From a virus, in IMG/VR virus record IMGVR_UViG_3300020430_002026, positions 1 through 40,533 of that record: a stretch of DNA of 40,533 nt, one strand, 5' to 3'. The position numbers and the translations under genes were made by a program. Numbering within the stretch: position 1 is the first letter of the stretch; each line of letters starts with the position of its first letter. The notes beneath the pieces were generated by a model. The model was not told the origin of the DNA, made no database searches, and saw nothing but the letters and a program-made list of their open reading frames with translations. Positions 1 to 40,533 of this stretch are shown here, one piece after another.

Positions 1-73
1 CAACGTCCTCGACGGTGATCACCGAAAAGAAGTCAGTTCCCTGGTCTATGTTGATATTTGCATAAATCGCCAT
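1..73 (-). CDS. virion structural protein, N-terminal fragment (runs off the left edge)
   Basis: Only the first 24 codons are present, beginning MAIYANINIDQGTDFFSVIT. The ATG is at 73 and has a good Shine-Dalgarno (GAGGAG) about 6 nt upstream. This type of N-terminus (MAxYANxxIDQG) is, as I remember it, found on structural proteins of marine T4-like phages. That is family memory, not something the fragment proves. A TATAAATA late promoter lies 21 nt upstream, which fits a late virion gene. The function cannot be read from this fragment. Confidence 0.7.
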   Translation of the reverse strand, partial: MAIYANINIDQGTDFFSVITVEDV

Positions 74-94
74 GCTTACTCCTCATGATATGTT

Positions 95-102
95 TATTTA
101 TA
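95..102 (-). promoter_or_regulatory. late promoter TATAAATA upstream of the left-edge virion gene
   Basis: The minus strand reads TATAAATA, the T4-type late -10 box recognised by the gp55/gp33/clamp system. It lies 21 nt before the ATG at 73, leaving room for a leader with a Shine-Dalgarno. The same spacing is seen for the gp8 promoter at 17453. Confidence 0.75.
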
Positions 103-143
103 AGGATTCCGTTCCCGACACGTATATATAATACAGTCTAAAC

Positions 144-151
144 TATTTATA
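144..151 (-). promoter_or_regulatory. second late-promoter-like TATAAATA, minus strand
   Basis: A second perfect TATAAATA on the minus strand, 49 nt farther from the left-edge gene than the first. It lies just before the rightward gene at 159 but points away from it. It may be a tandem late promoter for the left-edge gene. The alternative is a chance match in this AT-rich divergent gap. Confidence 0.45.
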
Positions 152-158
152 TTGTATC

Positions 159-671
159 ATGATATCACAGGAACTGAAGCGGTTACTCGTACAGAGAAGG
201 AAGCTCCCGCTCTTCCAATTTATAGGAAACCTTGACGAAGACTGGTGTACTTCCCTCGCGGAACAGGCAAAGACTATCGAGTCAACTGCCGAGGTTTCAA
301 AGAAGAACAACATTACATTTGACAGGTATGACTTCCTCGAGTTCTATGACCAGAGGCACATGGATATCGAGCTGCCCGAGATATTCGAAGTCTTTGGAAG
401 CGTATATGACCTGAGGTTTGGAGTCCTCGAAGCCGGCAAGACTCTTCCGGCTCACGTCGATCACCCGAAAGACCTGAGGTTTATTGCGGTACTCGAGGGG
501 GAACACGTATTTCGCATCGTCGATAAGGTCCAAGACGAGCGAGTCATGAAGAAGGGTGAACTCTGGTTTATTAATTCAAGCTATAACCACGAGGTCGAAA
601 ACACAACAAGCAGTCAGAGGATTGCACTACTAGGTAAATTTGAAAATGGAACTCAACTACTACGAACTTGA
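159..671 (+). CDS. aspartyl/asparaginyl beta-hydroxylase-like Fe(II)/2OG dioxygenase
   Basis: 170 aa. The C-terminal half has the layout of the aspartyl/asparaginyl hydroxylase family: LPAHVD (His99, Asp101), Arg107, a strand pair, GELWFINSSYNHEVEN (His144) and Arg154. This gives the HxD...H iron site plus an arginine suited to 2-oxoglutarate. The predicted role is hydroxylation of a protein or small-molecule side chain; the substrate is unknown. The start has no clear Shine-Dalgarno, so it rests on frame alone. The 3' end overlaps the radical SAM gene by 26 nt, so the two are probably co-translated. Base composition is visibly GC-richer than the virion genes, suggesting later acquisition. 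Confidence 0.7.
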   Translation: MISQELKRLLVQRRKLPLFQFIGNLDEDWCTSLAEQAKTIESTAEVSKKNNITFDRYDFLEFYDQRHMDIELPEIFEVFGSVYDLRFGVLEAGKTLPAHVDHPKDLRFIAVLEGEHVFRIVDKVQDERVMKKGELWFINSSYNHEVENTTSSQRIALLGKFENGTQLLRT

Positions 672-1554
672 ACCCGAAGACAATACTTTTCCGGAAGTCG
701 TTGCCGATATTACGCACCGCTGCAATATGACGTGCCGTAACTGCTATATCCCGAACCGAGACGTGCCGGATATGGATATCGACCGGCTCATCGACTGCGT
801 ATCGAGGTTCCCAAAGAGGATCATGATCAGGTTGATCGGCGCGGAACCAACGATGAGGAAGGACCTGCCCGACATCATTCGCAGGATTCGAGCCGCGGGC
901 CACCGAGTCGTAGTCCTGAGTAACGGGTTGAGGCTCGCAAGGAAGAGCTATGCTCAGGAACTCCGAAACGCCGGGCTCAGGCACTGCTACATCTCGCTCA
1001 ACGGAGTCGACAACGACGACTGGTACGAGGAAATCGACGAGCTTCGCTGTGCTACAAAGAAGGTTCAAGCTCTCGAGAACATGAGGGACGTGAAGTTTAC
1101 GATCGACGTAGGTTGCATCCTCGTCAAGGGCTGCAACGACGAGGCACCGAGCCGGATGCTGAAGCTCATGGACGAGAAGGGAATCGAAAACTGCGTCATG
1201 AGGTTTAAGAACATCGGTCAGATTGGTCGCTACATCGACGTACCGAACTGGACACTCGACGAGCTCATCGGAGTCGTTGCCGAACAGGTCGGAGTCACGA
1301 AGGACTACATCTACAGTTGGCAGAACAGCTGGGCAGACCGGGAGTCCGAGGTCGAGCCGGACAGCTTCTACTTCCCGGTAGGGCACGACGGAAAGTCGTT
1401 TCACAGGTACGGTCGCTGGATCAAGATCGTGAACTGGGACGTCACCGGTAAGGTCACGCCCCTGTCGAATCGAAAGACTCGGGGAAGGATCACACCCGAC
1501 TTTAAGGTAGCACCGTTCTTCGAGCACGTAAAGTTAAACGAGGGCGGCTATTAA
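646..1554 (+). CDS. radical SAM enzyme
   Basis: 302 aa. It carries the radical SAM signature CNMTCRNC near the N-terminus (CxxxCxxC; Cys26, Cys30, Cys33), which binds the [4Fe-4S] cluster that cleaves S-adenosylmethionine. The core is followed by TIDVGCILVKGCND and a C-terminal segment (RWIKIVNWDVTGKVTPLS...) that resembles a SPASM/twitch hairpin but lacks its cysteine pattern. I chose the ATG at 646. An in-frame TTG at 640 is the alternative, and neither has a strong Shine-Dalgarno. Arg codons are rich in AGG, unlike a typical T4-like virion gene. It lies between a dioxygenase and an acetyltransferase-like gene in one operon. The substrate is unknown; peptide or sugar modification is plausible. 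Confidence 0.8.
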   Translation: MELNYYELEPEDNTFPEVVADITHRCNMTCRNCYIPNRDVPDMDIDRLIDCVSRFPKRIMIRLIGAEPTMRKDLPDIIRRIRAAGHRVVVLSNGLRLARKSYAQELRNAGLRHCYISLNGVDNDDWYEEIDELRCATKKVQALENMRDVKFTIDVGCILVKGCNDEAPSRMLKLMDEKGIENCVMRFKNIGQIGRYIDVPNWTLDELIGVVAEQVGVTKDYIYSWQNSWADRESEVEPDSFYFPVGHDGKSFHRYGRWIKIVNWDVTGKVTPLSNRKTRGRITPDFKVAPFFEHVKLNEGGY

Positions 1555-2108
1555 TGTCCGTGGAAGTCTCTCACGCGGGATGGACTGAACTCGTACCGCT
1601 TCTCGAAATCGCGACTGCCGAGGATCACCCGAACGCACCGAACTACTCGCCCGAAAAGATGGAACGCCGGTGGGAAAAGTATAAGGAATTCAATATACTA
1701 CGAAGCGAGGGGAAGCCGGTCGCATTTGCGGGCGTATACTCGTACGGCGAGGGTCTCGTTCGAGTCGTTGATCGCCTCTATATCTTTCCCGAATATCGTA
1801 CCGCGAGACTCGCGAAGCCTCCCCTCGATAAGAGGATGCCGGCACTCGGTTACCTGATTCCGTATCATACTCGGAGGTACGCACCGGAATACGAGTGTTT
1901 CTTTTCCGTACAGGAACGCCGGAAGAGACTCGTATTTCGAAAGCACGTCGAGCTCCTGCCGAAGGAGCTGGGATATACTCTGTTGCCGGACATGTACTGG
2001 ACGACGAAGTACCGAACACCCGAGTCGCTTCAGAACATCGCGGCCACGAACGGTGGAAAGGTTACCGCGGCTAGGCTGGCGGCCAGTCGAACTCACCTTC
2101 CGGAGTAA
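1554..2108 (+). CDS. GNAT-like N-acyltransferase
   Basis: 184 aa. The stretch GKPVAFAGVYSYGEGLVRVVDRLYIFPEYR (residues 53-82) has the strand-turn-strand and acceptor/CoA-loop pattern of GNAT acetyltransferases, though the Q/RxxGxG/A loop is degenerate. It would move an acyl group from CoA to an amine. The start overlaps the stop of the radical SAM gene (TAATG), indicating translational coupling. Its last 38 nt overlap the 3' end of the convergent kinase-like gene. The assignment rests on fold pattern only; a non-catalytic GNAT fold is possible. Confidence 0.5.
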   Translation: MSVEVSHAGWTELVPLLEIATAEDHPNAPNYSPEKMERRWEKYKEFNILRSEGKPVAFAGVYSYGEGLVRVVDRLYIFPEYRTARLAKPPLDKRMPALGYLIPYHTRRYAPEYECFFSVQERRKRLVFRKHVELLPKELGYTLLPDMYWTTKYRTPESLQNIAATNGGKVTAARLAASRTHLPE

Positions 2109-2541
2109 ACTTCACGAAGGGATACGGCTTTGGCGGCCACTGCGTATACCACTTCCTCTTACGATCACATATATTCGGTGCATAGGTAAAAGAGTCAAGG
2201 TCAACCGCGTAGGTCTTGAGAGTCTTCTTACAGGTGATAAAGTTCGAGGGATGTGGATCCATAAAGGTCCAGGTATGCGGAATGATATCGTCGTACAACT
2301 GCTGTACATCAACACACTGGTAACCCTTGATGAAGTCAGACTCGATAGTCAACTCAAAGCCATTGAGCCAGTACTCAAACTCGGGGATGTGAATAAAGGA
2401 AAACTGGCTTTCCATCCGCTTTAACATCGAGAGGCAACTCACCTTGTACCTCGCCTTGTCATCATCGAGATAGGTAATCACCTTCGTTATACTATAGCTC
2501 GTAATACGAGTCCTGTTATCGTCGACGTACTCTCGTGTCAT
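2071..2541 (-). CDS. short kinase/phosphotransferase-like protein (C-lobe only)
   Basis: 156 aa. The segment TFMDPHPSNFI (Asp95, His97, Asn100) followed by YAVDLDSF (Asp114, Asp116) matches the catalytic loop (hxDxhxxN) and metal-binding DxD of aminoglycoside/choline-kinase-like phosphotransferases. FELTIESDFIKGY (62-74) resembles the hinge strand before the C-lobe. The usual N-lobe with its ATP-binding lysine is missing: the family is normally 250-350 aa. It is therefore either a minimal kinase or a degenerate binding protein. A Shine-Dalgarno (AGGAAAAAA) precedes the ATG. It sits at the far end of the leftward modification cassette and overlaps the GNAT gene tail to tail. Confidence 0.5.
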   Translation of the reverse strand: MTREYVDDNRTRITSYSITKVITYLDDDKARYKVSCLSMLKRMESQFSFIHIPEFEYWLNGFELTIESDFIKGYQCVDVQQLYDDIIPHTWTFMDPHPSNFITCKKTLKTYAVDLDSFTYAPNICDRKRKWYTQWPPKPYPFVKFTPEGEFDWPPA

Positions 2542-2567
2542 TTTTTTCCTGAAAAAATTTTTTTTCC

Positions 2568-2609
2568 GTGCACTTTTCTATTTACAAACTCAGTTTTCTG
2601 TGGTATAAT
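2568..2609 (+). promoter_or_regulatory. T4-type early promoter facing right
   Basis: GTGCACTTTT at 2568-2577, then -35 TTTACA at 2581-2586, a 17-nt spacer ending TGG, and -10 TATAAT at 2604-2609. This matches the other early promoters in the window (33525, 36670, 38067, 39384), which all drive minus-strand early genes. This one points right, where no convincing protein gene follows, so it probably makes the small RNA at 2617 or an antisense transcript. Confidence 0.8.
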
Positions 2610-2616
2610 AATCTAG

Positions 2617-2701
2617 TATTAGATTGGGGAGCGGGGATAGACACAGAATTACCAGTAGGAGTATATCGGAATTACTAGTAAAGAACCCCTGAAGTCTTTT
2701 T
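2617..2701 (+). ncRNA. candidate small structured RNA from the early promoter
   Basis: The predicted start is 7-8 nt after the -10 box. The region can fold. AGAC (2639-2642) and CAG (2644-2646) pair with CTG (2689-2691) and GTCT (2694-2697). Inside, TTACCAGTA (2649-2657) pairs with TACTAGTAA (2673-2681), 8 of 9 pairs. The outer stem is followed by a run of T, as in an intrinsic terminator. The two inner arms also form a near-direct repeat, GAATTACCAGTA and GAATTACTAGTA. No start codon follows the internal AGGAG (2657-2661), so a coding role is unlikely. The boundaries are inferred. Confidence 0.4.
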
Positions 2702-2769
2702 AACATGCGCTACTATAGGGGTGGCTTGAGGCTCATCACTAGCACACTCGATATAAAGGGACCAATGGC

Positions 2770-3033
2770 CTATACAACCTCACCCTCGCTGACTATGGTA
2801 GTGGCTCTGTCAACCGTACCGGCAGCATCTGCTCGACTCTTGAACTCATCTCTTTTTTCTTTTGATACGAAGTCAATCACCGACCGCGTAGTATTCGTAT
2901 CACTTGGAAAGGAATCGACTGCAGTAATCCATCCTTCCGAAACAAACTCATTAAAAATATCAAGAACCGGATTGCCCTGACTCAGAGGCTTTTCCCCGAT
3001 TCCTTCGTTCTCATATATAACACGATACGTCAT
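2770..3033 (-). CDS. small conserved-type protein, function unknown
   Basis: 87 aa, with a good Shine-Dalgarno (GGAG) before the ATG and only 4 nt after the upstream dioxygenase gene. The pattern is strand (MTYRVIYENE), acidic loop, FNEFVSEGWITAVDSF, TTRSVIDFVSKEKRDEFKSRADAAG. It suggests a small alpha/beta protein, not an unstructured peptide. I recall similar small proteins next to glycosyltransferases in marine phages but cannot name a family. As the smallest member of the cassette besides the 60-aa gene, it is a candidate substrate or partner of the modifying enzymes. That is speculation from position only. Confidence 0.6.
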   Translation of the reverse strand: MTYRVIYENEGIGEKPLSQGNPVLDIFNEFVSEGWITAVDSFPSDTNTTRSVIDFVSKEKRDEFKSRADAAGTVDRATTIVSEGEVV

Positions 3034-3037
3034 ATAG

Positions 3038-3655
3038 TTATCTCCATTCGATGTTCTTTATAAGGGCTTCTACAGTCTCCTCGTTGACGCCTATATTAAA
3101 GACACCAAACACCGAGGGATAGCAGGAAAAGACCGTGTGCTCTATACTGGTATTTATAAAGTAGGCCCTGCCGTGTTCGAATACTAATGGCTCCCTATCC
3201 AGCATGAACCACGTCCTTGGTGGATTGCAGTTCTTCAGAGGCAGGAATAACCTAAAAGAATCAACCTCTTGTGACCTCATATCTCGGTGTGGTGGAAAGT
3301 ATCCCCCTCCGTCCATCCTGATAACATGGCTCCTCCCTATATAAGGCGCGAATGGTTCCATATACCTAGTAAAGATCTGTGCCGCTTCCGTGGGCTCTGA
3401 GAAGGACATCTCGTTTAACCGTACGTTATGTTTTATACAGTACTCGCCAATGGAATCTAAGTCCGGGATCCCTGAGAACCCTCCGTCTAAGGAGGTCAGA
3501 CTCAATCCCTCGCGACCGACTTTTTTTCGAGGGTTGTACTGCTTCCATTCGTGCGAAAAAGTTTCTAACTCCGAGAGTATTTTTTTCGGGTCCTCGTACA
3601 GCGACGTCGAAAATTTCGTGCCGAATGCGAGTATCCTATTATAGTAGTCTACCAT
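3038..3655 (-). CDS. second aspartyl/asparaginyl hydroxylase-like 2OG dioxygenase
   Basis: 205 aa. The iron site is visible in GGYFPPHRDMR (His123, Asp125) and INTSIEHTVF (His173), with Arg135 in VDSFRLFLPL suitable for 2-oxoglutarate. The order GG-Y-F-P-P-H-x-D ... RLFLPL ... G-x-A-Y-F-I-N ... H is typical of the family. It differs clearly from the dioxygenase at 159, so the cassette has two non-identical hydroxylases. The start overlaps the SPASM-type gene by 7 nt. The likely reaction is hydroxylation of an amino-acid side chain; the substrate is unknown. Confidence 0.72.
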   Translation of the reverse strand: MVDYYNRILAFGTKFSTSLYEDPKKILSELETFSHEWKQYNPRKKVGREGLSLTSLDGGFSGIPDLDSIGEYCIKHNVRLNEMSFSEPTEAAQIFTRYMEPFAPYIGRSHVIRMDGGGYFPPHRDMRSQEVDSFRLFLPLKNCNPPRTWFMLDREPLVFEHGRAYFINTSIEHTVFSCYPSVFGVFNIGVNEETVEALIKNIEWR

Positions 3656-4116
3656 GGGTCTGCCTCGTTCCAGTGTTCCGTTATATTAGCCTCCTGTTGG
3701 TCTTGATCGTCCTTATTCTTCTTCCATCCTACGGCTTCTCCTCCGTCGTGCTGCTTACCAAATGACCCGAGAGGAGTTGTTTGCCCCGTTGGATCCTCCC
3801 ATTGGCTACAGTGTTTCTTACATTGCAGTGGTATTGTATCCCAGGACTCTTGATTTTTTTCGAGTATCTCGTTAAAGAATGGCTCCTTGATGATATCGAC
3901 TACCGACCTGTTTTCCACGTTGAAGTCCTTTTCCCTTTCGATGTATTCCTTATATTGCGGTATCATCCAGTCGAGGTCGCCTCCGCCGTCGTACTTTTCC
4001 CTCCAGTAGATGTTGGCAAAGTAGCAGCAAGGGTGTACCTGACCGTCCGGGTCGATGTGTACGATGTTTCGATTAGCCCAGTCGCACTTAACTACTGGCT
4101 TGTCTGAGGTCGACAT
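3649..4116 (-). CDS. stand-alone SPASM-type Fe-S domain protein
   Basis: 155 aa. I start it at the ATG at 4116, which has a perfect AGGAGG Shine-Dalgarno; a longer frame (to 4266) lies wholly inside the radical SAM gene. Cys11-x13-Gly25-x4-Cys30 (KCDWANRN...DPDGQVHPCC) matches the SPASM opening CX9-15GX4C. A later CKKHC (Cys99, Cys103) supplies further ligands. There is no radical SAM core. The gene overlaps the upstream radical SAM gene by 29 nt. The simple reading is that core and auxiliary-cluster domain, usually one polypeptide, are two co-translated subunits here. The C-terminus is rich in Lys, Asp and Gln and probably disordered. Confidence 0.62.
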   Translation of the reverse strand: MSTSDKPVVKCDWANRNIVHIDPDGQVHPCCYFANIYWREKYDGGGDLDWMIPQYKEYIEREKDFNVENRSVVDIIKEPFFNEILEKNQESWDTIPLQCKKHCSQWEDPTGQTTPLGSFGKQHDGGEAVGWKKNKDDQDQQEANITEHWNEADPW

Positions 4117-4813
4117 TACTCCTCCTGAGTGTTTCCTGCTCGTTGTTTTCGTTATAGAATCGAAATTCCTGCCCGTCGTCGTTGAAGAACGCTCGGTTAC
4201 TCTTCTGGAAGAGGCAGGTTGTTGCGCCCCTCTCTCGGCACATTTCCTTGATTTCACGAAGCACATGCTGGTTATGTTCGAATACGATGGTATGTGTTTC
4301 CGCGAACCCGCCTCCCATGACGAAGGCCTCCATGTGTGAGAGTACGAGTCCCAGGTCTACGAACCTCCTGTACTTCGCGTGCATCTCGTTGGTAGTACCG
4401 TCCACGTCAAAGACGACTCGCATCTTCGGGTTGTCACGGTGGCTGTTTTCCTTGACTCGAGCACCGAGCTCGTACCAGTAGAAGTCGTCGTGAGTACCGC
4501 CGTTCGTGTTGACCGTGACCCGCCAGCCGTTGCCGAGGAAGTAGTAGATCATCTCCTCGATGCCCTTGACCATGAACGGGTCACCGTAGGTGCCGCATAT
4601 GAAGACCTCGTATACCGGCAGGTCCGGCGGATATACTCGCTTGATCCTCTCGGGAGTCCACATCCTGTTAGGAATCCAGTCAAACTTACGAAGCCCGCCG
4701 TTCTTGTGATCCGTACGATCGCACTGCGGGCAGCCGGCGTTGCAGTACGTCGAGGGGTCGATATACAGCCTGAGGTTGTTTTCCTTCCTGAGTATGTCTC
4801 GGAACCGCGGCAT
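4088..4813 (-). CDS. radical SAM core protein
   Basis: 241 aa from the ATG at 4813, which overlaps the stop of the upstream gene (TGATG); a longer frame to 4915 would lie inside that gene. CNAGCPQC (Cys24, Cys28, Cys31) is the radical SAM cluster motif. VFICGTYGDPFMVKGIEEMI fits the SAM-binding GGEP-like strand, and VTVNTNGG and VVFDVDGTTNEMHAKYRR fit later barrel strands of SPASM-type enzymes. The protein ends soon after the barrel, so it lacks its own auxiliary domain; the next gene supplies one. It is only distantly related to the radical SAM protein at 646. Confidence 0.8.
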   Translation of the reverse strand: MPRFRDILRKENNLRLYIDPSTYCNAGCPQCDRTDHKNGGLRKFDWIPNRMWTPERIKRVYPPDLPVYEVFICGTYGDPFMVKGIEEMIYYFLGNGWRVTVNTNGGTHDDFYWYELGARVKENSHRDNPKMRVVFDVDGTTNEMHAKYRRFVDLGLVLSHMEAFVMGGGFAETHTIVFEHNQHVLREIKEMCRERGATTCLFQKSNRAFFNDDGQEFRFYNENNEQETLRRSNVDLRQASS

Positions 4814-6477
4814 CAGAAGAACCACTCGAACTTTTTGTTCATGACGTGTATCAATTTTGCCTCCCTGTTGACCTGCTCGGGTGTATGATAGTTCTCGTTT
4901 ACCTTGTGGTGCCACGTCTTCGTGCTCAAGTTAAACACTCGAAGGTCCCTCGAATGGACTCGATAGGACATTACGGTCTCGTTATCGTAGCCGAACGACT
5001 TCTGGATCTGCGGTATATACATGGAAAACTCGTCTTCCTGCAGCTGAGTCATACCGTCGAGCAGCTCCTTGAAGTCATCGAAGTAGCCGAGCTCGAGCAG
5101 CTGGACCCTTGAACCACCCCATATGCCGGTGTTAAATACGTTGTTTCTCGGCTCGTGGCCGTCCTCCATGAGCATGGCATGTGCGTTCCAGTACTTCGCG
5201 TACGGTGACCGGTAGTGGTATACGTGCTCGTCTGACCGGCTAGCACGGAGCTTGTCGACGTCGGCGTGAGCCTCGTCCTGCAGGTACTGATCAAACGCGC
5301 AGGCAGTAGCAACCTGCAGGTTAAAAGCGTCGAAGAAGCTGTCCTGAGTATTGCAGACCACGTCGAAGTCAAGGTATAACGCGTTGTCGTAGTCGTTCTT
5401 GACCAGCTCATACATGCAGTGAATCTTATAGAAGTTGACCACGTTGTACTCACTCATGTCGGGGATGTATGACCTCATCTCGCTGCGGAAAGCCTCGTAG
5501 TCAAGGCTGTCACGGAAGGTAAAGTAGTCCGCACCGATGCTTCGAGCGTACTCCTTCTTGTTCTCCTCGAGCTGCTTCTCGTACTTCAGGAAGTTGAGTC
5601 GAGCTCGCTCGTTCTTGTCGATGTTGTCCCCGTAGAAGGCTCCCGCATCGACCTGAAGCTCCGGCGGGATCTCGACATGGAGGGAATACACCACGTTTTT
5701 CTTGTCCCTATAGTGGCTGGCAAAGTTCTTGTTGATGTAGTGGATCAGCTTGCCTGTGGCTTGTGGTTCCGCCACGGTGTGCCACTCGCGGTCGTCTTCC
5801 TGGTGCTCTACACCGGATTCTACCAGTGCTGCCGAGAAGAAGACCTCGTTGTTATGGGTATAGGACTCATAGTCGCCACCTACCTTCTTGGCGTAGCCAT
5901 TTCCAGCCTTGAGTTGCTCGGTCGTGTCAATGTACTTTTGCAGCTTTTTCATGAATCCTAGCTGCCTGATAACACCTCGAGAGCCTCCCATAATGGCGGT
6001 ATTAATCACAGCGTTGTCCTTACCACGCAGCAGGGCCGTAGCGTGCTGCCACTTCAGGAAGGGGTTACGAATATCCTTATGCCACTTGTATATCTTCTCG
6101 TCTACCAGATCCTTCTGAGAAACTGCCCATATTTTTTCCGACAGGTCAACCTCTTCAAAAAAATTCAGGTCAGTATTTACGATAACGTCAAAGTCAAGGT
6201 ATAAAACCTCGTCATATTTTTTTGACAGCTGCTCAAACTGAAAAATTTTATAGAGGTTGATGGCGTTGTATATGGTATCGATCGAAAATTTTTCCTGAAA
6301 CTCCTGAATTTTTTTCAGGTCGTCAAAAAATTTCCAGTCAGCACCGCATTTTTTCGCGTATTCTTCCTTGGACTCAAGCAATCTCGAGTAGTATTCCCGA
6401 AAACAATAGAGGCTAAACCTCTCCTTGTCCGGCAAATCTTCGGGTGTTACAAACATGCTATAGATTACTTTAGCCAC
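4813..6477 (-). CDS. tandem glycosyltransferase with two homologous domains
   Basis: 554 aa with an internal duplication. Domain 1 (about 1-260) has YLDFDVIVNT (DxD at 95-97) and INTAIMGGSR (158-167). Domain 2 (about 262-554) repeats these as YLDFDVVCNT (370-372) and FNTGIWGGSR (448-457). Both end in a KLIH...NK motif (243-250, 541-548). The layout fits GT-A nucleotide-sugar transferases related to family 8. Two intact DxD sites suggest two transfers per polypeptide. The start is GTG with AAAGGA upstream; it overlaps the 60-aa gene by 8 nt. The 5' third is AT-rich with T-runs, while the 3' two thirds is GC-richer, so the two domains differ in composition. Confidence 0.75.
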   Translation of the reverse strand: MAKVIYSMFVTPEDLPDKERFSLYCFREYYSRLLESKEEYAKKCGADWKFFDDLKKIQEFQEKFSIDTIYNAINLYKIFQFEQLSKKYDEVLYLDFDVIVNTDLNFFEEVDLSEKIWAVSQKDLVDEKIYKWHKDIRNPFLKWQHATALLRGKDNAVINTAIMGGSRGVIRQLGFMKKLQKYIDTTEQLKAGNGYAKKVGGDYESYTHNNEVFFSAALVESGVEHQEDDREWHTVAEPQATGKLIHYINKNFASHYRDKKNVVYSLHVEIPPELQVDAGAFYGDNIDKNERARLNFLKYEKQLEENKKEYARSIGADYFTFRDSLDYEAFRSEMRSYIPDMSEYNVVNFYKIHCMYELVKNDYDNALYLDFDVVCNTQDSFFDAFNLQVATACAFDQYLQDEAHADVDKLRASRSDEHVYHYRSPYAKYWNAHAMLMEDGHEPRNNVFNTGIWGGSRVQLLELGYFDDFKELLDGMTQLQEDEFSMYIPQIQKSFGYDNETVMSYRVHSRDLRVFNLSTKTWHHKVNENYHTPEQVNREAKLIHVMNKKFEWFF

Positions 6478-6652
6478 TTACATATCCTTTTTTTGGCCGG
6501 TACCAGTTTTTCTGGTTATGTATCTTTGCGAGAAGGCGATTGATTCGAATCTTTTCGTCCTCGTCAGCAAACGACATCTTATACCTGAGGCAGTGCTCCA
6601 TAATTTTCAGGTCTTCGACCGAGAGCTCGAACTGTGTATTTGGTTTTGTCAT
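6470..6652 (-). CDS. 60-aa protein, function unknown
   Basis: The sequence (MTKPNTQFELSVEDLKIMEH...) looks like a helical, charged small protein. SVEDLKIMEHCLRY and DEKIRINRLLAKIHNQK are probably two amphipathic helices. It is held by a 4-nt ATGA overlap with the upstream methyltransferase-like gene and an 8-nt overlap with the glycosyltransferase, which supports real translation. The C-terminus WYRPKKGYVSG is basic. No family was recognised. It could be a partner or regulator of the adjacent glycosyltransferase. Confidence 0.6.
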   Translation of the reverse strand: MTKPNTQFELSVEDLKIMEHCLRYKMSFADEDEKIRINRLLAKIHNQKNWYRPKKGYVSG

Positions 6653-7269
6653 CTTCCTATCACCATGTGTCTTTCGTAAGAGCTTTCTTTTCCCTTGAAT
6701 GTCTTGGAACCAGTATAGTATATATCGCTGAGTTTACATGCTTCTGCGAGTTCCTCCGGTGAGTCATGGCAATTGATATGCTCGTCTTCACTCCGGTTGC
6801 TGTTACTCTGGCATATAAGCAGGGTTGTTGCCGGCTTCGACCTCATCATAAGTTCAAAATCATCGGGTTCCATATGTTCCGAGCTGGTGTTAATGAGTAC
6901 CGAAAACCAGTCATTGTGATCAAGGTAGTAGTCAATTGCATCTTCTACCAGATACACGCTCGTAGGACATATCTGCTTTCCGATCCTCTTTGCACCAATG
7001 TCGGTGTCTATGTTGTAGAGGGTATTGCTTACGCCGGCCAACCTCAATAGATGCGATTGCACGGCATACCAAGCACCGGCCACCATGATGATGTCTTTTT
7101 CATTGATGTAGGGTAACGCCTCGTCAACCAGCCACTGCTTACTCGCAAGCTGATTAGGCCCTATTGCGTCATACATGTCAATAACGCGAAATAGGTCAAG
7201 GTCGGGATTTGTTCTTGAATCTATGATAAGCTTTCTGCTTATGTCGAATATTTTTCTATAGAGTTCCAT
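6649..7269 (-). CDS. SAM-methyltransferase-like protein
   Basis: 206 aa. DIIMVAGAWYAVQSHLLRLAG (59-79) sits where a class I methyltransferase has its SAM-binding glycine loop, although the GxGxG pattern is reduced to AGAWY. NIDTDIGAKRIG (86-97) matches the acidic strand end that binds the SAM ribose, and INTSSEHM (126-133) fits motif IV. It belongs with short methyltransferase-like proteins often found near glycosyltransferases in marine phages; that is a memory of the family, not shown here. It overlaps the upstream glycosyltransferase by 31 nt. The acceptor is unknown. Confidence 0.5.
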   Translation of the reverse strand: MELYRKIFDISRKLIIDSRTNPDLDLFRVIDMYDAIGPNQLASKQWLVDEALPYINEKDIIMVAGAWYAVQSHLLRLAGVSNTLYNIDTDIGAKRIGKQICPTSVYLVEDAIDYYLDHNDWFSVLINTSSEHMEPDDFELMMRSKPATTLLICQSNSNRSEDEHINCHDSPEELAEACKLSDIYYTGSKTFKGKESSYERHMVIGR

Positions 7270-7853
7270 TCGAGGTTATTCCAACTTTCAATCGCTGCCT
7301 TCATTAACAATGGGTTTGCTTTTGATGACATAATGCCATCGCGGTGGTGGCCAATATCAAACCCCTCATTGTATATAAAACCATCGATGCCCTTGTACTT
7401 GCGCATCCAATAATCACGGTTGCCGATAAATCGCTTCCATATATGATCCGTCATACCGGCTGTCCATGACATCACTGTGGAATTGACTACAGTATCATAC
7501 CGGTGACGTATGTAGTATTCTTCTTTGTCCCTTTTCCAGTAGGCTGACACGAGGTGTAGCTTGTCATAGCTTATGATATATGCTCTCGGATCAGAGTGTA
7601 CTACAATGTCGAGATCAAAGAATACACATTCACCTTTCACAGGAAATTCATTACTGAGTAGAGCAAGCTTATTCCACCATTTTTTAAGTGTAGGTTTTTT
7701 GAAAAAGGGAATTGTCTCCACCTCAACCCCAGTAGGATCATCGGTGTAGCAAATAAATCGAGCCTGTTCGTAGTAAGGCTGTAATGATCTTGCGAGTCTA
7801 TTGACATCGCTCGCGGTATAAAGTGTACCGCCCTTCACAAAGATTATGTTCAT
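7239..7853 (-). CDS. glycosyltransferase, GT-A DxD type
   Basis: 204 aa. The protein starts MNIIFVKGGTLYTASDVNRL, has the FICYTDDP strand, and then CVFFDLDIVVHSDP with the DxD at 80-82 that binds metal and nucleotide sugar. The order and spacing resemble the neighbouring glycosyltransferase at 7850 and both domains of the tandem enzyme, so the cassette carries four related transferase domains. The start overlaps the upstream stop by 4 nt (ATGA). The expected role is decoration of a virion protein or a surface glycan, given the adjacent tail-fibre genes. Confidence 0.7.
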   Translation of the reverse strand: MNIIFVKGGTLYTASDVNRLARSLQPYYEQARFICYTDDPTGVEVETIPFFKKPTLKKWWNKLALLSNEFPVKGECVFFDLDIVVHSDPRAYIISYDKLHLVSAYWKRDKEEYYIRHRYDTVVNSTVMSWTAGMTDHIWKRFIGNRDYWMRKYKGIDGFIYNEGFDIGHHRDGIMSSKANPLLMKAAIESWNNLEWNSIEKYST

Positions 7854-8551
7854 CCAATAAATTTACTATAGTGTATAAGCACCACCTGATCTGACCAGTC
7901 TTCTGGTCCGAGTTTGAGAAAGTCGCCTTGAGTTGCATCATAGTACGCATAGTTAATTTCAAGGTGATTTTCTTTATTCCATCGAGCTGCAAGATGTGGA
8001 GCAGCTGTGGTATGTTTAGTAGTCATCTCGCTTACAAAATTTTGTTCACCGAAATAAGGAACTGTGATTAGACCCTCGTCAAAGTATTTAGTCATCCACT
8101 TCATAGGATCTTCGTAGAATGTGTCATACACTTGAGTATTCTCATTAGCATGCCACTTATAAAAGCCACCATCGAGCTGGCATGTAGGATACAGCGTCCA
8201 CCATTTTTCAAGTGAACCGATACCGCCTTTCGGTACCTTCATATCAAGAAGTGGCGTAGGGTCATTGACTACTTCTTGGTCGACATCCATGACGATACAC
8301 ATGTCACCCTTCTTGTACTTGACAAAGTCTTTCTTAAAGAAGTCAACCTTGTACCACGCTTCCCTCATTTCAGGATGCAATTCACGGTTAAGCTTGATTT
8401 TCTTGATACCTTTTGCTACTCGTTCCTTTTTATCGGTGTAGCAATAAAACGTGAATGGTTTATTATACCATTGTTTGATAGATTTGTAAAGGCTATTTAC
8501 GTTATCGAGTGAATATTTTTTACCGTAGCATAATGTAAATATATGTAGCAT
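7850..8551 (-). CDS. glycosyltransferase, GT-A DxD type
   Basis: 233 aa from the ATG at 8551, which follows the upstream stop by one base and has GGAAG at good spacing; a longer frame would need a TTG inside the previous gene. MLHIFTLCYGKKYSLDNVNSLYKSI and FTFYCYTD are typical opening strands. CIVMDVDQEVVNDP carries the DxD at 89-91. TVPYFGEQNFVSEM and VVLIHYSKFIG fit the acceptor and C-terminal strands. It is the first enzyme after the tail-fibre genes in the same operon, so it is probably expressed late and acts on fibre protein or surface sugar. Confidence 0.7.
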   Translation of the reverse strand: MLHIFTLCYGKKYSLDNVNSLYKSIKQWYNKPFTFYCYTDKKERVAKGIKKIKLNRELHPEMREAWYKVDFFKKDFVKYKKGDMCIVMDVDQEVVNDPTPLLDMKVPKGGIGSLEKWWTLYPTCQLDGGFYKWHANENTQVYDTFYEDPMKWMTKYFDEGLITVPYFGEQNFVSEMTTKHTTAAPHLAARWNKENHLEINYAYYDATQGDFLKLGPEDWSDQVVLIHYSKFIG

Positions 8552-8552
8552 A

Positions 8553-9080
8553 TCAGTCTTCCAGTAATTCAATGGCGCACTTGATCATTTCAAATGGCGT
8601 CTTAGCTCTCCTAGCTTTTTGTTTCAATTCCTTGTTCTTTGATTCTTTGACTTTGTCATTGTCAAACAGCCACAGCTTAGTCATAAACATGAACTCTTTG
8701 GTTATCCTGTCTTCGGCAGCATCTTTAGAAAAAAGCATCCCGTTGAGGTCTCTAAACACCGCTTCGCGAACCTGCTGTTCTGTCTTGATCTGAAGACCAT
8801 GATCCTGTTCAGCAACCTCGGTAGGAATCCATCCTTCTTGTTGACCGATAAAAATAGCGGCCTGCTCAAACTCCTTGCGTTGAACTCTGTTCTTTTCAGC
8901 GGTACGATCGATGATGTCATCAAAGTTGATTTCGGCTTCTTCAAGGAAAGCAACATATGCTTTGTCGTGTGGGTTAACTTCCACGATTTCAGGGTAGATA
9001 GTACCTTCACCGTCTTCCCATAAAACTTCGACGATGGATCTATCTTCGGCCAAAAATGTGGCATCAATAAATTTTCTCAT
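8553..9080 (-). CDS. virion-associated or fibre-associated protein, function unknown
   Basis: 175 aa. An N-terminal beta segment (MRKFIDATFLAEDRSIVEVLWEDGEGTIYPEIVEVN) is followed by a largely helical, charged region (EEAEINFDDIIDRTAEKNRVQRKEFEQAAIFIGQQ ... ELKQKARRAKTPFEMIKCAIELLED). It overlaps the upstream fibre gene by 4 nt (ATGA). The position between tail fibre and glycosyltransferases suggests a fibre assembly factor or a small virion protein. No family was recognised. Confidence 0.6.
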   Translation of the reverse strand: MRKFIDATFLAEDRSIVEVLWEDGEGTIYPEIVEVNPHDKAYVAFLEEAEINFDDIIDRTAEKNRVQRKEFEQAAIFIGQQEGWIPTEVAEQDHGLQIKTEQQVREAVFRDLNGMLFSKDAAEDRITKEFMFMTKLWLFDNDKVKESKNKELKQKARRAKTPFEMIKCAIELLED

Positions 9081-9988
9081 ATCCTTTGGATCCTTAAAAA
9101 GTAAGTGTTCGCTGTTACAGCAGTACCATTTGGAAACTCCTGTGCACGATAGTCGTTAGTATTTACATATCTCGTTTGATAGTTACCAGAGCCGTTCAAT
9201 ATAGTATTGGCCATACCAGAGCCACGGTTATTGCCTCCCTGATTGATGTTATATCGAATCTTTTGTGCTCCCCAGTATCTCATATCGGCCGTTAGTAGTG
9301 CGTCGCTACTCGCTTGGCTAAGAGTCTGTATGTCATCATCAGATCTTAAGATCATTGCTGATTGTGACTGCGCTGTTAAAGTGCCTTGGTTTGTTCTGAA
9401 CAGATAATAGTTTGTTACTGTAAACGGTTGGTCAAGTGTTTCGCCAATTCCTCCTGCAGTATAGGCTCCAGTGTTTGCTCTTGTATCTGAAAAGACTGCA
9501 GTATTACTTATGAGAGTATGGCCTGATAGTGATGTTCCGGTGTGGATTCTATAAGTCCCGTCTCGGTCAGCACCATCAACCAGCTGGCCGATAGCATAAT
9601 CGTAAAATGTATCATACATATCTGTGTTAGTCATGGCATATATATTGCCACCACTCTGATATAGAAAGTTTTTACGGTTGCTTGTGTCGGCTGGCTCTGT
9701 TAGATTTTCTACGGTTTGATTTAATCTTGAGTAACCTACAGTAACTGTGCCCGGCTCAGCTGTTTCAGCTTCTGTTGCAAACCGATCGACTCTTGTAATT
9801 GATGCACCGGCTGTCTTACGAGTATCGTTAATTGTGCCTAAGTCACCGCCGCTTGATGGCACTGTAATATCAACTGAAGGATCAGCTCCATATAGGTTTA
9901 TACACCGAGACCTGATTTGTCCGATATGTGTATCAGTCATTTCACGAAGATCTGAGCCGTCATAATATAGTGGGCGTCTAAAAGCCAT
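9077..9988 (-). CDS. putative tail fibre / receptor-binding virion protein
   Basis: 303 aa, rich in Thr, Ser, Asn and Gly with short strands, as in phage fibre distal parts. The N-terminus MAFRRPLYYDGSDLREMTDTHIGQIRSRCINLYG is a likely attachment segment. The C-terminal half (RYNINQGGNNRGSGMANTILNGSGNYQTRYVNTNDYRAQEFPNGTAVTANTYFLRIQRI) looks like an adhesin tip. Shine-Dalgarno GGAGC precedes the ATG, 2 nt after the upstream fibre gene. The receptor-binding role is inferred from composition and position. Confidence 0.55.
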   Translation of the reverse strand: MAFRRPLYYDGSDLREMTDTHIGQIRSRCINLYGADPSVDITVPSSGGDLGTINDTRKTAGASITRVDRFATEAETAEPGTVTVGYSRLNQTVENLTEPADTSNRKNFLYQSGGNIYAMTNTDMYDTFYDYAIGQLVDGADRDGTYRIHTGTSLSGHTLISNTAVFSDTRANTGAYTAGGIGETLDQPFTVTNYYLFRTNQGTLTAQSQSAMILRSDDDIQTLSQASSDALLTADMRYWGAQKIRYNINQGGNNRGSGMANTILNGSGNYQTRYVNTNDYRAQEFPNGTAVTANTYFLRIQRI

Positions 9989-9990
9989 GA

Positions 9991-10656
9991 TTAAGCTCCT
10001 GCGGCGTACAGCGTTTTTACAGCGGTCCCTGCCGAGTCATAGATTATGAGAGATACTTCTGATGCCAGCTTGGCACGAGTAATTGCATCGTCAGCTACAT
10101 CGACTGTGGCAATAGTGCCGTCTGCAATCTTGGCCGATGTAACCTGTCCGTCAAGGATTTTAGCAGTTGTGATAGCATCATTGGCAATTGTAACTGCACC
10201 CGTAGATGCCATAGTAGCATCGCCTGACATAAGCACTTCTTCGAAATGAGTGCCATCACCAACCAGCATATTACCGGCTGCGTTGTCTGCGGTAGCGAAA
10301 TCTCCGGTTACTGTTACCCCTGTTGCAGTAACATCGATCATAGTAGTTCCGCCGCTTTGAACTTGCAGCGTGCCGTCTCCGGCATCGTTAATGATTGAGT
10401 TGCTGCCGTCGTGGTAAATCTGCAGGTCGTCGCTGTCACCGAGTCTGATTCGGTTAACAGTAAGACCAGTACTATCTCCAAGGTTCAACTGAGTAAGGTC
10501 ATCACCGGCTTTGATTTCATTTAAGGCACTGACCAGATCAGTGGCAGCAAACGAAGAATCTAAGTTTGCCAGGTCGCCTTGATTCGTTCCAAGGGTATTG
10601 GTTTTCTGCCTCCACGTATCGAAGGTATCTGTAAGAAGTACGTTAATTATTGCCAT
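9991..10656 (-). CDS. tail fibre-like protein with repeats
   Basis: 221 aa. The segment LGDSDDLQIYHDGSNSIIND followed by LQVQSGGTTMIDVTATGVTVTGD is the beta-strand fibre repeat common in marine phage tail fibres. Near the C-terminus a short motif of the type AIT-x-AKI-x-DG recurs (AITTAKILDG, VTSAKIADG, AITRAKLAS), as in trimeric fibre shafts. It overlaps the coiled-coil gene upstream by 14 nt. It probably forms a shaft linking the baseplate to the distal fibre protein at 9077. Confidence 0.65.
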   Translation of the reverse strand: MAIINVLLTDTFDTWRQKTNTLGTNQGDLANLDSSFAATDLVSALNEIKAGDDLTQLNLGDSTGLTVNRIRLGDSDDLQIYHDGSNSIINDAGDGTLQVQSGGTTMIDVTATGVTVTGDFATADNAAGNMLVGDGTHFEEVLMSGDATMASTGAVTIANDAITTAKILDGQVTSAKIADGTIATVDVADDAITRAKLASEVSLIIYDSAGTAVKTLYAAGA

Positions 10657-10846
10657 TGATCAGATCTCTTATCATTTGTTTCAATTCAGCTACATCATTC
10701 TTGAGGTCCTGAATCTCTTGTTTATCAAGGGCAGCTCGACGCTGCTTCTCTCTTGCAGCTTCTAAAGCATTCCTATCTGTATTTATTACGGCCATGTTAG
10801 AGGTATCTCTAACTAGGCCAGTTCTATTTTCGATCTTTACTTTCAT
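10643..10846 (-). CDS. short coiled-coil virion protein
   Basis: 67 aa. After a short N-terminal part (MKVKIENRTGLVRDTSNMAVINTD) the rest is a heptad-like helix: RNALEAAREKQRRAALDKQEIQDLKNDVAELKQMIRDLING. This suggests a trimerisation or connector coil beside the fibre proteins. The start overlaps the stop of the 1759-aa gene (TAATG), so the two are translationally coupled. Confidence 0.65.
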   Translation of the reverse strand: MKVKIENRTGLVRDTSNMAVINTDRNALEAAREKQRRAALDKQEIQDLKNDVAELKQMIRDLINGNN

Positions 10847-13800
10847 TATGTACCCAACGCAATCGCTCTAAAGTTTCTAATTCTTGGAACTTTTGTTGAC
10901 TGCTGAGACTTCATAACGATCTTAATTTGGAAGGTCGTAAAGTTCGGGCTAATATTGTTAATCGTAAAGGAGTAATCTCTGAACACTGTTGGGTCATCGC
11001 TTGTTGCTACAGTAGTATCCAAGGATGCCTGAGTATACGTGAGTGTACCAAAATCAACGTCCGAAGAAGATTCCTGAGTACGATAGTAAACTTCAATCTC
11101 TGAGCCAGATGGCTGGTTAGCAGTAAACATTACCCTGATAGCTTGGCTATCCTGATCGAGGTTGATTCTTCGAGTAATGTACTTAGCAAGAACACTACCA
11201 CCGGTAGCTGCTGTTTCTGCTAAGTAGTTTTGTACTACGTTACCACCTGTTCCAGATGCTATAGGCTTATCAATTCTATTGTTGACATTTACCAGTGAGA
11301 ATCTTTCAAGGTCAATCATAGGACTTAAGAAGTCAGAGGTTGATGTCATTACAACTCTCATAATACCTGACTTGTTACCGCTGTTATTGTTTGTCTCGTT
11401 AATTGTAGAAGCAATCATCTTTGGAGTGTCAAAGAAGTAGTTCTCATTTGGAATAAAGGCCGTATATGCAGTTGGTGTTCCTCCGTATGCAGACTCATTA
11501 CCAGCAATTGATTTACCATTAAGAAGCTTGATTCCATAAGTAGTGCTAGTTCCCGGCAAGTTGATTTCCCTTACAATCGGGTACATTGAATCAAACATCT
11601 TGTTTTCGGTTGCAGTGACTGCTAATCCACCACCTTGTGCATCACCTGTTGCAGCTGATCCAGTTACTGTAATGGTGTATCTGTCTTGCTCAACTCCTGA
11701 GATAGTGTGAGTAGCATTTAGCTGAGAGGTTGTAAGACCACCGACTGTCGCAGCACCGGCAATTGTTACTGAGCTGCCAGTTGGCATGCCGTGGTTCTTG
11801 TGCTCAACCGTAACATCATTAGATGCATTTGTTGTAATCAGAGGAGAGGCTTCCAGCTGTCTTACAGGAATAGCCGTGTTGTGGAAGATACACTCGTTTG
11901 CTACCGACGTATTAAAGACCGCTCTTGAAATCTGGAACTTCAGGTCTTTTGTTTGATCGGCTGACCAGGTTGAACCGTTTTGTGACTTAAACAGGACACC
12001 TGCATAAGGTGCAGAAGAAATCCTACGAGTCGTTCCAAGAGAGTTCTGGCCAAGTTCTGCAATATAGGCTTCATATTCGATACTGTTTGCAAGCAGACAG
12101 ATAGCGTATTCTACATTAGCTCTCAGGTAGATAGGAGCCGGGAATGTAAATTCTGTCACACTTGATGCATCGGCCGAAACCGTAACATCTGCTGCAGGTT
12201 TAACCACCTCACCAAGAGGAATAATCTCGGTTGTAGGATAACCGTTATCAACTGTTCTAATTTGCAGTGTGATAGGAATGTTTGCATCTTTCTTCTTAAA
12301 GAAGATACCAACCTTGGTAATAAATGCACCTTCCTGGTTGTCCACAATAAACGTTTGTGCTAATGGGTCAACCCATCCAACTGTTCTCTGACCTGTTCCA
12401 GTAACCTGAGTGTTAGTCTGAGATTCTTGGACAGACTCCTGAGTTAGTCGAGGAGATCTTAAGCTGACTTCCTGTGTGGTATTGATAAGACCCTGTGCAG
12501 AGTACTGAGCCTGAGCAGATGTAGTAATATTTGCATCTGTATCGTTGGCATCGTCAACCAGCTTAAAGTTACGTTGGCCTGTTCTAAATCTTACAGTTGA
12601 AGTATTAGGAATGTAGAACTCGCCGAATAATTCACCGGCGGCATCGGTAATGAGGTTACCACTTCCATCCGGGTGAGCAGTTGCAGATGCATTTGGCTCT
12701 GGATCGACAGGATTTGTTGAGAAGCGCGTAAAGTTTGCTTGAGTAATTTCTCTACAGAAAGCACTTACGTCAATACCGTCAAAGAATGGGAAGACTCTTG
12801 TGTTAGGCTTCATACGAGTAGCATGGAACTTAATTCTACGTGACCTGATAAACGGCGCAAAGTTGACATCTACAACCCTTTCACCGATATTAGTCTGAAC
12901 TGTACCAGGAGCAATCCTTGCTCTTGTACCGGTTCTTTGTTGGCCTTCTACTCGTGTAGTAATTGTATTCTGGAAGAGTCTGCGGCCTTGTCTCTGTGTA
13001 GCACCGAACGCAGTACTTTCAGTACCTGTCCATTGAGTTTGCCACTCATTCCATACTGTACCAAAGACACCGTCATCATTCGAAAGGTTATTAACTACAT
13101 CAAACAATCCTTCGTTGTCAATAATCAACTCAGGTCTTGTGTCGGTATCCTTCCACTCATCGCTTTCAGGTGTAAGATCGATTTGACCGATCCAAGCAAA
13201 GACATCGTAGGGGTTAACATTTTCATGCCCTGAAGCGAATGGCTGCTCAATAATGGTAGTGTTGGTATATGGCAATGAAAGAACATCGCCTGTAATCTGG
13301 TAGTTTGAAGAATCGGCAGCGGTCAGTGTAAAGTTCGTGTTGCCTTCATAGAACTGAGGTCTTGCTTCACCGTTAGTGCCGTCAATTGAAGTTCTGTAAT
13401 CTGGATCAGAAACATCGCCTACGTTATGTCCATAGAATGGATCAACTACAAAGCCGTTCTTAAATCTATCGACGTTATTAGCATCAATGATTTGTTCATC
13501 GGCCGCTTCTTTTTCAAGTAGTGATAGGGATGTATAGTATTCAAGGTTGGTAATACGATCTTCAAGGCGACCAATGTCACGCATAGTAAATCGCTTGTTA
13601 TCTCTAAACTGTACTCTTACGTCATCTGTATCAAATGTATAAGCATTTAAGAAGACAGTATAAAGAGTCATGCCGTCAGATGAATCTGCCGGAGTAGGAG
13701 GTGTTTGGCTACTTACACCCTTAATAACTTTAAAGTTACCGTTAGGATCTAAGAAGATCTTGTCAGTTCTTGGTAAGTAGAACTGGAAGTCCGAGATAAT

Positions 13801-16125
13801 GTTTGAAGCAATCTTCGGCGTTTCAATTGCCAAAGCACCTGTGCCTGTAAAGTTTGCACCGGTATTATCAAGCCTTGGTCTAAAGTCAAGAACGTCTCTC
13901 AGCTGAACTGTAGAACCAGTTGACAGGTTATATGATGGGATATCCTCATAGGCAACCGCACCGTCATATGAATCAACGGAGAAGTAGTCACCGGCCGAAG
14001 CTGAGAAGAAGTCAAAGACAATCTTAATTCTACCTGTCGGAGCAAGTGCACCAGGTTTTCTGGTAATACTACCGATTGCATAGAAGTTATCTCTTTGTCC
14101 ATTATCTACCGTGTACCTGTCAATAATGTTGACATCTGAGGTTGTAGCATTGGTGCTAAAGTCAGCAGCCATATGAACTGCAGTAACTCGATAAATGTCA
14201 GCTTTACCAAGTGAAATGGTAGTGGCTGTTGCTGTACCGGATGTAGTCTTATTAATCTCTTGGCCAGAGTTCAGAGTTTTCTGAGCTTCTTCTGCAAGTG
14301 ACTTAATAACTGTTGCCACCACTGTAAGAGTTGCTGTACCTGATACACCTTGGCCTGTTAAGTCAATCTCAATGTTAATATTACCAGCCGAGCCACCGCC
14401 TGTACTTACTGTAACTGCACCTGTTGCAGCTGCATTATACACTGTGCCGCTATTGGCATCAGCGATGTAAAAGTCATTGGCGGTGATCGGCGACTGAAAT
14501 ACTTCGTTTGAGCCAGCACCAAGAGTAGCGTTTGCTACACCGTTTGTGGTTGTCATAGTAAGAACTCGACGAACCGTCATTGTGGTGTCAATGGCATTTG
14601 TATCTGTTCTGATTGTCTTAATAGCATCAAATGGCATCTTGTAAAGCAGGTTATTTGCACCTGTTTCGAAAAGCTGTGCTTGGCTTGAAGCTTGAACAAA
14701 GTCACCGCTAAAGTCACTGCCGGTTGAACCGCCGGTTGTTAAGAACTTTTCGGCATCTCCCTTGAAGGTCTTACCAGAGTTCATCTGCAAGTCAAAGATG
14801 TAAAGTTTATATTGTTCGGTGCCAGATCCCTGTGTGCCAGAGTGAAGTTCGATAGCTCTTACTCTTGCAGTACCTACAGTTGCTGAAGACCCATCAATAA
14901 TGTTAATCTTTTCAAATTGATTAACATTTGGCAAGTTCATCGCCACACCGGAAGTCGGTGAAATCAGTGAATAGTTACCAAGCTGGAATGCAGTAACTGC
15001 GTTAACAATTTGTTCTGTGTCCCTTGCCTTATCTACGGCAACGTACTTAGTCTGTAATGTGTCGATTTCATAGCCTCGGACATATGCTTTACCAGGTTCA
15101 AGACCAACTGCAAGCTTGGCAGCATCACCGCCGTCAGCAGCTGAAAAGATACCACGATTATTGCCTGAAGCAAGGTGTTCCCTAACATCGATATTAAACG
15201 GTGTTACTGTATAGTTACCAGATTCGTCATATGTTCTTCTTGCAAGTGTTTCCTCAAGAATAGAATATTCGGTACTTCTAACATGCTTCTTGATAGCACC
15301 GTTTTCAACACGGAGTAATTCGATAAAGTTGGCGTCTGTAGTTTGAGCTGTAGTAAACTTAGCAAGCGTAAGATCAATCTTATAACGATGTGCACCAGGA
15401 GCAGCAAAGTTAGGTGATCCGGCCGCGTTATCATTAAGGCTTGTATCTTCGGTAGTAGTAGCGAAGGTTTCGGCGATATTAAGACCAACACGATATGAAG
15501 GAGTGTTGCTATACTTATCAAGCACCAGTGTCTGTGACGTTACAAAAGCAAAGATGCCATTGACATAGTATACGCCGGGCTGAATGCTTACAGCAGAACC
15601 GAATCCTACGTCAGTTGAGGCCGAACCAATTTCAGCGCCTCTTGTTACATTGCCGGAATCTACACCGGTAACAACTTCACCGGGAACAAATTCTTTTTGA
15701 GTGTTTGCAGTACCTGAGTTTGTATATTTGACAAACAGTGTAAGGGCATCACTACCAGTCGCAGCAGTAGTGCCAACCACTTTCGCAGTAACACCATTTG
15801 TCTGACCGGTAATTGTAATGCCTTCAAAGTTTGTTCTGTATGATTCAACATCGGCTGAATTATAGGAAGCATTGACTTTAATGAACCCGTATTCAAGGTC
15901 CAGAGCTGTACCGCCTGGGATGATCATCGATCCTTCTTTGAATAGGTGGTCACCAACGTTTGAGACTTGCTGCTGCAGAATAGTCTGCAACTGCGTCATT
16001 TCTCGAGCTTGGATCGCTACCGAAGGTCTGAAAAGAATACGATAATACTTTTCCTTAGGTGCTTTTCCGTCCGACCCCGCTGCGAGAAAATCGTCGTAGT
16101 AGGGTGATACATTAAAATCTGCCAT
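10846..16125 (-). CDS. very large virion/tail structural protein (DUF4815-like)
   Basis: 1759 aa. The N-terminal 85 residues (YRILFRPSVAIQAREMTQLQTILQQQVSNVGDHLFKEGSMIIPGG) match my memory of the DUF4815 family of phage structural proteins. The rest is Thr/Asn/Gly-rich beta structure with several likely Ig-like or carbohydrate-binding segments. The C-terminal part includes jelly-roll-like stretches around residues 1640-1759. It follows gp8 in the baseplate/fibre operon. The likely role is a baseplate-attached long fibre or a peripheral baseplate protein. A Shine-Dalgarno (AGGAA) precedes the ATG. Confidence 0.65.
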   Translation of the reverse strand: MADFNVSPYYDDFLAAGSDGKAPKEKYYRILFRPSVAIQAREMTQLQTILQQQVSNVGDHLFKEGSMIIPGGTALDLEYGFIKVNASYNSADVESYRTNFEGITITGQTNGVTAKVVGTTAATGSDALTLFVKYTNSGTANTQKEFVPGEVVTGVDSGNVTRGAEIGSASTDVGFGSAVSIQPGVYYVNGIFAFVTSQTLVLDKYSNTPSYRVGLNIAETFATTTEDTSLNDNAAGSPNFAAPGAHRYKIDLTLAKFTTAQTTDANFIELLRVENGAIKKHVRSTEYSILEETLARRTYDESGNYTVTPFNIDVREHLASGNNRGIFSAADGGDAAKLAVGLEPGKAYVRGYEIDTLQTKYVAVDKARDTEQIVNAVTAFQLGNYSLISPTSGVAMNLPNVNQFEKINIIDGSSATVGTARVRAIELHSGTQGSGTEQYKLYIFDLQMNSGKTFKGDAEKFLTTGGSTGSDFSGDFVQASSQAQLFETGANNLLYKMPFDAIKTIRTDTNAIDTTMTVRRVLTMTTTNGVANATLGAGSNEVFQSPITANDFYIADANSGTVYNAAATGAVTVSTGGGSAGNINIEIDLTGQGVSGTATLTVVATVIKSLAEEAQKTLNSGQEINKTTSGTATATTISLGKADIYRVTAVHMAADFSTNATTSDVNIIDRYTVDNGQRDNFYAIGSITRKPGALAPTGRIKIVFDFFSASAGDYFSVDSYDGAVAYEDIPSYNLSTGSTVQLRDVLDFRPRLDNTGANFTGTGALAIETPKIASNIISDFQFYLPRTDKIFLDPNGNFKVIKGVSSQTPPTPADSSDGMTLYTVFLNAYTFDTDDVRVQFRDNKRFTMRDIGRLEDRITNLEYYTSLSLLEKEAADEQIIDANNVDRFKNGFVVDPFYGHNVGDVSDPDYRTSIDGTNGEARPQFYEGNTNFTLTAADSSNYQITGDVLSLPYTNTTIIEQPFASGHENVNPYDVFAWIGQIDLTPESDEWKDTDTRPELIIDNEGLFDVVNNLSNDDGVFGTVWNEWQTQWTGTESTAFGATQRQGRRLFQNTITTRVEGQQRTGTRARIAPGTVQTNIGERVVDVNFAPFIRSRRIKFHATRMKPNTRVFPFFDGIDVSAFCREITQANFTRFSTNPVDPEPNASATAHPDGSGNLITDAAGELFGEFYIPNTSTVRFRTGQRNFKLVDDANDTDANITTSAQAQYSAQGLINTTQEVSLRSPRLTQESVQESQTNTQVTGTGQRTVGWVDPLAQTFIVDNQEGAFITKVGIFFKKKDANIPITLQIRTVDNGYPTTEIIPLGEVVKPAADVTVSADASSVTEFTFPAPIYLRANVEYAICLLANSIEYEAYIAELGQNSLGTTRRISSAPYAGVLFKSQNGSTWSADQTKDLKFQISRAVFNTSVANECIFHNTAIPVRQLEASPLITTNASNDVTVEHKNHGMPTGSSVTIAGAATVGGLTTSQLNATHTISGVEQDRYTITVTGSAATGDAQGGGLAVTATENKMFDSMYPIVREINLPGTSTTYGIKLLNGKSIAGNESAYGGTPTAYTAFIPNENYFFDTPKMIASTINETNNNSGNKSGIMRVVMTSTSDFLSPMIDLERFSLVNVNNRIDKPIASGTGGNVVQNYLAETAATGGSVLAKYITRRINLDQDSQAIRVMFTANQPSGSEIEVYYRTQESSSDVDFGTLTYTQASLDTTVATSDDPTVFRDYSFTINNISPNFTTFQIKIVMKSQQSTKVPRIRNFRAIALGT

Positions 16126-16135
16126 GAGTTATTTC

Positions 16136-17431
16136 CTAAAATTCAATGACGAGCTTGATGTCTTCGATCTGGGCTGAGGCTCTTGAGATAGCCGATCTAT
16201 TTTCCAGATACATGACCTGCCCTGAGTGTTTATCTATTTCTGGATCACCGAGTGAATCTACGGTTGCTGTTGCAGACCCTACAGTAATTTGTTCGGAGCC
16301 TTGGAAAGGTGTAAATCCAGTTGTAGCATCTTGGTGGTAGCGAATTACGTTTCCACTTGTATCTACTGAATCTATATATGCTTGTGCTCCAGAGGTACCT
16401 CCAGTGATAGTTGCATCTACTGCAAGTGTACCACTTAAGGATGAATATGTAATGCTCTTGTTCGCATTTAATGTAGAACCGGTTGCCACAGTTGTAGTGC
16501 CGTGATTGAATGGGTTACGAACAAGGCCGATTTGACGATAATCATTGTCGATCGGGAAGTCACCAGAACCTTCAGCACCGTCAAGCTTAACGTTTGACAT
16601 TACGAAGAATCCAGCAAGTTCGGTTACAGGATCTGAACCATGACCGCCTTTTGGCGACATGACAGGTCTTGCAGCAGCAGCTGAACCGCCGCCTCCTGAG
16701 AATGTTACAACGGCATTTTCATAGCCGCTACCATTATCAGTAATGGTAACTGCAGTAACTGCACCGCCGGCTACAGTTGCAGTAGCGGTAGCACTTGTAC
16801 CGTCACCGGTAATAGTTACTGTAGGCGCCGATGTATAACCGGAACCGCCAGCTGTAACTTCAATCCTGTGAATAGCACCGCTGTCAGCATTTTGCTGAAC
16901 TTGGAACTGTAATGATCCGTCATCGGATGCTAGTGTTTTGACTGGCATATAAGCCGAAGTCAAGAATTTCGTTGCATCAACACCGGAAAGCGTAAACATG
17001 TATTTCCAGCGGTATCCATCACCGCCATCCGCTTCGATGTTGTTAGTAGTTGTGCCGGTTGGTTTGTTAACCGATGCACCCGGACCAGCAATGATACACT
17101 TATAGCACTTGAGTTCGTCTGTAAGGACGTAGTACTGCGTACCGGCCGGATCGACATTGTCGTCATATGCCGGATAAGTGTTACCTGAGATCCAGTTATA
17201 TCTTGGAACAGCATGAGAAAGATCGCCTGTTGACATTTTCTTTGCCGCAATCATTCTTTGGTGTGCTGTTTGTTTATCTAAGTTTTTATCAACAGGAGTT
17301 GCAACTGTGGCATCTGAATTAGGCCACTGTTGGGATCTGCCAATAAACAGGTACATGCTATTGCTGCCAACGTCCGCAATGAAGTTAGCCGCATTCTGCA
17401 CCCTGATTTCTTTAGTGACGATGGCTACCAT
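16136..17431 (-). CDS. 8: baseplate wedge subunit gp8
   Basis: 431 aa. The N-terminal part ([47 protein letters not shown]) and C-terminal part ([17 protein letters not shown]) are gp8-like. The longest insertion (about 190-260) consists of [16 protein letters not shown] and a related [18 protein letters not shown] repeat, a small Ig-like module. In T4, gp8 dimers join wedge arms to gp7 and gp10. It has its own late promoter at 17453 with a leader containing AGAGGAAA. Confidence 0.75.
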
Positions 17432-17452
17432 AGTTTATATTTCCTCTTTAGT

Positions 17453-17460
17453 TATTTATA
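17453..17460 (-). promoter_or_regulatory. late promoter TATAAATA for gp8 and the fibre genes
   Basis: A perfect minus-strand TATAAATA, 21 nt before the gp8 ATG, leaving a leader with a Shine-Dalgarno. It lies in the only real gap inside the baseplate operon, so it marks a second late transcription unit for gp8, the large structural protein, fibres and the modification cassette. Confidence 0.75.
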
Positions 17461-17465
17461 TCTGA

Positions 17466-18443
17466 TTAAGATATGGTTATGACCGATTCATAAGATAAAT
17501 TAATCTTTAATTGGTCGATTGCCTGTTGGACTGTAAAGTCCTTGAAATCCTCAATAGTACCGGGAGGATGATCCGGTGGTGTAACTGTATATGCTGTATT
17601 TACCCCTGTTTCTGCGAGGGCTCTTGACTGAGATACAGTAATAGGTGTTGAATAAACTTCCGCATTTGGAAGGAACTTGTAAAGGTCAACATGTAAGAAG
17701 CTCGGGCCAAGCGGTGGCTGAGGCGCTGCACTTACATAGTCAATATCAACAAGAACCGGCAGATTTGCTGGTACTTCAACATCGGCCGATACAACATCAA
17801 TGATAAGTGTAAAGAAGCCTGGGTCAATCTGTCTACCTGGCTGAGGATTATCCATAGATGCATCAGCCTGTGTAAAGATCACAACCTGACCAAAGAATGC
17901 AAACCCGGCAGGGTGCAATAGCTTCTTAACAGCATCTCTCCAGTAGTCAATCGTTTGACCTGTTTTAATTACATATGAGAATGACTGGTAATAGTAAGAG
18001 TCTTGAATCTTTTTCAGGTGAGAGATCTTACCGTCATCACCGGTCCATCTTTGGAATGTTTGGTCCCATTTACCGTCAGACGGCTTAAGAATATCAACCC
18101 TTGGGAAGTATAGTTCAACTGTATCGTTAAAGATCAAGTTAAACAACGCTACATATGAAGGTTCAGCACCTTTTGATAAGTAAATGTCGGTAACATTTTT
18201 ATACAGCTTGACTTTATCTGCCAAGATGTTTTCCGGAATGGCAATTGCCAGTTCTCTTTGTAGGTATTCGATATAAGCATCTGCAGCACGGTCAAGATCT
18301 CGATACTGGGGGAGCGTGTTCAAGATCTTGGCCGCGCCATCATCCTGAGACAAGAACCTAAAATACGCTTCCGCAAAGGTTACAAGCTTAGGGTGATTTA
18401 CGCGGATATTTTCCGGTAATGATGAGTTAATATCAAAATTCAT
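17466..18443 (-). CDS. baseplate wedge protein at the gp7 position
   Basis: 325 aa, between gp6 and gp8 where T4 has gp7, but only a third of T4 gp7's size. The conserved-looking core is HPKLVTFAEAYFRFLSQ ... LYKNVTDIYLSKGAEPSYVALFNLIFNDTVELYFPRVDILKPSDGKWDQ. This pattern occurs in my memory of marine T4-like baseplate proteins. The start overlaps the gp6 stop (TAATG). A wedge role is inferred from position; true homology to gp7 is not shown. Confidence 0.55.
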   Translation of the reverse strand: MNFDINSSLPENIRVNHPKLVTFAEAYFRFLSQDDGAAKILNTLPQYRDLDRAADAYIEYLQRELAIAIPENILADKVKLYKNVTDIYLSKGAEPSYVALFNLIFNDTVELYFPRVDILKPSDGKWDQTFQRWTGDDGKISHLKKIQDSYYYQSFSYVIKTGQTIDYWRDAVKKLLHPAGFAFFGQVVIFTQADASMDNPQPGRQIDPGFFTLIIDVVSADVEVPANLPVLVDIDYVSAAPQPPLGPSFLHVDLYKFLPNAEVYSTPITVSQSRALAETGVNTAYTVTPPDHPPGTIEDFKDFTVQQAIDQLKINLSYESVITIS

Positions 18444-20584
18444 TAGTATCCACTACTTGTTGGGGTTGTTACGTATCCAATACCAGCAACCGTACCACCA
18501 GTCGAAACCGTATCAACCTGAGGTGTAACTGTTACTTCATTTAAGTCAATCTCAAGAAGTTGATTTCGCTGAGGAGCGATGTCATTTGAGTTTGGTCGAG
18601 CAGTAATAGTAATATATGAACCATTGACTGCTGATGGACTGAATGAGTCAAGAGTAACAGTACCATTGACGATATCTACAGTACCTGCTTTTTGCTCAGA
18701 TACAATCTTTTGGTTTGTGGTTGTAAGCCTGAAGATTTGGACATCTCTTGTAGTTGTTGATGTTCTTGTACTAAAGAGTGTATAAAGCGAGTTATCATAA
18801 GATGTTAAGCCGTGGTTGTTAAATGCCATTGGCATATAGAACGTAATGCCATTGAACTCAAGAAAAGTATGTGTATGACTTTGACCACTACCACCTGCAA
18901 CAATGTCTCGGTTATTAGCCGCTTCAGCAGTTGTGTAAAGCGGATAGAAGTAACCTTTACTTCCTGCATAGTTTCCTGTTTCAGTACCGTACACTGCATA
19001 AGGGCCGGTAGATGCACCTTGGTCAACAGCGAATGTAGTAATCGGAGCATCCTGCAGCTGTTGTGTCAAGCCATTGAATGTAAATGTGGTTGAACTAATA
19101 ATTGAATCAGCAGCTCCTACATTTGAGAAGAAACCGTTGTCGAAATTAACAACATATTTGAGCGCTTGGTTCAGTGTAGGAGTTAACCTCTTTTGAATTG
19201 ACACGTTACATGTTGAGTTCAAAATGGATGTATCGGCGTTATCGATTTCACCAAGGAGTTGTGAATGTCTAAACACGCCGTCAAACTTTTTCAGGTTAGT
19301 ATCGTTATAGTCTGAAATAACCTGCCGTACTTTCTGTGTAAGCTCACCGGCAGTAAGAGATGTCAGGTTAGGATCATACTTAACAAACACACCAAGCTTG
19401 ATATAAAGGAATGTTGGGTCAATCAACTCAGGTGTAATCGAAACGATATTCTTTGGTTTTAGGATCGAGTCCTTAATAAAAGCTTTTTCAGATGCTGTAA
19501 GAGTTGCTGCGTTTTTCGGCTTAACCGAGACAAACACTTTACCGTATTCTGGAGGATCGTTTTCTTCACCACCCCAAACGCTAACCGTTTCAGCATTAGC
19601 ATACTGATTCTTAATAATAGTGCTGTAATCATCGGCCGTTACCACTCGGTTTTGTGAAAGGAATGATAAAGGTGCGTTAAAGCGAATTGATTCAATATCT
19701 TCTCTAGCTGCACCACCGGCCGCTTTATTGACCAAAGCAAGAGTAACATTTGTATTACCCTGGATGTTGCCTTCAAGTGCAAAGGAGGTGGCGTTATTTG
19801 CTTCAACACCATCGGTTACAAGATATTCAATCGAAACCACGTTACCTGCTGCAAGCTTTTTACCAAAGGAGTTGTCACCAAAGTAAATTTCATATTTGCC
19901 GTCCAATCCTTCCTGAAGGAAGTACACTTCGGAAGTACCAGTGACGTTTACAATATTACTTACAAGCGAGTAGATGTCCGAGTTCGAGCTGGCAGCATTA
20001 GGAAATACTTTTACTACCATCGAGTTTGTATCTACATTCGTATCAGGAATTTCATATTTTTGACGAGTGTCTGAGTCATCAACCGTATAGGTAAATGTCT
20101 TAAGTGTACCTTGGTTGATTCTCAAAGCCGAAAATTTATAAACTCCACCAACCGGCGATATTGTTTTTGATTCAAGGTTAACAAAGTTGAATTTCTTATT
20201 GTTAATAGTAGAACTAAACTTTGTACCTCGAGAAACTGTAAGAGATGATGGCGTACCAGAAGGGCTGTTTACCGTAACATCGAGGTCAGCAAAAGGAGAG
20301 GTACGAGATCTTGGCAGGTAACCGAGAGATTTTGCATGGCTTACAATATTGTTTCTTACCTGTGCTGTATCAAGATAAAGTTCGTTTGCTTGGACGTTTG
20401 CGTTAAATGCGTTATAGAAAGTATTATATGCTAAGACATCAATTAGGGTTGATAATGCACTTCCTTCGAAGTCATAGTCAACCAGTTCAGTCTGGTTCTG
20501 CATAAATGTTTTAAGGTTTGCTCTGATTTGATCGTAGTCAAGTTCAGTAACATTTAACCTGTTTTTTGAAACTGTAGTTGCCAT
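18443..20584 (-). CDS. 6: baseplate wedge subunit gp6 (baseplate J-like)
   Basis: 713 aa, close to T4 gp6 (660 aa). The N-terminus NVTELDYDQIRANLKTFMQNQTELVDYDFEGSALSTLIDVLAYNTFYNAFNANVQANELYLDTAQVRNNIVSHAKSLGY is the hallmark of gp6/baseplate J. Gp6 forms the inner ring that staples wedges together. It starts at the stop of gp25 (TAATG), so the two wedge genes are coupled. The C-terminal 250 residues are more Thr/Ser-rich and probably variable. Confidence 0.9.
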   Translation of the reverse strand: MATTVSKNRLNVTELDYDQIRANLKTFMQNQTELVDYDFEGSALSTLIDVLAYNTFYNAFNANVQANELYLDTAQVRNNIVSHAKSLGYLPRSRTSPFADLDVTVNSPSGTPSSLTVSRGTKFSSTINNKKFNFVNLESKTISPVGGVYKFSALRINQGTLKTFTYTVDDSDTRQKYEIPDTNVDTNSMVVKVFPNAASSNSDIYSLVSNIVNVTGTSEVYFLQEGLDGKYEIYFGDNSFGKKLAAGNVVSIEYLVTDGVEANNATSFALEGNIQGNTNVTLALVNKAAGGAAREDIESIRFNAPLSFLSQNRVVTADDYSTIIKNQYANAETVSVWGGEENDPPEYGKVFVSVKPKNAATLTASEKAFIKDSILKPKNIVSITPELIDPTFLYIKLGVFVKYDPNLTSLTAGELTQKVRQVISDYNDTNLKKFDGVFRHSQLLGEIDNADTSILNSTCNVSIQKRLTPTLNQALKYVVNFDNGFFSNVGAADSIISSTTFTFNGLTQQLQDAPITTFAVDQGASTGPYAVYGTETGNYAGSKGYFYPLYTTAEAANNRDIVAGGSGQSHTHTFLEFNGITFYMPMAFNNHGLTSYDNSLYTLFSTRTSTTTRDVQIFRLTTTNQKIVSEQKAGTVDIVNGTVTLDSFSPSAVNGSYITITARPNSNDIAPQRNQLLEIDLNEVTVTPQVDTVSTGGTVAGIGYVTTPTSSGY

Positions 20585-21021
20585 TACTTAATTCTCTCTA
20601 GGTAAAAGTCAACGTTTTCTTGTTGACCGGTTGACACGAGCGCAAAGTAAATTTGAATATTGTACCTATTGAAGTCCTGGTTGTCGGTAACGCGGACATC
20701 TATTAAACTAACTCTTGGTTCAAAGTTTTCAATAGTATTTACAATCTCTTTTTGTAGCTCAAGTGCAGTAAAAGGATCGGCAAGTTCGAATAGTAATCCC
20801 CTGATTCGCGATCCAAGTGCAGGCTGAAATGGTCTTTCACCCTTGTTTGTTAAAATAAGATTGCGGACACTCTGCTTAATAGCTTCGGTGTCTACCTTTC
20901 TACCAATATCACCATTATTAGGATTGGCGATAAAATTAAAATCGAAATCACTATATAGATTGCTTCTGGCTCGAATCTTCGATCCAAGTGCATTGTCACT
21001 TTTTGTTTGTGTTCTTGCCAT
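20584..21021 (-). CDS. 25: baseplate wedge subunit gp25
   Basis: 145 aa, GPW/gp25 family. SDFDFNFIANPNNGDIGRKVDTEAIKQSVRNLILTNKGERPFQPALGSRIRGLLFELADPFTALELQKEIVNTIENFEPRV contains the family core, including the EPR motif. Gp25 nucleates sheath assembly on the wedge together with gp6 and gp53. A TATAAATA late promoter ends 5 nt before the ATG, so the mRNA would be nearly leaderless. There is no Shine-Dalgarno. Confidence 0.92.
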   Translation of the reverse strand: MARTQTKSDNALGSKIRARSNLYSDFDFNFIANPNNGDIGRKVDTEAIKQSVRNLILTNKGERPFQPALGSRIRGLLFELADPFTALELQKEIVNTIENFEPRVSLIDVRVTDNQDFNRYNIQIYFALVSTGQQENVDFYLERIK

Positions 21022-21026
21022 GCTAC

Positions 21027-21034
21027 TATTTATA
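21027..21034 (-). promoter_or_regulatory. late promoter TATAAATA 5 nt before the gp25 start
   Basis: Minus-strand TATAAATA followed by GTAGC and then the ATG. T4 late transcripts begin about 5-7 nt after this box, so transcription would start at or next to the start codon. The same 5-nt spacing is seen at 27391 and 27853. Confidence 0.75.
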
Positions 21035-21039
21035 CTCTA

Positions 21040-22161
21040 TTAGTTGGATAAACTCCAGGCTGGCCGAGGTTTTCTACGGTTTCTATGCTGTTCATAGTCG
21101 ATGATATTTTGTTTATTATCGTCCATAAGTGTTTTAATTTGAGACCAAACGTCTTTATCACTCTGAGTAATATCGCCGTAGATTCCACCTGCGTTGAAGC
21201 TATCTTCTGTTGGTGTAAAATCTTTCATTGCCAGCTCACCAGTAAACGTACCCCTGTATCCTACCATGAGAGTCTCGATTACTGCTACCCTTGCATCAAC
21301 AAATCCATATTCATCTACCATTGCATCATATTCGTCAATGTATTTTGTCAAGTAGTCTGGCATTTTCCCTTGCTCTTCAAGCTGCTTAATTGACAAGCCT
21401 GTAGCTATTTCGAGATCAGCCAGTTCATCTTCATATGCTTCATTAGCTATTTCAAAATTTTCAATCTTAATACTTACTTTATCCGTTTCATCTTGGTGAT
21501 GTGTATTTTTAATTTCAATGACTGCATCTGCATAAGCATTAAAGTCTCTCATTATCTCGAAATAATTCCTGTCGGACGTTTTCATATGAGGAAGAGTGGA
21601 AGGCTTTTTATCCGGTTGAATATCTTGATGTTCAGTCACTGTTTGAACTGGAGCTGCAGACTCTTCTGGCGTTACAGCATTTGTTGTCGGAGTTGTAACG
21701 GCCGGAGCTTTTGTTGCTTCTTTCTTTGTTCCATCATCTGCGGTTTCAATAACTTTATTTGGAAAAGTTGAACACGGATCAAAGTCTAACAAAGATGTAG
21801 GATCTGTGACGGCTCCTGTAACCACATTCGTCATTTCATCAATGTAGCCTTGTATCTCAGAATCAGATAATACGTCACCCCAAGTGGCTTGAAAGTTTGC
21901 AATTTGAGTAGGCAACTGAGTCAATGCTGTGTTAATGTCTGCAGTCGCTTGGTTAACTACGTTGTTAATATCTTCTTGTAAGTTTGGAACAGCTACACTT
22001 GGCAAAGGTACCTTAACCGAGTTCAAAGCTGTAATGGCTTCGGTTGCCTTTGATTGCAAGTCAGCCAGTCCAGCTTTACCTTGAGCAAGCGCGGCTTTGA
22101 TCTCATCTCTTTTTTCGTTTAAAGCATCAAGTGCTTCACTCTTTCCGCAATTTAATGTCAT
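21040..22161 (-). CDS. coiled-coil baseplate-region protein, function unknown
   Basis: 373 aa from the ATG at 22161, which overlaps the PAAR gene stop (ATGA); a longer frame to 22203 would enter that gene. Helical segments (SEALDALNEKRDEIKAALAQGKAGLADLQSKATEAITAL; NLQEDINNVVNQATADINTALTQLPTQIANFQATW) flank a Pro/Thr/Ala-rich linker (APAVTTPTTNAVTPEESAAPVQTVTE). A second helical domain follows. Its place between spike and wedge genes suggests a hub-associated or tail-lysin-associated virion protein. No family was recognised. Confidence 0.65.
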   Translation of the reverse strand: MTLNCGKSEALDALNEKRDEIKAALAQGKAGLADLQSKATEAITALNSVKVPLPSVAVPNLQEDINNVVNQATADINTALTQLPTQIANFQATWGDVLSDSEIQGYIDEMTNVVTGAVTDPTSLLDFDPCSTFPNKVIETADDGTKKEATKAPAVTTPTTNAVTPEESAAPVQTVTEHQDIQPDKKPSTLPHMKTSDRNYFEIMRDFNAYADAVIEIKNTHHQDETDKVSIKIENFEIANEAYEDELADLEIATGLSIKQLEEQGKMPDYLTKYIDEYDAMVDEYGFVDARVAVIETLMVGYRGTFTGELAMKDFTPTEDSFNAGGIYGDITQSDKDVWSQIKTLMDDNKQNIIDYEQHRNRRKPRPAWSLSN

Positions 22162-23153
22162 GATGTTGCGTACCCTAATGCACCTAGTGTTGTCTGAGCC
22201 CATGGATATTTAGGCAAGTCGCGACGGCTGCCTCCTGAGCCCCATGCTCTTGTAGCTCCAATATCGATATGTGTAAACGTATTATAGATACCGAAACCTC
22301 TAAATCCTGCGTTATATGCCTGTTGAATAAAGTTTTGCCTCTGCGCGTTTGTCCAACCGGTTTGAACGATATCAAGCGCCAACCCTTGAACATGCATACT
22401 GTTTCTTGCACCGCCAACTTTGGCGTTATATTCCGGCGAGCGATATGCACTTGTAATATCAAGTGTAAGTCCTAATGCAGCTGCTGTGGCCTGTGCATAA
22501 TCAATAACTCTTGGGTCCACTCTTGAGTCAGTATGAGGCAAGAAGTTCAATGCGGTACCTGACCCAGGTTCAAATGTACTTGGACTTGTGCCGCCATCAG
22601 CAACTTCGGTATTCTGTACACCTGCAATATTATTAGTAGGACTTGTATTACTAAATCTTGAGGTTGCAATACCACCGTCACCATACTCACCAAGGTCGTT
22701 ACTATTTGCAACGTCTACACCAAGTGCAGCTTCTTCAACTTCAATGCCGGCATAGGCCTCCTGCGAGAATGCTTCAATTTCCGCCGGTGTACCTACATTT
22801 GGTGTAAATATTGCTACACCGAGTTTAGCAGTAACAGCGCTCTTAGCTGTAGCTACAAACACGTTGGACGCTCCACTTGTCATAGCTCCGGCATCGGCTG
22901 CAGCTGTAATAAACGTTGCTTTTTTACCGTGCACAAAAACAGTAGGTGAACCTGCTCCTACAGTTGCAACGTGCGGTGCACATGGAGGATTTGGCGGAAA
23001 CGGGTGAGGAACTGTAGGATCAGTAACTCTTGCGATTAATGCTCCGTTTGCATATACATTACCTTGACCTGGAGTATCCAAAGTCGTAGTGGCTGCACAG
23101 ATATGACCTGTGGTTAAGCTATCTCCCTGTCTTGATACCGGTTGTACTGCCAT
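22158..23153 (-). CDS. PAAR spike tip fused to an M15-type peptidoglycan peptidase
   Basis: 331 aa. Residues 1-105 form a PAAR domain (HICAATTTLDTPGQGNVYANGALIARVTD ... GSPTVFVHGKKAT) that would cap the gp5 spike. A linker of about 100 residues follows. Residues 205-305 match peptidase M15 D-Ala-D-Ala carboxypeptidases: ITSAYRSPEYNAKVGGARNS, then His254 and Asp261 in MHVQGLALDI and His295 in FTHIDIG as zinc ligands. It should sit at the tail tip and cut peptide cross-links during entry. Gp5 next to it lacks the T4 lysozyme domain, so the lytic activity appears to have moved to the tip protein. It starts at the gp5 stop (TAATG). Confidence 0.85.
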   Translation of the reverse strand: MAVQPVSRQGDSLTTGHICAATTTLDTPGQGNVYANGALIARVTDPTVPHPFPPNPPCAPHVATVGAGSPTVFVHGKKATFITAAADAGAMTSGASNVFVATAKSAVTAKLGVAIFTPNVGTPAEIEAFSQEAYAGIEVEEAALGVDVANSNDLGEYGDGGIATSRFSNTSPTNNIAGVQNTEVADGGTSPSTFEPGSGTALNFLPHTDSRVDPRVIDYAQATAAALGLTLDITSAYRSPEYNAKVGGARNSMHVQGLALDIVQTGWTNAQRQNFIQQAYNAGFRGFGIYNTFTHIDIGATRAWGSGGSRRDLPKYPWAQTTLGALGYATS

Positions 23154-24409
23154 TAGTTTAGATCAATCCTAGCACCGTTAATGTCAATATTGCCTGTAAC
23201 ATTATCAGTGTATGTGCCGCCGACATTGTTTTCTGTATTTCCTTCTACTACTGTGTTCAAGTTTGCTTTTGTTTCGAGATTCATATTTGTTTCAGATGCT
23301 GCTTTGAGGTGGCCAGTTGTAGATAACTCAAAGCCCTGTGTACTAGCAAACATTTTAATTTCATTCAGGCTTATAAGGCTCAGGCCATTAGTAATTACTA
23401 AGTCTTCGGTATTACCAATTGTAGTGTCTCTTGCCCCATCAACAATTCTTGTTTCATCGCCGCCAATTCTTTGCAAATACTTTTCAGTTACATTACAACC
23501 AAAGTCCTGGCCGATTTCAATATGCTCAGACTTTGCAATCGATGATTGGCGAGTTCCTCGAATAAGTTCTGTTTTGTTTCCTACCACCTCAAGGTGATAA
23601 TTACCCTTGACGAGTTGCTTGAAGTCTCCATCAACTGTCATGTTGACGGTACCTTTGACATAGATGTGATCATCACTCAATACAGCTTTATAGTTTTTGC
23701 CTACAATCGTAGTATGAGTTGTTCCGTCATTTAAGATTTCGCGATTAGTTCCACTCATATGAAACTCTGAAATACGTGCAGCACCCGGTGTGTCGTCAAC
23801 TTCAAGTACGTGACCTGATTCAGTTTGCTCTACTTTGTTATATGGATATAAAGGACCTCTTCCTCCCAGTGGCTGAGGCATTGACCATTTAACTCTTTCA
23901 TAGTATGCATCAGGTTCATCTTGAGCTAGCGATGTAACTTTATCTGGTACCGCGGTATCAACATCAATCTTACGCTGTTCAGTTTTTACAATGTATGAAG
24001 GGCTTTTCTTAAATTCACCGGCTTGGGCATAAGGTGTATCTGAACCTTTGATTCTCTGTGGGTTGTTACCCGAAGGATCAGCAAAACCCTGAGAAGGTAA
24101 GCCACTTAATCCGGCGTTGCCGTGAATACTTCCCATAATAAATGGTGTTTGCTTTGACGGCCCGTCCATGTAAAAACCTACAACCCACGAGCCTTGTTGA
24201 ATGCCAGTAGGACTTACGCCTACACCACCAAGAGAGGCAGATGTTGGAGGCAACATGATCTGAGCCCAGGGTAAATCCTCGGTTGGAATTTTTGTTTTGT
24301 CGGCAGTGTGGTCGCCAAAGACTCTTACTCGTAATCTGCCTAATCTTTTAGGATCATTGCGGTCTTCAACGACTCCAATAAACCAACTAAATGTTTCACT
24401 AATTTGCAT
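23153..24409 (-). CDS. 5: baseplate central spike gp5 without lysozyme domain
   Basis: 418 aa. The N-terminal OB-fold (FSWFIGVVEDRNDPKRLGRLRVRVFGDHT ... DLPWAQIMLPPTSAS ... GSWVVGFYMDGPSKQTPFIMGSIHG) is that of gp5/VgrG. The C-terminal 190 residues are a VxG-type triple beta-helix (IYVKGTVNMTVDGDFKQLVKGNYHLEVVGN...). The lysozyme domain that T4 gp5 (575 aa) carries between them is absent; the 100-230 region is a linker. The protein should trimerise into the membrane-piercing spike. It overlaps the hub gene upstream by 11 nt. Confidence 0.85.
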   Translation of the reverse strand: MQISETFSWFIGVVEDRNDPKRLGRLRVRVFGDHTADKTKIPTEDLPWAQIMLPPTSASLGGVGVSPTGIQQGSWVVGFYMDGPSKQTPFIMGSIHGNAGLSGLPSQGFADPSGNNPQRIKGSDTPYAQAGEFKKSPSYIVKTEQRKIDVDTAVPDKVTSLAQDEPDAYYERVKWSMPQPLGGRGPLYPYNKVEQTESGHVLEVDDTPGAARISEFHMSGTNREILNDGTTHTTIVGKNYKAVLSDDHIYVKGTVNMTVDGDFKQLVKGNYHLEVVGNKTELIRGTRQSSIAKSEHIEIGQDFGCNVTEKYLQRIGGDETRIVDGARDTTIGNTEDLVITNGLSLISLNEIKMFASTQGFELSTTGHLKAASETNMNLETKANLNTVVEGNTENNVGGTYTDNVTGNIDINGARIDLN

Positions 24410-25718
24410 CGTCGTGATCTCTTTCCATAGTATCTCTATTCACTTCAACCATTTGAGTATACTGATTTTTAATAATATGGAAGCGGTGTTTTATAGCACT
24501 AATAAAATGCTTACCAGATCTTCTCTGGTCTTGAACTTCCGATTCATTTGTTTTATCTGTTAGAACGTTTTTAGGAATATACAGATTGATTGTTTTACCA
24601 ACCTGCAAATTTTTATCTCCTGGTAAAGCAAACTTGTAAATATAATTTGACATCATGCTTTCGACATGGTTTTTAAATGGTGCAATATTCAACGCATCTT
24701 CATTATATGACATATGAGATGGTGCTTCAAATGCACTAGAAGAATATGCAAAAATAATATCACCCGTTTTATATCCGCTCACATCAATGTCATCATACTT
24801 CTTTTTGTCTGATATAACTTTATGTTTGCTAAGTTTTGGAAGTGAATCAAATCTTTCTGCGTAGTTCCATTGAAGTGTGTTAACTGTTTTTTGTAAAGTA
24901 TCTAATAATATATAGTCTTGACCAAAAGCTCCATCAAGAATGTTTTCTGCTGTTGGTGTATTTCTTACTGACTCAAAAAGCATGGCCATATCGAGTTTTT
25001 CAACAACGTCTGCATCAGCGCCGTCCATTGCTTCCTTCTTAGATCGCGGAATGTGTTCTTTACTTGTAAATACAGTTCTATTTTCTTCCGGCTCAGCTTC
25101 GTAAAGATCTCTTACTGAAGCAAGCTTAAGCCCATCGAATAAAGTGTTCCATAAAAAGAAAGGATCATTATCCTCACTTCGAGCTCTGTTGACTAGCCAG
25201 CTAATTGTATCATATGGCCTCCACCCAGGAATAACACATTGAAATGCACCAGACGTAGGTGTGGTTTCGATTGTTGTTCGCAAATACGTTTCAACAACTT
25301 CTGTTATGATAGCATCGATTGATCCTTTAAATGACTGTGAAATAGGAGATAACGCATTCCAATAATATGCTTCTTCTACAATTCGAAGTTGGTATACATT
25401 TGTAAAATCATTTTGTCTTTCAACATTTTCAATTGACCTTACATAAAATGTAAATTGTTTTTCGTAGCCATTGGATCCAGGCCTTGTTACAGTAAATTCA
25501 ATTTTTTCTTGTCCGACAATAGGGAGTTCAGCTAAAAGACCTGCGCCATCAACAATTAGCATCACCCCTGTTAGAACAGGCGTGTATATGGCCTCATTAA
25601 TATCAATAGCTTGAACAATGTCCGTGATATCAATAATCTTGCTTTCGGTTGTGCTCGTAATTTTAATCTGGTCAACTACTACATCTGTAGGTTGGACCAG
25701 AACCTGTGGATCAGCCAT
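24399..25718 (-). CDS. baseplate hub protein, gp27-like
   Basis: 439 aa, directly upstream of gp5 as expected for the tube-fold hub on which the spike sits. The sequence starts with short strands (IKITSTTESKIIDITDIVQAIDINEAIYTPVLTGVMLIVDGAGLLAELPIVGQEKIEFTVTRPG) typical of tail-tube domains. It then has a helical/loop region (PGWRPYDTISWLVNRARSEDNDPFFLWNTLFDGLKLASVRDLY). T4 gp27 is 391 aa. The call rests on position, length and fold pattern. Confidence 0.65.
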   Translation of the reverse strand: MADPQVLVQPTDVVVDQIKITSTTESKIIDITDIVQAIDINEAIYTPVLTGVMLIVDGAGLLAELPIVGQEKIEFTVTRPGSNGYEKQFTFYVRSIENVERQNDFTNVYQLRIVEEAYYWNALSPISQSFKGSIDAIITEVVETYLRTTIETTPTSGAFQCVIPGWRPYDTISWLVNRARSEDNDPFFLWNTLFDGLKLASVRDLYEAEPEENRTVFTSKEHIPRSKKEAMDGADADVVEKLDMAMLFESVRNTPTAENILDGAFGQDYILLDTLQKTVNTLQWNYAERFDSLPKLSKHKVISDKKKYDDIDVSGYKTGDIIFAYSSSAFEAPSHMSYNEDALNIAPFKNHVESMMSNYIYKFALPGDKNLQVGKTINLYIPKNVLTDKTNESEVQDQRRSGKHFISAIKHRFHIIKNQYTQMVEVNRDTMERDHDDAN

Positions 25719-26418
25719 TAATAATATTCCTGAATTGTTGTGCCACCTCTGCTACTTTTGCAGGTTTGATCACTTTAATTCTTCTTCTCTTTTCATTTTC
25801 ATCGTTTTCATATTGTTCATTCGTTATAGTCACTGCACCGGCAGTACCTTTTGGAACAATACCGTCTGTTGTAGTAAAGTGATGAGCCGCATTCTTATAT
25901 GCAGCTTCTCCGGTAATAACTACAACGTCATTTGAAGTTTGCCCTTGAATGGATTCAGCTCTAAATGTGCCGGATTTAGTATTGATTCGAATCCAACCAA
26001 GATTTGGGTTTTTCTCTACAACAACTCCTGTTGCCTGCGACAAGATACCTTGTACTGTCTCACCGATGTCAAGCTTGTTAAAAAATGCATCACTTGAATT
26101 AAGCACATGACCCGGATATAATAAGTCAATATGATCATTAAGTTGAGGCGTTGACATAGGCCAGTCGCTATAAAGATTTTTCATTTCTTGATTTACAAGA
26201 AAGAACGTCCAATAATAGTCAGGTGTGCCATATAAAATATTTGAAACGTGATCCGGTCTTTCGCCTTCACCTACACTATAGAACGAATAAAGTGAGATGT
26301 CGTCAATTGCGGAGTCATTAATAACTTTTGCAAAGCGAAATACGTCAACGATTTCTTTAGTGTCTTTGTTGTCATCAAGATCGTATTTGAGTTTAGGAAA
26401 GTACTTAAAATACTTCAT
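25711..26418 (-). CDS. 53: baseplate wedge subunit gp53
   Basis: 235 aa. The N-terminus MKYFKYFPKLKYDLDDNKDTKEIVDVFRFAKV ... DHVSNILYGTPDYYWTFFLVNQEMKNLYSDWPMSTPQLNDHI is characteristic of gp53, which clamps the wedge inner ring. The YP-GHVL at about 124-130 begins the C-terminal part. It overlaps gp48 by 4 nt (ATGA) and the hub gene by 8 nt. Confidence 0.85.
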   Translation of the reverse strand: MKYFKYFPKLKYDLDDNKDTKEIVDVFRFAKVINDSAIDDISLYSFYSVGEGERPDHVSNILYGTPDYYWTFFLVNQEMKNLYSDWPMSTPQLNDHIDLLYPGHVLNSSDAFFNKLDIGETVQGILSQATGVVVEKNPNLGWIRINTKSGTFRAESIQGQTSNDVVVITGEAAYKNAAHHFTTTDGIVPKGTAGAVTITNEQYENDENEKRRRIKVIKPAKVAEVAQQFRNIING

Positions 26419-27368
26419 GTGACTAATCCTCCTGCACTTACTGGTCCGGGTGAGGGATTAACTAATGTTGTTCTTTTTCCGAGAGTCCTAATAGCATTTC
26501 TGTCAAGAGCTTTTGTTTCCTGGAAACTCAATGTTAAGTCAATTTCATTTGGTGCACCGTCATTCATCAGCGCCGGAGATGTTGGGTTATAGTTTACTGT
26601 TACTGCAGTACAATATGCATGTGCAAAAGGCATAATCCAAGGATTCGGTCCATTGATACTTACAAACCCAATCTTAAATAGATTTGGATACTGATATGAT
26701 GCGCCTCCTGCAATAAGTTCGGGATAGCTGTGTAAACGAATAGTATGAATAATATCTTCAATAACTCGAGCTTCTGAAGAATTAGATGGAATCATTTTGA
26801 AGTTTAATGCGAGTTGGCGAAAAGTCGGTGCTTTAAAAAGCATTGCAGCTCTAGGGTTAATAGCAACACCTGCCGCAATAGCTGCAGCTGCACCGGCTGC
26901 AGAGTTTCTTGCAGCAATGTCGGCGGCAACTGCTGTTGCTGCTTGACCTAACACTGCTGCGCCAGATGCCAATCCGCCTCCATTAATTGCCTCATTGGCA
27001 GATGCAGCAAGAGCTGATGTAATACCAGTTAATTCTGTATTGTCATAAGTTAAACCGTCTGAGAAAGAGATGGCCTGCGGCATATACAATTTAATGTTTC
27101 CAAGCTTATTGCCAATTGGAGTATTTCCTGCCAATGCATCTGAAAAGCCATTGGTTTTTCTTTCCACAATATCAATGTCAACCCATGCAGGATGACCTTC
27201 GGTATTTTGAGGAAACCTCATGTTTGAAAAGCCTGAAGAGCCAACTCTATTACTAGATTGTTCGTCTACTTTCGAGTCTAGAGTTTGTTCAGGTTGCTGT
27301 TCAGAAGCATTATTCACGCCGAATGCTTCCTTTTGATAATTTAAATCAGTACTACCAATATCGGCCAT
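26415..27368 (-). CDS. 48: baseplate tail-tube cap gp48
   Basis: 317 aa. The block INPRAAMLFKAPTFRQLALNFKMIPSNSSEARVIEDIIHTIRLHSYPEL followed by YQYPNLFKIGFV is typical of gp48, which caps the hub and primes tube growth. An Ala/Gly-rich segment (ALAASANEAINGGGLASGAAVLGQAATAVAADIAARNSAAGAAAAIAAG) sits in the middle. It is the first gene of the leftward baseplate operon. A leader with TTAGGAG and a TATAAATA box at 27397 lies upstream. Confidence 0.82.
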   Translation of the reverse strand: MADIGSTDLNYQKEAFGVNNASEQQPEQTLDSKVDEQSSNRVGSSGFSNMRFPQNTEGHPAWVDIDIVERKTNGFSDALAGNTPIGNKLGNIKLYMPQAISFSDGLTYDNTELTGITSALAASANEAINGGGLASGAAVLGQAATAVAADIAARNSAAGAAAAIAAGVAINPRAAMLFKAPTFRQLALNFKMIPSNSSEARVIEDIIHTIRLHSYPELIAGGASYQYPNLFKIGFVSINGPNPWIMPFAHAYCTAVTVNYNPTSPALMNDGAPNEIDLTLSFQETKALDRNAIRTLGKRTTLVNPSPGPVSAGGLVT

Positions 27369-27390
27369 AATTTGTGCTCCTAAAATCTCT

Positions 27391-27404
27391 TATAAGTATT
27401 TATA
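27391..27404. promoter_or_regulatory. bidirectional late promoter between gp48 and gp4
   Basis: The 14-bp sequence TATAAGTATTTATA reads TATAAATA on the minus strand (27397-27404), serving gp48 with a 28-nt gap. It reads TATAAGTA on the plus strand (27391-27398), ending 5 nt before the gp4 ATG. Both divergent late operons would start from one near-palindrome. Confidence 0.65.
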
Positions 27405-27850
27405 TGACTTACAAGGGTCGTTACAAAGTAAAAAACTACAAGAAGTATAAAGGTGACCCCACGAAAGTAATCTATCGTTCGTCTTGGGAACGGGCTGTGT
27501 TTCGCTACCTTGATGGAAACGAGGATATACTTGAGTGGAACTCTGAGTCATATGTGATTCCTTATCGCTGTCGCACAGATAATCGTATGCACCGTTACTT
27601 TGTGGATATTTATTTCAAATACAAGAACGGCAAAAAGTTCCTTGTTGAGATCAAGCCGAAGTACCAAACGGTCCCTCCAAAGAAACCAAAGAGACAGACA
27701 AAGAAGTATCTTGCCGAGGTAAATACATATTTGAAAAATGTTAGTAAATGGGAAGCGGCTGATCGCTGGGCTAAAGATCGTGGCTATCATTTCCAAGTCT
27801 GGCATGAAGACACATTAAGACAAATCGGTGTTAAAATCCTTAAGGGTTAA
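27404..27850 (+). CDS. 4: head completion protein gp4 (PD-(D/E)XK nuclease-like)
   Basis: 148 aa, matching T4 gp4 (150 aa). I start it at MTYKGRYKVKNYKKYKGDP (27404); a longer frame has no support. YRSSWERAVFRYLDGNEDILEWNSESYVIPY, then HRYFVDIYFKYKNGKKFLVEIKPK gives Asp68-x13-Glu82-x-Lys84, the PD-(D/E)XK nuclease motif shared with TnsA-like enzymes. Gp4 (gp50/65) finishes packaged heads before tail joining. There is no Shine-Dalgarno, and the late promoter box lies 5 nt upstream, suggesting leaderless translation. Confidence 0.9.
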   Translation: MTYKGRYKVKNYKKYKGDPTKVIYRSSWERAVFRYLDGNEDILEWNSESYVIPYRCRTDNRMHRYFVDIYFKYKNGKKFLVEIKPKYQTVPPKKPKRQTKKYLAEVNTYLKNVSKWEAADRWAKDRGYHFQVWHEDTLRQIGVKILKG

Positions 27851-27852
27851 AG

Positions 27853-27860
27853 TATAAATA
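27853..27860 (+). promoter_or_regulatory. late promoter TATAAATA 5 nt before the next gene
   Basis: Plus-strand TATAAATA followed by GAAGT and the ATG at 27866. The expected transcript start coincides with the start codon. It lies in the 15-nt gap after gp4. Confidence 0.75.
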
Positions 27861-27865
27861 GAAGT

Positions 27866-28459
27866 ATGGCAGATTCATTATTCCAAAAACTACAATTTCA
27901 GGCTTTCAGAGCTGGCATCCCTCCTCGCACCGACGAGGCGCGTAAGTGGTTCAGGGACAAAGTCAAGAATATGAGGGGTATCAATAGGCAATCCCTTATG
28001 AAAGATGAACAACTCGTAAGAACTGCTCGTCCAAGAATGGGCGAGATGTATATGTTTTTCTATGATCCAAAACACAAGGAGACGTTGCCGTATTACGATA
28101 CATTCCCTTTGATCATTATGGTCGAGAAAGCACCTGGAGGTTTCTATGGTTTGAACCTTCACTATCTTCCTCCTCCTTTAAGAGCTAAGTTCTTCGATGC
28201 GTTGATGGAAACAATGAACAATAATCGTTATGATGAAACCACAAGGTTTAGAACAAGATATAGGATCCTCAAGAGTGTCCGAAAGCTTCGTTACTTCGAG
28301 CCTTGTTTTAAGCATTACTTGACCAAGCATGTTGAGTCTCGTATTATGAAGGTGGAAGCTCCTGAATGGGAGATTGCTTTATTCCTACCAACACAGAGAT
28401 TTAAGAAAGCTACTGCCACTAAAGTTTATACAGATTCTAGGAAAATGTTGGCATCATGA
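27866..28459 (+). CDS. conserved phage protein with a YYDTFPLI motif, function unknown
   Basis: 197 aa, basic. The core RPRMGEMYMFFYDPKHKETLPYYDTFPLIIMVEKAPGGFYGLNLHYLPPPLRAKFFDALM is a pattern I recall in many large myoviruses, where the protein is uncharacterised. The N-terminus is rich in Arg/Lys (PRTDEARKWFRDKVKNMRGINRQSLMKD). Its position between gp4 and a tube-like protein suggests a head-tail or DNA-end role such as gp2, but I cannot support that from the sequence. It has its own late promoter and no Shine-Dalgarno. Confidence 0.7.
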   Translation: MADSLFQKLQFQAFRAGIPPRTDEARKWFRDKVKNMRGINRQSLMKDEQLVRTARPRMGEMYMFFYDPKHKETLPYYDTFPLIIMVEKAPGGFYGLNLHYLPPPLRAKFFDALMETMNNNRYDETTRFRTRYRILKSVRKLRYFEPCFKHYLTKHVESRIMKVEAPEWEIALFLPTQRFKKATATKVYTDSRKMLAS

Positions 28460-29097
28460 CGTACCCCGCAAACATAGACTCGCTGAAGTCTACAATCGGC
28501 AGAAGAACCGGACTCGCAAAACAAAACAGGTTTGCAGTCTATATGAACTTACCACTCATTAGTATTGACGTTGGAAATATCTTAACGAACGTACTGTCCG
28601 GTAACTTCAATCCCCTGCAACTTATCAACGATCCTCGCGACATTTCGCTTCTTTGTGAAACTGCAACGTTGCCGGGTCGTAACATTGCTACAAACGAATA
28701 CTTTACAAACATGAAGGCTCGTAAGATGCCTTATGGCTACATCAACGATGATGTATCTTTTACATTTCTTTTAACTGGTGACTATTATATCAAAGACGTA
28801 TTTGATGGATGGGTCGGTAAGATCTTCAACCAGGAAAGAAAGACACTCGAGTATAAAGACAGTTTTGTATCGGAAGTTGAGATTCAACAATTGAATGACC
28901 AGAATATTCCAATCTATTCTTGTAAATTGTTGAAAGCCTTTCCGGTAACAGTGAGTGCTGTTGAGTTATCTAACTCTTCAGAGAACAGTGCGGCAAGAGT
29001 AACAATTACTTTTGCATATGATGATTGGGCTGAAACAAGCACGACCGGCTCTGCGATCGCTGCTAAAATTGGAAATGAGATATTTAAGAGGTTTTAA
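28456..29097 (+). CDS. tail-tube-fold protein (gp19/gp54 family)
   Basis: 213 aa. CETATLPGRNIATNEY, the KMPYGYINDDVSFTFLLTGDYYIKDVFDGWVGKIFN stretch and VTISAVELSNSSE-type C-terminal strands fit the tail-tube fold shared by gp19, gp48 and gp54. It overlaps the upstream gene by 4 nt (ATGA). It could be a tube-initiator (gp54-like) or a second tube protein, since no sheath gene is adjacent. It directly precedes the gp26 chaperone-like gene, as the tube gene precedes G in lambda-type tail operons. Confidence 0.72.
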   Translation: MTYPANIDSLKSTIGRRTGLAKQNRFAVYMNLPLISIDVGNILTNVLSGNFNPLQLINDPRDISLLCETATLPGRNIATNEYFTNMKARKMPYGYINDDVSFTFLLTGDYYIKDVFDGWVGKIFNQERKTLEYKDSFVSEVEIQQLNDQNIPIYSCKLLKAFPVTVSAVELSNSSENSAARVTITFAYDDWAETSTTGSAIAAKIGNEIFKRF

Positions 29098-29099
29098 TA

Positions 29100-29810
29100 A
29101 TGGCTTTACCAATGGTTAATACCGCACGCTACTCGGTCTTTCTTCCGGGGTGCGGCAAAGATGTGGAATACAGACCTTTCTTTGTAAAAGAACAGAAAGT
29201 AATTATGCAGGCTGCCGAGAGCGAGGATCCAGCTCAGATCAGTACTGCGACAGCAGATATGATTAAGGCATGCACATTTGAGAAGCTTGAGGTAGATGAC
29301 CTGACTTCTTCTGATGTGGAATATCTACTGTTAAAAATTCGTACTAAAAGCGTAGGTGAAAACGCAAAGGTGACTCTCAAGTGTCAAAAGTGCGATCACC
29401 CGATCGAGCACCAAATTAATTTAGATGCAATTGAACCTACAGGATCAGAAACTGGTGAAGTAAAAGTTCAAGTCAACGATAGCATTGGTGTATGTTTCCG
29501 GATGCCTACAATTGGTAAGCTCCGTAAATTTATGACCACTGCTGGTGGCCGAGCCGAAGACACTGTACTAGCAACGATTGCTGCTGCAGTTGATTATGTT
29601 TATGATGCTGATCAGGTGTATCCATCATCTGACCAAACACCTGAAGAAATTATCCAGTTTATGGAATCATTGAACGCTGAGCAGTTTGGCAAAGTTCAAA
29701 CGTCGTTTGATGAGTTCCCAAGACTGGTGCATGAAGTCGAATACAAATGCGACCAGTGCGGAAACGATAACAAAATAACATTAGGAGGTATTGGCGATTT
29801 TTTAAACTAG
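29100..29810 (+). CDS. 26: gp26-like baseplate hub / tail assembly protein with frameshift signal
   Basis: 236 aa in the zero frame. It has two CxxC pairs, CQKC (95/98) and CDQC (217/220), likely one zinc ribbon, and the long central helix region of the T4 gp26 family. The last codons are GGC GAT TTT TTA AAC TAG, with a full programmed -1 frameshift signal (see 29783-29840). Two products are therefore expected: the 236-aa protein and a 293-aa extended form. The AGAGG before its ATG is a usable Shine-Dalgarno. Between tube-like and tape-measure-like genes it occupies the place of lambda G. Confidence 0.82.
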   Translation: MALPMVNTARYSVFLPGCGKDVEYRPFFVKEQKVIMQAAESEDPAQISTATADMIKACTFEKLEVDDLTSSDVEYLLLKIRTKSVGENAKVTLKCQKCDHPIEHQINLDAIEPTGSETGEVKVQVNDSIGVCFRMPTIGKLRKFMTTAGGRAEDTVLATIAAAVDYVYDADQVYPSSDQTPEEIIQFMESLNAEQFGKVQTSFDEFPRLVHEVEYKCDQCGNDNKITLGGIGDFLN

Positions 29811-29840
29811 CCCTTTCTCATGATTCTCTAGAGAACATGA
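29783..29840 (+). promoter_or_regulatory. programmed -1 ribosomal frameshift site at the end of gp26
   Basis: Four elements line up. AGGAGG at 29783-29788 is a Shine-Dalgarno-like stimulator 12 nt before the slip site. The heptamer T TTA AAC (29801-29807) is in exact zero-frame register (X XXY YYZ). The zero-frame stop TAG follows at once (29808-29810). A hairpin follows 10 nt after the slip: TCATG (29818-29822) pairs with CATGA (29836-29840), TTCT (29824-29827) pairs with AGAA (29832-29835), loop CTAG, one bulged A. The -1 frame then stays open for 57 codons. This is the dnaX-type architecture. Confidence 0.85.
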
Positions 29841-29980
29841 TTCGGACGAACTTTGCATTATTACAATATCACAAGTGGACTTTAACTGAGATTGAAATGA
29901 TGCACCCGTGGGAAAGGGAAATTTACGTGGCCTTATTATTGCAATCAATTGAAGAACAAAACGATCGCCTTAAAAAATAA
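29807..29980 (+). CDS. -1 frame C-terminal extension of gp26 (57 aa)
   Basis: From the slip site the -1 frame reads LALSHDSLENMIRTNFALLQ and continues 37 more residues to TAA at 29978-29980, one base before the next ATG. The sequence is clearly protein-like: helices with HKWTLTEIEMMHPWEREIYVALLLQSIEEQND. The frame is open upstream through the end of gp26. An internal ATG at 29837 (47 aa) has no Shine-Dalgarno and sits inside the hairpin, so independent translation is less likely than fusion. By analogy with the T domain of lambda GT it would bind the tape measure. Confidence 0.75.
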   Translation, partial: LALSHDSLENMIRTNFALLQYHKWTLTEIEMMHPWEREIYVALLLQSIEEQNDRLKK

Positions 29981-30364
29981 ATGGCAGCACAGAAAAAATT
30001 AGAACCAAACTCAGATTATGAACATTTCGATATTGATGGTGACGGAGTAGTTACCGACGAAGAATTAAGAATGGAAGCTGAAATGATGCGATTAGAAAAT
30101 GAAGACAAGAAAGAAGATGCACAGCGACGTATGGCGTGGTTTGCTCTTATTGGCTTGCTCGTCTATCCAATAGGTATTGTAATAGCTGATTTAATTGGCT
30201 ATGAAACGACCGGACAGCTACTTGCCAATATTGCACCGACATACTTTGTTGCAGTTGCAGGTTTAGTAGGTGCGTTCTTTGGAGCTCAGGCCTATACTAA
30301 AACTAAAACTCATTCGGCATCATCATCTGACAAACCAAGACCACCTAAACCACCAAGGATGTAA
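29981..30364 (+). CDS. EF-hand protein with two membrane segments
   Basis: 127 aa. DIDGDGVVTDEE (17-28) is a perfect 12-residue EF-hand calcium loop (Asp17, Asp19, Asp21, Thr25, Glu28). A charged helix follows, then two hydrophobic segments (about 52-72, WFALIGLLVYPIGIVIADLI; and 84-103) and a Pro/Lys-rich tail (DKPRPPKPPRM). The ATG abuts the stop of the frameshift frame. A virion membrane-interacting role, or a holin-like role, is possible; neither is shown. Calcium dependence could link it to adsorption or DNA entry. Confidence 0.72.
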   Translation: MAAQKKLEPNSDYEHFDIDGDGVVTDEELRMEAEMMRLENEDKKEDAQRRMAWFALIGLLVYPIGIVIADLIGYETTGQLLANIAPTYFVAVAGLVGAFFGAQAYTKTKTHSASSSDKPRPPKPPRM

Positions 30365-30366
30365 TC

Positions 30367-32541
30367 ATGGCTGAAGCAGGATTTATCGAACTCATTGAAA
30401 AAGTAGAGCAGAGTAATACTCACCTACATAAGGTTGAAGAACATACTCGCAACTCGAGGAGACACCTCCTTGAGATGAAGAAGACTATGTTCGACATGGC
30501 GCAAGCCACGGAAATCCTTGCTACGCCAAATGAAGAAGAACGAAGAGAAGACGTTGCTCGCCAGGAAAGATTAATTGATGCTGTTCAAGGAATTGGACGC
30601 GGGGGACCTGGAGCTAGCTCAGCTGAGAAAAAAGGTGGCGGCGGAGGAATGCTTGGCGGCCTTCTTGGAGGAGGTGCCGGTGGTGCACTTGGTGGATTCC
30701 TAGGAGCAGCCGGTATCGGTGTCGGTGCGGCTACAGCAGGCCTTGGTGTATTGATGGCCGGCGGTGGATTCCTTCTTGAAAAACTTGCTGAGTTTGACGG
30801 TGAAGCTGTAAAGAAAAACGTTCTTGCATTAACAGACATTGGCGATGAGCTGGTAGCAAAATCAGGTTCAATGAAAGAAGCTTTCAAAGATGGCGGCCTT
30901 CTTATGTTTATGCTTGGAGGATTAGGTACAGCACTTATTGCCTTCGGTGCTGGAGCTGGTATTAATGCCGCTGTTGAAAAGTTTGCTGGTGATACAAAAT
31001 GGGCCGAAGCTACAAAGAAAAACGTAGAAACTCTACTTGGAATTGCTGACCTAGATTATACTGCTGCAGATATAGCAGGTGTGTCTGGAGCGTTAGGTGC
31101 ATTAGGTGTTGCACTAGTATTATTTGGTGCAGGTAAAACCGTTGCTACTGCTGCCGATGGTATCAATGCAACTGTGGATAAGTTTATGGGTACCGGTGAC
31201 TTTGCTCAAAACACGGTCGATAATGTCAAGAAGCTTCTAGAACTTTCCAGCATACAGATCGGTGATGTTGGAAAAGTTTCGGTTGCTCTTGGTGCTTTAG
31301 GCGCTGGCCTTGTACTCTTTGGCGCAGGTAAAGCTGTAGCCGGTGTAGGAGATCTTGCAACTGCAGGAGCAACTGCTGCTGGAACAGCCGCGGGCGTAGA
31401 AACCTTTATGAATGGTGATGGATTTGGTAAGCGTATCCATGACGAAGTTAAAGATCTTTTAGCGATTAATAGTCTTATTCCTTCTGATAGTGGAGCCTTT
31501 GCAGAAGGTGGCAAGTTCCTAGTAATTATGAGTGGATTGTCTGCTGGTCTTGTGGCATTCAGTATAGGTAAAGCTGCGTCTGCTGCAGCTGATGGATTGC
31601 AGGCTGGTGTTAGTCAGTTTAGTGATGCAGGCAACGCTGGATTTGCACAGAGAATTAAAGATGAAGTAGATGTACTTTTAAGCATTGCTTCAACACCTAT
31701 GGTCGAACCAGTGAAGTTTGTTTCTACCATGACAATGATTGGTAGTGGTCTAGCGGTGTTTGCAGTAGGTGAAGCTGCAACAGCTGTAAGCGGATTCATG
31801 AGTACATTTGCTGGAGAAGGAGATCAAAGTACTGCTAAAAGAATTAAGAGTGAAGTCGACTTACTCTTAAGCATTGGTCAAGACGGTGATCTTGATAAGT
31901 CAGCTAAAGCTGCCGAAGCAATGGGTAAAGTTGGTTCTGCTTTAACAGTGTTTGCTGCAAAAGAATTTGTTGGATCTTTAGCCAATGCTGGTTCTGCAAT
32001 TGTAAACTTCTTTAGTGGTGGTGAAGGACCGTTTGAAAAAATTAAAGCTCTTGCAGATGACGCAGATGATCTTGAAAAAGCAGCAGGTGCAATTGGTGCT
32101 GTTGCTGAAAACATGAATAAGATTGCCAACATTCGAATTGGTCGTAACACGGTTAATTTTAAGAAGTTTGGCGAAGATCTCAAAGAAGGTGTGCCTGCTA
32201 TTGAGGCTGCTGTACTTGGTGATGAAGGTGGTATATTCTTCGGCGATCCTATTCAAGGCTTGTCAAAGAACTCGCAGCAATTTGCTGCAGCAGCAGACAA
32301 TATTGCAACTCTTCGCACAGCTCTCGGCGATTCAGCACCGACAAGTATCACTAATAACTACTATGGCGGTGGCCCAGGCCAAGGTGCAGCTACTGCGATT
32401 CCAAACACACCTCCTCCAAGTAATAATGACGGCGTCCTCAAGAGCGGAAGTGCTCATGCAGATGCCAGTGATTCCTCTGCAATTATCAAAAGCGGAGCTC
32501 ACCCAAGAGCTGCCGCTATGCAAAGATTACAAGGATTTTAA
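30367..32541 (+). CDS. tape-measure-like tail protein with six internal repeats
   Basis: 724 aa. An N-terminal charged coiled-coil (IEKVEQSNTHLHKVEEHTRNSRRHLLEMKKT) precedes a Gly-rich hydrophobic segment (GGGGGMLGGLLGGGAGGALGGFLGAAGIGVGAATAGLGVLMAGGGFLLEKL). From about residue 175 to 600 there are six degenerate repeats of 65-85 aa. Each has a hydrophobic core like LGALGAGLVLFGAGKA followed by a RIKDEVDxLLSI helix. A Gly/Pro/Asn-rich C-terminus follows. Order after tube and chaperone genes supports a tape-measure role. At 724 aa it would suit a tail of roughly 100 nm. It ends at a strong terminator. Confidence 0.65.
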   Translation: MAEAGFIELIEKVEQSNTHLHKVEEHTRNSRRHLLEMKKTMFDMAQATEILATPNEEERREDVARQERLIDAVQGIGRGGPGASSAEKKGGGGGMLGGLLGGGAGGALGGFLGAAGIGVGAATAGLGVLMAGGGFLLEKLAEFDGEAVKKNVLALTDIGDELVAKSGSMKEAFKDGGLLMFMLGGLGTALIAFGAGAGINAAVEKFAGDTKWAEATKKNVETLLGIADLDYTAADIAGVSGALGALGVALVLFGAGKTVATAADGINATVDKFMGTGDFAQNTVDNVKKLLELSSIQIGDVGKVSVALGALGAGLVLFGAGKAVAGVGDLATAGATAAGTAAGVETFMNGDGFGKRIHDEVKDLLAINSLIPSDSGAFAEGGKFLVIMSGLSAGLVAFSIGKAASAAADGLQAGVSQFSDAGNAGFAQRIKDEVDVLLSIASTPMVEPVKFVSTMTMIGSGLAVFAVGEAATAVSGFMSTFAGEGDQSTAKRIKSEVDLLLSIGQDGDLDKSAKAAEAMGKVGSALTVFAAKEFVGSLANAGSAIVNFFSGGEGPFEKIKALADDADDLEKAAGAIGAVAENMNKIANIRIGRNTVNFKKFGEDLKEGVPAIEAAVLGDEGGIFFGDPIQGLSKNSQQFAAAADNIATLRTALGDSAPTSITNNYYGGGPGQGAATAIPNTPPPSNNDGVLKSGSAHADASDSSAIIKSGAHPRAAAMQRLQGF

Positions 32542-32546
32542 GAAAT

Positions 32547-32574
32547 AAAAAAGGAGGCCGAAGCCTCCTTTTTC
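32547..32574. terminator. bidirectional intrinsic terminator
   Basis: AAAAAGGAGGC (32548-32558), loop CGAA, GCCTCCTTTTT (32563-32573): an 11-bp perfect stem flanked by A and T runs. It terminates both the rightward tape-measure operon and the leftward gp32 gene, whose stop codon starts at 32578. Confidence 0.92.
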
Positions 32575-32575
32575 T

Positions 32576-33466
32576 TTAGCCATCATTGGCCAATCGAGCA
32601 AAGTAAGATAACGTATCATCTTCATCTTCACTTTTCATCTCCGGTTCGTTGCTCGTAGGAATGGATGGAGAGGGAGCAACAGTATCCAGAGAAACTGCTT
32701 CAGCCGTAGTCATAGGCTGAGATTCACCAAGGGTTCGCATAAGCTTTTCCTTCAGTTCATCGTAGCTTTTGTAAGTCTTAGGATCAAGGAACTCCTGAAG
32801 ACTATATAGACGATTATAAACACCTTCAAGTTGTTCATCATCACCGTTATGCAGTGCCGTTTGACCTGCAAACTCAGACTTATCATAGTTGCGGTAACCC
32901 TCAACCTGACGAATCTTCAGTTTAAAGTCGGCACCTTCCCAGAAATCAAATGGATTAACCGGTTGCTCATCCTGGAACTGAGGCTGCATGAGATCCATGA
33001 TCTTATCGAAGATCTTCTTACCAAACTGGTAAAGGAAGACTTTACCTTCGTTGGCTGGATTCCCAGGGTCAGATACCACCATGATGTTGGTGACATAATG
33101 AAGCCTACGCTTACGATCACGGACCGTTTGCTTATCTTCATCCCTTCCAGTATTCCACAACTGAGAGTTCATTTCCGAAACAGGATCCGGCATACCAATT
33201 GAAGTCAGAGACTTTTCGATATACCACATTCCGCTCGGGCCTTTGAACCCATGGTCCCAATAACGAACCCAGGGGAGATCCTCGCCCTCTGGTGCTGGGA
33301 GAAAGCGAATCACCGCGTAACCATTACCGGCTTTATCAACCGTTGGCTTCCAGAATCTATCATCTTTGTAGGATTTCTGTTCGCCTCCACCGCCAGTAGC
33401 TTGGGCGGCTTCGGTAAGTTTGGAGATGTCGCTAAGACGATTTTGTTTCATTGCTGCAAAAGACAT
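32576..33466 (-). CDS. 32: single-stranded DNA-binding protein gp32, lacking zinc cysteines
   Basis: 296 aa (T4: 301). The N-terminal MSFAAMKQNRLSDISKLTEA carries the basic cooperativity region. The core RFWKPTVDKAGNGYAVIRFLPAPEGEDLPWVRYWDHGFKGPSGMWYIEKS and YVTNIMVVSDPGNPANEGKVFLYQFGKKIFDKIMD are gp32-specific. An acidic tail (EPEMKSEDEDDTLSYFARLAND) would recruit gp59 and other replication proteins. There is no cysteine in the whole protein, so the T4 zinc site (one His, three Cys) is absent. It has its own early-type promoter at 33525. Confidence 0.93.
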   Translation of the reverse strand: MSFAAMKQNRLSDISKLTEAAQATGGGGEQKSYKDDRFWKPTVDKAGNGYAVIRFLPAPEGEDLPWVRYWDHGFKGPSGMWYIEKSLTSIGMPDPVSEMNSQLWNTGRDEDKQTVRDRKRRLHYVTNIMVVSDPGNPANEGKVFLYQFGKKIFDKIMDLMQPQFQDEQPVNPFDFWEGADFKLKIRQVEGYRNYDKSEFAGQTALHNGDDEQLEGVYNRLYSLQEFLDPKTYKSYDELKEKLMRTLGESQPMTTAEAVSLDTVAPSPSIPTSNEPEMKSEDEDDTLSYFARLANDG

Positions 33467-33524
33467 ATTTTACCTCGTATGTTTGTATGTTGCTGAATTA
33501 TCCACATTTTTCATAATATAGTAT

Positions 33525-33553
33525 ATTATACCATAGTTTCACTATGATGTAAA
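33525..33553 (-). promoter_or_regulatory. T4-type early promoter for gp32
   Basis: Minus strand: -35 TTTACA (33548-33553), a 17-nt spacer ending TGG, and -10 TATAAT (33525-33530). It overlaps the last codons of gp59. The GTGCAY box seen upstream of the other early promoters is missing here. Confidence 0.8.
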
Positions 33554-34129
33554 CCCCTTCAAGATAATTTTTTTGAACTTATCCTGATCAATGGGTAGGA
33601 ATGTCTTATACTTTCGTATGAGACGAGACACGTCAGGCCAAACAATCGTTTCAGTGATTTGCCTGTCTGCCCTCTCCATAAAGTTGGTAAGCTTATCTAT
33701 AATGACAACAGACTCAAGAGTAATGCTGCCACTTAGGTATTCCTTCACAATGAGAGGGTGTGTATCAATAGCAAAAAGATCATCAAAGTTGGTAACCTTT
33801 TCGCTGAGTTTATTTATATCATTCGTAAACGTATAGCTTAACGACTGATACTTCTTCTGCCAGTCTTGGTAGACCTGCTCTCCTTCCAGCATATCGCCAA
33901 TCCATGTATTCTCATTTGTAAACTGAGAAACATAAAACTGGACTAGCTCATCTGGCTTGTCAAACTTCTTACCAACTTTGGCAAAATGAAATTTGTCGCG
34001 ACGTTTCCAGAAAGACTGCGGCTTGACCGATGTCTTGAAGTTATACTTCGAAGCATCATAGTCGTCAGTTTCAAAGTGAAGCTTTAATGCCATATAGTAT
34101 CTGTATGCGTCGTATGGTTCCATTCTCAT
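33542..34129 (-). CDS. 59: helicase loader gp59
   Basis: 195 aa (T4 gp59 217 aa). EPYDAYRYYMALKLHFETDDYDASKYNFKTSVKPQSFWKRRDKFHFAKVGKKFD is the conserved N-terminal block. The C-terminal part (VWPDVSRLIRKYKTFLPIDQDKFKKIILKGFTS) is helical. Gp59 loads gp41 helicase on gp32-coated forks. The start overlaps the gp33 stop (ATGA). Confidence 0.85.
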   Translation of the reverse strand: MRMEPYDAYRYYMALKLHFETDDYDASKYNFKTSVKPQSFWKRRDKFHFAKVGKKFDKPDELVQFYVSQFTNENTWIGDMLEGEQVYQDWQKKYQSLSYTFTNDINKLSEKVTNFDDLFAIDTHPLIVKEYLSGSITLESVVIIDKLTNFMERADRQITETIVWPDVSRLIRKYKTFLPIDQDKFKKIILKGFTS

Positions 34130-34350
34130 ATTGGTAGTGTTGCGCCACCCTTCATCATGTTCAGGTCGATAGCCTCAGCCTCGATCTTCTTCTTGAGAAT
34201 GGGGTTAATTAGGTTTGCAATATCGCCGGTATCCAGATCGCGGTCTTTGCAGACCTCACATACCGCGTCAATGACGGGCATAGGACGATCCTTAATCTTT
34301 TCCTCGACTAGTTTAGCAAACCTCTTCTTTGTCAAAATCATTGATGTCAT
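34126..34350 (-). CDS. 33: late transcription coactivator gp33
   Basis: 74 aa (T4: 112). The core VIDAVCEVCKDRDLDTGDIANLINPILKKKIEAEAIDLNMMK matches my memory of marine-phage gp33, the protein that bridges host RNA polymerase to the sliding clamp at TATAAATA promoters. The next gene is gp59, as is common. It overlaps the hydrolase gene by 4 nt. This agrees with the many late boxes in the window; gp55 is not in it. Confidence 0.7.
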   Translation of the reverse strand: MTSMILTKKRFAKLVEEKIKDRPMPVIDAVCEVCKDRDLDTGDIANLINPILKKKIEAEAIDLNMMKGGATLPI

Positions 34351-34874
34351 TTATTCCACCTGTAAAATATATGGTTGCCGATAATAAGAACAGGCTCTTT
34401 GCTCTCAGCCCATTCAGGATGGACGTAATCTGCATGGTAATGAGTAGCTCCGTTAGTAAAATCAGAGTATGCAGATGATCCATGAAACTGGTAGATCTTA
34501 TAGGCATATGCCGTTATGACCTCGTAAATGTCAAGATCTTGTTTTGGTATTGTATCTCCTTTGCCATCACAGTACCAGCTAAACTGGCAACGGTGGCGAA
34601 TAGGATAGTGAATCGTCGGATCTTTCCAAGACGCGCGAGTTGGTCCTTGTTCTACTACTTGACATACTGTATTCGGATAGCGATCATCGTCAACGCGATT
34701 CATAGTAACAAGAGCTACAGCAATCATACCTTTGATTGGCTGGTTCCTTGCTTCCCAATACATGTTATCTGCCAGACATTTCACTTCTTCATCGATGCTG
34801 ATGTCTGCATGAACCGGATAGCAGGAAGACATAATCATTCCTGCTGCCAGCATAGTAACAAGCGATTTAATCAT
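34347..34874 (-). CDS. SleB-type cell wall hydrolase with signal peptide
   Basis: 175 aa from the ATG at 34874, next to the upstream stop. MIKSLVTMLAAGMIMSSCYPVHA is a signal peptide, with Cys18 in a weak lipobox. CLADNMYWEARNQPIKGMIAVALVTMNRV and CQFSWYCDG are the SleB/hydrolase_2 motifs; Glu41 is the likely catalytic acid. It should cleave peptidoglycan in the periplasm, probably as a lytic transglycosylase. A secreted endolysin in an early operon is odd for a T4-like phage and may mean tight later control. Confidence 0.75.
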   Translation of the reverse strand: MIKSLVTMLAAGMIMSSCYPVHADISIDEEVKCLADNMYWEARNQPIKGMIAVALVTMNRVDDDRYPNTVCQVVEQGPTRASWKDPTIHYPIRHRCQFSWYCDGKGDTIPKQDLDIYEVITAYAYKIYQFHGSSAYSDFTNGATHYHADYVHPEWAESKEPVLIIGNHIFYRWNK

Positions 34875-35058
34875 TCCAAGTCGCCAAAGGTTCACAGGTT
34901 GTAGAGTCATAGTAGTCTCCTTCTTTCATTGGGAGACGTGTAGCTGTGTACTTTACAACACGGTTATCTTCAAGGACGTAGCTTACTACTTCCTGCTTGA
35001 TGATGCGGCCGTTGTACTTACCATCGACTGCATCTTTAAATGGTCCTGCTCCAATCAT
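34867..35058 (-). CDS. small conserved phage protein, function unknown
   Basis: 63 aa. The C-terminal block RVVKYTATRLPMKEGDYYDSTTCEPLATW is a pattern I recall in many marine myoviruses, function unknown. It overlaps the 370-aa gene by 4 nt and the hydrolase start lies within its last codons. A small beta-rich fold is likely. Confidence 0.65.
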   Translation of the reverse strand: MIGAGPFKDAVDGKYNGRIIKQEVVSYVLEDNRVVKYTATRLPMKEGDYYDSTTCEPLATWND

Positions 35059-36167
35059 AATACCCTCACTAGAATTGTATCTTTGTTGATCCGCGGAGCT
35101 GGTGTCCGCGTTTTAGTTGTAAGTGTTTTCCACGCCTTATCAATTTGAGCTGTTGACTTGTTTTGGACGATTGGAAGGAACTCATCCGGCTTACGGAGAG
35201 TAACTTGCCTTGACACGCCTTGGTCAACATTCTTAAGAGTAGAACCACTCACTTCGAAACCCTGACGATTGTTTGTGACGTATTCGGTAAGTACCTTGTT
35301 CTTTGTATTGAAGGTATACAGACGTTCACCGCCAGGAATGGATGTGGCTGCCACGGATACAAGCTTGAAGTTCTTGTCTTCCTTAAGGTATTGCATCTTC
35401 GCGACTTGCTTGTCTGCGGTGCGAACCTTAGGAGCCCTGGTCTTACGCCGTGCTTTTGCTGCGGACTTGACTTTGTCAAGATCGGCAAGCATTGCTTCAC
35501 AGTGCTTCATACGACGCTTGATTTCTGGCCGCTTGAGATGTGAGTAGCCTTCTACGGCTTGTTCACATCGCTTATGGTAAGCATCACTGTAATCTAAGAG
35601 CCAGCCGTCAAGCACTTTACGGACTGGATCAACGGCTTGATTTGATAAGCCGTGTTTGAGAAACTGTTGATACATGTCGAACTCAGGCTTTTCGCCTGCG
35701 ATCCATGCATCCTCAAGATCGTCAAGGTCAGACATAATAGTATTATTGATCTTAATCCTTAGACGTTCTTGAGGTGTCAAAACGATTACGTTATCTTTCT
35801 TCTTTTGCTCGGCTTTCTTCTTAGCAATAATTTCCTTGCCAGGCTCAATCAAAGAACTGATACGCTCGTCCAAACGATCATGGTAACACTGCTGAGTAGG
35901 CGTAAAAGTGCCGTCATTGTCAACATACCAGATTGTAGCTGCTATATAGCTGTATGCCGTCCAATGATACTCAGGGTTTGCAAGGATGGCAGCAGCATCT
36001 GATTTGGAATATGTTTTCTTGACATAGTCCTTGCAGATGCTTGCAAGAGTCTTCTTATCCAATTCATAGTGAAACGCGTAAAGGACGTGATCAAAGCCCT
36101 TATCTGCCTGCACTGCAGCCAGACCACTACGTGCGCGGCGGACAATCTTTTTCTTACGTGCTGCCAT
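35055..36167 (-). CDS. basic conserved phage protein, function unknown
   Basis: 370 aa. The N-terminus is very basic (MAARKKKIVRRARSG). A central coiled region is rich in Lys/Glu (IIAKKKAEQKKKDN). The C-terminal domain (MQYLKEDKNFKLVSVAATSIPGGERLYTFNTKNKVLTEYVTN ... SGSTLKNVDQGVSRQVTLRKPDEFL ... RINKDTILVRVL) resembles proteins in cyanophages. The charge suggests nucleic-acid binding. A Shine-Dalgarno (AAAGGAG) precedes the ATG. Confidence 0.7.
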   Translation of the reverse strand: MAARKKKIVRRARSGLAAVQADKGFDHVLYAFHYELDKKTLASICKDYVKKTYSKSDAAAILANPEYHWTAYSYIAATIWYVDNDGTFTPTQQCYHDRLDERISSLIEPGKEIIAKKKAEQKKKDNVIVLTPQERLRIKINNTIMSDLDDLEDAWIAGEKPEFDMYQQFLKHGLSNQAVDPVRKVLDGWLLDYSDAYHKRCEQAVEGYSHLKRPEIKRRMKHCEAMLADLDKVKSAAKARRKTRAPKVRTADKQVAKMQYLKEDKNFKLVSVAATSIPGGERLYTFNTKNKVLTEYVTNNRQGFEVSGSTLKNVDQGVSRQVTLRKPDEFLPIVQNKSTAQIDKAWKTLTTKTRTPAPRINKDTILVRVL

Positions 36168-36327
36168 ACTTACGTTCTCCTTTGTTAGTGCTACATTTTT
36201 TTGACTGCCATAATTTCAGGCCAGTCGGTTGAGGCCACTTCTTGTGAGGGCTGGCTAGACCCACCTGCATCTTAAGTTTAGTGTCGTTAGCAGGCTTAAC
36301 CGTGTTTATACTCACTCGACAATCCAT
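36154..36327 (-). CDS. possible 57-aa protein
   Basis: MDCRVSINTVKPANDTKLKMQVGLASPHKKWPQPTGLKLWQSKKCSTNKG... fills the 162-nt gap between two conserved genes and overlaps the next start by 14 nt. The residue composition is plausible for a small basic protein. No Shine-Dalgarno precedes the ATG at 36327, which is close to the upstream stop. It could equally be an untranslated spacer with the next gene's ribosome-binding site inside. Confidence 0.35.
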   Translation of the reverse strand: MDCRVSINTVKPANDTKLKMQVGLASPHKKWPQPTGLKLWQSKKCSTNKGERKYGST

Positions 36328-36328
36328 A

Positions 36329-36637
36329 TTAGAAGTTGAAGTCATAGAACTTGATAGGCTCATCTGCCAGCTTGTAGCGGTTGCCCCACTTGTCCTGCCA
36401 GCCTTTATTCTTAGACAGGCGAATACGAAACACTGGGTTTTCTTCGTTGGAAGTAATCTTCCACTTTTGATCACGCTGGTTAGAAGTGTGACCAAAGAAA
36501 CCACCAGGATGAAACTCGCGATCCCAAGGAAGAGCCTCGGTATCCATGTAGCGAATTTCCATAGTCTTATCAGAAACAACCTTAACTACTTCGCAAGGAT
36601 TGATATCTGAGTAGCCCATCTGGTTTGCGTATTTCAT
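36329..36637 (-). CDS. conserved small phage protein, function unknown
   Basis: 102 aa, starting MKYANQMGYSDINPCEVVKVVSDKTMEIRYMDTEALPWDREFHPGGFFGHTSNQRDQKWKITSNEENPVFRIRLSKNKGWQDKWGNRYKLADEPIKFYDFNF. I recall very similar proteins across many phages, without known function. The frame is longer upstream (36679), but that start lies before the predicted transcript start; the ATG at 36637 has GGAAGGA at good spacing. It is the first gene after the promoter at 36670. Confidence 0.8.
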   Translation of the reverse strand: MKYANQMGYSDINPCEVVKVVSDKTMEIRYMDTEALPWDREFHPGGFFGHTSNQRDQKWKITSNEENPVFRIRLSKNKGWQDKWGNRYKLADEPIKFYDFNF

Positions 36638-36669
36638 AACTTTTCCTTCCATTTCCATTTTATAGATAT

Positions 36670-36711
36670 ATTCTACCATATATTTCTGGAAAAGTAAACA
36701 AAAAAGTGCAC
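36670..36711 (-). promoter_or_regulatory. T4-type early promoter with GTGCAC box
   Basis: Minus strand: GTGCAC (36706-36711), -35 TTTACT (36693-36698), 17-nt spacer ending TGG, -10 TAGAAT (36670-36675). It drives the run of genes from 36637 down to gp33 and gp59. The sequence farther upstream is shared with the promoter at 38067 (see repeats). Confidence 0.78.
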
Positions 36712-36750
36712 TTTTATTTCCAACGATATCAACTACTTACGTTTTTTTTT
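36706..36750 (-). repeat. promoter-upstream repeat, copy 1
   Basis: On the minus strand an A-run, CGTAAGTAGTTGAT, a variable 5-6 nt, GGAAATAAAAGTGCAC, then the -35 region. Copy 2 at 38102-38146 shares ACGTAAGT, GTTGAT, GGAAATAAAA and TGCA in the same order and spacing. It probably spreads or works as an extended early-promoter module with an A-rich UP element. Confidence 0.7.
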
Positions 36751-36936
36751 CTAGGGCAGCCCAACATAGTATGGCTGCTCTTCATCAATCGCACGGTGTG
36801 CATCTAACTGTATAACCATACGGTCACCATTCGCATCTGCACACGGTGTGACTTTTACTCCCCGTGATTCCTCAATAGATTGATAAAACCTATTGATTTG
36901 ATCTTCTTCTTCCTTTGTAAAGACTGGTTGGTCCAT
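36751..36936 (-). CDS. small acidic protein, function unknown
   Basis: 61 aa from the ATG at 36936, preceded by AGGAG. A longer frame would run into the tRNA-Leu gene, so it is rejected. MDQPVFTKEEEDQINRFYQSIEESRGVKVTPCADANGDRMVIQLDAHRAIDEEQPYYVGLP has an N-terminal helix and two or three strands. It is the first protein gene after the two tRNAs. Confidence 0.65.
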   Translation of the reverse strand: MDQPVFTKEEEDQINRFYQSIEESRGVKVTPCADANGDRMVIQLDAHRAIDEEQPYYVGLP

Positions 36937-36952
36937 GTCTGCTCCTAAAAGT

Positions 36953-37036
36953 TGGTACCTCCGGCCGGACTCGAACCGGCACGCCAATGGCCACGGATTT
37001 TAAGTCCGTTATGTCTACCTATTCCATCACGGAGGC
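36953..37036 (-). tRNA. tRNA-Leu(UAA)
   Basis: Minus strand. Acceptor GCCTCCG pairs with CGGAGGT; anticodon stem ACGGA/TCCGT with loop CTTAAAA, anticodon UAA; T-arm GGTTCGAGTCC; a variable arm suited to a class II tRNA. CCA is encoded (36953-36955). It reads UUA and UUG codons, including the UUA of the gp26 slip site. Confidence 0.92.
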
Positions 37037-37038
37037 GA

Positions 37039-37115
<77 letters not shown>

Positions 37116-37123
37116 ATTCGCCA

Positions 37124-37393
37124 TTATGGGTATGAAAACGAGAGTACGCTATCAACCCTGAAAGATCGCCACCCTTCTTTTTCGACATCCCAACACTTGA
37201 CAACGCCGATAGTGATTTGTACACCATTGTCATCGTCACGAGGCTGAGCTGCTGGAGGGATAATGTCCTCCTTCAATGTGGCTTGCATAATGCGTTCTTC
37301 ACCATTTGTCTTGATGAATTTGACTTGGCAGACTTGCTGCTTGAGCATTTCTACCATTTCCTCACGCGGATAAGTTGTTTTTGTTAGTACCAC
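37124..37393 (-). CDS. DUF2693/WYL_2-like small beta-barrel protein
   Basis: 89 aa with a GTG start at 37393 overlapping the upstream TAG, and AGGAGG 5 nt before it. VCQVKFIKTNGEERIMQATLKEDIIPPA ... VVKCWDVEKEGWRSFRVDSVLSF matches the DUF2693 (Sm/SH3-like) family of T4-like phages. Nucleic-acid binding is suggested for the fold but not shown. Confidence 0.75.
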   Translation of the reverse strand: MVLTKTTYPREEMVEMLKQQVCQVKFIKTNGEERIMQATLKEDIIPPAAQPRDDDNGVQITIGVVKCWDVEKEGWRSFRVDSVLSFSYP

Positions 37394-37749
37394 TAAGACC
37401 TCCTCATTTTAGCATATTCTTCTGGTGAGTCCCCACGTCCGACAGGGACGGTGTTGGACTTGTGCATTGTTGCGAGACCGACGATGTAGTCGCCGGAGTA
37501 TTCGTTGCGCTTGGCTTTTGGTGCGATGGCGCAGATGCGGTCCGACGTCGGGACTGAGCGACGGACCTTGTAATCAGGGATCTCATTGCCACTAGACTTC
37601 TCCTTGTTTTTGAGTTGATCGGGGTGGACACCCATCTTTTTAAGCCAGGCATCATGCCGAGCTTGCGCAGCAGCATGGCCGGGTTGGCGATTCTGCTTAC
37701 GCTTTTTGGTGTTGAGCGAGGACATTCCTCGTACGAGATGCATAGTCAT
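37393..37749 (-). CDS. basic conserved phage protein, function unknown
   Basis: 118 aa, starting MTMHLVRGMSSLNTKKRKQNRQPGHAAAQARHDAWLKKMGVHPDQL. The C-terminal YSGDYIVGLATMHKSNTVPVGRGDSPEEYAKMRR is a pattern I recall in many T4-like and other phages. It is rich in Arg/Lys. The ATG at 37749 follows the upstream stop by 2 nt and has a weak GGAT Shine-Dalgarno. Confidence 0.75.
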   Translation of the reverse strand: MTMHLVRGMSSLNTKKRKQNRQPGHAAAQARHDAWLKKMGVHPDQLKNKEKSSGNEIPDYKVRRSVPTSDRICAIAPKAKRNEYSGDYIVGLATMHKSNTVPVGRGDSPEEYAKMRRS

Positions 37750-37751
37750 GA

Positions 37752-38030
37752 TTAATCCCAATCGTTGTCAAAACGAGTAGTGGCACGCATGGTGTCACCA
37801 TAATATTCATCAGCATACTTAGATGCATCAGTCCAATGGTTGACGTTGTCGTAATCATTTTTGATTACAGCGTCATAGCCCTTGGATGCAGAGTAACCTT
37901 TAGGAAGGTATGACTCGGTGTAGTCACGAACCAAACGAGCTTCTTTAGCCTTTTTAGCTTTTAGGCGCTCACCGGCAAGGCGGATAGCTTGAAGACGTTC
38001 AGCTTTGGTTGAGTTTTTAGTAATGTTCAT
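37752..38030 (-). CDS. small conserved protein, first gene after an early promoter
   Basis: 92 aa from the ATG at 38030 (MNITKNSTKAERLQAIRLAGERLKAKKAKEARLVRDYTESYLPKGYSASKGYDAVIKND...). The strong GGAGA at -9 defines this start; an in-frame upstream ATG at 38045 contains that Shine-Dalgarno. A basic helix is followed by a Tyr/Asp-rich part. The leader (ATGGAGAATATCGTT before the ATG) resembles that of 39350. No family was recognised. Confidence 0.7.
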   Translation of the reverse strand: MNITKNSTKAERLQAIRLAGERLKAKKAKEARLVRDYTESYLPKGYSASKGYDAVIKNDYDNVNHWTDASKYADEYYGDTMRATTRFDNDWD

Positions 38031-38066
38031 AACGATATTCTCCATCTTTGTTTATTTTATGATACC

Positions 38067-38109
38067 ATTCTACCACAAAATAAACCGTTTGTAAAGGAAA
38101 AAATGCATT
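38067..38109 (-). promoter_or_regulatory. T4-type early promoter with TGCAT box
   Basis: Minus strand: ATGCAT (38103-38108), -35 TTTACA (38090-38095), a 17-nt spacer ending TGG, -10 TAGAAT (38067-38072). It drives genes from 38030 to the tRNAs. Confidence 0.78.
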
Positions 38110-38146
38110 TTTATTTCCTTTAAAATCAACAACTTACGTTTTTTTT
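38102..38146 (-). repeat. promoter-upstream repeat, copy 2
   Basis: Minus strand: A-run, CGTAAGTTGTTGAT, short variable part, GGAAATAAAAATGCAT, matching copy 1 at 36706-36750. Its left end overlaps the stop of the 33-aa gene at 38145. Confidence 0.7.
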
Positions 38147-38246
38147 ACATGCACAGATCTTCATACTTTGTCGTATGTGCTCGATGTGCAGACAAGTCTT
38201 TGGTATAATGGATGGTGCCAAAGATCTTTTGTAGCCATTTAAACAT
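38145..38246 (-). CDS. 33-aa peptide gene
   Basis: MFKWLQKIFGTIHYTKDLSA and 13 more residues (HRAHTTKYEDLCM). The ATG at 38246 has a strong GGAGG Shine-Dalgarno, 6-7 nt before it, just after the tmRNA hairpin and T-run. The N-terminus is an amphipathic basic helix. Its size and good ribosome site suggest a real early micropeptide; no function is known. Confidence 0.6.
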   Translation of the reverse strand: MFKWLQKIFGTIHYTKDLSAHRAHTTKYEDLCM

Positions 38247-38264
38247 ATAAACCTCCAAAAATAA

Positions 38265-38424
38265 AGTGCCACTTTTCTGTTCCAAGGCAAGTGGCCAGCC
38301 CGGTAACTACGCTGCGGCAGCTACAGGTGCAAAGTTATCGTTTGCAGTTAGTTGATTGACCTATTACGCGGTCATCCGGTAAACTCCACTTCACTCTCAT
38401 ACCTGTCGATCCTTGTTCGCCCCC
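38265..38424 (-). ncRNA. ssrA: tmRNA coding piece (permuted, two-piece ssrA)
   Basis: The minus strand starts at 38424 with GGGGGCGAACAAGGAUCGAC, matching the tmRNA 5' consensus. GGGGGCG pairs with CGCCUCC of the acceptor piece (one G-U). GACC...GGUC (in pseudoknot 1) precedes the resume codon. The tag frame at 38345-38307 is GCA AAC GAT AAC TTT GCA CCT GTA GCT GCC GCA GCG TAG = ANDNFAPVAAAA. A hairpin (GCCACTT/AAGTGGC, 38268-38274 with 38289-38295) and T-run end the piece. The gene order is permuted: the acceptor piece at 38605 comes first in transcription. This arrangement is typical of alphaproteobacteria. Confidence 0.9.
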
Positions 38425-38597
38425 ATCATAAAAGCACGGTTGTAAGCTTCTTCGAAGCCGTCTTCGTGGTAAACATTTTCATGGTTACCCCAAAGTCTTT
38501 TAAAATAACTATCATAGGAAGCGTAGGCTATTTTGTCAGTGGTTATGTAACCCTTGACAATCCAAAATAATCTATGTGCTTCCTTATGTTCTACCAT
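38397..38597 (-). CDS. 66-aa ORF inside the tmRNA intervening segment
   Basis: MVEHKEAHRLFWIVKGYITT ... and an ending FEEAYNRAFMMGANKDRQV. The ORF begins 8 nt after the encoded CCA and ends 28 nt inside the tmRNA coding piece, so its last 9 codons are the tmRNA 5' end read as protein. The residue mix (Trp, Tyr, Phe, charged helices) looks like a genuine small protein. No Shine-Dalgarno precedes the ATG. If translated, it must come from the unprocessed precursor, so protein and tmRNA production would compete. Confidence 0.45.
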   Translation of the reverse strand: MVEHKEAHRLFWIVKGYITTDKIAYASYDSYFKRLWGNHENVYHEDGFEEAYNRAFMMGANKDRQV

Positions 38598-38604
38598 GCG
38601 TTTA

Positions 38605-38664
38605 TGGTGGAGGCGGCGGGTACTGCCCCCGCGTCCAGTCTATGTTTATGTTGCTTCAACATTT
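38605..38664 (-). ncRNA. ssrA: tmRNA acceptor piece
   Basis: The minus strand ends GGAC-GCGGG-GGCAGTA-CCCGC-CGCCTCC-A-CCA (38636 to 38605). The T-arm stem GCGGG/CCCGC is perfect. The 7-base loop GGCAGUA differs from the usual UUCRANY. CGCCTCC pairs with the coding piece. Upstream, ATGTTG-AAG-CAACAT is a 6-bp hairpin. The 5' end is inferred near 38664, where a TATAAATA box would place transcription. Confidence 0.8.
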
Positions 38665-38671
38665 ACAGTCC

Positions 38672-38679
38672 TATTTATA
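38672..38679 (-). promoter_or_regulatory. possible late promoter upstream of the tmRNA
   Basis: Minus-strand TATAAATA, 8 nt before the inferred acceptor-piece start. The same bases can form a hairpin (CCTAT-ATAA-ATAGG), so it may instead be part of the precursor RNA. The operon also runs in from the early promoter at 39384. Confidence 0.45.
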
Positions 38680-38716
38680 TAGGATGGTGAGCTAACCGTG
38701 GCCCACCGCGCACTTA

Positions 38717-38887
38717 TTACGTAGTGACCCGATCCTGTTCCTCCACTTCCACAATCGTCATCAGCTCCTTGAGCTTTCGGATCTCATCGGACGTTAGCTT
38801 AGCAACTTGACGTTCCATGTTTTCCTGAGAAGAATCCTTTGCAATGTTTTCAAGGACCATTGCTAGACCTGAGTAATGATAGCTCAT
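38717..38887 (-). CDS. 56-aa protein, function unknown
   Basis: MSYHYSGLAMVLENIAKDSS, then QENMERQVAKLTSDEIRKLKELMTIVEVEEQDRVTT. It overlaps the upstream gene by 4 nt (ATGA), which supports real translation. The sequence is mainly helical and acidic and could form a coiled coil. It is the last protein gene before the tmRNA acceptor piece in this early operon. No family was recognised. Confidence 0.65.
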   Translation of the reverse strand: MSYHYSGLAMVLENIAKDSSQENMERQVAKLTSDEIRKLKELMTIVEVEEQDRVTT

Positions 38888-39144
38888 ACATTCATCTCCA
38901 GTTGATGTCCACCATTATAGATGTTACGTTGAATTTCAGCTTCGCGGGGAGAGCAGAACCCTACACCGTTCAGGCCGCACCAAACATTTCCAAGCATTTC
39001 GCGGTGGTATGTTTCCCAAGCCTCGGTGACGCGCATTGTTTCGTCAAAGCCGTTATCCATTTCATCGATCAACCAAGCTACAGGCTGGCCGTAGAAGTTT
39101 TCAGCGCGATCCCTCAGGACCTTCATTGCAGTTTCGAGTCTCAT
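38884..39144 (-). CDS. 86-aa protein, function unknown
   Basis: Starts MRLETAMKVLRDRAENFYGQ at 39144, overlapping the upstream stop by 4 nt; the longer frame to 39171 enters that gene. Helical N-terminus, then ETYHREMLGNVWCGLNGVGFCSPREAEIQRNIYNGG, a pattern suggestive of a small conserved phage protein. It is in the same early operon as 39350. No function is known. Confidence 0.65.
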   Translation of the reverse strand: MRLETAMKVLRDRAENFYGQPVAWLIDEMDNGFDETMRVTEAWETYHREMLGNVWCGLNGVGFCSPREAEIQRNIYNGGHQLEMNV

Positions 39145-39350
39145 TGGTAGTACCCCCAAAGTTCGTTCCACATATCCGCAATTGTACCCTTTGCACAGCT
39201 GCGATCGAAATGAGTAACCAGGTTGAGCTTTTCAAAAACGAAAGCTTCAACTTCCTGGATATGCTCAGCTTCGGAAATCTTTTCTTCGATTCCCTCGATT
39301 GCGTAGATATCTTCCTCGATATCCATCATATAAGACTTAACTTTTCCCAT
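39141..39350 (-). CDS. 69-aa acidic protein, first gene of an early operon
   Basis: MGKVKSYMMDIEEDIYAIEG, then IEEKISEAEHIQEVEAFVFEKLNLVTHFDRSCAKGTIADMWNELWGYYQ. GGAG 7 nt before the ATG at 39350 defines the start. An upstream in-frame ATG at 39362 contains that Shine-Dalgarno. Acidic and helical, like many T4 early proteins that inhibit host enzymes; the role is unknown. Confidence 0.7.
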   Translation of the reverse strand: MGKVKSYMMDIEEDIYAIEGIEEKISEAEHIQEVEAFVFEKLNLVTHFDRSCAKGTIADMWNELWGYYQ

Positions 39351-39383
39351 GATTTTCTCCATCCTTTTTCATTTTGTAGATAT

Positions 39384-39425
39384 ATCTTACCACAGTTTTC
39401 AGAGAAAGTAAACAAAAAAATGCAC
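39384..39425 (-). promoter_or_regulatory. T4-type early promoter with GTGCAT box
   Basis: Minus strand: GTGCAT (39420-39425), -35 TTTACT (39407-39412), a 17-nt spacer ending TGG, -10 TAAGAT (39384-39389). It starts the early operon that includes the tmRNA. Confidence 0.78.
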
Positions 39426-39444
39426 TTTTTAGCACTTTTTTTCG

Positions 39445-39452
39445 TATAAATA
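39445..39452 (+). promoter_or_regulatory. late promoter TATAAATA for the rightward secreted genes
   Basis: Plus-strand TATAAATA, 46 nt before the ATG at 39499; the leader holds GAGGAAAA. It lies back to back with the early promoter at 39384. Confidence 0.75.
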
Positions 39453-39498
39453 ACATTGACGGCAAGTGGATCGTCAGTCAAGCGAGGAAAATATTACT

Positions 39499-40056
39499 AT
39501 GTTTAACAAACTCGCAGCTGCCTTTATTATGATTTTCTTGGCTTTACCTGCAGCTGCACAAACAACATCGAATGTCAATACGAATAGTACGTCTAACTCT
39601 ACCGTAGAGACAGATGCTAATTCGCGTACAATAGTTATTTCGCCACCGCCTAGTGCAATCTCACCCAGCGTTGGCTCCTCATCATCTGATCTCTGTACAG
39701 TTGGAGTATCAGGTGCTGTGCAGACTCAGATTCTCGGTATCTCTACCGGTGAAATGGTTCGTGATGAAAATTGTGAGAGATTAAAAATATCTAAAACCCT
39801 GTACGATATGGGAATGAAGGTTGCGGCAGTGTCCGTCCTTTGTCAAGACAGAAGAGTTTATGATGCAATGGAAATGGCAGGAACACCTTGTCCATTCCTA
39901 GGAGAAATTGGTGATAAGGCAACGGACGAGTGGAAAGCTAATCCGGGCCGGATCCCTCCCGTCGTAGAACTGGAGACAAAGGAAGATGTTCAAAAACGGA
40001 ATGCGACAGTTGCTGGCGGTATCGCTGGCCTCGCTCTTCTTCTGCTCCTACTCTAA
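39499..40056 (+). CDS. secreted/membrane protein with conserved Cys, function unknown
   Basis: 185 aa from the ATG at 39499 (GAGGAAAA upstream); a longer frame is not supported. MFNKLAAAFIMIFLALPAAAQ is a signal peptide. A Ser/Thr/Asn-rich part follows, then LCTVGVSGAVQTQILGISTGEMVRDENCERLKISKTLYDMGMKVAAVSVLCQDRRVYDAMEMAGTPCP with four Cys, and a C-terminal membrane segment (TVAGGIAGLALLLLLL). I recall similar proteins in marine T4-like phages, function unknown. The next gene starts inside its end. Confidence 0.75.
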   Translation: MFNKLAAAFIMIFLALPAAAQTTSNVNTNSTSNSTVETDANSRTIVISPPPSAISPSVGSSSSDLCTVGVSGAVQTQILGISTGEMVRDENCERLKISKTLYDMGMKVAAVSVLCQDRRVYDAMEMAGTPCPFLGEIGDKATDEWKANPGRIPPVVELETKEDVQKRNATVAGGIAGLALLLLLL

Positions 40057-40533
40057 CGCGCAGGTATCAACAACACCGGGTTCAGGTCAATCAGGCGATA
40101 TCCTAATATTAGGAAACGGCTGGACAGGAACCGTGAGTCAGTGTATCCATAACTTTAATTGCTGGGCTGGTCAAACTGACCAAGGTGATATTCACCATGG
40201 TTATGACCAATCAACTGGTATGGGTAATACGTACTATTGGAGTGGTACACAACAAACTCTGTCAAACACAATTGCAATAAACCAAGCATTGCAGGTACAA
40301 GGTATTCAGGTTGATGGATTTACTTATGAATGGGTCTATAAAAATGGCAACGCAAACTGGTTTTCTGGACAACCAGGTGGAGGTGCAGTAGACCCATTCG
40401 AGATTGTGGTCAACGTGTACGACTCTAATGGTAATCTGTTTCAAAGTTACAAATATGATTATGGCAATCAATTTGCAAATTGGACAACTAAAAAAGGTAC
40501 AGAAACTTTTAATCAGAATTATTTGACTCCAAG
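39986..40533 (+). CDS. secreted protein, C-terminus off the right edge
   Basis: 182 codons remain open at the window end. An alternative start is at 40001. MRQLLAVSLASLFFCSYSNAQ is a signal peptide with a likely cleavage site after Ala-Gln. The mature part is rich in Gly, Asn, Thr, Gln and Trp (LGNGWTGTVSQCIHNFNCWAGQTDQGDIHHGYDQS ... WVYKNGNANWFSGQPGGG), as in beta-sheet secreted or adhesin-like proteins. It overlaps the upstream gene by 71 nt, unusual for neighbours here. AAGGA lies very close to the ATG. Confidence 0.65.
   Translation, partial: MFKNGMRQLLAVSLASLFFCSYSNAQVSTTPGSGQSGDILILGNGWTGTVSQCIHNFNCWAGQTDQGDIHHGYDQSTGMGNTYYWSGTQQTLSNTIAINQALQVQGIQVDGFTYEWVYKNGNANWFSGQPGGGAVDPFEIVVNVYDSNGNLFQSYKYDYGNQFANWTTKKGTETFNQNYLTP

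Follow-up and report, generated by a model that had tools for sequence, protein, structure and literature searches.

The gp26 homologue of the window (the whole 40,533-nucleotide stretch analysed here) and the open frame overlapping its end very probably form the tail assembly chaperone locus of a marine T4-like myovirus, in which a programmed -1 ribosomal frameshift on the heptamer U UUU UUA would yield one protein in two lengths. Sequence comparison argues very strongly for programmed -1 frameshifting, in the sense that the related phages reveal a slip site, a switch of the coding frame and, in most relatives, the lack of a start codon for the extension. This gives strong support to the programmed frameshift with a G/GT-like pair of products that the first-pass annotation of this DNA had proposed.

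All the elements of the locus lie on the plus strand. The gp26 homologue (29,100-29,810), a putative short tail assembly chaperone (TAC-N, with a lambda gpG-like role), encodes 236 aa and its zero frame does end in GAT TTT TTA AAC TAG, as originally read. It matches the PF12322 T4_baseplate family over the full length of the profile (E 7.1e-57, positions 3-218 of 219) and phrog_150 over positions 5-232 of 282 (E 1.2e-59). The -1 frame is open from 29,771 to a stop at 29,978-29,980, and the part of it beyond the shift, the extension (29,807-29,980, 57 aa plus stop), has the protein-like character ascribed to it and ends one base before the ATG at 29,981. This extension matches phrog_634 “baseplate hub assembly catalyst”, i.e., the short “gp51” of cyanophages (E 1.1e-21), so the predicted long form (TAC-NC) would comprise 293 residues with a gp51-like domain, its T-like part, at the end. 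Upstream of gp26, a tail-tube-like protein is encoded at 28,456-29,097 (phrog_45 tail tube, E 2e-33; PF23849, E 1.4e-6), and further downstream lies the gene of a putative tape measure protein of 724 aa (30,367-32,541), which by position would be the client of the chaperones. This last protein has no match in Pfam or PHROG, and its assignment rests on position and on the relatives, several of which have homologous long ORFs 3' of the extension; the equivalent gene of Vibrio phage K571 matches the phrog_58 tape measure family (E 2.4e-10), and a comparison of the relatives' downstream proteins with T4 gp29 gave no clear similarity. The space between the extension and this gene is occupied by a 127-aa protein (29,981-30,364, plus strand) with a loop resembling an EF-hand (DIDGDGVVTDEE) along with hydrophobic segments, for which the Pfam EF-hand and holin matches stay below the cut-off, and 80 bp of which share about 81% identity with Roseobacter phage CRP-207. 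The gp26 homologue itself carries two CxxC pairs (C95/C98 and C217/C220), suggestive of a zinc site; cysteine pairs are present in T4 gp26 too, and P-SSM2, S-CAM1 and Mosig have other residues in their place.

Relatives were gathered from IMG/VR in two ways, with the extension as the query (80 loci) and with gp26 alone (77 new loci), and were complemented with 18 further loci, namely those of 17 named or single-cell phages (the near-identical phiM12 and phiN3 being counted once) and that of L002, the nearest relative, whose gp26 is 65% identical. The latter set spans Kyanoviridae, Straboviridae outside the T4 group, and phages of Vibrio, Aeromonas, Sinorhizobium, Stenotrophomonas, Pseudomonas and Rhizobium. 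The three sets together comprise 175 loci, or 151 after removing redundancy. A conserved heptamer and -1 frame in related gp26 genes had been suggested as a check, and both are found: an in-frame T TTT TTN occupies the homologous codon in each of the 80 loci retrieved with the extension, in each of the 77 retrieved with gp26 (every one followed by a homologous -1 extension, one of which ends early at a contig end), and in 17 of the 18 added loci, which lie outside the T4 group. Elsewhere within gp26 the same in-frame T TTT TT is rare, at only 24 of 35,403 codon positions. With the encoded amino acids and the codon usage taken into account, the chance of T TTT TT at the site is about 0.40 per locus, and the joint probability over the 151 loci (10^-59.5) assumes independence, so that, the loci being related, it is indicative only. 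The exception, the divergent Vibrio phage 1.255.O, is a counterpoint to the frameshift reading: its locus (L089 2160-2400) reads CTT TTT CGC TAA, without T TTT TTN, and its -1 frame is nonetheless open with extension-like sequence, so a different mechanism may operate there.

Regarding elements that could stimulate the shift, an AGGAGG (29,783-29,788) precedes TTTTTTA by 9 nt and TTTAAAC by 12 nt, the latter being the spacing given when it was first compared with the element of dnaX. Across the 151 relatives, Shine-Dalgarno (SD)-like pairing peaks just 5' of the slip site, with a mean of -6.06 versus -4.91 (sd 0.11) in a synonymous-codon null that ignores the kinship of these related sequences; part of this peak is due to an invariant glycine codon that forces GG, although the excess over the synonymous null remains. 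The element of the window is itself very strong (-11.1). The 9-bp hairpin claimed 10 nt downstream fared less well: an imperfect stem of that length (approximately 29,818-29,840) is compatible with the sequence and is also what folding predicts, but its -7.5 kcal/mol does not surpass the stability of shuffled sequences (z -0.29), and the relatives share no such stem. On average, the 50 nt downstream of the site in the relatives fold better than dinucleotide shuffles (mean z about -1.2), and a search of them for a shared downstream stem with RNAalifold returned no consensus structure; lineage-specific downstream structures are possible. The locus thus resembles dnaX of E. coli in having an SD-like element upstream, near the slip site, that is kept beyond the needs of the amino acid sequence, and differs from it in the heptamer, in the gene, and in lacking a clear equivalent of the strong hairpin that dnaX has downstream.

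The pattern of substitution locates the change of frame. In close pairs of relatives, substitutions peak upstream of the site at the third codon position of the zero frame (0.364) and downstream of it at that of the -1 frame (0.392), and the same switch is seen when the window is compared with L002 alone; since the most variable codon position changes frame there, so does the coding frame. Could the extension nevertheless be a small gene in its own right (a gp51), translated from a ribosome site that belongs to it or through coupled re-initiation, so that the two proteins are never fused? Public records do show a separate “baseplate hub assembly catalyst” gene, and the window has an ATG in frame, at 29,837. 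However, this is the first -1-frame start codon available, it falls at residue 11 of the extension, it is poorly served by SD pairing (-2.9 kcal/mol), and only 11 of the 151 relatives have a start codon at its position. Furthermore, in 109 of the 151 loci the -1 frame contains no ATG, GTG or TTG from its preceding stop codon up to the sixth residue of the extension, the remaining 42 having a possible start codon upstream of the extension or early in it, so that independent initiation would forfeit a conserved stretch in most of these phages. A separate gene would also leave the in-frame T TTT TTN, all but universal, unexplained, and the annotated starts of the extension vary among relatives, with some records leaving the region blank. 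Considering the start-codon survey together with the frame switch, we judge independent initiation very unlikely. As for individual records, the annotation of the Pelagibacter phage Mosig places the start of the extension well within the conserved region (L004 3262-3396), and the extension of S-CAM1 (L006 3212-3398) is left unannotated in the public record.

A homopolymer of 6 to 8 T is also a substrate on which RNA polymerase might add or drop bases, bringing the two frames together in a part of the mRNAs. Transcriptional slippage of this type seems to us very unlikely, given the run length, the fixed codon phase and the SD-like element: the run is exactly 6 T in 104 of the 151 loci, the minimum for the re-pairing of two tRNAs; its phase is always xxT TTT TTN, which a slipping polymerase would not need; and the upstream element acts on ribosomes. 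If it is ribosomes that slip, there is still the question of the heptamer. The first-pass annotation chose U UUA AAC (29,801-29,807), which is indeed in register, and heptamers such as TTTAAAC are good -1 sites in other systems. Nevertheless, among the loci compared, TTTAAAC is found at the slip position in this window only: L002 reads TTA GGG in its place and shares TTTTTTA, and the other relatives have T TTT TTN. The conserved site lies one codon upstream of the one chosen, overlapping it, and this T TTT TTA (29,798-29,804; zero frame GAT TTT TTA) is the more likely main slip site of this phage. That the shift takes place mainly on TTTAAAC instead, as a variant of the same programmed frameshift, appears unlikely.

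The phages of the T4 group, where the arrangement is different, help to interpret the extension. T4 gp26 covers phrog_150 only to position 235 of 282, whereas T4 gp51 covers positions 13-280 and its end also matches phrog_634 (the direct alignment of the gp51 C-terminus with the extension is weak). Because gp51 spans both families and gp26 stops short, T4 is, as judged from these profile matches, a phage with a short form and an in-frame long form encoded as two genes. The suggestion that the extension supplies a T domain missing from T4-like phages does not hold for T4, which has its T-like part within gp51. Matches covering at least 80% of T4 gp51 are present in 1,334 phage records, and the short gp26 genes of T4, 44RR, QL01, ZZ1 and EC-F2, each accompanied by a separate long gene, all (5/5) lack the run of six T. 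The slip-site and the two-gene arrangements were mutually exclusive among all phages examined: unlike the T4 group, with two genes and no slip site, the phage of the window has one locus with a slip site, plus the additional overlapping TTTAAAC. In Enterobacter phage EC-F2 (L181 2001-3294) the long and the short chaperone genes are found in tandem on one strand, as opposed to the divergent order of T4, and neither contains a slip site. A broader scenario, which we put forward tentatively, is that both overlapping sites (U UUU UUA and U UUA AAC) are in use in this phage, giving two long forms that differ by one residue and a shift rate above that of its relatives and, more generally, that the frameshift and the two-gene versions of the chaperone pair have substituted for one another among T4-like phages.

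At the structural level, the AlphaFold2 model of gp26 is confident (mean pLDDT 91.5), and its best match among 350,542 PDB chains is the tail assembly chaperone of HK97 (2ob9). This match is weak (E 0.23; TM-score 0.23/0.40), so the likeness of the predicted fold to the HK97 chaperone is suggestive. The sequence profile of gp26 found no match among solved structures, nor did the fold search with the extension alone give a significant one. The lambda G/GT model fits the gp26/extension locus by analogy: in both there is a tube-like gene, a short chaperone, a -1 extension with no start of its own and then, here as a putative gene, the tape measure, the two being likened by layout. Unlike in the lambda pair, whose heptamer differs from the gp26 slip site, the short protein is larger here and bears CxxC pairs.

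We infer the slippage itself, its efficiency and the function of the products as chaperones, and the following sequence of events is proposed. The majority of ribosomes would complete gp26, releasing the short form, while a minority would move into the -1 frame on U UUU UUA (29,798-29,804), probably aided by the upstream AGGAGG, and continue into the 293-residue long form with its gp51-like end. By analogy with gpG and gpGT of lambda, the short form would act as a coat on the tape measure protein and the extension would draw in tube subunits, neither form remaining in the virion. In phages of the T4 group the same pair comes from two genes, with gp26 as the short and gp51 as the long form. For T4 itself, gp26 and gp51 have been reviewed as hub assembly chaperones, gp51 being required for assembly and absent from the particle (PMC3004832).

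Frameshifting in the chaperone genes of T4-like phages appears to have been reported by 2022, so the mechanism is not new, contrary to the initial impression that T4-type gp26 lacked such a description. Vladimirov, Gautam & Davidson (2022, Virology 566:9-15) identified tail assembly chaperones in T4-like phages, as cited in PMC10885494, which adds that some T4-like phages carry a short gene and a long fusion gene instead of the frameshift, and in PMC12846349, which mentions polyT -1 signals in T4-like TAC-N genes. That system shares with the one described here the gene families (PF12322/phrog_150 and phrog_634) and, as far as these citing papers convey it, the polyT -1 signals and the short and long pair. 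A review of 2016 had T4 as the exception to G-T frameshifting (PMC5009743). The TAC genes of Vandenendeviridae and Andersonviridae, which are other phage families, can be likened to gp26 by site and position, since they have a polyT -1 shift (motif GTTTTT) at the end of TAC-N, upstream of the tape measure gene (PMC12846349). What is added here is the corrected heptamer, the scale of the conservation, the test of the SD-like element and the sharp separation from phages with two genes, points of which some may already be covered by the 2022 paper.

The frameshift would explain why the “gp51” of cyanophages and marine vibriophages seemed to fall short of T4 gp51, a comparison of 2010 having found the cyanophage protein to lack the first ~200 residues (PMC3037559): these residues would be supplied by gp26 through the shift, and many public records consequently probably have a wrongly delimited gene. 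The slip-site group and the two-gene T4 group, in turn, offer a natural comparison for how the ratio of the short to the long chaperone is set.

Follow-up and report, generated by a model that had tools for sequence, protein, structure and literature searches.

Does the stretch between the two pieces of a phage-encoded split tmRNA, which is expected to be cut out and thrown away, carry anything of its own? This question was raised by a permuted two-piece tmRNA in IMG/VR virus record IMGVR_UViG_3300020430_002026, analysed here over its whole length of 40,533 nucleotides (the window). The original prediction, made from the sequence alone, placed an acceptor piece and a coding piece on the minus strand, read the host class from the permuted type, proposed that the AAAA tail of the tag could change ClpXP/adaptor recognition, and passed over the intervening segment as empty.

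The locus was first checked with ARAGORN and Rfam covariance models. ARAGORN called a permuted tmRNA (tmRNA*) on the minus strand at 38216-38698, with both internal junctions (38605 and 38424), the acceptor-stem pairing and the tag as originally given. The general permuted model (tmRNA_permuted, RF04321) matched end to end (103 bits, gathering score 47, model positions 1-213 of 213). The alpha_tmRNA model (RF01849), whose score had been set beforehand as a test, gave 100.1 bits (gathering score 50), but only over model positions 40-269 of 355, so that the outer helices (positions 1-39 and 270-355) were not matched. For comparison, 105 of 115 alphaproteobacterial genomes had a match over the cut-off, almost all at 143-313 bits (one extra copy at 72.8) and over positions 1-355. 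The phage copy is therefore real but its outer parts have diverged. The acceptor stem GGGGGCG/CGCCUCC forms 7 pairs including one G-U, and the tmRNA is the only copy in the record. The 3' end of the coding piece is uncertain, being drawn at 38216 by ARAGORN and at 38265 in the original prediction. The window also encodes a T4-type gp32 and gp59. Phage C48C1, the nearest isolate by gp32, had no tRNA or tmRNA in the 24.9 kb examined. The features of the locus are collected in the table.

Table. Features of the tmRNA locus and of the remainder of the window (positions are those of the window).
Positions	Strand	Feature	Evidence
38605-38644	-	Acceptor (tRNA-like 3') piece, with encoded CCA at its 3' end (38605-38607); extended by ARAGORN to 38698 on the 5' side	ARAGORN 3' tRNA domain; RF04321 and RF01849 alignments
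38425-38604	-	Intervening segment, 180 nt, expected to be absent from the mature two-piece RNA	Lies between the two ARAGORN domains; bacterial control median 31 nt
38397-38597	-	66-codon ORF (family A) filling the intervening segment; ATG 8 nt after CCA, stop TGA 27 nt inside the coding piece	90 confirmed relatives in IMG/VR; ORF length against shuffles, p 0.005 and 0.010 in two runs
38593-38604	-	5' arm of the helix closing the intervening segment (11 of 12 positions pair); contains the ATG of the ORF	Pairing analysis; also present in the predicted fold
38429-38440	-	3' arm of the closing helix	Pairing analysis
38425-38428	-	TGAT motif directly before the coding piece	Present in 207 of 274 viral and 2 of 101 bacterial loci
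38216-38424	-	Coding (mRNA-like) piece as drawn by ARAGORN; true 3' end uncertain	ARAGORN; Rfam models reach 38307-38308
38307-38345	-	Tag reading frame ANDNFAPVAAAA plus stop; resume codon GCA	ARAGORN
38145-38246	-	Small ORF directly downstream, MFKWLQKIFGTIHYTKDLSAHRAHTTKYEDLCM, with GGAGG leader	C-terminus HRAHTTKYEDLCM resembles, by eye and without statistical test, ORFs inside other intervening segments
37752-38045	-	97-aa downstream gene	150 IMG/VR relatives; no PHROG or Pfam match
36953-37115	-	Two tRNA genes	
640-1554	+	ORF with CxxxCxxC motif, like a radical SAM enzyme	By motif alone
4088-4915	-	ORF with CxxxCxxC motif, like a radical SAM enzyme	By motif alone

The observation of a phage-encoded permuted tmRNA thus held, whereas the interpretation built upon it was supported in part only. 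The host class cannot be read safely from the tmRNA, since phage Melnitz has an alpha-like two-piece tmRNA but infects Methylophilales, outside the Alphaproteobacteria (PMC9004378). The AAAA tail is not exceptional: it ends 8 of 234 distinct viral and 3 of 96 distinct bacterial tags in our set, and 226 of 234 viral tags keep the C-terminal AA. An altered ClpXP recognition remains a mere possibility. The main point lay in the intervening segment, which is almost filled by a conserved small gene.

The 66-aa protein encoded in the segment, or its family profile, had no match in Pfam, PHROGs or the PDB (best E 0.45), nor was the protein matched in 50,697 isolate phage records (INPHARED). An AF2 model (pLDDT 81) predicted three helices, and Foldseek searches gave best E values of 5.0 in the PDB and 2.3 in BFVD. 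In IMG/VR, however, 90 stretches encoding a relative were confirmed by tblastn (best E 2e-20), and residues K15, G16, Y31, R34, W36 and F48 were invariant over 45 members. Of the 80 of these loci that were retrieved, only four contained a permuted tmRNA according to ARAGORN (a pattern-and-pairing rescue added locus L047, whose spacer is 25 nt; L numbers denote the loci collected here), and in these the gene lies outside the tmRNA, so these are ordinary free-standing small genes. In L036 and L727/L728 the gene lies just upstream of a tmRNA acceptor piece.

To establish whether this arrangement is a one-off, permuted tmRNAs were collected from three pattern scans of viral contigs, from the loci retrieved through relatives of window genes, and from Melnitz. 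At least 204 viral permuted tmRNAs were obtained with ARAGORN and 70 more with the rescue (L096, L117, L134 and L465, for example), many of the latter with long or gene-bearing spacers; databases built on ARAGORN alone may under-count this class. These 274 loci hold 228 distinct intervening segments of 3-267 nt. Because the set was collected by pattern and by relatives, fractions are not population estimates; the patterns did not cover cyanobacterial and betaproteobacterial types of phage tmRNA, some contigs are near copies, and distinct segments were counted. The gene of the window also lies between tmRNA pieces in four other distinct phage contigs: L096 (the same contig as L722), L106 (the same as L726), L134 and L724. 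The same slot holds unrelated families, designated O (76-78 aa, membrane-like), B, C, D, E (CxC...CxxC), I (weakly DUF2061-like), J, N and P, plus singletons. Family O was searched on its own and gave 20 loci, 15 in the slot and 5 free-standing. Three further loci, L745-L747 (about positions 1861-2250), have segments of 388 nt carrying two ORFs in tandem. The ORFs resembled by the small ORF downstream of the window tmRNA are those inside the segments of L392/L420 and L745-L747, as if small genes move in and out of the slot. Family B segments (L123, L144, L151, L347, L360, L383, L391) hold two overlapping ORFs in different frames, the upstream one with an AAAGGAG leader and the downstream one with the conserved membrane peptide; which is translated was not resolved, and coupling or frameshifting is possible. 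The slot ORF of L279, L326 and L358, with CxC and CxxC (MVICSCRDIRDSQYTN...CCGTC), looks by eye like a [2Fe-2S] bacterioferritin-associated ferredoxin, but this was not supported by Pfam. Among the slot ORFs, the Pfam search gave one weak DUF2061 match for L362 (22.3 bits, below the cut-off of 23.1) and otherwise matches at chance level, the PHROGs search gave nothing better than E 0.035, and no relatives of families O, C, I or E were found in INPHARED.

Coding potential was assessed as follows. Of 101 distinct viral segments of 95 nt or more, 42 carried an ORF longer than 95% of dinucleotide shuffles (about 5 expected) and 18 reached p<0.01; of the 23 segments of 160 nt or more, 18 reached p<0.01. 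Length alone does not mean a gene, since seven ARAGORN-parsed viral segments of 131-205 nt (L091, L103, L288, L377, L436, L468, L488) had ORF p>0.5. Median ORF coverage was 0.88 in sense and 0.48 in antisense (53 segments of 130 nt or more). In ten families with 2-7 members, the median pN/pS in the ORF frame was 0.14-0.39, against 0.48-4.4 in the other two frames wherever equal-length pairs allowed the comparison; slot family A (0.35 among four slot members) had no such pairs. Two further small groups are not claimed, one having a pN/pS of 0.52 and the other identical proteins. Among 57 well-supported ORFs (doubtful ones such as L036 and L327 were kept), 49 start 8-21 nt after CCA, and 26 are preceded by a Shine-Dalgarno-like tetramer, against a mean of 6.0 and a maximum of 14 in 200 shuffled leaders. 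The window ORF and three of its four slot relatives (L096, L106, L724) have no such leader and an ATG buried in the closing helix.

The first 10-11 nt after CCA pair with the nucleotides ending four bases before the coding piece. Positions 2-10 pair in 92-99% of 175 distinct viral ends, against 46-78% when partners are dealt to other sequences, with A-U, G-C, U-A and C-G all in use. No such rule was seen at the same register in the bacterial set (26 distinct ends), though a few bacterial loci have a like hairpin. In 23 of the 26 ORFs with a Shine-Dalgarno-like site, that site overlaps the 5' arm of the helix, and in 18 of 57 the start codon does, the window included. The precursor of the window folds with this helix (z -6.2 against shuffles).

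As a control, the 115 alphaproteobacterial genomes and other bacterial loci were parsed with ARAGORN, giving 101 permuted genes with 91 distinct segments (median 31 nt, 90th percentile 57, one of 110 nt or more). By the same parser, the viral set had a median of 89 nt and 53 of 168 at 110 nt or more; these comparisons use ARAGORN parses only, because the rescue was applied to four bacterial loci alone. No fitting ORF was found in the long bacterial segments examined: L683 (232 nt) had ORF p 0.41, the best ORFs of L718 (333 nt) and L703 (115 nt) were of 37 and 11 aa, respectively, and L714 gave no parse.

The reading preferred here, to which a probability of roughly 0.8 is given, is that this T4-like phage carries a permuted tmRNA whose intervening segment is a protein-coding cassette. 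The existence of the genes, their protein-level (purifying) selection in ten unrelated families, and their position in a defined slot, on the same strand and between the arms of a covarying helix, are demonstrated by the analysis; that the tmRNA is functional (processing into two RNAs, alanylation, SmpB binding, trans-translation), that the small gene is translated, and that translation competes with maturation are inferred from sequence and from the established biology of two-piece tmRNA (one precursor, processed by tRNA enzymes; PMC11915505, PMC9004378). In this view, the single precursor transcript is both mRNA and tmRNA precursor: ribosomes would translate the small gene from the precursor or from the excised segment, and RNase P and 3' processing would then release the two pieces, which would work by ordinary alanine-charged trans-translation. 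Because the ribosome-binding site or start codon often lies in or beside the closing helix, and that helix would stack on the acceptor stem, translation and maturation probably compete on one molecule, so that the phage would obtain the small protein and the tmRNA from one transcript with little extra genome length.

A more far-reaching version must be regarded as doubtful: that in marine and aquatic phages the segment is a dedicated, exchangeable site for small genes, sometimes two in tandem, framed by a conserved hairpin; that ribosome entry and tmRNA maturation exclude each other on a true dual transcript; and that in this window maturation also strips the stop codon of the gene, so that tmRNA polices the product of its own precursor.

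Among the alternatives, the one that survives best, though unlikely, is that the excised segment, released by processing on both sides, is itself the message, a tiny mRNA with its start 8-21 nt from the new 5' end. The positions of most ORF starts agree with this, and 27 of 57 ORFs have their stop before the cut; however, the other 30 would lose their stop in such a molecule, and excised hairpins are likely to be degraded. Somewhat less likely is that maturation makes its own client: the RNase P cut at 38424/38425 would remove the stop codon of the ORF, turning the message into a nonstop mRNA tagged by tmRNA, so that the small protein would accumulate only when maturation or trans-translation is limiting, in the manner of arfA. 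The geometry of the window and of the 30 ORFs ending inside the coding piece allows this, but the four other slot members of family A stop at a TGA just before the coding piece, so the arrangement is not conserved and is not claimed as the rule. It is improbable that the gene is real but the surrounding tmRNA a dead or decoy remnant, so that nothing is split in practice: the partial and comparatively low alpha_tmRNA match speaks for it, but the acceptor stem, T arm, CCA, resume codon, tag and stop are intact, the general permuted model matches end to end, and tags stay intact in the viral set. That the segment is a plain spacer with a chance reading frame, as the 59 of 101 segments with p>=0.05 and the lack of a ribosome-binding site in the window might suggest, is already largely refuted by the 90 relatives, most of them free-standing genes, by the four other contigs with the same family in the slot, and by its pN/pS.

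Split tmRNAs have been known since 2000 (Keiler et al., cited in PMC9004378), and what their spacer does, if anything, has to our knowledge stayed open. Selection shows here that phages use it to carry genes, so that a stable RNA and a protein can be read from one short transcript. This offers a reason why a phage may gain from a permuted tmRNA, supplies a set of overlooked small phage proteins, and makes the relation between translation and tmRNA maturation directly testable. Phage two-piece tmRNAs themselves are already in print, with 53 two-piece among 133 unique phage tmRNA structures counted in PMC9004378, but no report of a protein gene in the intervening sequence of a permuted tmRNA was found in a literature search confined to open-access papers and resting mainly on PMC9004378 and PMC11915505; PMC2743711, consulted for 23S IVS proteins, did not help.

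The alphaproteobacterial permuted tmRNA (RF01849, RF04321) shares with the window the order of pieces, acceptor stem, T arm, CCA and ANDN-type tag, but its intervening segments are short, with no fitting ORF in the loci examined. The two-piece tmRNA of the Methylophilales phage Melnitz (MZ577095-MZ577098; PMC9004378), also T4-like and with an alpha-like tag (ANDNYVPVDYALAA), gave the best isolate hits to the window tmRNA (79% over 33% of the query); its 142-nt intervening segment has an unannotated ORF (MEKYMFKWLSK...) that is not related to family A and of which no mention was found in PMC9004378. As far as could be read, protein genes inside tmRNA precursors are known only as the homing endonuclease genes of the group I intron form (36 of 883 in PMC11915505), in which a protein gene is likewise nested in a tmRNA precursor and removed on maturation; there, a self-splicing intron in the T loop carries a mobility gene, while here there is no intron, no splicing and many unrelated small proteins. 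Extra content in the same slot has been described in PMC11915505, which lists only 79 phage sequences, as single cases (one with a tRNA-Ala gene, one with a repetitive element) with no mention of protein genes. The regulation of arfA by RNase cleavage and tmRNA (PMC10107115) would be similar only if the nonstop reading holds, the message losing its stop codon and becoming a trans-translation client; arfA is not known to be nested in ssrA. The closest analogy is provided by the protein genes in 23S rRNA intervening sequences (S23, PF05635), where an excised, unligated rRNA segment encodes a small protein, although there the RNA is rRNA rather than tmRNA, the protein family is a single one, and the system is bacterial.
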